Shown piece after piece: positions 1 to 44,411 of a DNA stretch of 44,411 bases; position 1 is the first letter of the stretch; every line of letters begins with the position of its first letter. Location: assembly GCA_903915465.1 (NCBI GenBank), contig CAIWTA010000122.1:1-44411 (forward strand), in the 5' to 3' direction. The translations under genes were made by a program, and so were the position numbers. The stretch is from an uncultured Bacteroidales bacterium (GTDB lineage: Bacteria; Bacteroidota; Bacteroidia; Bacteroidales; FEN-979). The notes beneath the pieces are model-generated. The model was not told the origin of the DNA, searched no databases, and saw nothing but the letters and a program-made list of their open reading frames with translations.

Positions 1-2
1 AA

Positions 3-1019
3 TCAGTAAAAACTACAAAATCTTCTGGGAAAGCTGCAAAACCAGCTGTTGCAAAATCTGCTATAAAGAAAAATGCTGCAACAAAAACTTCGGGAAGCAA
101 AACTATTTCTGTTCCGGCTCCCAAGAAGCAAGTTAAACCCAAGACACCCCCTGCTAAACAGTTACAGGAAAAAGCAACATCAGAAAAAACCTCTTCGGTA
201 AAAATCACAGAATCAGCTCCTGCTAAAGAAAAAATGGTCAAAATCTTTTCAAAGGAAAAGTTTGATTTTACTGATGAAAAGGGCGAAGTCACTGTGGAAA
301 GAAAATTGATGGCACTGTATAATCTTCAACAAATCGACTCTCAGGTTGATAAAATCCGGATTATTCGAGGGGAGCTTCCACTGGAAGTTCAGGATCTGGA
401 AGATGAAATTGCCGGATTGGAAACACGTATCGAAAATTATGTTCTTGAAACAGTTGAGCATGAAAAGGTTATCCATGAAAAGGAAATTTCAATTCAGGAT
501 AGTCAGGGACTGATCAAAAAATACGAAGATCAGCAAATGAATGTCCGCAACAACCGTGAATATGATTCTCTTACCAAAGAGATTGAATTCCAGAATCTTG
601 AAATTCAGTTATCACAGAAAAGAATTCGTGAGGCTCAACTGGCACTAGATGCCAAAAAAGAAGAAATAGCACAATTTCAAAAGGTTCTTCAGGACAGGAA
701 AAATGACCTTGAAGTAAAAAAGAATGAACTTGATGATATTATTGCTGAAACAGAAAAGGAAGAAAACGAGTTGATCAGACAATCTGATCTTAATCATAAA
801 TATATTGAAGAGCGTCTTATCACAGCATATTCCAGAATCAGGAAAAATGCCCGGAATGGACTTGCCGTTGTGCAGATAGAAAGAGATGCCTGTGGCGGTT
901 GTTTTAACAAGATTCCTCCACAACACCAGTTAGACATCCGGATGCATAAAAAAATAATTGTTTGCGAATATTGCGGAAGAATTCTGGTTGACGATATTAT
1001 TGTCAACGCAGTACATTGA
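3..1019 (+). CDS. C4-type zinc-ribbon coiled-coil protein with Lys/Ala-rich N-terminal extension (5' partial)
   Basis: The reading frame is open from base 3, so the gene starts before the window; the ATG at 234 is internal. About 77 visible residues before it are low-complexity Lys/Ala/Pro/Thr/Ser, like a histone H1 tail. Then comes a long, charged, predicted coiled coil (visible residues about 98-275). The C-terminus is a zinc ribbon with CxxC pairs at visible residues 297/300 (CGGC) and 321/324 (CEYC). This matches the CT398-like hairpin plus zf-RING_7 family, which is widespread but of uncertain function; nucleic-acid or protein binding is often suggested. The stop overlaps the ATG of the next gene by one base, so the two are probably co-translated. 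The family usually begins near the position equivalent to residue 78 onward, so the Lys-rich part is an addition. Identity of the conserved part is secure; the cellular role is unknown. Confidence 0.85.
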   Translation, partial: SVKTTKSSGKAAKPAVAKSAIKKNAATKTSGSKTISVPAPKKQVKPKTPPAKQLQEKATSEKTSSVKITESAPAKEKMVKIFSKEKFDFTDEKGEVTVERKLMALYNLQQIDSQVDKIRIIRGELPLEVQDLEDEIAGLETRIENYVLETVEHEKVIHEKEISIQDSQGLIKKYEDQQMNVRNNREYDSLTKEIEFQNLEIQLSQKRIREAQLALDAKKEEIAQFQKVLQDRKNDLEVKKNELDDIIAETEKEENELIRQSDLNHKYIEERLITAYSRIRKNARNGLAVVQIERDACGGCFNKIPPQHQLDIRMHKKIIVCEYCGRILVDDIIVNAVH

Positions 1020-2563
1020 TGTTTGTGTTGTTTCAAACAGGTAAAGCATTGAATTGGAAATGGCTATTTCTGTTCAATGCTTTTTGCTTTTTCCCATTTC
1101 TGCTTGCTGCACAGCTTGATTTCAATACAAACTGCCAGCTTGCATACAAAAATGTATTATCTCTCCAATTTCAGAAAGCAGAGAAAGTTCTATGCATAGA
1201 AAAAACAGTTAACCCTGCTAATCTCACACCGGTATACCTTGAGAATTACATCGATTTTCTGGCGGCATTTATCAAAGAAGAACAGCCTTTATTCGAAAAA
1301 TTCAGGAAAGATCAGGACAAGCGGTTTCAAATCCTCGAACAAGCTGATCAGAATTCTCCTTACTACCATTATTTTTTGGGAAATTTGCATATCCAATCGG
1401 CAATATTAAAAACCAAATTCGGAGAATACAGATCTGCAGCTATTGAATTTAGTCAGGCATACCGGGAGTACAAGGAAAACAAAAAGCTTTTCCCTGATTT
1501 TCTTCCTCAATATGCCGGGATAGGGTTGGTTCATGTTCTTGCAGGAATTGTTCCCGATAATTATTCATGGCTTTTAAAATTATTTGGAATGGAAGGAGAT
1601 ATTCAGCTTGGTTTGGCAGAAATCTCAAAAGTTGCAGAATATCCGGGGAATGATGAATCATATAATATCTTTAGGCTGGAAGCCTTATTTTATCTTTCTT
1701 TTATCGATGTTAACCTTGGGAAAGATACTGAAAATGCCATACATATTCTTCGGAATTTTGAAAAACTAAATGCTTCTTTCCCTGAACCTTCAAACCCACT
1801 ATTTGTTTTTGTAAAGGTCGCAGTCCTTTCGAAAGCACATATGAATGACGAGATATTAAGTACTTTAGAATTGTATCAGGCCAATGCTGTTGACTTCCCT
1901 TTCTGTTACCTTGATTACCTAACAGGGTTGGCAAAATTAAACCAACTTGATCCATCCGCAGACCGTTATTTTATTCGATTTCTCAAAAATTTTAACGGCA
2001 GAAATTATATCAAATCTGCCTACCAGAAATTGGCATGGTGTTTCCTTCTTAGGGGAGATTTCAAAAAATATCAGGAGTATATTAAGATGCCGTTGGATCG
2101 TGGAAATATCTTTATTGATGGAGACAAACAAGCATTCCGGGAAGCGCAGTCAAAAGATATCCCCAATATTTTTTTACTGAAAGCACGGTTGCTATACGAT
2201 GGAGGCTATGCTGACAAAGCATTGCATGAATTACTTGACCATAGCGTGAAAGAAATTGTTAAAAACAATAGAGATTTGCTTGAATATCATTACAGGCTTG
2301 GAAGAATCTATCAGGAATCCGGGGATTTGATTAAAGCATTATCTTATTTTGAGAGAACAATTCAGGAAGGAAGCAATCTTCCCTTTTATTTTGCTGCCAA
2401 TTCTGCCCTGCAATCGGGTTTGATTTACGAACAACGAAAAGAATTTCCGAATGCAGAAAAATATTTTCGTATTTGTTTGAAATTGGATTATCCTGAATAC
2501 AAAACCAGCCTTGATCAAAAGGCCAAGGCTGGTTTACAAAGAGTGAAAAAACATCTGCATTAA
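1019..2563 (+). CDS. Exported tetratricopeptide-repeat protein
   Basis: This encodes 514 residues from the ATG at 1019, which overlaps the preceding TGA by one base (TGATG); a TTG three bases earlier is less likely. The N-terminus has a hydrophobic stretch (about residues 14-30, ending LLAAQ) consistent with a signal peptide, so the protein is probably periplasmic. The rest is helical, with clear TPR-like repeats near the C-terminus (about residues 410-490, including YHYRLGRIYQESGDLIKAL). TPR proteins are protein-binding scaffolds; nothing here gives a partner. Its stop overlaps the stop of the convergent OmpP1 gene, so there is no room for a separate terminator. I do not recognise a named family beyond TPR. 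Confidence 0.8.
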   Translation: MFVLFQTGKALNWKWLFLFNAFCFFPFLLAAQLDFNTNCQLAYKNVLSLQFQKAEKVLCIEKTVNPANLTPVYLENYIDFLAAFIKEEQPLFEKFRKDQDKRFQILEQADQNSPYYHYFLGNLHIQSAILKTKFGEYRSAAIEFSQAYREYKENKKLFPDFLPQYAGIGLVHVLAGIVPDNYSWLLKLFGMEGDIQLGLAEISKVAEYPGNDESYNIFRLEALFYLSFIDVNLGKDTENAIHILRNFEKLNASFPEPSNPLFVFVKVAVLSKAHMNDEILSTLELYQANAVDFPFCYLDYLTGLAKLNQLDPSADRYFIRFLKNFNGRNYIKSAYQKLAWCFLLRGDFKKYQEYIKMPLDRGNIFIDGDKQAFREAQSKDIPNIFLLKARLLYDGGYADKALHELLDHSVKEIVKNNRDLLEYHYRLGRIYQESGDLIKALSYFERTIQEGSNLPFYFAANSALQSGLIYEQRKEFPNAEKYFRICLKLDYPEYKTSLDQKAKAGLQRVKKHLH

Positions 2564-4047
2564 AATCGTACACCGAAAGTGGCGACGACTGAATGGGCTG
2601 TATAAATATTATGAGATGGATTAACAAGTGCAGAATCATAAAAATAATAATCATCTTTTGTTTGCGACCAGATATATGCCAGATCGCAGAAAAAATGCTT
2701 TCCTCTGTAGCCTAATCCCCCGGATACCAGGTATTTCTCACCTGTTTTAATTCCTGATTGATAAGGGCTTCCATAATAACCAAAGCCACCCCTGACCCTG
2801 AAATTCTGAATTCTCCACTCAGTTCCTGCACGGACATTCACAGGAGAAGTATATTTTGCCTTTATTTCTTTGTTTAGATCATTATATCCGTTTGATGAAT
2901 CATAGAAACGAGCCTGGTTGTAATTTACATACTCATATTCTCCACTTACCAATCCATAACTGCCAATAATGAAGGCGATACTTCCGATGGCACGGAAAGG
3001 TGTTGTCATTTGGTAATCATAAGTCCCGAGGGGTGATTCCTGGTAATTAGTTGTGATTGTGTTTTTCTCATACGCTATCTCTGCCGTCATCTGGCTGTTC
3101 CAGCTGTCCCGCATATTCCCATAATATGTTGGTGTATGAATGGCTGCCCCGATACGAAACCAATTTGCAGGCCTGTAGATCACACCGATTTTCAGATTGA
3201 TCCCTGTTCCGTGAGTCTCAAGAGATTGATCATATGTAAGAGAGCGAAAGTAATGAATAGAAGTGTCATTTTGGAATTCCTGGTACTGACTTGTCTCAAA
3301 ATATCGGATAAATGGGATTCCGATGGTTGCACCAAAATACAATTTGTCTTCATAATTGGCCCCGAAGGATAGATTAAGTTCATTGATTGATCCATGACTG
3401 GAAACTGATTTTCTCTGATATACAGCACGCTGAGCTGGTGGAGCAACATCAAAATCGGACTTGTATGAATTGCTGGCAGAATCAGCATAGATCAAGTCAG
3501 TCCCGTAAGCTAAACCAATATCAAATGGATATTGATCATTGATCATATTCGGGGAAATTCCTCCCGGAAACGAATTCAGTTTATTTGTAAAATCTGTTAA
3601 GATGGAAGATTGCTTATTATTTCCTTCCATAGTGACCCGGCTATTATAATCGTTCTGTCTGTTTACCCCAAAAGCAACAGTAAAACCCCGAAACCCGCCT
3701 TTACTTGCAGTACTTGATGGAATGGAGAAGACCAATCCCAGGTTTCCCATCCCTACATTGCCTTTGGTATCTGTTCCATTGGTTCCATTGTAGTCGGAAA
3801 TCGAATGGTTAATGAAAAGGGATGGACTAAAAGACATTTCTGCGCTCTTATAGAGACCAATTCCGGCAGGATTGGTAGCAGTGACGGAGAAATCTGCTCC
3901 TACAGCACCAAAAGCTCCGCCAAGGCCCTGAAACCTGGCAGAACCACCATAAAATATTCTTGAATAACGCAATGCGTCTGATGCATTCTGGGCAGTTAAA
4001 TAGCTGACAGTAAGTAACAACACGAAGGATATGATTTGTCGTTTCAT
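2560..4047 (-). CDS. OmpP1/FadL-type outer-membrane protein
   Basis: This is a 495-residue protein with a signal peptide (MKRQIISFVLLLTVSYLTAQ, cleavage after TAQ). The mature start, SDALRYSRIFYGGSARFQGL followed by a GGAFGAVGAD-like stretch and NPAGIG, is characteristic of the Bacteroidota OmpP1/FadL/TodX-like barrels. The remainder is alternating beta-strand sequence rich in Tyr, Asn and Gly, and the last residue is Phe (FGVRF), as usual for BAM substrates. FadL relatives take up hydrophobic compounds across the outer membrane; the substrate here is unknown. It lies 49 bases downstream of the Gly-rich lipoprotein gene on the same strand, so the two may be co-transcribed. Confidence 0.85.
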   Translation of the reverse strand: MKRQIISFVLLLTVSYLTAQNASDALRYSRIFYGGSARFQGLGGAFGAVGADFSVTATNPAGIGLYKSAEMSFSPSLFINHSISDYNGTNGTDTKGNVGMGNLGLVFSIPSSTASKGGFRGFTVAFGVNRQNDYNSRVTMEGNNKQSSILTDFTNKLNSFPGGISPNMINDQYPFDIGLAYGTDLIYADSASNSYKSDFDVAPPAQRAVYQRKSVSSHGSINELNLSFGANYEDKLYFGATIGIPFIRYFETSQYQEFQNDTSIHYFRSLTYDQSLETHGTGINLKIGVIYRPANWFRIGAAIHTPTYYGNMRDSWNSQMTAEIAYEKNTITTNYQESPLGTYDYQMTTPFRAIGSIAFIIGSYGLVSGEYEYVNYNQARFYDSSNGYNDLNKEIKAKYTSPVNVRAGTEWRIQNFRVRGGFGYYGSPYQSGIKTGEKYLVSGGLGYRGKHFFCDLAYIWSQTKDDYYFYDSALVNPSHNIYTAHSVVATFGVRF

Positions 4048-4096
4048 AGGATGATGAATTTAGCTTATAAATTTTATCGTTAATTAGAACCAGGTT

Positions 4097-5542
4097 TTAC
4101 TTTCTTCTTCCACCACCACCACCACCGCCGCCACTGGGAGCGCTGCCACTACTTCCCGACCTTGACGGAGCAGAGTAGCTTCCTCCACCACCTGAACGTG
4201 CTCCTGAAGAGCTTGGTGTCGAGGAAGATCTTGATGGAGTGGAATAGCCGGATGATGAATTTGACCTGGAAGGTGTGCTATAACTCCTGGTATTACTATT
4301 GTTGTTTGAAGGTGTAGCAAATCTTTTTTCATTTGATGAAGAAGTTGTGCGACTTCTGTTTTGCACTCCATTATTAACATTGGTCGAGCTTCTCCGTTGG
4401 ATATTGGATTCTTTTGTACCATTATTTCTGGTCTCCAGTGCGCGTGGATTAATGTATTCCTGACTGTATTTTGGCTGTTTGTATGCAGGGGAAGAGTAGT
4501 TCTGTGTTTCAACGGTGCGATTAACAGTTGACTGACTCCCTGATCTTTGATTTTTTGTTGATGGTATTTCTCTTTGGTTATTCGACCGGCTATTCGGGGT
4601 AGTATTTTCAGTACGTTGATTTACAGGATTTTGATTTTGTTTGCTGCGATCAAAACGGTAATGTTGACGATCAGCTGGAGTTTTGTTTATGTCAGCCCGT
4701 GAACTAGTATGCTTTTGGACACTTTCGGAAGGATTTGTTCTCCCCTGAGCAGCAGCGTTCCCATCTGGCTTCTTTTGATCTGTTGCACGAGTGTCAATAG
4801 TTCTTCCAGTAATCTTCGATTCCCTGGGATTAGTAATATTCCTCTGTACCTTATCAACGGAGGAAGCTGTACCAGGTTCAGCTATTCTTGAAATGCTACG
4901 GTGATTTCCATCCCCATTGGAGGAAAGCATTCTCCTTTGTCCGTAATAAAATGAGGAGGTAGTATTGTAGTAAGGATTGCCATGGTGTCCATCCCAGTAC
5001 CCGTCATTGTAACCATCCCAATACCCGCTATAGTATCCGCCCCAACCTCCATAAGAATAAGGATAATACCAGGAAGAATAGGGATATCCCCAATTGTAGG
5101 AATCCCAACCCCAACCGAAACCGCAGCCAATTGAAACTGATGAGCCCCAGAAGAAGGGATCATAAGATGAACCAACGTAAACATTTACATCTGGGTTCGA
5201 AGAATAGGTATTATCATATAAATTAGGATCTACAGTCCCATCATTGTTATCTGTGGCATAACCTTTTGCGTTTGCTGCTCCTTGTTGCCCAGAGGATTTG
5301 GAATAGTCGTTGTAATCATCATACCAAGTAGCTGAACCTGATTTCATTGCTGAGGAGCTGTCGGGTGAGGACATCTTTTGAGGTGTAAGGTCCATGTTTT
5401 GATGTTTTGCCTCAACTGGCTGCTTTGAATATTTGGGATTTGCATAAACATCATCGTAAGCTACTGAGGATGTTTGCTGTTGCGTCTTGCATCCGGAAAG
5501 AGTTGAGATGATGATCGTGGTGAGAATGATTAACTTTTTCAT
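4097..5542 (-). CDS. Low-complexity Trp/Tyr/Gly-rich lipoprotein
   Basis: This encodes 481 residues. The N-terminus is a type II signal peptide with lipobox LSGC (Cys18), so it is a lipoprotein. About residues 125-195 are extremely rich in Trp, Tyr, Gly and Ser (for example GWGWDSYNWGYPYSSWYYPY). Residues about 200-400 are rich in Asn, Arg, Ser and Thr and look disordered. The C-terminus is Ser/Gly-rich and ends in eight glycines and RRK. The start is well supported: AAGGAGGAC lies just upstream of the ATG. Other long frames over the Gly/Ser end are composition artefacts. Similar lipoproteins are known in Bacteroidota but have no assigned function; a surface or matrix role is only a guess. 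It is followed by the OmpP1 barrel gene. Confidence 0.8.
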   Translation of the reverse strand: MKKLIILTTIIISTLSGCKTQQQTSSVAYDDVYANPKYSKQPVEAKHQNMDLTPQKMSSPDSSSAMKSGSATWYDDYNDYSKSSGQQGAANAKGYATDNNDGTVDPNLYDNTYSSNPDVNVYVGSSYDPFFWGSSVSIGCGFGWGWDSYNWGYPYSSWYYPYSYGGWGGYYSGYWDGYNDGYWDGHHGNPYYNTTSSFYYGQRRMLSSNGDGNHRSISRIAEPGTASSVDKVQRNITNPRESKITGRTIDTRATDQKKPDGNAAAQGRTNPSESVQKHTSSRADINKTPADRQHYRFDRSKQNQNPVNQRTENTTPNSRSNNQREIPSTKNQRSGSQSTVNRTVETQNYSSPAYKQPKYSQEYINPRALETRNNGTKESNIQRRSSTNVNNGVQNRSRTTSSSNEKRFATPSNNNSNTRSYSTPSRSNSSSGYSTPSRSSSTPSSSGARSGGGGSYSAPSRSGSSGSAPSGGGGGGGGRRK

Positions 5543-5605
5543 TGTTTTGTCCTCCTTGGTTCCTTTTATGGTCGTTTGAACTTCATTACGATGAGGAATA
5601 TTTAC

Positions 5606-5613
5606 TATTTTTG
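5606..5613 (+). promoter_or_regulatory. Bacteroidota -7 element for proS
   Basis: TATTTTTG matches the Bacteroidota primary sigma consensus TAnnTTTG and lies 51 bases before the proS ATG. No convincing -33 box was identified. Confidence 0.6.
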
Positions 5614-5663
5614 TCTCCTTATCAGAAGGAAATTATTAACAAATATTATACCGAACTTATAAA

Positions 5664-7139
5664 ATGGCAAAAGATTTTTCAACAAGAGCAGAGAATTACT
5701 CACAATGGTACAATGACCTGGTGATAAAAGCAGATTTGGCTGAAAATTCGGCTGTTCGCGGGTGCATGGTTATCAAGCCGTACGGCTATGCAATATGGGA
5801 GAAGATTCAGGCAACTCTCGACCAGATGTTTAAGGCTACCGGTCATTCAAATGCCTATTTCCCGATTTTTATTCCTAAATCATTTTTTAGCAGGGAAGCT
5901 AGTCATGTTGAAGGTTTTGCAAAAGAATGTGCAGTCGTTACGCATTATCGGTTAAAAGCTTCACCAGATGGGAAGGGTGTTGTTGTGGATGAAGATGCAA
6001 AACTTGAGGAAGAGTTGATCGTACGGCCTACCTCCGAAACAATCATTTGGGATACATATAAAAATTGGATTAAATCTTATCGCGACTTACCCATACTGAT
6101 CAACCAGTGGGCGAATGTTGTCCGATGGGAAATGCGCACAAGACTATTCCTTCGAACTACTGAATTTTTATGGCAGGAAGGGCATACCGCTCATGCTACA
6201 AATGAGGAAGCTGTGAAAGAGTCAGAAACTATGCTGGATGTGTATGCAAAATTTGCTGAAGAATGGATGGCTGTTCCTGTTTTACAAGGCACCAAAACCG
6301 CCTCCGAGCGGTTTGCAGGAGCTATTGATACATATGCCGTTGAGGCGCTAATGCAAGACGGGAAAGCACTTCAAGCGGGAACGTCACATTTTCTTGGACA
6401 AAATTTTGCAAAAGCATTTGATGTCAAATTCCTTACGCGGGAGAATCAACTTGAGTACGTCTGGTCAACATCGTGGGGTGTGTCCACCAGATTAATCGGG
6501 GCTTTGATCATGGCGCATTCAGATGATAATGGTCTTGTATTGCCTCCAAAGCTGGCACCAATCCAGGTTGTAATAGTTCCGGTTTTTAAAAACCAGGAAC
6601 AGCTTGATCTTATCCGGGAACATGTAATCCCAATGAAAAAAACAATTGAAGACAAAGGAATTACCGTAAAGTTTGACGACCGAGATACACATAAACCGGG
6701 TTGGAAATTCGCTGAATATGAGTTCAAAGGAGTTCCTGTCAGGATTACCATTGGTCCGCGGGACATTGAGCAAGGGACTGTAGAAGTAGCCCGTCGGGAT
6801 ACGCTTGAAAAAGAAGTGTTCCAGATGATCGATATAGGAAATAAAATCAGTCATCTATTGGTTCAGATCCAGCAAAATCTTTTTCAGAAGGCTCTAAATT
6901 TTAGGGAAAATAATACTTTCCGGGTAGACACGTGGAACGAGTTCAAAAATGTTCTGGAGAACAAGGGAGGCTTCATCTATGCGCACTGGGATGGTACTTC
7001 AGAAACGGAGGACAAGATCAAGGAAGAAACAAAGGCAACTATCCGTGTAATCCCGTTAAATAATCCCCGGGAAAATGGAAAATGTGTTTATTCTGGGAGG
7101 CCTTCAACGCAACGAGTTGTTTTTGCAAGAGCTTACTGA
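5664..7139 (+). CDS. proS: Prolyl-tRNA synthetase, archaeal/eukaryotic-like short type
   Basis: This enzyme charges tRNA-Pro with proline in the cytoplasm. The 491-residue protein has the class II core: the TSE proline loop ([10 protein letters not shown]), motif 2 ([20 protein letters not shown]), motif 3 ([19 protein letters not shown]), an anticodon-binding domain ([10 protein letters not shown] onward), and the C-terminal extension ending in ARAY with a terminal Tyr. It lacks the large editing insertion of the E. coli-type enzyme and is close to 490 residues, the size of the type 3 form normally found in Bacteroidota. The ATG at 5664 fits the family N-terminus; an upstream in-frame extension is not needed. 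It is divergent from the lipoprotein gene and abuts the convergent GIN lipoprotein gene. Confidence 0.97.
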
Positions 7140-7904
7140 TTAAAATTGAATAACTTCTCCAACGCCATGAATCTGGATGTCTAAAGAATCCGGATTCCCA
7201 GTATAATAAATATTTCCAATAGATTCAATTCGTGCTTTAAGGAATTGCCGTGCTCTGACATATACATCATTGGAGCCATGGTTGGTTACAAATGCATATC
7301 CAGTTTGCAAGTCCTTGGCCTGGATCAACCCAAAATCACCTGCAAAAATCGTGCAGATAGAACATGTCCCATGAAGGTTGAAGTCGGCGGTTCCCATATG
7401 GATAATAAAATATCCGAATCCTTTAATGTCCAGATTCATGTCAATTGTTCCTGCTCCTCCCCAGACATCTACCTTCAGATTATCAGATCTAATTGGAGTT
7501 AAAGTTGTAATATTTCCTGAAGAGTTATAGTAGATTTTTTTGAGGTTTTTAACTGAGACATATACATTGACGGGCTTTGAATAGCTCCTTAACCAATTAC
7601 ACTTGGTATTATTCCTGATCGTCAGCTGGCGGTCAATAACCTTTGTTTCAATTCCGTCTAATATATTCTGTCCAGCTTCAACTTCTACCTTATTGACAGA
7701 ATCTTCGCTGAGGATAAGATTTACATAATCCTCCAAATCGATACTATCAAATTCAGCAATATTCCTGACTTCCCTTACGATGTTCCCTGTGCTGGTGAAG
7801 CAATCAGTCCCGGTCTTTTTGCAGCCAGGCAATCCAAATAGAAAGACTGATAATACACCAATGGTGTATGTAAGTAACTTGATGCTATGTTTTTTAATTT
7901 TCAT
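7140..7904 (-). CDS. GIN-domain (DUF2807) lipoprotein
   Basis: The chosen start is the ATG at 7904, giving 254 residues; a longer frame from 7955 begins with TTG and runs into the upstream gene. The N-terminus is a lipoprotein signal with lipobox LPGC (Cys28). The rest, from REVRNIAEFDSIDL onward, has the repetitive short beta-strand pattern of the head-GIN/DUF2807 family: V-D, V-E, L-x-I and repeated VYV/YITG-like strands, probably forming a beta-helix or beta-solenoid. These cell-surface or periplasmic proteins are abundant in Bacteroidota and their function is not established, although they are often called putative autotransporter adhesins. Its ATG is four bases after the stop of the PagL-like gene, so the two probably form an operon. 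Confidence 0.85.
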   Translation of the reverse strand: MKIKKHSIKLLTYTIGVLSVFLFGLPGCKKTGTDCFTSTGNIVREVRNIAEFDSIDLEDYVNLILSEDSVNKVEVEAGQNILDGIETKVIDRQLTIRNNTKCNWLRSYSKPVNVYVSVKNLKKIYYNSSGNITTLTPIRSDNLKVDVWGGAGTIDMNLDIKGFGYFIIHMGTADFNLHGTCSICTIFAGDFGLIQAKDLQTGYAFVTNHGSNDVYVRARQFLKARIESIGNIYYTGNPDSLDIQIHGVGEVIQF

Positions 7905-7908
7905 GTTA

Positions 7909-9120
7909 CTATTTAAGGGATTTTTTCCCATATAGATGAACAAACCGGTATCCAAATCCCCACCCGATATAATCAGCTCTTCCGAAGTGAACTTTCAGCA
8001 TCACATTTGCAAATATATGCTTTGAAATATTGTACTGAAAGGATATTTTCTCATACAATGGACCATTTGATTTTTCCTGACCACCAAGATAACATCCCAA
8101 GTTGAAAATTAAACTCAGTTTTGAAAGTCCTAACTCATATGCTGCATTGATCCCAGGCCGGAGAATTTTTGTTTTGTTGGATACATCAACGCCGCGGGAT
8201 TCAAGGATTGCAACATGTGAGCCATCATAGGAAAGATCAAGACCAAAACCGACTTTGCTCTTTCTGCTGACCGGGAAGAATGTATTTTCATAAATATGGT
8301 ATACAAGAAAATTCTGTTTTAAAATAGCTTGCATATTTTTACTTCCAATTGCAGCCCCAAAATTAAATTCCACTGAATGTTTCACTATCGCTTCAAAAGG
8401 ATCAGTTGGCGCAATAAAACGATCGCCTATAAAGTTGTTTTCACGGGCAAGCCGATAGGCTAACCCAACATTCGCCAATGGGAAATTCAATCCATAATTT
8501 GGCAGTTTGAGAGAGCCATTTGAAAAATGCTGCAGACCAAATCCTCCGGAGATTGTCAGTCGTTGATTCAATCTGTACCTTATTTCGAATGTCAAATTCA
8601 CAGCAGCATTCAGATGAGAACCAATTACAAGATTTTTGTAATTGCTTATCCTGTCAAACTTCTTGGTAAGATAACCTATTCCAAGGCCAAACCGGAAAGT
8701 CATCAAAAAACTATTCCGCCGATAAAGTGGAAAATTGATGAACGGATAAATAGCATAAGCAGATCCCAGGTATGGTGATTTTCCCAAACCTGAATACCAA
8801 AAACTGACACCAATCAATGGATAGGCATATGCTCTTTCCCATTTATGTTTGCCAAAAGTTTCCTGTTGAAGATTAATCTCGAATGCGGGTAAATGGCTGT
8901 TGAATATTTCCAGTTCAAGATGATGCGCATAGATAAATCCATAATTGAATTTTACCTCAACCATCATATTTGAAGTAAAGAGTTTATGTTTGAATTGAGA
9001 TTGGACGGAAAGAGGTGCCAATAGAGAATACAGAAAAAATATCCTGACAAGAAAGACGCGTAAGGGAAAAATTTCTGCAGGCTGTATCAATTTAATGAAT
9101 CTTAAGATTTTATTCTGCAC
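7909..9120 (-). CDS. PagL-like lipid A deacylase / acyloxyacyl hydrolase family outer-membrane protein
   Basis: The 403-residue beta-barrel protein starts with a hydrophobic leader (about residues 20-42, ending SVQSQ). The stretch FGLQHFSNGSLKLPNYGLN contains the His-x-Ser motif (His198, Ser200) of the PagL family, whose catalytic triad is His/Ser/Glu. PagL removes the 3-O-linked acyl chain of lipid A in the outer membrane. The protein is about twice the length of Pseudomonas PagL; the C-terminal half is further barrel-like sequence, as in other Bacteroidota members. The start codon is GTG at 9120. A TTG at 9090 is an alternative, because a possible -7 element (9120-9127) overlaps the GTG. 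The activity is an inference from the motif. Confidence 0.75.
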   Translation of the reverse strand: MQNKILRFIKLIQPAEIFPLRVFLVRIFFLYSLLAPLSVQSQFKHKLFTSNMMVEVKFNYGFIYAHHLELEIFNSHLPAFEINLQQETFGKHKWERAYAYPLIGVSFWYSGLGKSPYLGSAYAIYPFINFPLYRRNSFLMTFRFGLGIGYLTKKFDRISNYKNLVIGSHLNAAVNLTFEIRYRLNQRLTISGGFGLQHFSNGSLKLPNYGLNFPLANVGLAYRLARENNFIGDRFIAPTDPFEAIVKHSVEFNFGAAIGSKNMQAILKQNFLVYHIYENTFFPVSRKSKVGFGLDLSYDGSHVAILESRGVDVSNKTKILRPGINAAYELGLSKLSLIFNLGCYLGGQEKSNGPLYEKISFQYNISKHIFANVMLKVHFGRADYIGWGFGYRFVHLYGKKSLK

Positions 9121-9195
9121 AAATTTATTACGATTTCCCGATTCTACGAAAGATAGATGTTTGGTGATATGCTAACGATAAAACAGATTAATCCT

Positions 9196-9203
9196 TACTT
9201 TTG
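9196..9203 (+). promoter_or_regulatory. -7 element for mazG
   Basis: TACTTTTG matches TAnnTTTG and is 16 bases before the mazG ATG, so the leader would be very short. Confidence 0.6.
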
Positions 9204-9218
9204 AGAAAAAATTAAAGA

Positions 9219-9992
9219 ATGGAAGAAAAGGTCGCAGCATTCCGGAAATTACTTGAGATCATGAGTGAACTGAGGGCCAAGTGCCCCTGGGATCAAAAGC
9301 AGACTGTAGAAAGTCTTCGTTATTTAACGATAGAAGAAACCTATGAGTTATCGGATGCAATCCTTGAAAAGAACATGGACGAGATTAAGAAGGAGCTGGG
9401 AGATCTGATGCTTCACCTGGTTTTTTATTCCCAGATTGCTTCTGAATCAAATGCATTTGATATTGGGGATGTACTTGAGAATATCAATTCAAAATTGATT
9501 CATCGTCACCCGCATATTTTCGGCGATGTTGTTGTAAGGGATGCAAAACATGTCAGGGATAATTGGGAAAAAATCAAGCTCAAAGAAAAAGGGAATGAAT
9601 CAGTACTGTCCGGGGTTCCAAACTCTCTGCCAGCGATGGTTAAAGCATGCCGGATCCAGGAAAAAGCCAGCGGGGTAGGATTTGATTGGGAAAAACCAGA
9701 ACAGGTATGGGATAAAGTTCTGGAGGAAATGAAAGAGCTTAGGTATGAAGTTGAAAATGAAGGGAATATCAAGAAAAAAGAAGATGAAATGGGAGATCTC
9801 CTATTTGCAATGGTGAATTATGCCAGGTTCATCGATGTGAATCCAGAGGATGCGCTGGAAAAGACAAACAGGAAATTCATTCACCGTTTCCAATATTTAG
9901 AGGAAAAAGCAAAGAAGGTCAACAAACCCTTGCATGAAATGACACTTGCCGAAATGGATGTATTCTGGGATCAGGCGAAGAAGCTAGAATAG
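9219..9992 (+). CDS. mazG: Nucleoside triphosphate pyrophosphohydrolase MazG
   Basis: MazG hydrolyses NTPs to NMP and pyrophosphate, cleaning the nucleotide pool and in E. coli affecting ppGpp-dependent survival. The 257-residue protein has two tandem MazG domains. The first (about residues 14-100) carries CPWDQKQTVESLR and the metal-binding pattern EETYEL with ELGDLML. The second (about 150-235) carries EEMKELRYEV with EDEMGDLLFAMVNYAR. This two-domain length and layout match the full-length enzyme. It is preceded by its own -7 element and converges with the peroxiredoxin gene, 26 bases away. Confidence 0.95.
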   Translation: MEEKVAAFRKLLEIMSELRAKCPWDQKQTVESLRYLTIEETYELSDAILEKNMDEIKKELGDLMLHLVFYSQIASESNAFDIGDVLENINSKLIHRHPHIFGDVVVRDAKHVRDNWEKIKLKEKGNESVLSGVPNSLPAMVKACRIQEKASGVGFDWEKPEQVWDKVLEEMKELRYEVENEGNIKKKEDEMGDLLFAMVNYARFIDVNPEDALEKTNRKFIHRFQYLEEKAKKVNKPLHEMTLAEMDVFWDQAKKLE

Positions 9993-10018
9993 TGATGCAT
10001 CCTGATCTGGTTTGAATA

Positions 10019-10651
10019 TCAGTGTTTTGATAAATAATCTGCAACACCTGCAGAATCAGCCTTCATCCCTTCATCTCCTTTATGCCAGTTTGCCGGACAA
10101 ACTTCTCCATTCTGTTCAAAGAACTGCAATGCATCCACGATGCGAATTGCTTCATCGATGCTGCGTCCTAAAGGGAGATCGTTAACAACCTGATGCCGAA
10201 TGATACCTTCTTTGTCAATCAGGAATAATCCCCTGAAAGCAACCGGACCGCCTTCGAAATTGATCGAACCGTCTTCATCATAAACCCATTCACCGGCAAG
10301 AACGTCAAAATTAGCTGAGATAGTTTTAGAAAGATCAGAAACAATAGGGTATTTGACACCTTTTATTCCGCCTTTATTCTTTTCTGTGTTCAACCATGCC
10401 CAATGCGAAAATTTAGAATCTATTGAGCACGCAACAACAGCTACATTCCTCTTTTCGAAGTCTGCTAATTTCTCCTGGAATGCCAGTAATTCGGTAGGGC
10501 AAACAAAAGTAAAATCCAACGGATAAAAGAAGAAAATCACATGCTTTTTCCCAAGGTATTGCTGAAGGGAAAATTTTTCCACAAACTCACCACCATTCAC
10601 AACGGCATCTGCTTCAAATACCGGAGCTTTTTTTCCAACTAGTACTGCCAT
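10019..10651 (-). CDS. Typical 2-Cys peroxiredoxin (AhpC/Prx1 group)
   Basis: This protein reduces hydrogen peroxide and organic peroxides in the cytoplasm. The 210-residue sequence has the peroxidatic cysteine in FTFVCPTE (Cys51) and the resolving cysteine in GEVCPANW (Cys185), both typical of the AhpC-TSA family with a 1-cysPrx_C tail. FHW-type residues around SHWAW are also present. No AhpF gene is adjacent, so the electron donor may be thioredoxin. A separate -7 element lies 29 bases upstream. No OxyR-like site was recognised. Confidence 0.95.
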   Translation of the reverse strand: MAVLVGKKAPVFEADAVVNGGEFVEKFSLQQYLGKKHVIFFFYPLDFTFVCPTELLAFQEKLADFEKRNVAVVACSIDSKFSHWAWLNTEKNKGGIKGVKYPIVSDLSKTISANFDVLAGEWVYDEDGSINFEGGPVAFRGLFLIDKEGIIRHQVVNDLPLGRSIDEAIRIVDALQFFEQNGEVCPANWHKGDEGMKADSAGVADYLSKH

Positions 10652-10679
10652 ATTTTTAGTATTTAGGGTTAATTTTTTG

Positions 10680-10687
10680 CAAAGATA
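10680..10687 (-). promoter_or_regulatory. -7 element for the peroxiredoxin gene
   Basis: On the minus strand this reads TATCTTTG (TAnnTTTG), 29 bases upstream of the ATG. Confidence 0.6.
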
Positions 10688-10726
10688 ATATTATTTAGAA
10701 ATATTATGGATAAGAAGAATCAATTT

Positions 10727-12220
10727 TTATGGTTTCACATCCTCAAAATTAAACTGGAGCTGTTCATTACGAAGAAAATCATAAAGTGTCATTTTCCGAA
10801 GTTCAAAACAGCTTCTCCAATAAGTCTGGAGGGCCTCATAGTAAGATTTCTCTGCATTGTCGTTTTCAATCTGGGCATTGTTGAGGTCAAGGATGCTATT
10901 AATTTTCCCAATAAGATAGCGGCCTTTGGTAACTTCATATGTTTTTCGGGCCACGGTATCTGATTTTGCAGCAATTCTCAATTGATTTTTCTGCATATTT
11001 AACTGAATCACTTTCAAGTACACGTTTCGCTCAAAATCAATGATTTCCTGTTCAACAGAGTTTTTAACAATTTCCTGTTTTGATTCTGCCATCTTGATTT
11101 TTCCTCGTGCCACCCCCCAATCAAGGATTGGAATATCCAATCCCAATGTAACCTGTTCCTGATCTAATGCACTGTGATAGGCTTTTTCTAAAGACGGTGC
11201 CGTTTGGTTATAACCAAACACAGCGGTTAATTTGGCATCGAAACGACCGTCCATTTTTGCAAAGTTAACGTCGCGGGCAGCTTCAAGAAGTTGTCTCTGA
11301 AAGTCTTCAGATGCAGATGAGTTTTTATTGGCTTCACTTACTGCAAGTACAGGATTAACAGTAGTAAAGACGATATTGGAAGGAGGAACGAGGATGAAGG
11401 ATATGGTGTCTTTGATTCTCAGGTATGATTTAAAGCGAAACAGAGCATTATCCAAACCAAGATTGGCATTTTCAACTGCGGCTTGTGCTTTCAGAAAATT
11501 TAATTCCAGGAGTAAAAGGTCATTTTCAGCGATTTTACCAAGCTGATACCGGCCTTTTGCGATGCGATAAAGCGTATCATAATTAGACTGGTTCGTCAAG
11601 GCTATTTTCTTTTCTATCTGAGCTTGCAGCAATCCAAAAAAATAATTTGTAGTTGTTATATTTACCTGTTCACTGTCTTCAAGATATTTTCTTTTAGCCA
11701 GGCTGTATTTCAGTGGTTGAAGTTTTCGTTCCCATTTGAATGGATTATACTGGAAAATCGGCTGAGAATAACCGATATTAATTGGTGTGCTTAAATAGGA
11801 AATTGTCGTTGAGTCATTTATGACATTATCCAGACGTTTTAACCCTGAACTAACAGATAACGTTCCACCTGTTAATCCAATTCTCTGGCTCAATCCAAGG
11901 TCTGCAGAATACTGTGTGTACTGCTGAGGTACATACGTCTGGATGCCTCCTACCGGAATTGACTGGATAACCCGCTGAAGGTCAGGAATTGTTGCACTTA
12001 GCTTCAGTTGTGGAAGGTAATCTCCCTTAAATGATCTGTATTCCCAGAAGCTAGACCGGAATTGTTGTTTTGCGTTTAAGGCATCAAGTGATTGATATTT
12101 TGCCAGCTCGAGTGCCTCTTCTAAAGTGAATCTGCGAGCTTCGGTCTGAGAAATACCCAAAAAAGGAATAAAAAAAATGATAAGAGCCAGGGACCTTCGT
12201 GATAATAAGAATCTGTTCAT
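10727..12220 (-). CDS. TolC-family outer-membrane efflux channel
   Basis: The 497-residue protein has a signal peptide (about residues 8-26, ending GISQTEA) and the two long helical repeats of the outer-membrane efflux protein family. These include FTLEEALELAKYQSLDALNA at the N-terminus and LRIAAKSDTVARKTYEVTKG with RYLIGKINSILDLNNAQ near the C-terminus. Such proteins form the outer-membrane exit duct of tripartite pumps. It begins 24 bases after the permease gene and is the last of the gyrB-adaptor-permease-channel row. The substrate is not predictable. Confidence 0.92.
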   Translation of the reverse strand: MNRFLLSRRSLALIIFFIPFLGISQTEARRFTLEEALELAKYQSLDALNAKQQFRSSFWEYRSFKGDYLPQLKLSATIPDLQRVIQSIPVGGIQTYVPQQYTQYSADLGLSQRIGLTGGTLSVSSGLKRLDNVINDSTTISYLSTPINIGYSQPIFQYNPFKWERKLQPLKYSLAKRKYLEDSEQVNITTTNYFFGLLQAQIEKKIALTNQSNYDTLYRIAKGRYQLGKIAENDLLLLELNFLKAQAAVENANLGLDNALFRFKSYLRIKDTISFILVPPSNIVFTTVNPVLAVSEANKNSSASEDFQRQLLEAARDVNFAKMDGRFDAKLTAVFGYNQTAPSLEKAYHSALDQEQVTLGLDIPILDWGVARGKIKMAESKQEIVKNSVEQEIIDFERNVYLKVIQLNMQKNQLRIAAKSDTVARKTYEVTKGRYLIGKINSILDLNNAQIENDNAEKSYYEALQTYWRSCFELRKMTLYDFLRNEQLQFNFEDVKP

Positions 12221-12244
12221 GTCAAGTGGGTAAGTTCTTCTTTT

Positions 12245-13654
12245 TTATTCATGTCGAAGAGATGTTACCGGCTCCTGTTGTGAGGCACGTCTGGCCGGCA
12301 TATAACCAAATGCGATCCCTACTGTTGCGGAAACTCCGAAAGAAATAACAATGGAAATTGCAGAAACGATAGTAAGGATTCCTGTCAACTCCATAATAAT
12401 TTTTGAAATTGCGATTCCGAGAATAATTCCGATAAGTCCACCGGTAATACTGATCATGGTTGCTTCGGTAAGAAACTGGAGGATAATATCCCGTTTTGTT
12501 GCCCCGATAGCCTGACGAATCCCGATCTCTTTGATTCTTTCCATGACTGAGGCAAGCATGATGTTCATGATTCCTATCCCTCCTACAAGTAATGAGATAC
12601 TGGCAATAGCCCCAAGAACAATGTTGAAAATATTTTTTGCACGTTGTTCTTGTTTCAAAAGCAGTTCAGGAACTTTTATCTCCATGTCTTCTACACCTGC
12701 ATGCCGGCGAACCATCATCCTTTTAAGAATTTCAGTAGTCGATCGGACTTCTTCACTTGATTTCACCTGGACCACGATCTTGTCAATCTGGTTCCTTGTT
12801 CCCATTGATGATTCCTGGTCTGTGAAGGCTGTCACATCTTCCTGGTAGGAATCTCTGCTGCCATGAAGGGAAGAAGCGGTAACCAATGTCCTGTCTTTGA
12901 ACCTTAGGAGAAGTGTTTGGATCGGGGCATAAATAGTGTTATTGTAGTCTGATATTCCCAGGTTTTCGAGTGCTGACTGATTTACTTCGCGTTTTCTCAG
13001 GACTCCGATAACCTTAAGCCAGATCGGACCGCATTTTATCTCCTTCCCTATCGGATTTTCCTTACTAAAAAAGCGGGATTTTATTGTTGGGCCGATGATA
13101 CAAACAGCCTTTCCGTCTTGTTGCTGCTCCTCATTAAACATTTCACCCTGGGACAAGTCAAGGTTAAAGACACTAAAAAAGTCCGGAGTAGTTCCGGTTA
13201 GTTTTGTTGAGGTTCTGACGCCATCTTTCAAAACATCTGCTTCATAAATAACCTGTGGACTGACTTTTTCAACAGTGGGAATTAAAGCTTTGATACTTTG
13301 CGCATCTTTAAGTGTAAGCCCCGGGGAGAATTTTTTTGCTTGTTTCGTGTTTTGTTGAGTTTGTTGATTTGTTTGGTCGGATGAAGCGTTTTTGTTATCC
13401 GTTCCTTTGGATTTGTCAGTTTTTGGAGAAATGATAATATTATTAACGCCAACGAGCTTCATCTGGTCGAGGATCTCTTTCTGGGCACCTGACCCAATGG
13501 CCATCATGGCAATCACGGCAGCTACGCCAAAGATGATACCAAGTGCAGTAAGAATGGAACGGAACTTATTCAGAAAGACCGCTTCCACCGCAATATTGAG
13601 AATATACCAATACCTTTCGAACACGTTGGAAAATTTAGTGATGGGTTTTGCCAT
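12245..13654 (-). CDS. MacB-type ABC transporter permease (no ATPase domain)
   Basis: The 469-residue protein has one N-terminal membrane segment (about residues 28-55, including FRSILTALGIIFGVAAVIAM), a large periplasmic MacB_PCD domain, and three C-terminal FtsX segments. The last part contains GGIGIMNIMLASVMERIKEIGIRQAIGA, here about residues 365-393, the classic FtsX/MacB signature. It lacks the N-terminal nucleotide-binding domain of E. coli MacB, so it needs a separate ATPase, and none lies in this operon. A Gln/Asn/Thr/Lys-rich insert (about residues 80-110) follows the start of the periplasmic domain. The first 20 bases overlap the end of the adaptor gene, indicating translational coupling. 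It probably moves a peptide, lipid or drug out of the periplasm. Confidence 0.92.
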   Translation of the reverse strand: MAKPITKFSNVFERYWYILNIAVEAVFLNKFRSILTALGIIFGVAAVIAMMAIGSGAQKEILDQMKLVGVNNIIISPKTDKSKGTDNKNASSDQTNQQTQQNTKQAKKFSPGLTLKDAQSIKALIPTVEKVSPQVIYEADVLKDGVRTSTKLTGTTPDFFSVFNLDLSQGEMFNEEQQQDGKAVCIIGPTIKSRFFSKENPIGKEIKCGPIWLKVIGVLRKREVNQSALENLGISDYNNTIYAPIQTLLLRFKDRTLVTASSLHGSRDSYQEDVTAFTDQESSMGTRNQIDKIVVQVKSSEEVRSTTEILKRMMVRRHAGVEDMEIKVPELLLKQEQRAKNIFNIVLGAIASISLLVGGIGIMNIMLASVMERIKEIGIRQAIGATKRDIILQFLTEATMISITGGLIGIILGIAISKIIMELTGILTIVSAISIVISFGVSATVGIAFGYMPARRASQQEPVTSLRHE

Positions 13655-14945
13655 CTTTTTTCTGGATGGCAGGTTTGGCTACATATTTTTGTAATTCTTT
13701 TTTTGAAAGACTAACTAATTCCAGCTTATCAACTTTTTCAGGCGGATTTAAGTATAATTCTTCATCTGCTTTAACCCCGGCCTTGATGATAATTTCATTT
13801 TCATTGCTCTGGCCCACAATTACCTGCTTTTTCAAGATGCTTCCTCCATCTTTCAGATAAACAAAGGAAATGCTGTCGTTACTGAAAACCGACTCAAACG
13901 GGCAGAAAAGCACATCGTTGATGGTTGCAGTGACAATAGTGTTTTTAGTAGTCATTGCAGGGCGCAGGATAGAATCAAACTCGTTAACAAGGATTTTAAC
14001 TTCGAAAACTTTTGCATTGGAGTTCTGTATTTGCTCACCAATATTGGCAACTTCAGTTACTTTACCTGTGAATTTTTTTTCCGGAAAGGCATCGATTCCG
14101 ATCCTTACGATTTGATTGACCTTGACTTTGCTGATATCAATTTCATTTACATATGTTTTTGATATCATCTTAGACAGATCCGGCAACTCAGCAACTACAT
14201 TTTCCCAGGCATTCAGAGTGGAGCCAATACCCTGTTTATTCCCATCCCAGTTCCGTCGGTAAATCACCATACCTGCCTTGGGTGCAGTAACAGTGAATTG
14301 CTTCAAGACCTTCTGCATATCATCTAATTTTCGTTGGGCCTGTGTATAAGAGGCCGTAACTTCCTGCATATTCGCAACTGCTTTTTGGTAACGGAGCACA
14401 TAATTTTTTTCAGCTTGTTCCAATCCTCTTTGGGCTTTCTCTAATTCAATCTGGACCTGTCGGATGGTAGCAGGAGGTTCATATTTGGATTGTTCTAGAG
14501 CGATCCTTTTTTCTTCCAGTCCGTATTTCAAGTTCAGAAGTTCATCCCTGGCATTCCGAAGGTCAAGGGAGGTATCAAGTTTGGTCTTCGTGAGTTGGGT
14601 TTCAAATTTTTCAAGGTTGGTCTCTTCATCTTTGATCTTATTGGAAATCTCAGTCCGATCAAGCGTTGCAACATACTGTCCTGAATCAACTACTGTACCA
14701 TCAGCAATAATATCCTGTATTTTGACTTGCCATATTTGAACCTGCCGTAATGCAGTTGGCCCATAAATCATTTCAGAGGATTTTGCAACTAATTCCCCTG
14801 TTGTGGTGACTTCGATCGGGAAAGTCCCTTTCTTAACTTTAACGGTAATTTGGCTACTTTTATCCGTTTTTGCTGTGATAAGATAAGTAACCAGGGCAAT
14901 TATAATTAACCCGGCAGCCAGATAAATGAACTTTCTTTGATTCAT
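13635..14945 (-). CDS. HlyD/MacA-type periplasmic adaptor protein
   Basis: The 436-residue protein has one N-terminal membrane anchor (about residues 6-24). Beyond it are a lipoyl-type half (EVTTTGELVAKSS), a long coiled-coil hairpin (about 100-210), the second lipoyl half (TVTAPKAGMVIYRRNW) and a beta-barrel domain (about 240-330). This is the membrane-fusion protein that links the permease to the TolC-like channel. It starts 23 bases after gyrB and overlaps the permease start. The order adaptor-permease-channel is the normal MacA-MacB-TolC arrangement. Confidence 0.92.
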   Translation of the reverse strand: MNQRKFIYLAAGLIIIALVTYLITAKTDKSSQITVKVKKGTFPIEVTTTGELVAKSSEMIYGPTALRQVQIWQVKIQDIIADGTVVDSGQYVATLDRTEISNKIKDEETNLEKFETQLTKTKLDTSLDLRNARDELLNLKYGLEEKRIALEQSKYEPPATIRQVQIELEKAQRGLEQAEKNYVLRYQKAVANMQEVTASYTQAQRKLDDMQKVLKQFTVTAPKAGMVIYRRNWDGNKQGIGSTLNAWENVVAELPDLSKMISKTYVNEIDISKVKVNQIVRIGIDAFPEKKFTGKVTEVANIGEQIQNSNAKVFEVKILVNEFDSILRPAMTTKNTIVTATINDVLFCPFESVFSNDSISFVYLKDGGSILKKQVIVGQSNENEIIIKAGVKADEELYLNPPEKVDKLELVSLSKKELQKYVAKPAIQKKDGKTHH

Positions 14946-14968
14946 TGTCAGATATGTTAGGAAGGCAC

Positions 14969-16990
<2,022 letters not shown>

Positions 16991-17050
16991 TCAATGAAAA
17001 TATCAGGAAAATCAAGGATTTTATTAACAATTAACGGTGAAAAACAAGGA

Positions 17051-18100
17051 TTATTTTAGTGCATTGATGATCTTCTCTGCAGCATGGCCATCCCCAAATT
17101 CTTCTTTCCGTGGAACAGTTGGATAGGGTTGATGGATGGCCTGGATGATCTGTTCAGGATCGGAGCCGGTTACAATATTCCAGTTATCATGAACGGTTTC
17201 GATCCACTCGGTTTCTTTCCGGAGCGTGATGCATGGAATTCCCAAAAAATAAGCTTCCTTCTGCAAACCGCCTGAATCCGTAAGGACTTTTATCGAATTC
17301 TGTGTTAATAGCAGCATTTCCATATATCCTAAAGGATCGATGAGAATGATATTTGACGGAATCTTTATGGAACCAGTCAATACCTTTCGTGTTCTTGGAT
17401 GAATGGGGAGAACTACAGATTGCCCGGTTTCGGAGAATGCAGTAAGAAGATTTTTAAGGATCTCGGGATGGTCAGTGTTTTCGGCACGATGAATCGTTGC
17501 CAGAAAATATTTATCAGGAATTCCATCAGTTTTATACGCTTTCGGGTGAAGCAGCATTTTGTCACGATAGAAAAGGATTGAGTCGTACATTACATCACCC
17601 GTAAAACGGGTAATGGCTGCAAGTCCTTCATTTTCCAAGTTCTGAACGGCAGTTTTTGTAGGAGCAAAAAGAAGATCAGCGATTCTGTCGGTTACAATTC
17701 TGTTAATTTCCTCCGGCATCTCACGGTTAAAGCTGCGTAATCCTGCTTCCACGTGTGCCACTGGCACTTTCAACTTAACCGAAGCAAGAGCTCCTGCCAG
17801 CGTTGAATTAGTATCTCCATAAACCAGGGTCCAATCAGGTTTTTCTTTTTGAATGATCTCTTCAACGCCTTTGAGCATCAGCCCGGTTTGAACGGCATGA
17901 CTGCCGGAGCCAACTTCAAGGTTATAGTCTGGAGAAGGGATTTCCAATTCCCTGAAGAATATCTCAGACATATTCTGATCATAATGCTGACCGGTATGTA
18001 ATAAGATTTCGTGAAAGGAAGAATCGGTGCGAAGAATACGGGAAAGAGCAGCTGCTTTGATGAATTGAGGTCTGGCCCCTATGACAGTTACAATCTTCAT
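17051..18100 (-). CDS. wecB: UDP-N-acetylglucosamine 2-epimerase (non-hydrolysing)
   Basis: WecB interconverts UDP-GlcNAc and UDP-ManNAc for surface polysaccharide synthesis. The 349-residue protein begins MKIVTVIGARPQFIKAAAL, the standard N-terminus. Other visible motifs are YGDTNSTLAGAL, HVEAGLRSFNREMPEEINR and DSGGLQKEAYFLGIPC with the catalytic region TLRKETEWIE. The frame extends upstream to 18199, but that stretch is RNase P RNA and the family start is at 18100. The ATG lies only 15 bases beyond the last paired base of rnpB. No clear separate promoter was seen, so it could be reached by read-through or by a promoter within rnpB. Confidence 0.95.
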   Translation of the reverse strand: MKIVTVIGARPQFIKAAALSRILRTDSSFHEILLHTGQHYDQNMSEIFFRELEIPSPDYNLEVGSGSHAVQTGLMLKGVEEIIQKEKPDWTLVYGDTNSTLAGALASVKLKVPVAHVEAGLRSFNREMPEEINRIVTDRIADLLFAPTKTAVQNLENEGLAAITRFTGDVMYDSILFYRDKMLLHPKAYKTDGIPDKYFLATIHRAENTDHPEILKNLLTAFSETGQSVVLPIHPRTRKVLTGSIKIPSNIILIDPLGYMEMLLLTQNSIKVLTDSGGLQKEAYFLGIPCITLRKETEWIETVHDNWNIVTGSDPEQIIQAIHQPYPTVPRKEEFGDGHAAEKIINALK

Positions 18101-18115
18101 GATATAAAAGTAAAA

Positions 18116-18583
18116 AACAACAGTTCTGTAAGCAGGATTTTGTTCCCTGTCCTTTAGTACCAGCCTGTTTGCTGAGTCAGAGGACAAAGCTTCTATCATT
18201 TATCTGAGCCGGAAGTCACCTTCCGGCTTAATCGACCTACCCCCCGGTATCGGGCGAGCCACCCTTAGCACCCGGTCTACATGGTCTTTCAACCCATAAG
18301 GTTTACCCCTTCAGATAGTTGCCTGTCCGAATCGTGAGCTCTTACCTCGCGTTTTCACCCTTATCCACATGAGACTCTGAAATTTTAATAAATTAAAAAA
18401 CCTGATCTTCATGTGGACGGTAATTTTCTGTGGCACTTTCTGTCCCTCCGGCCTTTTTATCCGGAAAGCCTTCCCGTTAGGAAGTATGGCGCTCTATGTT
18501 GTCCCGACTTTCCTCCCTGTTAATATTAAACTGTAACGGATCACGGTTCATTGAAAAACAGAGCGATAGAACGAACTGTTGTT
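18116..18583 (-). ncRNA. rnpB: RNase P RNA, bacterial class A
   Basis: This RNA is the catalytic part of RNase P, which trims the 5' leader of pre-tRNA. On the minus strand it has the conserved CR-I segment GGGAGGAAAGTCGGGAC (about 18518-18502). The J5/15-like AAAGTGCCACAG and GATAAGGGTGAAA elements, GGGTAAACC, the AGACC/ATGTAGACCGGG region, and the 3' CR-V ACAAAATCCTGCTTAC also follow in the right order. An 11-base perfect P1 helix joins 18573-18583 to 18116-18126. A terminal helix, TCCACATGA with TCATGTGGA, encloses a very AT-rich loop (P12 region). Ends are set by P1 and may be off by some bases. T-rich sequence follows P1 and may act in termination. Confidence 0.95.
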
Positions 18584-18587
18584 CGCG

Positions 18588-18595
18588 CAAAGGTA
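18588..18595 (-). promoter_or_regulatory. -7 element for rnpB
   Basis: The minus strand reads TACCTTTG (TAnnTTTG) directly before the predicted 5' end of the RNA at about 18583. Confidence 0.7.
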
Positions 18596-18616
18596 CAAAA
18601 AGTAGTTGAATATCCT

Positions 18617-18624
18617 TACATTTG
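18617..18624 (+). promoter_or_regulatory. -7 element for the MATE gene
   Basis: TACATTTG fits TAnnTTTG and is 22 bases before the GTG start at 18647. It is back-to-back with the rnpB promoter. Confidence 0.55.
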
Positions 18625-18646
18625 CAGCTCAATAGAGATATTCCAA

Positions 18647-20032
18647 GTGAAAGACCTGAGTTCCGGCAATGAAGGGAAACTGATTTTAAAGTTTGCCATT
18701 CCTATGTTATTGGGCAATGTTTTCCAACAATTATACAATGTTGTGGATAGCATTATTGTTGGGAAATTTGTTGGCAAGGTAGCGCTTGCCGCTGTAGGTA
18801 CTTCTTCTCCGGTGATTTTTCTCCTCATCTCATTTTTTATTGGCATCACGATGGGTTTCACCATCGTTGTGTCTCAATATTTCGGTGCAAAGGATTTTGA
18901 TAATGTGAAGAAAGCCATAAACACACTTTACATATTTATTTTTTGCACATCCATTTTCATGAGTCTGGTTGGTATATTATTGGTCGATTTTATTTTTCGC
19001 ATGATTGGCCTTTCCCCACTTATCATGCCTCAGGCTAAAGTTTTTATGAATATTTTTTTAACCGGACTGGTTTTTTTATTCGGGTATAATGGAACAAGTG
19101 CCATTCTGCGTGGACTGGGAGATTCCAAAACCCCCCTTTATTTTTTGATTGGTTCTGTTGTGCTCAATATCATACTGGACCTGATTTTCGTTCCTGTTTT
19201 TCATTGGGGTGTCGCTGGTGTAGCAGTGGCTACAGTGATTTCTCAAGGCGGGGCGTTTATTGTGCAGATTATCTACCTCAACAGGTATCATAAAGTAGTA
19301 AAGTTTTCTTTTTCAGCCCTGAAATTTGACCGTGTTATTTTCATCAAGAGTATGCGGATTGGTTTACCTACAGGTTTCCAACAGACTTTCGTTGCGGCGG
19401 GAATGGTTGCATTGTACTGGGTGGTCAACAAGTTTGGAGTAGATGCAAATGCTGCCTATAGTGTTGCAGGGCGTATTGACAGCTTTGCAGCCTTGCCAGC
19501 CATGAGTTTTGCGATTGCGCTGTCAACTTTTGTCGGACAAAACCTTGGTGCCAATAAACCTGAACGGGTAAAAACAGGACTCATAGCGACCTTATATCTT
19601 ACAAGTGCAGTAACACTGGCTATTTCAGCTATCATTGTTTTATTCGCCAGATACCTGATGATGATGTTCACAAATGACCAGGTTGTTATAGAACTTGGAA
19701 GGAGTTATCTGGTGGTGATAGGATCGTCTTATATATTATTTTCCACGATGTTTGTCATCAACGGGGTTCTTCGGGGAGCAGGAGATACGCTTATTCCGAT
19801 GTTTATCAGTTTATTTTCACTGTGGGTAATCAGGATTCCGGTTGCTTATCTCTTATCAAAAAACCCGGCGCTGGGGATTCAGGGTATATGGTGGTCTATT
19901 CCGATAGGATGGTTGTCAGGACTTACCCTATACTATTTATATTACCGTTCCGGAAAATGGAGATTAAAGGCAGTTGTCAAATATAACAAAGACGGCAGGA
20001 AAGTAGAAGAGGGAAAAATCGAAAATCGGTGA
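18647..20032 (+). CDS. MATE-family multidrug/metabolite exporter
   Basis: The family N-terminus, KDLSSGNEGKLILKFAIPML, starts at a GTG at 18647, giving 461 residues. A longer frame from a TTG at 18551 would overlap rnpB and its promoter and is unlikely. The protein has twelve hydrophobic segments in two MatE halves, with LGNVFQQLYNVVDSIIVG near the start and GLPTGFQQTFVAAGM beginning the second half. MATE proteins export cationic drugs or metabolites using sodium or proton gradients across the inner membrane. Motifs do not distinguish the coupling ion here. It converges with the glycosyltransferase gene, 51 bases away. Confidence 0.93.
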   Translation: MKDLSSGNEGKLILKFAIPMLLGNVFQQLYNVVDSIIVGKFVGKVALAAVGTSSPVIFLLISFFIGITMGFTIVVSQYFGAKDFDNVKKAINTLYIFIFCTSIFMSLVGILLVDFIFRMIGLSPLIMPQAKVFMNIFLTGLVFLFGYNGTSAILRGLGDSKTPLYFLIGSVVLNIILDLIFVPVFHWGVAGVAVATVISQGGAFIVQIIYLNRYHKVVKFSFSALKFDRVIFIKSMRIGLPTGFQQTFVAAGMVALYWVVNKFGVDANAAYSVAGRIDSFAALPAMSFAIALSTFVGQNLGANKPERVKTGLIATLYLTSAVTLAISAIIVLFARYLMMMFTNDQVVIELGRSYLVVIGSSYILFSTMFVINGVLRGAGDTLIPMFISLFSLWVIRIPVAYLLSKNPALGIQGIWWSIPIGWLSGLTLYYLYYRSGKWRLKAVVKYNKDGRKVEEGKIENR

Positions 20033-20083
20033 CTGATATTCTAGATTAAAGTGGAGCCTAAATATGGGACTTATATTCAGAGG

Positions 20084-21394
20084 CTAATTACCCTTGGCCA
20101 TTGTTCTATCCATAAACCTCGCCATCGCAGAGGTCAGGTTTTTTCTTGAAAATTTTTCAATTTCTTTACTATTGACTTTCAGGTTTCCCTGTTTGAACAG
20201 CATGTAGTATTCAAGTATGTTGCGTTTTACTGACTGATGGTCTTCAAATCCTGAAATTCGGCCTGCATCTGTCTGGCTAAGGATTCTTGCCGCATCTCCA
20301 TCAACAGGTCCGATACAAATCACCGGTCTTTTTGATGCCAGATATTCAAACAATTTTCCGGTTAGGATACTTTTCGCATTCGGAGTATTATTTATCAGAA
20401 GGAGTAACACCTGAGAAGTTTGCTGTACCCTCAGCACTTCCTTATGAGGAAGGTAATCCTGTCGGTTCACATATTCCTGTAATCCATGGCTTTCTAATGA
20501 AGAAATGACCATGTGGTCGACTTTTCCGACCAGTTTAATTTCCAGATCTTTTCGAAAATCATCATTTTCATTAACCAATTCACTCAGAGTCTTCCATAGA
20601 GCGGCAGGATTCCTTGAAGGAGTGAGTGTTCCGACATGAGCGATGGAAAATTTGTGATCCATGGACACAGGAGATCCGCTAATACATTCCGTTTCATCAA
20701 AACCATTAGTGATAACTTCATAGTCCCGTTGATGGATGGCACGAAATTCGTCAGCCATGGACGGACTGATAACAGTAATAGAATCAGCTTTTTGCAAAAC
20801 CTCAGATTCCATCCGGTGGTGCTTTGCATCAGCCCATGAAGTAAGCCTGAGATCATCATAAAAATCAATACCGGTCCAGGGATCGCGAAAATCAGCAAGC
20901 CAGGGAAGTGAAGCTGTCTCTGCAATTTTCATCGCGATCATGTGCATACTATGCGGAGGCCCTGTAGAAATGATCAGGTCGACAGGGTGCTGCTCAAGGT
21001 ATTTCAGAAGGAATCTGACAGATGGTTTTATAAAGAATTTCCGTGCATCTGGTATGAAGAAATTGCCTCGCGCCCAGACAGCAATTTTCTCAGCAAATGG
21101 TTTTTTCTTTGTTTCTGAAAGAAATGCAGCCTGAATTTTATCCTCTTTCTTTTGTCCAAGGAAACGTTTATAAATTGTATAAGGTTCCCAGATTGGCTGC
21201 CTGATAACCTTGATTCCTTCCGGAATGTCAATTTCCAGTGAAAGATCTGATTCGGGTGATTCAGGGTTTTCTGGTGTATAAACAATTGGTTCCCATCCGA
21301 ACTCACGCAGGTATTTCACAAATTTCAGCCATCGTTGTACTCCGGCTCCCCCGCTGGGTGGCCAGTAATACGTGATGATCAATACTTTTCTCAT
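20084..21394 (-). CDS. Glycosyltransferase, GT4-like (GT-B fold)
   Basis: The 436-residue protein has a GT-B layout. The N-terminal Rossmann half begins KVLIITYYWPPSGGAGVQRW, the usual nucleotide-sugar family start with the glycine loop. The C-terminal half contains FSIAHVGTLTPSRNP, a KLVGKVD strand, and GKLFEYLASKRPVICIGP, the acidic donor-binding region (Glu in KLFEYLA). It probably transfers a sugar in cell-surface polysaccharide synthesis. Its ATG overlaps the stop of the YfhO-like gene by four bases (ATGA), so translation is coupled. The sugar and acceptor are unknown. Confidence 0.9.
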   Translation of the reverse strand: MRKVLIITYYWPPSGGAGVQRWLKFVKYLREFGWEPIVYTPENPESPESDLSLEIDIPEGIKVIRQPIWEPYTIYKRFLGQKKEDKIQAAFLSETKKKPFAEKIAVWARGNFFIPDARKFFIKPSVRFLLKYLEQHPVDLIISTGPPHSMHMIAMKIAETASLPWLADFRDPWTGIDFYDDLRLTSWADAKHHRMESEVLQKADSITVISPSMADEFRAIHQRDYEVITNGFDETECISGSPVSMDHKFSIAHVGTLTPSRNPAALWKTLSELVNENDDFRKDLEIKLVGKVDHMVISSLESHGLQEYVNRQDYLPHKEVLRVQQTSQVLLLLINNTPNAKSILTGKLFEYLASKRPVICIGPVDGDAARILSQTDAGRISGFEDHQSVKRNILEYYMLFKQGNLKVNSKEIEKFSRKNLTSAMARFMDRTMAKGN

Positions 21395-23868
21395 GGACGC
21401 GTTTTGACCGCTTTCCGGAGCTCGACCGCTCCAATTACTAAGATTAAGAAGATCAGACCGATAGAGCTGATCAGGGAAATTTTTTCACCAGTATAAAATA
21501 CCGCTGGTTCAAATTTGAATTCCACATGATGTTCTCCGGCAGGCAGAACCATTGCCCGTAATACATAATTGACCCTGAAATGAGGAATTAGTTTACCATC
21601 AACATACGCATTCCATCCTTTAGGATAATAAATCTCTGAAAAAACCGCAAGTCCATTGTTTATGGAATGTGTCAGATAGCTGAGATCGTTCGGGCGATAC
21701 TTCAGGAGTTTAATAAAGTCCGAAGAATCGCGGGAAGGCTTATAATTCTTTAATTCATTTTCAAACTTTTTATCGACAATTGCCATATCACGCGGTTCAA
21801 AGTTTTTCAAAGCTTTAATCTCCGCATCAGGGTTATTGACCAACTTAAATTCTTTAACGAACCATGCGTTGCCTAATGCATCGTAGTTTCTGAAAGGTAT
21901 TGGAGCCCTTGAAGTGTCCGGAATTATGAAGTAACGCGTGTTCAACATATCCAAAACAGGCATCTTTTTGGTGTTCATGTTCTTCGCAAACTGCTGAATC
22001 TCCTGGTCAATGCAATAATCTTTCAGTTCCTGGTACCGGCGTAACTTGGCACCATGATACCCGCCGATGGATTTATGAAAGTACGATGTACTGGCATCAT
22101 TGAACAAGTCGACAGTGAGATTCAGAACTCTGAAATCAGGAGTTGTATCCTGGAGAATCCGCTGATCAGCCGAACTTGGTTCAAATGGATTTTCCACTTT
22201 GGATTTTGAGGTAAAGCTTTTTTCATTTAAGAATCGTTTGGCAATAGGGAACATATCAATCAGCACCAGAGCGACAAGAATGAAATAAGCATATTGAATT
22301 TTAATCTTTTTGTATAGAACTGCCATCAACAACCCTGCAGTCAGCAGGATGAATAACATGGAACGAAGGGCATCCATAACCAATAAATTCTTTCTGTCAT
22401 CCCGAACTGCCTGAACAAGCCATTCGGGAATCTGGTAATTTTGGGCGTACATCGAATCCTTGGGTCCCATGAAGCTCATAAACATGTCTGGTAAAATGGC
22501 AAAGATCAAACAGATGCCGGCAGTAATGGAAGTTGCGATCAATAAAGGTTTGAATAATCTTTTCTTGTCTTTCTCAGGATCAAAAAATTCTTTAAGTGCC
22601 AATATGCCCAGGATAGGCAGGCAAACCTCTGCAATGACTAAGATCATTGAGACTGCCCTGAATTTATTATATCCCGGAACATGGTTAAGGAAAAAATCCG
22701 TTAATGGCATAAAATTATGTCCCCAGGAAAGAACTATTGAGACAATTGTAGCTGCAAGAAGCCACCATTTATATGCACTCCTCACAACAAAAAGTCCGAG
22801 GATAAAGAGGAAAACGATTATTGCCCCGGCATATACCGGAGATGTCCAGGGCTGGTTTCCCCAATATAAAGGAGGAATAGGCTGACTTGTAAACTGTTTT
22901 ACGACTTCTTCAGATTGGTTATTTTCACGCAATACCTTTGCAACAGTAGAATTTGTACTTAAGTTTCCACCAGACGCTCCGCCATAAAAATTTGGAATGA
23001 GCAAAGTCATGGTTTCTGCTTTCCCGATGCTGTATTGAGTAGCATAATCCTTATCCAATCCTGAAGTCCTGTTTTCTTTTTCGGTAGATAGTTCTGATTT
23101 TCCTCTGATGGTATAATTGCCATATTCATAGGTTGCCCAGAGGGTTGTGATATTTGTCAGCACAGCCAGGATACAGGCAATGGAAATGATCCCGATTGAT
23201 TTCAGAAAGGCGGTGTAGTATTTGTTTTTGACGGATTGGATTAGCTCGACAATACCAAATATCAGGGCTATGATCATCAGATAATAGGTGATTTGCGGGT
23301 GATTCGCCTTTATTTCTAACGAAAGGAACAAAGCTGTCATAATTCCTCCCGGGAGATATTTTTTCCGGAATGTGAGAATGATCCCTGCAAGAACCGGTGC
23401 CATATATCCGATCGCTTGTGCCTGTGAATTGTGGCCCACATCGATGATGATAATGAAAAAGGAGGAAAAAGCAAATCCAATGGATCCTGCGACAGCAATC
23501 CAGGGATCGACCTTTAATACAAGCAACAGGATGAAGAATCCAATGAAATAGAGAAAAACAAGATTTACGGGGTGTGGAAGTCCAAGGGTGATAATCCTGT
23601 CAAGGTATCCCAACTGGTTACCAGAGTATTTTGTAGAGATCTGGTAGGCAGGCATTCCACTAAACATAGCGTTTGTCCAGAGCGGTTCTTTTCCGGTCTG
23701 GGAGCGGTAGTCGACAATTTCCTTTGAAGCTCCTGTAAAGTGAACAATATCACTTTGGAAAATCCGCTTTCCTTCCAGTATTGGACTGAAAAAAATCAGG
23801 GTTATGACCAGAAAAAGGAGGATTGCAGATAAGTACGGTATCGCCTGTTTAAACGTAAATTTTTTCAT
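21391..23868 (-). CDS. YfhO-family integral membrane protein
   Basis: The 825-residue protein has about thirteen hydrophobic segments, a long extracytoplasmic part (about residues 560-780) and one C-terminal segment before the end (about 793-813). Sequences such as HNSQAQAIGYMAPVLAGIIL and ending YYPKGWNAYVDGKLIPHFRVN match the YfhO family. In Bacillus subtilis YfhO is needed for glycosylation of lipoteichoic acid; the Bacteroidota members are undefined but likely add or handle lipid-linked sugars. The coupled downstream glycosyltransferase supports this. The first segment starts at residue 11 with no separate signal peptide. Confidence 0.88.
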   Translation of the reverse strand: MKKFTFKQAIPYLSAILLFLVITLIFFSPILEGKRIFQSDIVHFTGASKEIVDYRSQTGKEPLWTNAMFSGMPAYQISTKYSGNQLGYLDRIITLGLPHPVNLVFLYFIGFFILLLVLKVDPWIAVAGSIGFAFSSFFIIIIDVGHNSQAQAIGYMAPVLAGIILTFRKKYLPGGIMTALFLSLEIKANHPQITYYLMIIALIFGIVELIQSVKNKYYTAFLKSIGIISIACILAVLTNITTLWATYEYGNYTIRGKSELSTEKENRTSGLDKDYATQYSIGKAETMTLLIPNFYGGASGGNLSTNSTVAKVLRENNQSEEVVKQFTSQPIPPLYWGNQPWTSPVYAGAIIVFLFILGLFVVRSAYKWWLLAATIVSIVLSWGHNFMPLTDFFLNHVPGYNKFRAVSMILVIAEVCLPILGILALKEFFDPEKDKKRLFKPLLIATSITAGICLIFAILPDMFMSFMGPKDSMYAQNYQIPEWLVQAVRDDRKNLLVMDALRSMLFILLTAGLLMAVLYKKIKIQYAYFILVALVLIDMFPIAKRFLNEKSFTSKSKVENPFEPSSADQRILQDTTPDFRVLNLTVDLFNDASTSYFHKSIGGYHGAKLRRYQELKDYCIDQEIQQFAKNMNTKKMPVLDMLNTRYFIIPDTSRAPIPFRNYDALGNAWFVKEFKLVNNPDAEIKALKNFEPRDMAIVDKKFENELKNYKPSRDSSDFIKLLKYRPNDLSYLTHSINNGLAVFSEIYYPKGWNAYVDGKLIPHFRVNYVLRAMVLPAGEHHVEFKFEPAVFYTGEKISLISSIGLIFLILVIGAVELRKAVKTRP

Positions 23869-23894
23869 GGTGTAAAATGTAAATTTCTGGAAAC

Positions 23895-23929
23895 AAAAAA
23901 AGAAGACAATTTAAAAATCATCTTCTTTT
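23895..23929 (-). terminator. Intrinsic terminator after rpmH
   Basis: On the minus strand, AAAGAAGA and TCTTCTTT pair around a 14-base AT-rich loop, and a run of T follows directly. It lies 45 bases after the rpmH stop and 27 bases before YfhO begins, so YfhO may be transcribed separately or by read-through. Confidence 0.65.
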
Positions 23930-23973
23930 AAATGAGAAAAATAAGAAAAAATGTTAAGATCAATGAAGAAAAT

Positions 23974-24135
23974 TTATTTCTCACCAATTTTTTCGTCCGA
24001 AACGGTCAATTTCTTTCTGCCTGTTGCTCTTCTGTTAGCAAGGACCCTGCGGCCATTTGCTGATGCCATTCTTTCACGAAAGCCGTGTTTGTTCTTTCTC
24101 TTTCTGTTTGACGGCTGAAATGTTCTCTTTGTCAT
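23974..24135 (-). CDS. rpmH: 50S ribosomal protein L34
   Basis: L34 is a small basic protein of the large ribosomal subunit. The 53-residue product starts [20 protein letters not shown] and contains [20 protein letters not shown], the family-defining core. The C-terminal VSDEKIGEK tail is slightly longer than usual. It is preceded by a -7 element and followed by a terminator, so it is a single-gene unit. The usual rpmH neighbour rnpA, encoding the RNase P protein, is not here, although rnpB is about 5.4 kb away on the same strand. Confidence 0.97.
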
Positions 24136-24155
24136 TTTGATTTTTATTGGGAGTG

Positions 24156-24163
24156 CAAATTTA
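24156..24163 (-). promoter_or_regulatory. -7 element for rpmH
   Basis: The minus strand reads TAAATTTG (TAnnTTTG), 21 bases upstream of the rpmH ATG. Confidence 0.6.
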
Positions 24164-24194
24164 AGGTTTTTTTTTATTCCTGCAAGGGTTTACC

Positions 24195-24202
24195 TATTTT
24201 TG
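24195..24202 (+). promoter_or_regulatory. -7 element for the TylF-like methyltransferase
   Basis: TATTTTTG fits TAnnTTTG and ends four bases before the ATG at 24207. The transcript would begin almost at the start codon, so the next ATG at 24213 is an alternative start. Confidence 0.55.
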
Positions 24203-24206
24203 TTGA

Positions 24207-24929
24207 ATGGCAATGAAAATATTTCTCATCAGAAAAGTGAAGTCATGGTTTATCCGGCTCCGGATGCACAAGATAATTTCTCCGATTGAAGGATTCCTTT
24301 TAAATCTGGCATACCTTTCCAGGGTTTCAAAATGGGTTTCAGGGAACAAAGGGATTTTCTTTAATGACTTCTATTCTTCAGCGTGGGATTATAATAAGCG
24401 GTATAAATTATATGAATATCTCTTTAATGAAAAAGGCCTTGATAGCGGAATAAACTATTTGGAATTTGGTGTATCCGATGGCCATTCTTTTTTATGGTGG
24501 GTAAAACACAACCAGCATCAGGCCTCCAGATTTTATGGTTTTGATACTTTTGAAGGATTACCGGAAGATTGGGGTGGCTTTAAGAAAGGCGCGATGTCAA
24601 CAAATTCATCAATACCTTCAATTGACGATAATCGTGCAGTGTTTTATAAAGGTTTATTCCAGGAGACTTTACCAGTGTTTTTACAGATGCTGGATAAGAA
24701 CAGCAGGAAAGTCATTATGATGGATGCTGATCTTTACACCTCAACCTTGTACGCCCTAACTTCTTTAGCTCCAAAACTGCAGAAGGGAGATCTTATTCTC
24801 TTTGATCAATTCAATGTTCCCAGGCATGAATTCCTTGCCTTCCAGGATTTTATCACCAGCTATTATTTGAATTTTCAACTCATTGGCGCTGCAAATAACT
24901 ATTATTTCTGTGCTTTTGAATTGAAGTAA
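24207..24929 (+). CDS. TylF-like class I SAM-dependent methyltransferase
   Basis: The 240-residue protein has the SAM-binding fold: NYLEFGVSDGHSFLWWVK (motif I, with EFGVSDG), YGFDTFEGLPEDW (the motif II acidic region), and KVIMMDADLYTSTLYAL (metal-binding Asp) followed by KGDLILFDQFNV. This pattern is typical of the macrocin O-methyltransferase/TylF family, which methylates sugar hydroxyls. No sugar-modifying cluster is present around it, so the substrate is open; a surface-glycan sugar is a reasonable guess. It may start at 24213, since the transcript start appears to sit beside 24207. It converges with pepD across an inverted repeat. Confidence 0.85.
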   Translation: MAMKIFLIRKVKSWFIRLRMHKIISPIEGFLLNLAYLSRVSKWVSGNKGIFFNDFYSSAWDYNKRYKLYEYLFNEKGLDSGINYLEFGVSDGHSFLWWVKHNQHQASRFYGFDTFEGLPEDWGGFKKGAMSTNSSIPSIDDNRAVFYKGLFQETLPVFLQMLDKNSRKVIMMDADLYTSTLYALTSLAPKLQKGDLILFDQFNVPRHEFLAFQDFITSYYLNFQLIGAANNYYFCAFELK

Positions 24930-24975
24930 AATTTAGTGATTTTTTTTGGGAAGGATAACAGAACCTTTTTTCAAA

Positions 24976-25033
24976 ACAATAGGCACAATAGACCACATTA
25001 GAAGATTTCTATTGTGAACTATGTGCCTATTGT
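24976..25033. repeat. Imperfect inverted repeat between methyltransferase and pepD genes
   Basis: Left arm 24976-24998 and right arm 25011-25033 pair perfectly for 12 bases (ACAATAGGCACA/TGTGCCTATTGT) and then imperfectly for about ten, with one indel. TATTGTG and TATGTG units recur within the arms. On the minus strand the stem is followed by a short TTTT run, so it could terminate pepD; the opposite direction lacks a T tract. It could also be a small repeat element. Confidence 0.55.
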
Positions 25034-25044
25034 GGTTAAAGATG

Positions 25045-26505
25045 CTATTTAACAGGAATTTCCTTCAGAGTTGCAACCAGAAAGTCCCAGAAAAGTTGTA
25101 CGGTTTTGATGTTTACCTTTTCATCCGGAGAATGAGGATAACGGATGGTCGGACCGAAAGAGATCATATCCCAGTGAGGATAAACACCACCTAAGAGACC
25201 GCATTCCAAACCTGCATGAATAGCTTTGATTTCAGGAATTTTTCCATATTTTTTCTGGTAAATATCTTGCATCGCTTTTAAAATAGGAGATGAAGGATTT
25301 GGTTTCCATCCCGGATATTGGCCATCGAAGATGATTTCTGCGCCTGCCAGTTCAAAGACTGATTGCATCATGTTTTCAAGATCCTGTTTTGCTGAATCAA
25401 CCGAACTGCGTAACAGGCATTGGATTTTTATGATACCATTTTCTGATTTCACAATGGCCAGGTTAGTTGATGTTTCTACCAGGCCAACCATTTCATTGCT
25501 CATTCTTACAACGCCGTTCGGACAGCAATACACTGATTTGAAAAGATTACAGGATGTCTTTTCGTCAATCATGGTCTTTGGCAGGTTTGCAGGAACTGCT
25601 TCAATTTTCATATCCGGTTCAACGGCCGAAAGTTCTTTCTTTACAATCAGGGTATATTCTGAGACATACTTCAGGAATGCATCTTTCTTGTCATCCGGAA
25701 TAGTAACAACTGCAAAAGATTCCCTTGGGATTGCGTTACGCAGACTGCCTCCGTCAATTGAAGCCAACCGCAAACCGAAATTTTTGCAGCAATACCATAG
25801 AAGCCTGTTCAGCACTTTATTTGAATTGCCTCGTCCCAGGTGAATATCGACACCACTGTGTCCGCCTTTCAGACCGGTGACATTGATCTTAAATGCTGCA
25901 ACATTCGCGGGAATTGCCGTTTCTGAGTAGGTAAATGTGATATTGGCATTGGTGCCACCGGCACAGCCTATATACAATTCGCCTTCATCTTCAGAATCAA
26001 GGTTCATCAGGATATCACCCTTGAGTAATCCGGATTTCAGGCCAAATGCACCTGTCATGCCGGTTTCTTCATCACATGTAAAAAGTGCTTCTATCATACC
26101 GTGAGGAATGTCTTTGGATTCTAAAATTGCCATGGTGGCAGCTACACCCATTCCATTATCGCCTCCAAGTGTGGTTCCTTTCGCTTTCACCCACTCGCCA
26201 TCGACAAATGCATCGATCGGATCTTTTTCAAAATCATGAGCGGTATCACTATTTTTCTGTGGTACCATGTCGAGGTGACCTTGCAGGATCACTCCTTTGC
26301 GGTTTTCCATGCCCGGTGTTGCAGGTTTCCTGATGATGACATTTCCAACTTCATCTACAATGGTTTCAAGGCCGAGGTCTTTCCCGAATTTTACGGTAAA
26401 TTCCATGACTTTTACTTCATGTTTTGACGGCCTGGGAATCTGTGTCAGGCTATAAAAGTTTTTCCACAAAGCTTTTGGTTCAAGGTTTAAGATGTCTTTA
26501 CTCAT
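25045..26505 (-). CDS. pepD: Aminoacyl-histidine dipeptidase (peptidase M20C, PepD)
   Basis: PepD cleaves dipeptides such as Xaa-His in the cytoplasm using two zinc ions. The 486-residue protein has the M20 metal motifs: QGHLDMVPQK, GGDNGMGVA and the catalytic pair in TCDEETGMTGA. GGHSGVDIHLGRGN and HAGLECGLLGG follow in the same order as family members. The ATG is preceded by the ribosome-binding sequence GGAGG and by a -7 element. It lies 62 bases after the PqqD-like gene. Together with the OPT transporter upstream it suggests peptide import and breakdown. Confidence 0.94.
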   Translation of the reverse strand: MSKDILNLEPKALWKNFYSLTQIPRPSKHEVKVMEFTVKFGKDLGLETIVDEVGNVIIRKPATPGMENRKGVILQGHLDMVPQKNSDTAHDFEKDPIDAFVDGEWVKAKGTTLGGDNGMGVAATMAILESKDIPHGMIEALFTCDEETGMTGAFGLKSGLLKGDILMNLDSEDEGELYIGCAGGTNANITFTYSETAIPANVAAFKINVTGLKGGHSGVDIHLGRGNSNKVLNRLLWYCCKNFGLRLASIDGGSLRNAIPRESFAVVTIPDDKKDAFLKYVSEYTLIVKKELSAVEPDMKIEAVPANLPKTMIDEKTSCNLFKSVYCCPNGVVRMSNEMVGLVETSTNLAIVKSENGIIKIQCLLRSSVDSAKQDLENMMQSVFELAGAEIIFDGQYPGWKPNPSSPILKAMQDIYQKKYGKIPEIKAIHAGLECGLLGGVYPHWDMISFGPTIRYPHSPDEKVNIKTVQLFWDFLVATLKEIPVK

Positions 26506-26554
26506 GTTGTTTTTCCTCCGTTTTTATTGATCAATGATTGTTTTTATTCCTTTT

Positions 26555-26562
26555 CAAATGTA
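26555..26562 (-). promoter_or_regulatory. -7 element for pepD
   Basis: The minus strand reads TACATTTG (TAnnTTTG), 50 bases upstream of the pepD ATG and partly beyond the end of the PqqD-like gene, so pepD can be transcribed alone. Confidence 0.55.
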
Positions 26563-26567
26563 TGAAA

Positions 26568-26975
26568 TTATTTTCCAGCTGATGGATTTTTTTCCTTTGT
26601 TATTTCACGAAATGTAAGATACCTTTCCCGATAGAGAAGCGAAAGGAATTTTGCCACTCTTTCTTCTGTTTCTTCAGGTGGATTGAGCTTTTCAGGATAA
26701 GTTGATTGTAACTGTGAGCATAATTCATGAACATTCATTTTCCCATCGATCTGCAACCAGATAGCTGATCCCAGATCATCCAGGTGGATCCTGATGTATT
26801 CTTCCTTTCTTCTGGACTGTAAGGCTCTCTTTAACACGGGATTTTTAAAGCGGGGTAAAAGGATATCCACCTTCCCATTATCCTTCATTTCAAACTCCTT
26901 CTGTCTTATCGGTGTAAGGTCAAGGGAATTGATCTCTTTCAGGACTTTTCTGCGTTCAAAAAAATTCAATGACAT
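26568..26975 (-). CDS. Stand-alone PqqD-like protein
   Basis: The start is the ATG at 26975, giving 135 residues; a longer frame from a TTG at 26999 begins within a terminator hairpin. The C-terminal half carries HLDDLGSAIWLQIDGKMNVH and EETEERVAKFLSLLYRERYL, the PqqD winged-helix signature (RiPP recognition element). The N-terminal 45 residues are basic and unlike PqqD. PqqD domains bind precursor peptides for radical-SAM enzymes, but no radical SAM enzyme or precursor gene is nearby. It lies between an OPT transporter gene (78 bases upstream) and pepD (62 bases downstream). The role is unknown; a peptide-sensing or chaperone job is only a guess. Confidence 0.75.
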   Translation of the reverse strand: MSLNFFERRKVLKEINSLDLTPIRQKEFEMKDNGKVDILLPRFKNPVLKRALQSRRKEEYIRIHLDDLGSAIWLQIDGKMNVHELCSQLQSTYPEKLNPPEETEERVAKFLSLLYRERYLTFREITKEKNPSAGK

Positions 26976-26983
26976 ATGTAATT

Positions 26984-27024
26984 TAAAAAAAGACCTCAAA
27001 AGCTACCCTGAACTCTTGAGGTCT
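26984..27024 (-). terminator. Strong intrinsic terminator after the OPT transporter gene
   Basis: On the minus strand AGACCTCAAGAG and CTTTTGAGGTCT form a near-perfect 12-bp stem around a 10-base loop, followed by seven T (26990-26984). It lies 30 bases beyond the OPT stop and nine bases before the PqqD-like ATG. Confidence 0.85.
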
Positions 27025-27053
27025 GGATGATAACGATAGACTACTTTAAATTC

Positions 27054-29147
27054 CTACATTCCTGATTTTGGTGGTGCAGGTTCATCAGGTCTTCCGGCAT
27101 TTTTTAACGGAATCCTGACCAGCCCGATTGAGATCAAAACGATAATTGTCAAACCTATTAACAGATGCGGACTATACCAATGTTGAGTGATATAATCCAT
27201 CAATGGTTTGTCGTGATACTTGAAAATCTTGAAAGGTGCAAAAGCCAACCCTGTCAATGCTTCCCCAGCAATCAATCCAGCCGCAATCAACACACCTACA
27301 TTTTCAACCCTTGCTTTTTGAGCTTCGTTTAATTTCTTTCTATCACTGAAGATATCAACTATTCCTTTTACTAAACCACCAAGAAATATTGCAAATGTTG
27401 TTTCAAGTGGTAAATACATGCCAACACTAATTAACATCGGACTTTTAACCTGCATTAAGATTAATCCTAATCCCATAAACATTCCGAACACGATTAATGG
27501 CCAGGTCATTTCACCTCCCACAATTCCTTTGGATAACATAGCCATTAATCCTGCCTGAGGAGCTGCGAGGTTTTTGCTTCCAAAACCTCCAATATAACCC
27601 TTTGATATTCCTTCCTGAATATCGGCCTGATTTAAGAAATCGAGAACGAAAAACATCACTGCACCAGCAAGAACAACCCCAATAATATTGCCAATCTGCA
27701 TTTTCCAGGGAGTTCCTCCCAGGATATGTCCTGCTTTCAAATCCTGTAACATTTCGCCGGCAACCGCAGCAGAAACACAAACAATTGCTGCAACCCCAAG
27801 AACAGCCGCAACCCCACCACTTTTAGCATCGACTCCAATGATAACCAAAATCAAAGCGGTAAGAACCAAGGCTGTTAATGTTAATCCGCTGATTGGGTTG
27901 TTACTTGACCCCATGATTCCAACCAAATATCCGGAAATTGCAGCAAAGAAAAATGCGAGTATGATCATTACAGTTGCTGCAACAATGGCAGGTAAAAGAA
28001 GGGTATTAAAGATGAAATAAGTTACACAGAATGTAGTGATGGCAACAGCGATGATCCCAGTAATGACCCATGAAAATTGAATATCCTTTTCAGTCCTGTC
28101 AGACACTACACCACCAGATGCTGCTTTTTTGACGTCAGTGATTGAACGACCTATTCCTGCTGCCAAACTTTTTCTCATTTTGAACAGTGTAAAACCAGCG
28201 CCCATAAGCATTCCGCCAATTGCAATAGGTCTCACAACCAACCTCCAAATTTGTGTGATCTGGAAAGTAGGATCGCTTACTTTTTCTAGAGCCTGAGCAG
28301 GAGAAAACTTAGGATAGATGGCATTGAAATTTGTTGCCCATTCCTGAAGAAAAGTTGCATTAATAAAAGGTCCAATAAAATAATAAATCAAAGGGGTTAA
28401 TAATCCCCATGCAATAAGACCACCACTGAAATTTAATGCTCCTAATTTAGGTCCAATAATGTACCCGACGCCCATATATGCAGGGCTGATACCAGGGGCA
28501 CTTAAGAGTGCTCCACCTTTAACTTTGATTGCTGTACTGGGGATTAGTTGTTGTTTTAAGGCAATAAATTTATCATAGCTAATCATGAAAAAATTAGTCT
28601 GACCTAAAGCCTGAACCAGTGCACCGATGCCCATTGCGCCAAATAAAAATTTTGAACCTCCACCGGTGTTTCGCCCTGATTTGTGGATCTCTGCAGCTGC
28701 TACTGATTCAGGGAATGGTAATTCAGCATCATCCACCATAACGCGACGGAGCAATGCGACGAACATAATTCCCAATACTCCACCTGAAATCAATATTACT
28801 GTTGATGTAAGATAATGGCCAGGTGTAAAGAAAGGATCCCAAACACCAGCGATAAAAAAAGCAGGTAAAGTGAATATTGCTCCGGCTGCAACTGATTCAC
28901 CAATTGAGCCAACAGTACGTGCAAAATTCTCTTCCAGAATTGAGCCTTTCATTATTTTTAAGATTGCCATTCCAATAACCGCGGCGGGATAGGTTGCAGC
29001 TATTGTCATTCCTGCCCGTAAACCTAAGTAAGCATTGGCTGCACCGAGAATTACAGACATAATAAGACCTATTATCAAGGCTCTTAATGTGAATTCAGCC
29101 ATATTCGTTTCTGAAGAAACAAAGGGTACAAATTTCTTTTCAGCCAT
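27054..29147 (-). CDS. OPT-family oligopeptide transporter
   Basis: The 697-residue protein has about fifteen hydrophobic segments and begins EFTLRALIIGLIMSVILGAA, with NAYLGLRAGMTIAATYPAAV, the OPT family N-terminal signature. Further matches are the GRNTGGGS loop after MVDDAELPFPESVAAAEI and repeated glycine-rich segments to the end. OPT proteins import peptides (or metal-chelate compounds) across the inner membrane; in bacteria peptide substrates are most likely. It is followed by a strong terminator and then by the PqqD-like and pepD genes. No -7 element was recognised upstream. Confidence 0.93.
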   Translation of the reverse strand: MAEKKFVPFVSSETNMAEFTLRALIIGLIMSVILGAANAYLGLRAGMTIAATYPAAVIGMAILKIMKGSILEENFARTVGSIGESVAAGAIFTLPAFFIAGVWDPFFTPGHYLTSTVILISGGVLGIMFVALLRRVMVDDAELPFPESVAAAEIHKSGRNTGGGSKFLFGAMGIGALVQALGQTNFFMISYDKFIALKQQLIPSTAIKVKGGALLSAPGISPAYMGVGYIIGPKLGALNFSGGLIAWGLLTPLIYYFIGPFINATFLQEWATNFNAIYPKFSPAQALEKVSDPTFQITQIWRLVVRPIAIGGMLMGAGFTLFKMRKSLAAGIGRSITDVKKAASGGVVSDRTEKDIQFSWVITGIIAVAITTFCVTYFIFNTLLLPAIVAATVMIILAFFFAAISGYLVGIMGSSNNPISGLTLTALVLTALILVIIGVDAKSGGVAAVLGVAAIVCVSAAVAGEMLQDLKAGHILGGTPWKMQIGNIIGVVLAGAVMFFVLDFLNQADIQEGISKGYIGGFGSKNLAAPQAGLMAMLSKGIVGGEMTWPLIVFGMFMGLGLILMQVKSPMLISVGMYLPLETTFAIFLGGLVKGIVDIFSDRKKLNEAQKARVENVGVLIAAGLIAGEALTGLAFAPFKIFKYHDKPLMDYITQHWYSPHLLIGLTIIVLISIGLVRIPLKNAGRPDEPAPPKSGM

Positions 29148-29274
29148 AAATTTCTCTTTTTATAAATGAGCAATAAATTTTCAGCTAATTAATGAAAAAT
29201 CCGGGAGATTGACAAAGATTATTTTCATGTTTCAATCTGGACTTTTGCATTCATCAGTTTTTCAGTCAGTAAGC

Positions 29275-29895
29275 TTATGACAACTTATAGAGATGAATGA
29301 GTTTCTTGGTATCAAAGAAGGGTTCAGCAAAATGATTTGCTAATGAGTAAACTTTATATTTTCCACTGACCTGCTTTAATTCTTCTTCTACTTCTCCTCC
29401 TTTAAGATAAAGAATTCCATTTGGAAATGTGTTAATCTCCTGCTTCAATAATTTGGAGCGGACCATCAGAATAAGTTCGGGAAGAGCAATAACGGCACGT
29501 CCGATGATAAAATGAAATTTCGATTCAACAGTCTCAAACCTTGAACATATTGGTATTACATTGATAAGTCCAAGTTCTTTACAAATATTTTCTACTACCT
29601 TGATTTTTTTCCCAATAGAATCAACCAATGTAAATTCTACCTGAGGAAAGTAGATTGCCAGTGGGATCCCTGGAAGACCTCCCCCTGTACCTGCATCCAT
29701 GATCCGGGTTCCGGGTTGAAATTTGAAAAATTTAGCAATACTCAGCGAAAACAGGAGGTGATGAATTTCAAGGTTGTCAATATCTTTGCGTGAAACCACA
29801 TTGATCTTGCTATTCCACTCCTTGTAAAGCATCTCCAGGTGCTGGAATTGAAGATGCTGAGAAGGATTGATTTCCGGAAAATAGTGTTCGATCAT
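29275..29895 (-). CDS. rsmG: 16S rRNA (guanine-527-N7)-methyltransferase
   Basis: RsmG methylates G527 in the 530 loop of 16S rRNA. The start is the ATG at 29895, giving 206 residues; the longer frame to 29928 begins with TTG inside a terminator hairpin. SAM motif I is MDAGTGGGLPGIPLAIYFP, followed by FTLVDSIGKKIKVVENICKE, the usual Asp motif II. NVVSRKDIDNLEIHHLLFSL is the family N-terminal helix region, and the FHFIIGRAVIALPEL segment is present. Loss of RsmG gives low-level streptomycin resistance in other bacteria. Confidence 0.95.
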   Translation of the reverse strand: MIEHYFPEINPSQHLQFQHLEMLYKEWNSKINVVSRKDIDNLEIHHLLFSLSIAKFFKFQPGTRIMDAGTGGGLPGIPLAIYFPQVEFTLVDSIGKKIKVVENICKELGLINVIPICSRFETVESKFHFIIGRAVIALPELILMVRSKLLKQEINTFPNGILYLKGGEVEEELKQVSGKYKVYSLANHFAEPFFDTKKLIHLYKLS

Positions 29896-29904
29896 CTTAC
29901 TTAA

Positions 29905-29942
29905 ATAAAACCGCCTGATCAGGTGCAAGGCCAGACCAGGCG
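29905..29942 (-). terminator. Intrinsic terminator after the bTHX gene
   Basis: On the minus strand CGCCTGGTC (29942-29934) pairs with GATCAGGCG (29920-29912) with one mismatch, around a 13-base loop, and GTTTTATTT follows. It separates the bTHX gene from rsmG. Confidence 0.65.
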
Positions 29943-29982
29943 ATTGAAATCATACGACCAACAGATTCACTGAAAAGAAGTA

Positions 29983-30336
29983 TTAACTTTCAGATGGTTC
30001 TTCTTTTGTATCGGGAAGTTCTGTTGTTTTTTTCCGTGTTTTGGGAGTTTTGGGTTTATCGGGGTCATTTTCCGCCTTCTCAGTGGTCTTCTTTGCTGCA
30101 GGTTTTTTGACGGTTTTCTTGGTTTCAAACATTTCTTCCGCTACTTCAGTTTGAACTACGACTTCAGCAGTACGATCTTCAATAAAAACTTTTTTTTCAA
30201 CGACTGGTTTTGGGGGTTTCGGTTCGAGAATTATTTTGGCAATTCCAACATTTTTTCTTTTCTTTCTTGCTCTTCTTACGCCGCAGGACCCAATAACGAT
30301 CTTGCCTCTTTTGGTTTTTTTATCTCCTTTTCCCAT
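29983..30336 (-). CDS. bTHX-like 30S ribosomal protein with long charged C-terminal tail
   Basis: The first 28 residues, MGKGDKKTKRGKIVIGSCGV and then RRARKKRK, closely resemble the small bTHX (Thx) protein of Thermus and Bacteroidota, which sits in the 30S head. Family members are usually 25-60 residues. Here the protein is 117 residues: residues about 29-117 add a Lys/Pro/Glu/Thr-rich, disordered tail with KKTVKKPAAKKTTEKAE and TPKTRKKTTELPD. Residue 18 is Cys where the aromatic Tyr or Phe is usual, and the family Trp/Lys positions are Val and Ile, so rRNA contacts may differ. A -7 element precedes it and a terminator follows. The assignment is good for the head; the tail is unexplained. 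Confidence 0.82.
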   Translation of the reverse strand: MGKGDKKTKRGKIVIGSCGVRRARKKRKNVGIAKIILEPKPPKPVVEKKVFIEDRTAEVVVQTEVAEEMFETKKTVKKPAAKKTTEKAENDPDKPKTPKTRKKTTELPDTKEEPSES

Positions 30337-30368
30337 AGTTGATAATTTTATTGATGGTTAACTCTTTG

Positions 30369-30376
30369 CAAAAGTA
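30369..30376 (-). promoter_or_regulatory. -7 element for the bTHX gene
   Basis: The minus strand reads TACTTTTG (TAnnTTTG), 33 bases upstream of the ATG. Confidence 0.6.
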
Positions 30377-30402
30377 GCAAAAAATGAATCCCAAACAGAA
30401 AC

Positions 30403-31095
30403 TCAGGATTTTATTCTGTCAAGAAATAATTTTTCAAGAATGGCGGGTTTCTTGAGGACGTTTTTTGTCCAGCTAATCTGTATATCCAACTTTTCATCTT
30501 CGGTTAACTGCCACTTAATATCAGATTTGCGTAGACGGTCTGTAAGGGCAAAGAGCAGGAGCGCTGCAGATACAGAGATATTTAAGCTCTCAGTAAACCC
30601 ATACATGGGGATCCTGATAAAACCATCTGCAAGGTTTAACGCAACCTGAGAAAGTCCTGCGAGTTCAGTGCCAAATATCAATGCAGTCTTCTTGTCAAGG
30701 GGGAGAGTTTCCGGAATAAAATCATTCTCGTGAGGTGTTGTAGCAATAACACGATACCCATCTGATTTTAGTTTTTTCAGACAAAATTCAGTATTATTTT
30801 CTTTTTCACAGTATTTAATAAGGTTTAACCATTTTGAAGAGCCCAGTGCAACATCGGGATTAACCTCATATTTATTCATGTTTTCGATAATATGGACATC
30901 CTGAATCCCGAAACAATCACAACTTCTCAGCACAGCACTCGCATTATGCGGTTGATAAATATCCTCTAAAACGATAGTGAGGTGGCGGGTTCTCTGAAGA
31001 ATTAGTCGTTCAAATTTGCTTTTCTTGTTAGAAGTAATAAATTCCTGAAGGTAAAATAAAAGCAGTTGCTTTTGAGTACTATCTGGTTCCATCAT
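30403..31095 (-). CDS. trmH: TrmH/SpoU-family tRNA ribose methyltransferase
   Basis: The 230-residue SPOUT enzyme carries the family motifs: LEDIYQPHNASAVLRSCDCF (motif 1, with the catalytic Asn and Arg), ALIFGTELAGLS (motif 2) and IRIPMYGFTESLNISVSAAL (motif 3), which forms the knotted SAM site. The size and the motif 3 context fit TrmH, which methylates the 2'-O of G18 in tRNA, but related rRNA or tRNA ribose methylases cannot be excluded. Two ATGs (31095, 31092) are adjacent and equivalent. The gene diverges from the membrane TPR gene. Confidence 0.88.
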   Translation of the reverse strand: MMEPDSTQKQLLLFYLQEFITSNKKSKFERLILQRTRHLTIVLEDIYQPHNASAVLRSCDCFGIQDVHIIENMNKYEVNPDVALGSSKWLNLIKYCEKENNTEFCLKKLKSDGYRVIATTPHENDFIPETLPLDKKTALIFGTELAGLSQVALNLADGFIRIPMYGFTESLNISVSAALLLFALTDRLRKSDIKWQLTEDEKLDIQISWTKNVLKKPAILEKLFLDRIKS

Positions 31096-31178
31096 AAATT
31101 CATTTTGTCAAAGCTTTGAAAACGAGGTGAATTAGGAAATAAATAATAATGTATAGGGCTTTATTTCAAGAAAAAATC

Positions 31179-31186
31179 TATTTTTG
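31179..31186 (+). promoter_or_regulatory. -7 element for the membrane TPR gene
   Basis: TATTTTTG matches TAnnTTTG, 21 bases before the ATG at 31207. Confidence 0.6.
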
Positions 31187-31206
31187 CACTTCAAAATTAC
31201 GAAAAC

Positions 31207-31899
31207 ATGGTAAAAAAGACTGATAAAACCGAGGAAAGAATTGTTGCCGTTGAGGAAGCTTTCTCAAAAACAGAACAGTACATTGAAAAGAACCAGAAGA
31301 TGATCCTTATCGTTGTAGGCTCATTGGCGTTGATTTTTCTCGCATACTTTGTCGGATTTCGCGGATATTATTTACCCGGGAAAGAGAAAGATGCCCAATC
31401 TCAGATGTTTATGGCCGAAAAATATTTCGAGATGGACTCTCTGAATAAAGCACTGAATGGTGATGGAAATTATCTTGGATTTCTTGAAATCATCGATCAG
31501 TATGGATTAACAAAATCCGCTGACCTGGCTCATTATTATGCCGGCATTTGTTTTCTGAAAAAAGGTGATTTTCAAAAAGCGATTGACAATCTGAAAAGTT
31601 TCAGCGGGAACGATGAAGTTGTAGGTCCGATGGCCACAGGTGCAATCGGAGATGCCTACATGGAATTAAAACAAACAGACAAAGCTGCTGAATACTATCT
31701 TAAAGCCGCTGATCAGAAAATAAATGAATTTGTAAGTCCCATGTGGCTGATGAAGGCAGGCTGGGCATACGAAGAGGTAGGGATGTTTGACAAGGCCCTG
31801 GCAGTTTACAAAAGGATCAAAGATGAATTTTCAAGATCTAATGAAAGCAGGGAAATTGACAAGTATATTGCCAGGATGAATGGGCTCTTGAAAAAATAG
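31207..31899 (+). CDS. Membrane-anchored tetratricopeptide-repeat protein (YfgM-like)
   Basis: The 230-residue protein has a basic, charged N-terminus, one membrane segment (about residues 33-52, LIVVGSLALIFLAYFVGF) and periplasmic TPR repeats (about 80-225) such as AHYYAGICFLKKGDFQKAID and GDAYMELKQTDKAAEYYLKA. This layout matches YfgM-like proteins, which join the SecYEG/chaperone network in E. coli, but the similarity is structural only. Bacteroidota genomes commonly hold this type of gene. It has its own -7 element and is followed by a terminator 52 bases after the stop. Confidence 0.82.
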   Translation: MVKKTDKTEERIVAVEEAFSKTEQYIEKNQKMILIVVGSLALIFLAYFVGFRGYYLPGKEKDAQSQMFMAEKYFEMDSLNKALNGDGNYLGFLEIIDQYGLTKSADLAHYYAGICFLKKGDFQKAIDNLKSFSGNDEVVGPMATGAIGDAYMELKQTDKAAEYYLKAADQKINEFVSPMWLMKAGWAYEEVGMFDKALAVYKRIKDEFSRSNESREIDKYIARMNGLLKK

Positions 31900-31951
31900 G
31901 AAACCCCGTTTGAGGGGAAAGTACTCATACACAAAACATTTTCAATTAATT

Positions 31952-31980
31952 TGCCTGGTTATGTATCAGGCATTTTTTTT
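31952..31980 (+). terminator. Intrinsic terminator between membrane TPR gene and fmt
   Basis: TGCCTG (31952-31957) pairs with CAGGCA (31967-31972) around a 9-base loop and is followed by eight T. Confidence 0.8.
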
Positions 31981-31991
31981 AATAGGAATGG

Positions 31992-32948
31992 ATGAAGGAA
32001 AAACCACGGATTGTCTTTTTTGGAACACCTGAATTCGCTGTCGGATCGCTGGAAATATTAGCAAATAGCGACTATCCTGTCGTAGCTGTTGTCACCACCC
32101 CAGACAAACCCGCCGGACGTGGGTTAATGCTGAAAACTTCTCCTGTCAAGGAATTCGCTATTCAGCACAACATTCCGGTTTTACAGCCGGGAAACCTTAA
32201 AGATTCTGCTTTTCATGAACAATTGCAATCGTTTGCTCCCGATCTTCAGGTCGTGGTAGCTTTCAGGATGCTTCCAAAAGAAGTCTGGGGAATGCCTCTT
32301 CTGGGAACAATCAACCTGCATGCTTCTTTGTTACCACAATATCGCGGAGCAGCTCCCATTAATTGGGTACTGATAAACGGCGAAACTGAAACCGGTGTTA
32401 CCACTTTTTTTCTTGAAGAGACAATCGATACAGGAAATATTATTTTTACTGATAAAACATCTATTTCTGTTAATGAAACAGCGGGGGAACTGCACGATCG
32501 TCTAAAAGTAATTGGAGCCAAACTATTGATGAAAACTATCGAAACTATTGAATCGGGCAAACTTTCAGTGACTTCTCAGGAAGTTCTGATTGATCCTTCA
32601 ATACAATTGAAGAAGGCTCCAAAAATTTACAAAGACGATTGCCTGATTGATTGGAATAACGATGTGGTCGCTATACACAATATGATCCGTGGATTATCTC
32701 CCCATCCCGGAGCTTATGCTGAGTTGAATGACAAAAACAAAAAGTCTTTGCATGTAAAAGTTTTTCGCGCTGAACCTGAAGTTGTGGAACCCCATTTGGA
32801 GCCTGGGGAGATCGTTACCAATGGAAAGAATCAATTAAAGGTTGTTGCCAGGAATGGCTTTATCTGCTTAAAAGAAATCCAGATGACAGGACATAAAGTT
32901 ATGGCAATTGCTGATTTTCTCAATGGTTTTGGAAGATATTTTACCTGA
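31992..32948 (+). CDS. fmt: Methionyl-tRNA formyltransferase
   Basis: Fmt formylates the initiator Met-tRNA using 10-formyl-tetrahydrofolate. The 318-residue protein begins with RIVFFGTPEFAVGSLEIL, has the folate-binding FRMLP (about residues 91-95) and the formyl-transferase motif NLHASLLPQYRGAAPINW (about 108-125), with Asn108 and His110 matching catalytic residues. The flexible loop TTPDKPAGRGLMLKTSPVKE and the C-terminal OB-fold-like domain follow. The ATG is 11 bases after a terminator, so its transcription is probably a separate matter or low-level read-through; no -7 element was recognised. Confidence 0.96.
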   Translation: MKEKPRIVFFGTPEFAVGSLEILANSDYPVVAVVTTPDKPAGRGLMLKTSPVKEFAIQHNIPVLQPGNLKDSAFHEQLQSFAPDLQVVVAFRMLPKEVWGMPLLGTINLHASLLPQYRGAAPINWVLINGETETGVTTFFLEETIDTGNIIFTDKTSISVNETAGELHDRLKVIGAKLLMKTIETIESGKLSVTSQEVLIDPSIQLKKAPKIYKDDCLIDWNNDVVAIHNMIRGLSPHPGAYAELNDKNKKSLHVKVFRAEPEVVEPHLEPGEIVTNGKNQLKVVARNGFICLKEIQMTGHKVMAIADFLNGFGRYFT

Positions 32949-33037
32949 ATCGCCTGCTATCACCCACTTTTCCGACATGAGTTATTAACAAATGCTCCGA
33001 TTTATGAACATTTTCAATGGTTTTAGGTAAAACACTC

Positions 33038-33067
33038 TTGACAAATTTTGTAGATGCCTTATATTTG
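33038..33067 (+). promoter_or_regulatory. Promoter of the HU gene
   Basis: The -7 element TATATTTG (33060-33067) matches TAnnTTTG. A TTG at 33038-33040 lies 19 bases upstream, in the usual place of the -33 element. It is 41 bases before the ATG. Confidence 0.65.
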
Positions 33068-33108
33068 CTGCGTTCTTAAAGTTAAGTACTAACTAAAATT
33101 CAAAAAAC

Positions 33109-33381
33109 ATGAACAAAGCACAGTTAATTGAAGCAATTGCTACGGAAGCTAAAATGACAAAAGCTGAAGCTAAAAGAGCTTTAGAATCATTTGTTATCGC
33201 TACTACAAAAGCAATGTCAAAAGGCGAAAGAGTTGCATTGGTTGGTTTCGGTTCTTTCTCTGTTGCCAAGAGAGCTGCCAGAAAAGGCAGAAATCCTCAG
33301 AATGGCAAAGAAATTAAGATTCCCGCAAAAAAGGTTGTAAAATTCAAAGCTGGTGCAGAATTAACCAAGAAAGTTAAGTAA
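33109..33381 (+). CDS. hup: HU-type DNA-binding protein
   Basis: This is a 90-residue member of the bacterial histone-like HU/IHF family. It starts MNKAQLIEAIATEAKMTKAE and has the signature VGFGSFSVAKRAARKGRNPQ, with the DNA-intercalating RNP loop (RNPQNGKEIKIPAKK) in the flexible arm. As a dimer it bends and compacts DNA. Length and residues are entirely normal. It has a recognisable promoter with both elements and is followed by a terminator, so it is a single-gene unit. Confidence 0.97.
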   Translation: MNKAQLIEAIATEAKMTKAEAKRALESFVIATTKAMSKGERVALVGFGSFSVAKRAARKGRNPQNGKEIKIPAKKVVKFKAGAELTKKVK

Positions 33382-33408
33382 CACCCGACATTGCAATTTT
33401 TTCACTCA

Positions 33409-33446
33409 AGAGGCTGCCTTGGAAATCCTGAGGCGGCCTCTTTCTA
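33409..33446 (+). terminator. Intrinsic terminator after the HU gene
   Basis: AGAGGCTGCC (33409-33418) pairs with GGCGGCCTCT (33432-33441) for ten bases including one U-G pair, followed by TTCTA. The T tract is short, but the stem is strong. Confidence 0.75.
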
Positions 33447-33504
33447 TAGTGCGCACAACAGGACGTTGTAACTATGACGTGGAAGTTCGTAACAGAATTC
33501 TTCA

Positions 33505-35406
33505 TCATTTCCAGATATAATTAGATTCACTTGTCATTTCAATTTTCTCATTATCGAGCAGCCACTGCACTGTCTTGAGAACTTTATCTTCTTGAAAAAC
33601 AGATGCGCCAGAAACAAGATCCTGCAAAGTACATGGCTTAGACATTAAAAAAGGCTTGATCTCCTTCAGGATATTATCAAAATCGAAATCTGTCAGTTCA
33701 AGTTTGCTTCGTTCAATGCAGACATCACATTTCCCGCAGCGTTTAACATCGGATTCACCAAAATATTCCAGTAAGATCTGGCTGCGGCATTTATGAGAGG
33801 ATTCTGCATAATGGATCACTGCTTCCAACCGTTGTTGCGCATCTTTCATCAGAATCCTGTAATTCCCTGCTGAAAGTGTAAGATGCTCAGTTTCAACCCT
33901 GTTTTGCGAAAAAATTATTTTTGGTTTATCGCTCCTTGGAATGTAATCCAGGATTTGTTGCTTTTCTAAAAGAGACAATAACTTTGATACTTCCTCCGGG
34001 CTAATATTGGCTCTTCGTGCGAGGTCATTTTCATTGATGTTGGTAAATTCGGTAAAAACCCCGCTGTATGAGCGCAGGATCGTTTTGATTAAAGGATCGA
34101 ATTTCCCATTTGCAACCTGGAAACGATAAAGGGACTCTTTATCCGTCTTGATATACATTTTTGATGATGCCTTTATTGCTTCTCCCAGCATCAGATATCC
34201 CTCTTTTTCAAGCAATTTGAGCGAATTGTAAACGATTATTGGCTGGAGATTGAAGTGGTTGCAAAAATCGCCAATATCAAATTCCATGGAAGCATCCAGA
34301 CCATTTCCGACAGGTATTTGAGAGTAGTTGCAAAGCGACTGGTAAACAGTCCGTATTGTCCGTATTTCCGGGTAGCTGAGTGCGATATTATGACGTGAAT
34401 CCAGGATGTCGGCCTTTTCAAACAGCAATACAGCAAATGATTGCTTTTCGTCTCTTCCTGCTCTTCCTGCTTCCTGAAAATAGGCTTCAATGCTGTCTGG
34501 AAGATCGATATGGATTACAACCCGCACATTGGGTTTATCTATTCCCATACCAAATGCATTGGTTGCCACGATCACCCTCTTTTCCTCTTTCATCCAGGAG
34601 TTCTGGCGTTTATCCCTTTCTGTTGAATCAAGACCTGCATGATAAAAAGTAGCTGAAATCCCTTGTTTTGTGAGATATTCAGCGATTTCCCTGGTATGAC
34701 GCCGGTTCCTGGCATAAATTATTCCAGACCCTTTAACTTTCCGGAGAATCTTAAGAATTCTTTTCCTCTTATCTTCTTCATTAAATGCAAAATATGTCAG
34801 GTTCTTACGCTCAAAGCTTACCTGATACACATTTTTTCCGCGAAAGTTCAGCTTTTTCTGAATATCCTGAATTACCCCAGGAGTCGCTGTTGCTGTCAGC
34901 GCCAATACCGGAATCCTGGGAAGAAATTCCCTGATCTCCGCGATACGCAGGTACGGTGGACGAAAATCGTATCCCCACTGGGAAATGCAATGGGCCTCAT
35001 CAACTGCTAATAAACTTACGGACATTCTCTGTAAGGCCTCCTTCATTTTAGAAGTCAGCAATCTTTCAGGGGAAAGGTAAAGGAGATTAATATCTCCAAA
35101 AATACAGTTGTTTAATACTATATCTATTTCATCAGTATGCATTCCTGAATGAATGGCAGATGCTTTGATTCCTCGTTTTTTCAGGTTATCAACCTGGTCT
35201 TTCATCAGAGAAATCAAAGGGGTGATGACAAGACAAACGCCTTTCAATAATAGGGCAGGAACCTGATAAGTAATGGATTTGCCGCCACCGGTAGGTAAAA
35301 GTGCAAGTGTGTCCTTTCCATCAAGGACCGATTGGATAATTTCTTCCTGCAGCGGCCTGAAAGAAGAATAACCCCAATATTTCAGGAGTATTTGGTGTAT
35401 AGTCAA
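33505..35406 (-). CDS. recQ: RecQ-family ATP-dependent DNA helicase
   Basis: RecQ unwinds DNA 3' to 5' in recombination repair. The 633-residue protein has motif I ALLPTGGGKS (about residues 35-44), the DEAH box VDEAHCISQWGYDF (about 135-148), and motif VI AGRAGRDEKQS. The first codon is TTG at 35406: the frame is closed just upstream (TAG) and the family N-terminus MTIHQILLKYWGY fits. The four zinc-binding cysteines are at 540, 557, 560 and 563, near the C-terminus rather than right after the helicase core, and no HRDC domain is evident. The gene starts 11 bases after citF, so it is probably in that operon. Confidence 0.92.
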   Translation of the reverse strand: MTIHQILLKYWGYSSFRPLQEEIIQSVLDGKDTLALLPTGGGKSITYQVPALLLKGVCLVITPLISLMKDQVDNLKKRGIKASAIHSGMHTDEIDIVLNNCIFGDINLLYLSPERLLTSKMKEALQRMSVSLLAVDEAHCISQWGYDFRPPYLRIAEIREFLPRIPVLALTATATPGVIQDIQKKLNFRGKNVYQVSFERKNLTYFAFNEEDKRKRILKILRKVKGSGIIYARNRRHTREIAEYLTKQGISATFYHAGLDSTERDKRQNSWMKEEKRVIVATNAFGMGIDKPNVRVVIHIDLPDSIEAYFQEAGRAGRDEKQSFAVLLFEKADILDSRHNIALSYPEIRTIRTVYQSLCNYSQIPVGNGLDASMEFDIGDFCNHFNLQPIIVYNSLKLLEKEGYLMLGEAIKASSKMYIKTDKESLYRFQVANGKFDPLIKTILRSYSGVFTEFTNINENDLARRANISPEEVSKLLSLLEKQQILDYIPRSDKPKIIFSQNRVETEHLTLSAGNYRILMKDAQQRLEAVIHYAESSHKCRSQILLEYFGESDVKRCGKCDVCIERSKLELTDFDFDNILKEIKPFLMSKPCTLQDLVSGASVFQEDKVLKTVQWLLDNEKIEMTSESNYIWK

Positions 35407-35417
35407 AGCAAGCTAAG

Positions 35418-36980
35418 TTAAACGATCACCTTTCTTACCGCATCGATAATGGTACCATCCACCCATTTGATGACTGCAACGATCTCTTCACTTAGTTTTG
35501 GTTTTTCCGGGATACCGCAGATCTGTTCGGCTTCGGTTTTCAGCTCCTGAATTGTTTTAATTGGTAAGGATGAATTTTTCAGCTTTTCAATCAGGTCTTT
35601 CCGGAGAGGATTGATTGCAATGCCTCGTTCTGTAACTATCACATCGATCAATTCCCCTGGCCCACAGATGGTGGTCACATTATCGCGGATCACCGGGATT
35701 CTGTCCCTAAAAAGTGGAATTGGCAGGATTGTACATTTTGAAAAGAGGCAATTCTGCCATCCGCCAATACCATGAAGCAGATATCCATCCGAATGCGTGA
35801 CAACATTTGCATTAAAATTCAAATCTACTTCTGTAGCTCCGAGAATGGCCACATCAACCAACGAAGCAAAATTTCCTTTTCCATGATAATTGTAACTTGT
35901 GAAAGGACTGGTATTGATATGCCGGGGATTTTCACGCATGGATCGAACACCATCCAGATCAAAGGTTTGCCCATCGAGAATATATTCCGTAAGACCATCT
36001 TCCAGCATGCTGACTAAGTATTTATTGCTTCCTCCTCTTGCAAAACGGGCTTTCCAGCCTCGTTTTCGAAGGATTTCCGCAAAATAAATCCCAATGGATA
36101 ATGCAGTCCCCCCGGCTCCGGCCTGAAACGAAAATCCATCCCGGATGATTCCCGCTTCATCGCAAAATTGAGCACTCCATTCAGCCAACAAAAGGCGATC
36201 AGGGCTCTTCGTCACTTCTGTTGTACCGCTGATAATTTTTTCAGGGATCCCGATTTTATCTAATACTACCACATAATCAACAAGATTTCCATGGATTTGC
36301 CAGGGGATGCAGGGAAAAGCAACAAGGTGGTCGGTTACAACAATCACCTTATCTGCATATTGGCTGTCGGCTAAGGCAAATCCCAGCAAACCACAGGCTG
36401 CAGGGCCGTCAACTCCATTGGCATTGCCAAACGGGTCGGCTGTCGGGGCAGCAATAACGGCAATGTCTATATGCACTTCTCCATCCTGAACTGCCTGGTA
36501 CCGGCCACCATGTGAACGAAGGACACCGAGGCCTTTCATTTTCCCTAATGTTGTAAATTTCCCGAGTGCCCCGTTCATGCTTCCTTCAATATGATGGATT
36601 GTCCCGTCTTCAAGGTATTTTATCAGGGACTCATGACAAGGGAAAGAGGCAGAAGGAAACCAGACGAGGTTTTTAACGCCTAATTCACTGGCAATATCGA
36701 ATATCTGGTTGGCAACCAGGTCGCCGTTACGGAAATGGTGATGCGTAGAAATCGTCATCCCATCTTTCAGTCCTGATTTTATGAGCGCTTCTTTTAAAGA
36801 TGCAAGGGTTTTATTGCCATCACCGGGATAATCAATACAAGAGGAGATAAGCGGAGCAGCTTTCCGGCCGGTTGGCCTGTGTTTCCCGACGCCCAGATAA
36901 GGAATGGCTGCATGACCGTTTATTTCCGTCGGAACGATACGACCGGCAGCGTTGGTCACTAGTTTGTCATACTTGTTCAT
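35418..36980 (-). CDS. citF: Citrate lyase alpha subunit (citrate CoA-transferase)
   Basis: CitF transfers the acyl-carrier thioester to citrate in the citrate lyase complex, giving citryl-ACP. The 520-residue protein begins MNKYDKLVTNAAGRIVPTEI and matches the family throughout, with EGSMNGALGKFTTLGKMKG, FPCIPWQIHGNLVDYVVVLD and the C-terminal VTERGIAINPLRKDLIEKL. The chosen start is the ATG at 36980, preceded by GGAGGG; an ATG at 37001 would give seven more residues. It overlaps the citDE gene by 14 bases, so translation is coupled. The length is near the usual 510. Confidence 0.93.
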   Translation of the reverse strand: MNKYDKLVTNAAGRIVPTEINGHAAIPYLGVGKHRPTGRKAAPLISSCIDYPGDGNKTLASLKEALIKSGLKDGMTISTHHHFRNGDLVANQIFDIASELGVKNLVWFPSASFPCHESLIKYLEDGTIHHIEGSMNGALGKFTTLGKMKGLGVLRSHGGRYQAVQDGEVHIDIAVIAAPTADPFGNANGVDGPAACGLLGFALADSQYADKVIVVTDHLVAFPCIPWQIHGNLVDYVVVLDKIGIPEKIISGTTEVTKSPDRLLLAEWSAQFCDEAGIIRDGFSFQAGAGGTALSIGIYFAEILRKRGWKARFARGGSNKYLVSMLEDGLTEYILDGQTFDLDGVRSMRENPRHINTSPFTSYNYHGKGNFASLVDVAILGATEVDLNFNANVVTHSDGYLLHGIGGWQNCLFSKCTILPIPLFRDRIPVIRDNVTTICGPGELIDVIVTERGIAINPLRKDLIEKLKNSSLPIKTIQELKTEAEQICGIPEKPKLSEEIVAVIKWVDGTIIDAVRKVIV

Positions 36981-38187
36981 AAGTTTCCCTCCAATTTTCA
37001 TTCACTTTCCCCATTTTGACTGCTACTGTGATGGTATTCAATGCCCGTTTTACAACAGGTGCATCGATCATTTTGGTTCCCAATGATACAACACCAAGTC
37101 CCTGTTCAAGGGCTTTATGATAAGCGTAAACAATCTTTTTTGCTTTCTCTGTCTCATCAACCGAAGGCGCAAAATTTTCATGGATAACCTTGATCTGTCT
37201 GGGATGAATGCACCCCATGCCATCGAAACCCAGACCTTTTGACCGAATGATATTCTGTTTCAGGCCTTCCAGGTCGCTGACATCTGAAAAAACCGAATCA
37301 ATAGGTTGGATTCCAGAAGCACGTGCCGCATTGACCACCATGCTTCTGGCAAAGAATGATTCAGTACCTTCTGCGGTTCTTTGGGTTCCGATATCTGCCG
37401 AATAATCCTCCAAACCAATTGCCAGGGCAACAATATTAGATGCTTCACTGGCTATTGAATATGCATTAATCACACCCAGTGCGTTCTCAATTATCGGCAT
37501 CAGCCATACTGGATCTATGGATTTTTGTTTCTTACGTATTTTATCAATTTGCAGGTTGACATCCCTTATCTGTTCCGGTTTTTCACATTTGGGAAGCAGG
37601 ATCAGGTTGACATTATGTGGAATCACGTAGTTCAGATCCTCCAATCCGCGTTCTCCCTGATTGATCCTTACCATTCTTTCTGCTCCGTAAAAATTCAGAC
37701 CGCGAAGTGCATTTCTTACGAGGAACCTGGCTTCATCTTTTTTATCCGGGGCCACGGCATCCTCGAGATCTAAAATGATCCCATCCGGATGGTGGACTCC
37801 TGCATTGATCATAAGACTTGGCGTGTTACCCGGAAGGTAAAGACGTGAAAAACGATTACGATCCTTCGCAGTAGAATATTGATTCTCCTGTAAAAATTCA
37901 GGAAGAAACTCCATGCTGCTTTTTACCAGCTTTTTGATTGCAGCTTCTATCCTCGCAGCAAGTACAAGGGCTAACGCACCTGAATCTTCAATCTTTAAAA
38001 ATGCATTTTTCACTTCAAAGAAATCCAGCATTTCTTTAGCCAGTTCCCTGATAGAATTGCCAAAGAGTACGTCAACCTTGCTTTCAACATGTATCTCCAA
38101 CCCTCCGCTATCCTTCATTTCAAAGGTCACAAAGCAATCGGATCTGACTGTTTTGCCTTTATTTCCTGCAGTCGCAATAGTATCCAT
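36967..38187 (-). CDS. citE: Citrate lyase gamma-beta fusion (CitD-CitE)
   Basis: The 406-residue protein appears to join two citrate lyase subunits. Residues about 1-95 resemble the acyl carrier CitD: an AGN start, then TVRSDCFVTFE aligning with E. coli TLESGDV, so Ser16 is the likely prosthetic-group site, and HVESKVDVLFGNSIRELAKE. From about residue 113 the CitE (citryl-CoA lyase, HpcH/HpaI aldolase superfamily) part starts with RLYLPGNTPSLMI and DGIILDLEDAVAP (metal-binding Glu/Asp), then LMPIIENALGV and CIHPRQI. CitE splits citryl-ACP to oxaloacetate and acetyl-ACP. In many bacteria these are two genes. The accessory genes for the prosthetic group are not nearby. Confidence 0.85.
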   Translation of the reverse strand: MDTIATAGNKGKTVRSDCFVTFEMKDSGGLEIHVESKVDVLFGNSIRELAKEMLDFFEVKNAFLKIEDSGALALVLAARIEAAIKKLVKSSMEFLPEFLQENQYSTAKDRNRFSRLYLPGNTPSLMINAGVHHPDGIILDLEDAVAPDKKDEARFLVRNALRGLNFYGAERMVRINQGERGLEDLNYVIPHNVNLILLPKCEKPEQIRDVNLQIDKIRKKQKSIDPVWLMPIIENALGVINAYSIASEASNIVALAIGLEDYSADIGTQRTAEGTESFFARSMVVNAARASGIQPIDSVFSDVSDLEGLKQNIIRSKGLGFDGMGCIHPRQIKVIHENFAPSVDETEKAKKIVYAYHKALEQGLGVVSLGTKMIDAPVVKRALNTITVAVKMGKVNENWRETYEQV

Positions 38188-38218
38188 AGCATGAATGATT
38201 ATTCGGTGAAATCAGTGT

Positions 38219-38226
38219 CAAAAATA
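38219..38226 (-). promoter_or_regulatory. -7 element for the citDE-citF-recQ operon
   Basis: The minus strand reads TATTTTTG (TAnnTTTG), 32 bases upstream of the citDE ATG. Confidence 0.6.
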
Positions 38227-38331
38227 AGGAAAATTGGGCAAATGACCTCTCATACATCCGAAAAACACGCAAAGTCCATACCCAATTGAAAACTTTTTTA
38301 TATATTCGGTTGGTTGTTCATTTATGACGGT

Positions 38332-38339
38332 TAATTTTG
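38332..38339 (+). promoter_or_regulatory. -7 element for the LtaS-type gene
   Basis: TAATTTTG fits TAnnTTTG, 25 bases before the ATG at 38364. A TTG at 38314-38316 lies near the expected -33 position. This promoter overlaps the TTG start at 38337 of a longer frame, arguing against that longer start. Confidence 0.6.
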
Positions 38340-38363
38340 CCAATAATTCGCATACTACAGCCA

Positions 38364-40301
38364 ATGGCAAAAAATGGTTTCAGGATTTATCAGGGAAACA
38401 TACTTCTGGTCACATTTTTCAGGCTAATAGTGGTCCTTTTATTGTTTTTCTTTTCAAGGATTATTGTTTATCTGTTTAACCTTCATTATTTCTCAGAACT
38501 GAGTTTTGGAGAGCTGTTCAATCTTTTCTTTATCGGTCTTAGATTTGATATTTCTGCGATCCTGATCATCAATATTCCATTTCTGTTTTTCAACACGATC
38601 CCTTTCAGGCTCCGATACAATAAGTACTACCAGGGATTTACCAACACCTGTTTCTACATTATTAATTGTGTTGGGTTGATGACCAATTTTGGTGATATGA
38701 TTTACTTCAGATTTACACTAAAACGTACCACGGCCGATATTTTCTCATACCTGGGTGTAGGAGGTGATTTTGGGAAGTTGATTCCCCAATTCATGACAGA
38801 TTTCTGGTACGTTATGCTGATCTGGTTGATTTTCTGTTTTCTGCTGGTTTATCTTGCTACCAGGTTTTCAGTCGCTGTTCAGAAAGGCAAATCAAAAAGT
38901 AAAGGTATTTCTTATTTACTGGTTCATTCGTTGCTGTTAATTTTTGTCGCCTTTGTTACTATAATCGGTATCCGGGGGGGGACGCAGCGCCGGCCCATCA
39001 CTATTATTACCGCAGGCAATTATACCAGTGCTAAATATATCCCGCTTTTGCTGAATACGCCATTTTCTATTGCAAAAACATGGGGGCATGAAGTTCTGGC
39101 AACAAAGAAATACTTCTCAAAAGAAACGGACCTTGAAAAAGTTTATTCACCGGTTCATCACTACACGGGCGATGGTTTTAAGAATTACAATATCATGATC
39201 ATTATCATGGAGAGCTTTTCGCTTGAACATATCGGAGTGTTCAATCAATCTTTGGATAATGGCCAATATAAAGGGTTCACACCGTTTTTAGATTCGCTCA
39301 TGAATCAGTCACTTGTGTTTAGGGCTTATGCCAACGGGAAAACATCCATCCAGGGAATTCCGGCAATCCTATCCGGAATTCCTTCTTTGATGAACGAATC
39401 ATACATACAATCGAATTACTCAGCAGATAAAGCAGCAAGTCTTGCAAGTCTGTTAAAATCAAAAAGTTATTCAACTGCTTTTTTTCATGGCGGTTCAAAT
39501 GGAACGATGGGATTTGATGCCTATACAAAATTCACCGGATTTGATCACTATTTTGGACGGAAAGAATACCAAAATGAGCGGGATTATGATGGGAAATGGG
39601 GAATCCGTGATGAAGAATTTTTCCAGTATACCGCCAAAAAGATGAATCAACTTTCTCAGCCATTTCTGGTTTCTTTATTTTCACTTTCATCTCATCATCC
39701 TTATTATGTTCCGCCGAAATATACCGGAAAATTCAGTAAAGGGAAATTGCCGATTCAGGAAAGCATTATGTATGCGGATTATTCATTGAACAAATTCTTT
39801 GAAACAATAAAGAAAATGCCGTGGTTTGAGAATACACTTTTTGTCATTACTGCAGATCATACTTCTGAAGGATATTATCCATATTACCAAACCAATGCCG
39901 GCCAGTATGCAATTCCTGTAATTTTCTACAAGCATAAATCAGCATTAAAGGGAAATCCGGGAGTTATTGCACAGCAAACAGATATCATGCCTTCTGTTCT
40001 TGCTTATCTTGGGTATGACAAGCATTTTGTCGCATTTGGGAACAATATTTTTGATCCATCACTCCCGCGATTCTCGATTCACTATATCTCCGGAACCTAT
40101 GGGTTAATCAAAGACGGATATCTGCTTGAATTCAATGGTGAAAAGAGTACAGCATTGTATAACCTTACAAAAGATCCGATGCAGACAACCAATCTCGTGA
40201 AAAAAAACATTCCTGTCCAGGATTCTTTAGTCTTGTTCATCAAAGCTTTCATTCAACAATATAACAACCGGATCATTGAAAACCGGCTCACTGCAGAATG
40301 A
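38364..40301 (+). CDS. LtaS-family phosphoglycerol transferase-like sulfatase-fold protein
   Basis: The ATG at 38364 gives 645 residues. The first about 230 residues hold roughly five membrane segments; the rest is an alkaline-phosphatase-like (sulfatase) domain outside the inner membrane. LtaS-type metal ligands and nucleophile are visible: IIIMESFSLEH with Glu283, NGKTSIQGIPAIL with Thr327 as nucleophile, and TADHTSEG with Asp498 and His499. LtaS and MdoB-type enzymes move glycerol phosphate from phosphatidylglycerol to an acceptor, releasing diacylglycerol. The acceptor here is unknown; a periplasmic glucan or lipid head group is possible. It overlaps the next gene by four bases (ATGA). 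Confidence 0.9.
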   Translation: MAKNGFRIYQGNILLVTFFRLIVVLLLFFFSRIIVYLFNLHYFSELSFGELFNLFFIGLRFDISAILIINIPFLFFNTIPFRLRYNKYYQGFTNTCFYIINCVGLMTNFGDMIYFRFTLKRTTADIFSYLGVGGDFGKLIPQFMTDFWYVMLIWLIFCFLLVYLATRFSVAVQKGKSKSKGISYLLVHSLLLIFVAFVTIIGIRGGTQRRPITIITAGNYTSAKYIPLLLNTPFSIAKTWGHEVLATKKYFSKETDLEKVYSPVHHYTGDGFKNYNIMIIIMESFSLEHIGVFNQSLDNGQYKGFTPFLDSLMNQSLVFRAYANGKTSIQGIPAILSGIPSLMNESYIQSNYSADKAASLASLLKSKSYSTAFFHGGSNGTMGFDAYTKFTGFDHYFGRKEYQNERDYDGKWGIRDEEFFQYTAKKMNQLSQPFLVSLFSLSSHHPYYVPPKYTGKFSKGKLPIQESIMYADYSLNKFFETIKKMPWFENTLFVITADHTSEGYYPYYQTNAGQYAIPVIFYKHKSALKGNPGVIAQQTDIMPSVLAYLGYDKHFVAFGNNIFDPSLPRFSIHYISGTYGLIKDGYLLEFNGEKSTALYNLTKDPMQTTNLVKKNIPVQDSLVLFIKAFIQQYNNRIIENRLTAE

Positions 40302-41170
40302 AAAATATTTTATTCATCATCAATCCAATCTCCGGTACTGGTAAGCACAAGACCGTGGAGAATATAATTCACGAAGAATTGGATAAGTCAAAATTCAATC
40401 CCCGGATTGTCTATACTGATGGCCCTTTTCAAGCTACAGCTCTTTGTAAGGAGGCTGTTGAACAGGGAATTGAAGTAATCGTGGCAGTTGGAGGAGACGG
40501 AACGGTGAATGAGATCGGGCAGGCATTGGTTGGTACAAATAGTAGCTTGGGAATTATCCCGACAGGTTCAGGAAACGGACTAGCCCGGCATCTGAAAATT
40601 CCGTTTAATATTAAAAAAGCAATCCGGGTTATTAACCAATATAACCTTCGCAAAATTGACACCGCTACAGTTAACGATAAGGTATTTCTGAGTATTGCCG
40701 GGATAGGTTACGATGCCTTTGTCGCAAAAAAGTTCTCCAAATCTTCAAAAAGAGGTTTTTTTTCTTATTTCAGGATCGTTTCAGGTGAATATCCATCCTA
40801 TAAGCCCCGGAAATATGTTTTGAAGGTCGATGGAAAAACCATCACACGGCGTGCACTCCTGATCGCATTTGCCAATTCAAACCAATTTGGGAACAACACC
40901 TCAATTGATCCGAAAGCTACAATCGACGATGGTTATATTGATCTCTGTATTTTACGCAGAATACCACTTTTGTTAATTCCGTTTTTTGTTCCCCTGCTTT
41001 TTACCAAAATGTTTCACAAAACCCAGTACATCGAAATTATCCGTGCAAAAGAAGCTACGATAACCAGGAAAAAGGGAAAAACCATGCATTTTGACGGAGA
41101 TCCTATAACCATGGGGAAAAAATTAGAAATGAAAGTCAATCCATTATCTTTGAATATCATCATACCGTAA
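40298..41170 (+). CDS. Diacylglycerol kinase-family lipid kinase (YegS/DgkB-like)
   Basis: The 290-residue protein begins KNILFIINPISGTGKHKTVE, with the DAGK catalytic-domain nucleotide loop, followed by VIVAVGGDGTVNEIGQALVG (the GGDGT signature) and LGIIPTGSGNGLARHLKIP. The C-terminal half has the expected beta-sandwich and ends with DGDPITMGKK, where FDGD is usual. It phosphorylates diacylglycerol or a similar lipid on the cytoplasmic side. Its ATG overlaps the stop of the LtaS-type gene (ATGA), suggesting coupled synthesis, which makes sense if it recycles diacylglycerol released by that enzyme (inference). Confidence 0.92.
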   Translation: MKNILFIINPISGTGKHKTVENIIHEELDKSKFNPRIVYTDGPFQATALCKEAVEQGIEVIVAVGGDGTVNEIGQALVGTNSSLGIIPTGSGNGLARHLKIPFNIKKAIRVINQYNLRKIDTATVNDKVFLSIAGIGYDAFVAKKFSKSSKRGFFSYFRIVSGEYPSYKPRKYVLKVDGKTITRRALLIAFANSNQFGNNTSIDPKATIDDGYIDLCILRRIPLLLIPFFVPLLFTKMFHKTQYIEIIRAKEATITRKKGKTMHFDGDPITMGKKLEMKVNPLSLNIIIP

Positions 41171-41179
41171 AGTAAAACT

Positions 41180-42382
41180 ATGAGCTTTTTTGTAATTAAT
41201 ACTTATACATTCTCCGAAAGATTTAAGGATATCCTTGTACAATGGGGATGTTCAACAAAAATATCAAGTCTCATCGTAGATTTCTTTGGATTATTTATTG
41301 TTTTCGTTGCATCTTTAATTGTTTATTCCATCCTGAGATTTATCATCAGGCGAGTGCTGAAGCGTCTTGTCCTCCGAACTGCCAGTAAATGGGATGATTA
41401 TCTTTATGAGAACAAGGTCTTTACCAGACTGGCTTTGCTCATTCCTGCGATGCTACTACATATGTCGCTTTCCTCAACAATTGCCGAGTATCCACGGGTC
41501 ATCCATTTACTGGACATGCTTCTTGAAGTTTATTCGGTTTTGGTTATGCTGCTTGTTGCGAATTCCTTTTTTAACGCAGTTTACCAGATATACGGAGACC
41601 TCACAGTAGCAAATTCAAAACCCATCAAAGGATATCTCCAAATTGCCAGAATCATTACATTCCTTATCGGCGCTATCATCATCACTTCATTTCTGATTGG
41701 TCAGTCGCCACTGAATCTGCTGGCCGGATTGGGAGCTATTTCGGCTGTTTTACTGTTGATTTTTAAAGACAGTATTCTCGGATTTGTAGCTGGAGTGCAG
41801 ATTTCCACCAACAACATGCTGCAAATCGGCGACTGGATTAGTATGCCGAAATACAATGCAGATGGAGTAGTGATTGATATTTCACTTGTCATTGTCAAGA
41901 TCAGGAATTTTGATAATTCAGTGGTTACTATTCCAACCTATTCACTGATTTCAGAATCATTTCAGAACTGGAGAGGAATAATTGAAGCCGGTGGCAGAAG
42001 GTTGAAAAGATCCGTCTTGTTGGATGTCCATTCAATCCGTTATTGTGACCAAACGCTTCTCGATAAGATTAAAAAATATAAAATTCCCGAAACTGTTCCC
42101 GGGCGTACGCATGAGCAATACACCAATCTCGGACTTTTTCGACACTATCTGCTGGATTATCTTCGTCAGCATCAGGATATCAATCAGCAGATGGCGATAC
42201 TTGTTCGTCAGCTTCCTTCCAATGAAAATGGTGTTCCTCTGGAAATCTATGCATTCAGTGTTCTTGAAGATCTTGGTGACTTCGAAAACTTTCAATCCAG
42301 CTTATTCGAACATATCTTTTCGGTTATCACCGAATTTGGTTTGAGAATCTATCAACGGCCATCACAAGATTTTCGTGGATAA
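41180..42382 (+). CDS. YbdG-like mechanosensitive channel (MscS family)
   Basis: The 400-residue protein has about five membrane segments followed by the MscS beta domain. GAISAVLLLIFKDSILGFVAGVQISTN is the pore-helix/signature region (about residues 183-209), then IGDWISMPKYNADGVVIDIS and the motif VVTIPTYSLISESFQNWRGI with EAGGRRLKRSV, which is typical of E. coli YbdG. YbdG is a miniconductance channel involved in osmotic shock response. The C-terminal domain is YbdG-like in length. It starts nine bases after the lipid kinase and belongs to the same run, ending just before the argF promoter. Confidence 0.93.
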   Translation: MSFFVINTYTFSERFKDILVQWGCSTKISSLIVDFFGLFIVFVASLIVYSILRFIIRRVLKRLVLRTASKWDDYLYENKVFTRLALLIPAMLLHMSLSSTIAEYPRVIHLLDMLLEVYSVLVMLLVANSFFNAVYQIYGDLTVANSKPIKGYLQIARIITFLIGAIIITSFLIGQSPLNLLAGLGAISAVLLLIFKDSILGFVAGVQISTNNMLQIGDWISMPKYNADGVVIDISLVIVKIRNFDNSVVTIPTYSLISESFQNWRGIIEAGGRRLKRSVLLDVHSIRYCDQTLLDKIKKYKIPETVPGRTHEQYTNLGLFRHYLLDYLRQHQDINQQMAILVRQLPSNENGVPLEIYAFSVLEDLGDFENFQSSLFEHIFSVITEFGLRIYQRPSQDFRG

Positions 42383-42400
42383 AATCATAACAAATTTTTC

Positions 42401-42408
42401 TACTTTTG
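42401..42408 (+). promoter_or_regulatory. -7 element for the ornithine carbamoyltransferase gene
   Basis: TACTTTTG matches TAnnTTTG, 62 bases before the ATG at 42470. No ArgR-type box was recognised in the leader. Confidence 0.65.
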
Positions 42409-42469
42409 CACACGAATCATTTGATTTATAATTCTTTTATTCTAATCATCAACAAAAAACTGATTTTTT

Positions 42470-43471
42470 ATGGCATTCAATCTGAGAAACAGGAATTTTT
42501 TAAAAGAGCTGGACTTTACACCACAGGAATTGAAATTTTTGTTAGACCTGTCGATTGACCTGAAGAAGGCAAAATACGCAGGAACTGAGCAGCCCAGGCT
42601 GAAAGGTAAAAACATTGCCTTGATCTTTGAAAAAGCTTCCACACGTACACGTTGTGCATTTGAGGTGGCAGCGCTGGACCAGGGTGCAAGGGTGACTTAT
42701 CTGGGACCGGAAGGTTCTCATATTGGCAAGAAAGAGACCATGAAAGATACTGCACGTGTATTAGGCCGCATGTATGACGGGATTGAGTATCGCGGTTTCG
42801 GGCAGACTATTGTCGAAGAACTTGGAAAATTTGCGGGTGTTCCGGTATGGAACGGCCTGACCAACGAATATCATCCGACGCAGATCCTTGCAGATTTCAT
42901 GACAATGATGGAACATTCTGATAAACCGCTTCATAAAATATCTTTCTGCTATTGTGGAGATGCCCGTTTTAACATGGGGAATTCTCTGATGATCGGGGCA
43001 GCTAAGATGGGAATGGACTTCAGGGCTGCAGCTCCGAAGAAATACTGGCCCTCAAAAGAGCTGATCAAAACTGCCAATGAAATTGCCAAAGAAACGGGAG
43101 CTAAGATATTGATCACTGAGAACGTTGGGACTGCAGTGAAAGGTGTTGATTTTATATATACGGATGTCTGGGTTTCTATGGGCGAAGATCCCAAATTATG
43201 GGAAGCCAGGATTAAAGAAATGCTTCCTTACCAGGTGAACAAGGCGCTGATAAAGAAAACCGGTAACCCGGCAGTGAAGTTCATGCATTGCCTGCCAGCC
43301 TTCCACAATATAGATACGGAGGTGGGGAAAGATATTAAAAAGCGTTTCGGAATTGATGCAATGGAAGTGACTGAAGATGTCTTTGAATCTGCGGCATCCA
43401 TTGTTTTTGATGAAGCCGAGAACAGATTACACACCATTAAAGCTGTGATGGTTGCTACCCTGGGCGACTAA
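42470..43471 (+). CDS. argF: Ornithine carbamoyltransferase
   Basis: This enzyme makes citrulline from ornithine and carbamoyl phosphate in arginine synthesis, or in reverse in the arginine deiminase pathway. The 333-residue protein has the carbamoyl-phosphate loop STRTR (residues 57-61) with Cys next to it, HPTQ (135-138), the ornithine loop VWVSMGED (SMG at 236-238) and HCLPAFH (273-279), all as in the E. coli ArgI/ArgF enzyme. It is the ornithine type, not the N-acetyl/N-succinyl-ornithine type found in many Bacteroidota. No arcA or arcC is adjacent to decide between roles. Its stop overlaps the stop of the convergent ftsE gene by four bases. Confidence 0.94.
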
Positions 43472-44142
43472 TTGGTTTGCAGGATATTCCCATTCTCGCA
43501 TCGCAGGGTGCGGGCCGGGAATTTTTCGAAGAAAGTATAGTTGTGCGTAGCCATTAACACGGCTCTTCCGGTCTTGGAAATATCAAACAACAGGCTGATA
43601 ATGCCTTCAGATGTCTCGGGATCCAGGTTTCCGGTGGGCTCATCTGCAAGAATAATTTCTGGATTGTTGATCAGTGCGCGGGCAATTCCTACCCTTTGTT
43701 GTTCGCCACCAGAAAGCTGATGGGGCATTTTGTGCACTTTAGTTTCAAGGTTTACTTTGGCTAACACCTCGAACAGGTGTTTATTCATCTCCTTCTTATC
43801 CCTCCATCCTGTAGCCCGCATCACAAATAGAAGATTGTCACTAACACTTCGGTCCATCAACAATTGAAAATCCTGGAATACGATCCCCAGCTTCCTGCGT
43901 AAAAACGGGACTTCTTTCTTCCGCAGATCTCTTAGATCGATACCTGAAACGATGGCTTTGCCGTCATGCACAGGAAGTTCTGCATAAATAACTTTCAACA
44001 GGCTGCTTTTCCCGCTTCCTGTTCTGCCGATTAGGTAGACAAATTCTCCTTCATGGATTGTCAGGCTTACATTGGCCAGAATCAGGTTTTGGTTTTGGAA
44101 TATTGAAACTTTTTCGAATTCGATGATCGGTTTGTTTTCCAT
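43468..44142 (-). CDS. ftsE: FtsE-like ABC ATPase
   Basis: FtsE is the ATPase partner of FtsX, which controls cell-wall hydrolases during division. The 224-residue protein has Walker [10 protein letters not shown] (residues 39-47), signature LSGGEQQR (143-150), Walker [13 protein letters not shown] (with Glu168) and the switch His in ATHN (His200). [16 protein letters not shown] resembles FtsE, and the length is usual for the family. FtsX is not adjacent within the window. A -7 element lies upstream at 44165. Related lipoprotein-release (LolD) or MacB-type ATPases are close relatives and cannot be wholly excluded. Confidence 0.85.
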
Positions 44143-44164
44143 AAGTAGATTGGAATCTGCCGGT

Positions 44165-44172
44165 CAAAAGTA
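44165..44172 (-). promoter_or_regulatory. -7 element for ftsE
   Basis: The minus strand reads TACTTTTG (TAnnTTTG), 23 bases upstream of the ftsE ATG. Confidence 0.6.
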
Positions 44173-44411
44173 AGGATTCTTCAGGAATTTTTACTTCCGG
44201 AAAAGAAAATGAAGCAGACTTATTTTGCCATAATGCTGAATAATGAAAGAACAAGTATACTCGTCACTTATTTACTAGTTCAAGCGCTGAAAAGGATAAT
44301 CATCTTTCTTTTGCGACACTTGGCGACTTCGCAGGAAAAAGGGAACAGTGTAAGCAATGAATAACTGCGTTAGCGTGCCGAGGTTTTTCCGGTAAACACG
44401 AACCTGCAGCC
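44173..44411. other. Unassigned terminal stretch
   Basis: I see no gene, RNA or recognisable element in the last 239 bases. All short frames look non-coding. It contains a small near-duplication of GCGACACTT/GCGACTTCG (about 44313-44331). It may hold a promoter region or part of a feature cut by the window edge. Confidence 0.5.

Follow-up and report, generated by a model that had tools for sequence, protein, structure and literature searches.

A long, predicted disordered tail on the ribosomal protein bTHX in a family of Bacteroidales

Introduction

Few ribosomal proteins in the textbook picture of the 30S subunit are as small as THX, but in the bacterial family discussed here it is roughly four to nine times as long and ends in a tail that appears to be under selection. 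The case that raised the question comes from a contig of an uncultured Bacteroidales bacterium (CAIWTA010000122.1, assembly GCA_903915465.1), of which positions 1 to 44,411 were analysed as a single stretch, hereafter the window. One of its genes encodes a protein that starts as a bTHX and then continues far beyond the point where the known protein ends. Is this a true ribosomal protein and, if so, what could such a tail be doing on it? A preliminary description, made from the letters of the DNA, proposed that the tail would project from the 30S head and could touch rRNA, mRNA or a factor, which is plausible. Tailed bTHX proteins suggest that bacterial groups differ in the outer layer of their ribosomes more than Thermus and E. 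coli show, and a tail carried there would probably escape high-resolution maps, because it is disordered.

The bTHX gene and its conserved head

The open reading frame named in the preliminary description is exact (Table 1), and its head is that of bTHX. Residues 1-26 match the NCBIfam equivalog model TIGR04560 (30S ribosomal protein THX) over its whole length of 26 positions, with 45.2 bits and an E value of 6.4e-11 in the genome search and 42.4 bits in hmmscan, the curated cut-off being 26 bits, and this is the only match to the model in the 4.07 Mb genome. The score against the Pfam family PF17070 (Thx) stays below the gathering threshold (24.1 versus 29.7 bits), though all 27 positions are aligned, and membership is claimed here on the equivalog model and not on PF17070. 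The best sequence match in the PDB is Thermus THX, and the PDB matches include no bTHX chain from Bacteroidota.

Table 1. Features of the bTHX locus in the window, with the evidence for each
Feature	Coordinates	Strand	Evidence
bTHX (30S ribosomal protein THX) gene, 117 aa, ATG start, TAA stop	29983..30336	-	open reading frame; TIGR04560
Conserved bTHX head, residues 1-27	30256..30336	-	TIGR04560 over its full 26 positions; alignment with Thermus THX; contact residues from PMC11711686
Low-complexity polyampholyte tail, residues 28-117	29986..30255	-	family alignment A1; composition; AlphaFold2; pN/pS in relatives
Basic block A, KKTVKKPAAKK, residues 73-83	30088..30120	-	alignment A1
Basic block B, KPKTPKTRKK, residues 94-103 (family consensus KPKxxKxKKK)	30028..30057	-	alignment A1
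Acidic C-terminal end, residues 104-117	29986..30027	-	composition
Candidate promoter -7-like element TACTTTTG (TAnnTTTG)	30369..30376	-	first base 40 nt before the ATG
TrmH/SpoU-family RNA 2'-O-methyltransferase, upstream neighbour	30403..31095	-	PF00588, E 1e-33; synteny
rsmG (16S rRNA m7G527 methyltransferase), downstream neighbour	29275..29928	-	TIGR00138 over cut-off; synteny

In the Thermus 30S head, THX touches h41, h42 and h43 of the 16S rRNA through K3, D5, R9/R10 and W14 (PMC11711686), and clusters with S9, S13 and S19 (PMC3734280). The window protein has K3, D5, K9 and R10 at these contact positions, with a Val in place of W14. Among its relatives K3, D5 and K9/R10 are conserved and site 14 is mostly I, V, F or N, but these relatives were extracted with a pattern that included K3 and D or N at position 5, so that only the residues of the window protein itself count for the contacts. 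Since every contact position except W14 holds an identical or similar residue, docking of the head in the 30S subunit is well supported by analogy. The preliminary description had also pointed to Cys18 in place of the usual aromatic residue, which is literally right but not distinctive: position 18 is F in 13, S in 12, Y in 8, H in one and C in one of the 35 bTHX proteins found in the family, and the site is therefore relaxed and Cys18 bears no inference.

A chance match of the head can be rejected from the TIGR04560 scores and the syntenic relatives. A frameshift or a fused reading frame is likewise rejected, as the frame is open, begins with ATG where the start is conserved, and shows an architecture shared by 35 genomes. 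Judged by its sequence, the window protein is thus a genuine bTHX. The suggestion that annotation might pass over the tail is unlikely to hold, because the equivalog model scores over its cut-off and the protein lies in a single open reading frame.

Within positions 29275-31095 of the window, the gene is flanked on both sides by RNA methyltransferases, one of the RsmG and one of the TrmH/SpoU type. The order TrmH, bTHX and RsmG, followed by an OPT transporter, recurs throughout the family in all loci of sufficient length, and the adjacency of TrmH and bTHX extends to many other Bacteroidales and to one MAG labelled as Chlorobiota. The sequence TAnnTTTG is the consensus of the Bacteroidota -7 promoter element, and it starts 36-47 nt before the ATG in 27 of the 35 family members, compared with an expectation of about 0.24 based on how often it occurs in the window. 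Being well placed and recurrent in the family, this element suggests that the bTHX gene is probably transcribed from a promoter of its own.

Distribution of the long tail

The searched genomes of the GTDB family to which the window belongs encode one bTHX each in 35 of 37 cases, the two genomes with none being 85% and 88% complete. An alignment of relatives had been proposed as a check on tail conservation, and all 35 proteins do have a long tail, with total lengths of 96-256 residues and a median of 111. The bTHX loci of a wider sample of the phylum, which are best-scoring matches and hence non-random, encode 33-90 residues, mostly 33-51. Long tails were also found in many Bacteroidales MAGs (whole proteins of up to 236 aa, leaving out one odd reading frame described below) and in the Flavobacteriia Chryseobacterium lacus (91 aa), Paucihalobacter ruber (74 aa) and Aquimarina atlantica (82 aa), by a search that used the long-tailed alignment as its query and therefore favours such relatives. 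The tail had been suggested to be clade-specific, and it is indeed kept across the clade, but it occurs in other Bacteroidales and some Flavobacteriia as well, and other ribosomal proteins have comparable tails. As far as these genomes go, the long bTHX tail is a family-wide trait that recurs elsewhere, being neither unique to a species nor strictly confined to one clade.

The presence of bTHX itself is a separate matter. TIGR04560 matched 69 of the 395 phylum genomes and gave no match in a control Bacteroides genome, whereas Yutin et al. 2012 (PMC3353972) report Thx in nearly all Bacteroidetes, namely all but one; the sensitivity of a 26-residue model and real losses are both candidate causes of this difference. 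Two loci deserve a separate mention. The odd reading frame, L124 (JADFUR010000044.1), encodes 270 aa, in which a bTHX head is followed by a Cys-rich region with a weak match to an HNH endonuclease family (PF14279, E 0.018, below cut-off), and is either a true fusion or an artefact of assembly or frameshift. In another genome (G294), two near-identical bTHX copies with different tail ends (L075 and L076) lie close to the two ends of a single 3.86 Mb contig. They probably reflect a circular assembly left unclosed, with overlapping ends and an indel, and not a real duplication.

Composition and architecture of the tail

The preliminary description of the tail as long, charged and, by prediction, disordered holds well. 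About 90 low-complexity residues rich in Lys, Glu, Pro and Thr follow the head; after residue 28 they comprise 22% K+R, 20% D+E and 11% P, with a net charge of about +2, two aromatic residues and no Cys. AlphaFold2 predicts no secondary structure for the window protein, with a mean pLDDT of 57, which fits a disordered chain; the head, too, is left without structure when rRNA is absent. No credible known domain was found in the tail with Pfam or NCBIfam, PHROGs gave matches only at E 0.012 and above, all of them in low-complexity sequence, and the tail has no tandem repeats at the DNA level.

The tail has an order of parts in the family alignment A1: after the head come a variable stretch rich in Val, Glu and Pro, basic block A, basic block B and, in most members, an acidic end. 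The motif of block A is found in 19 of the 35 family tails, versus 3.0 in shuffled tails, and that of block B in 32 of them, versus a mean of 1.7 and a maximum of 7 in the shuffles, with K94 and K102 invariant in the alignment; these shuffle tests ignore shared descent, and relatedness inflates both enrichments. The last 12 residues of the window protein have a net charge of -4, and the end is net negative in 27 of the 35 members. KKPAAKK-like units had been noted in the plural, which slightly overstates the case, as KKPAAKK is present just once in this protein (residues 77-83). A second KKPAAKK protein in the same genome was considered and rejected, since neither the search for the exact coding pattern nor that with the whole 117-residue protein gave another match. 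Differences in tail length within the family are due largely to in-frame repeat expansion in the middle of the tail (L038, L040 and L061), which in L038 takes the form of repeated units of about 22 residues.

Selection on the tail

Such expansions, together with the wide range of lengths in the family and the similar tails of different sequence in other Bacteroidota, are what would be expected if the tail were a tolerated, near-neutral low-complexity expansion that grows by tandem duplication and has no function of its own beyond solubility. However, in nine gap-free pairs of relatives with tails of equal length, the tail has a pN/pS of 0.24-0.40, which falls below or at the low edge of neutral simulations of the same tails (medians 0.75-0.84, 1% quantiles 0.39-0.53). 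The pairs belong to other genera of the family, all sampled relatives being too far from the window's own tail, and the ratios are rough because of the large divergence at synonymous sites (pS 0.45-0.85). Constraint on the head is stronger still, with a pN of 0-0.06 in most close pairs. When one tail is slid out of register, pN rises to about 0.6, compared with 0.13-0.26 in register, and thus the similarity between tails is positional and goes beyond shared composition. Because its pN/pS lies under the neutral expectation, the tail behaves as constrained coding sequence, and meaningless read-through can be rejected on the same ratios. With block B also retained near the end of nearly every tail, a near-neutral expansion seems unlikely.

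Proposed mechanism and other tailed ribosomal proteins

The explanation that we consider probable is that of a bTHX head docked in its 16S rRNA pocket and a disordered polyampholyte arm of about 90 residues at the surface of the 30S head, acting by general electrostatics and being one of several such tails on the ribosome of this clade, with bS16 and bL17 as further examples. In this mechanism, the tail would leave the rRNA pocket that holds the head and run toward the solvent side. Through weak, multivalent contacts, the Lys blocks may engage rRNA or neighbouring ribosomal proteins while the head is being assembled or the subunit moves, and the acidic end may limit non-specific sticking. The tail would work through general electrostatics and not through one dedicated partner. 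For its path, which we infer, a disordered surface arm with weak electrostatic contacts is the most economical reading. Counting against it are the presence of block A in just 19 of the 35 tails, a charge segregation that is marginal in the window tail (p 0.07), and the weakness of the length correlations among tailed proteins given below.

C-terminal, surface-exposed low-complexity tails are known on bacterial ribosomal proteins, and the list of Ntountoumi et al. 2019 (PMC6821194) includes S2, S16, L25, S3, S6, L3, L10, L17, L19, L21 and L31, with THX absent. The bTHX tail shares with those of S16, L17, L21 and others its C-terminal position and its Ala/Glu/Lys-rich low complexity, but in proportion to a head of 27 residues the tails of bTHX are much longer. 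The genome of the window has two of the listed proteins in tailed form: bS16 (L161), whose 219-codon open frame has a long acidic, Pro- and Ala-containing C-terminal tail ending in EEPKQE, and bL17 (L162), whose 200-codon open frame has a basic-then-acidic tail ending in EPKEEKE. Long open frames for both proteins are found throughout the family and the order. Within the family, bTHX length is weakly correlated with the open-frame length of bL17 (rho 0.37, p 0.04) and not significantly with that of bS16 (rho 0.23). With bS16 and bL17 also tailed and the lengths weakly correlated, a general habit of tailed ribosomal proteins seems likelier than a device specific to bTHX. As a separate observation, the ends of the bS16 and bL17 tails are similar in style to the KEEPSES end of bTHX.

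The tailed bTHX modestly extends what is known of ribosomal-protein tails. Thermus Thx (bTHX/Thx/S31e; TIGR04560, PF17070) corresponds to residues 1-26, with most rRNA-contact residues kept, but it is a tailless protein of 27 aa, to which the window protein adds about 90 residues while W14 and Y18 are replaced. The organellar forms (chloroplast bTHXc/PSRP4 and plant mitochondrial S31/bTHXm) have the same head with flanking extensions in solved ribosomes; however, their chains have 47-98 aa and the match to the window protein covers little past the head. We found no literature on a long bTHX tail; Yutin et al. 2012 may have seen such tails in their alignment.

A more specific role would be that of a docking arm dedicated to one factor, be it of initiation, hibernation, assembly, the membrane or the nucleoid, with block B as the binding site. 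The strong enrichment of block B in the C-terminal part of the tail and the constraint on the sequence itself, and not on composition alone, would fit such a role. Nevertheless, block B is a generic Lys cluster, no partner gene was found, and the neighbours encode RNA methyltransferases, a tetratricopeptide-repeat protein and a transporter, which makes a dedicated docking arm rather improbable. A bolder proposal is that of a clade-specific arm of the 30S head whose selected KPKxxKxKKK motif brings in a dedicated factor or adjusts how the head moves, with bTHX, bS16 and bL17 forming a disordered fringe on the ribosomes of Bacteroidales; we regard it as speculative and give it little credence.

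Finally, it is very unlikely that the tail serves outside the ribosome as a binder of nucleic acids or polyphosphate, in the manner of AlgP and other histone H1-like Lys/Ala/Pro proteins. Its KKPAAKK-type composition does resemble that of KPAK tails, and Lys-rich low-complexity regions have been linked to DNA binding in prokaryotes (PMC6821194). However, the bTHX head is a peptide that binds rRNA in the ribosome, and the tail is polyampholytic and lacks the strong net positive charge of H1-like DNA-binding tails. Such bTHX tails are often near-neutral: in 11 of the 35 family members the net charge does not exceed +2 and falls as low as -5, which is poor for DNA binding.
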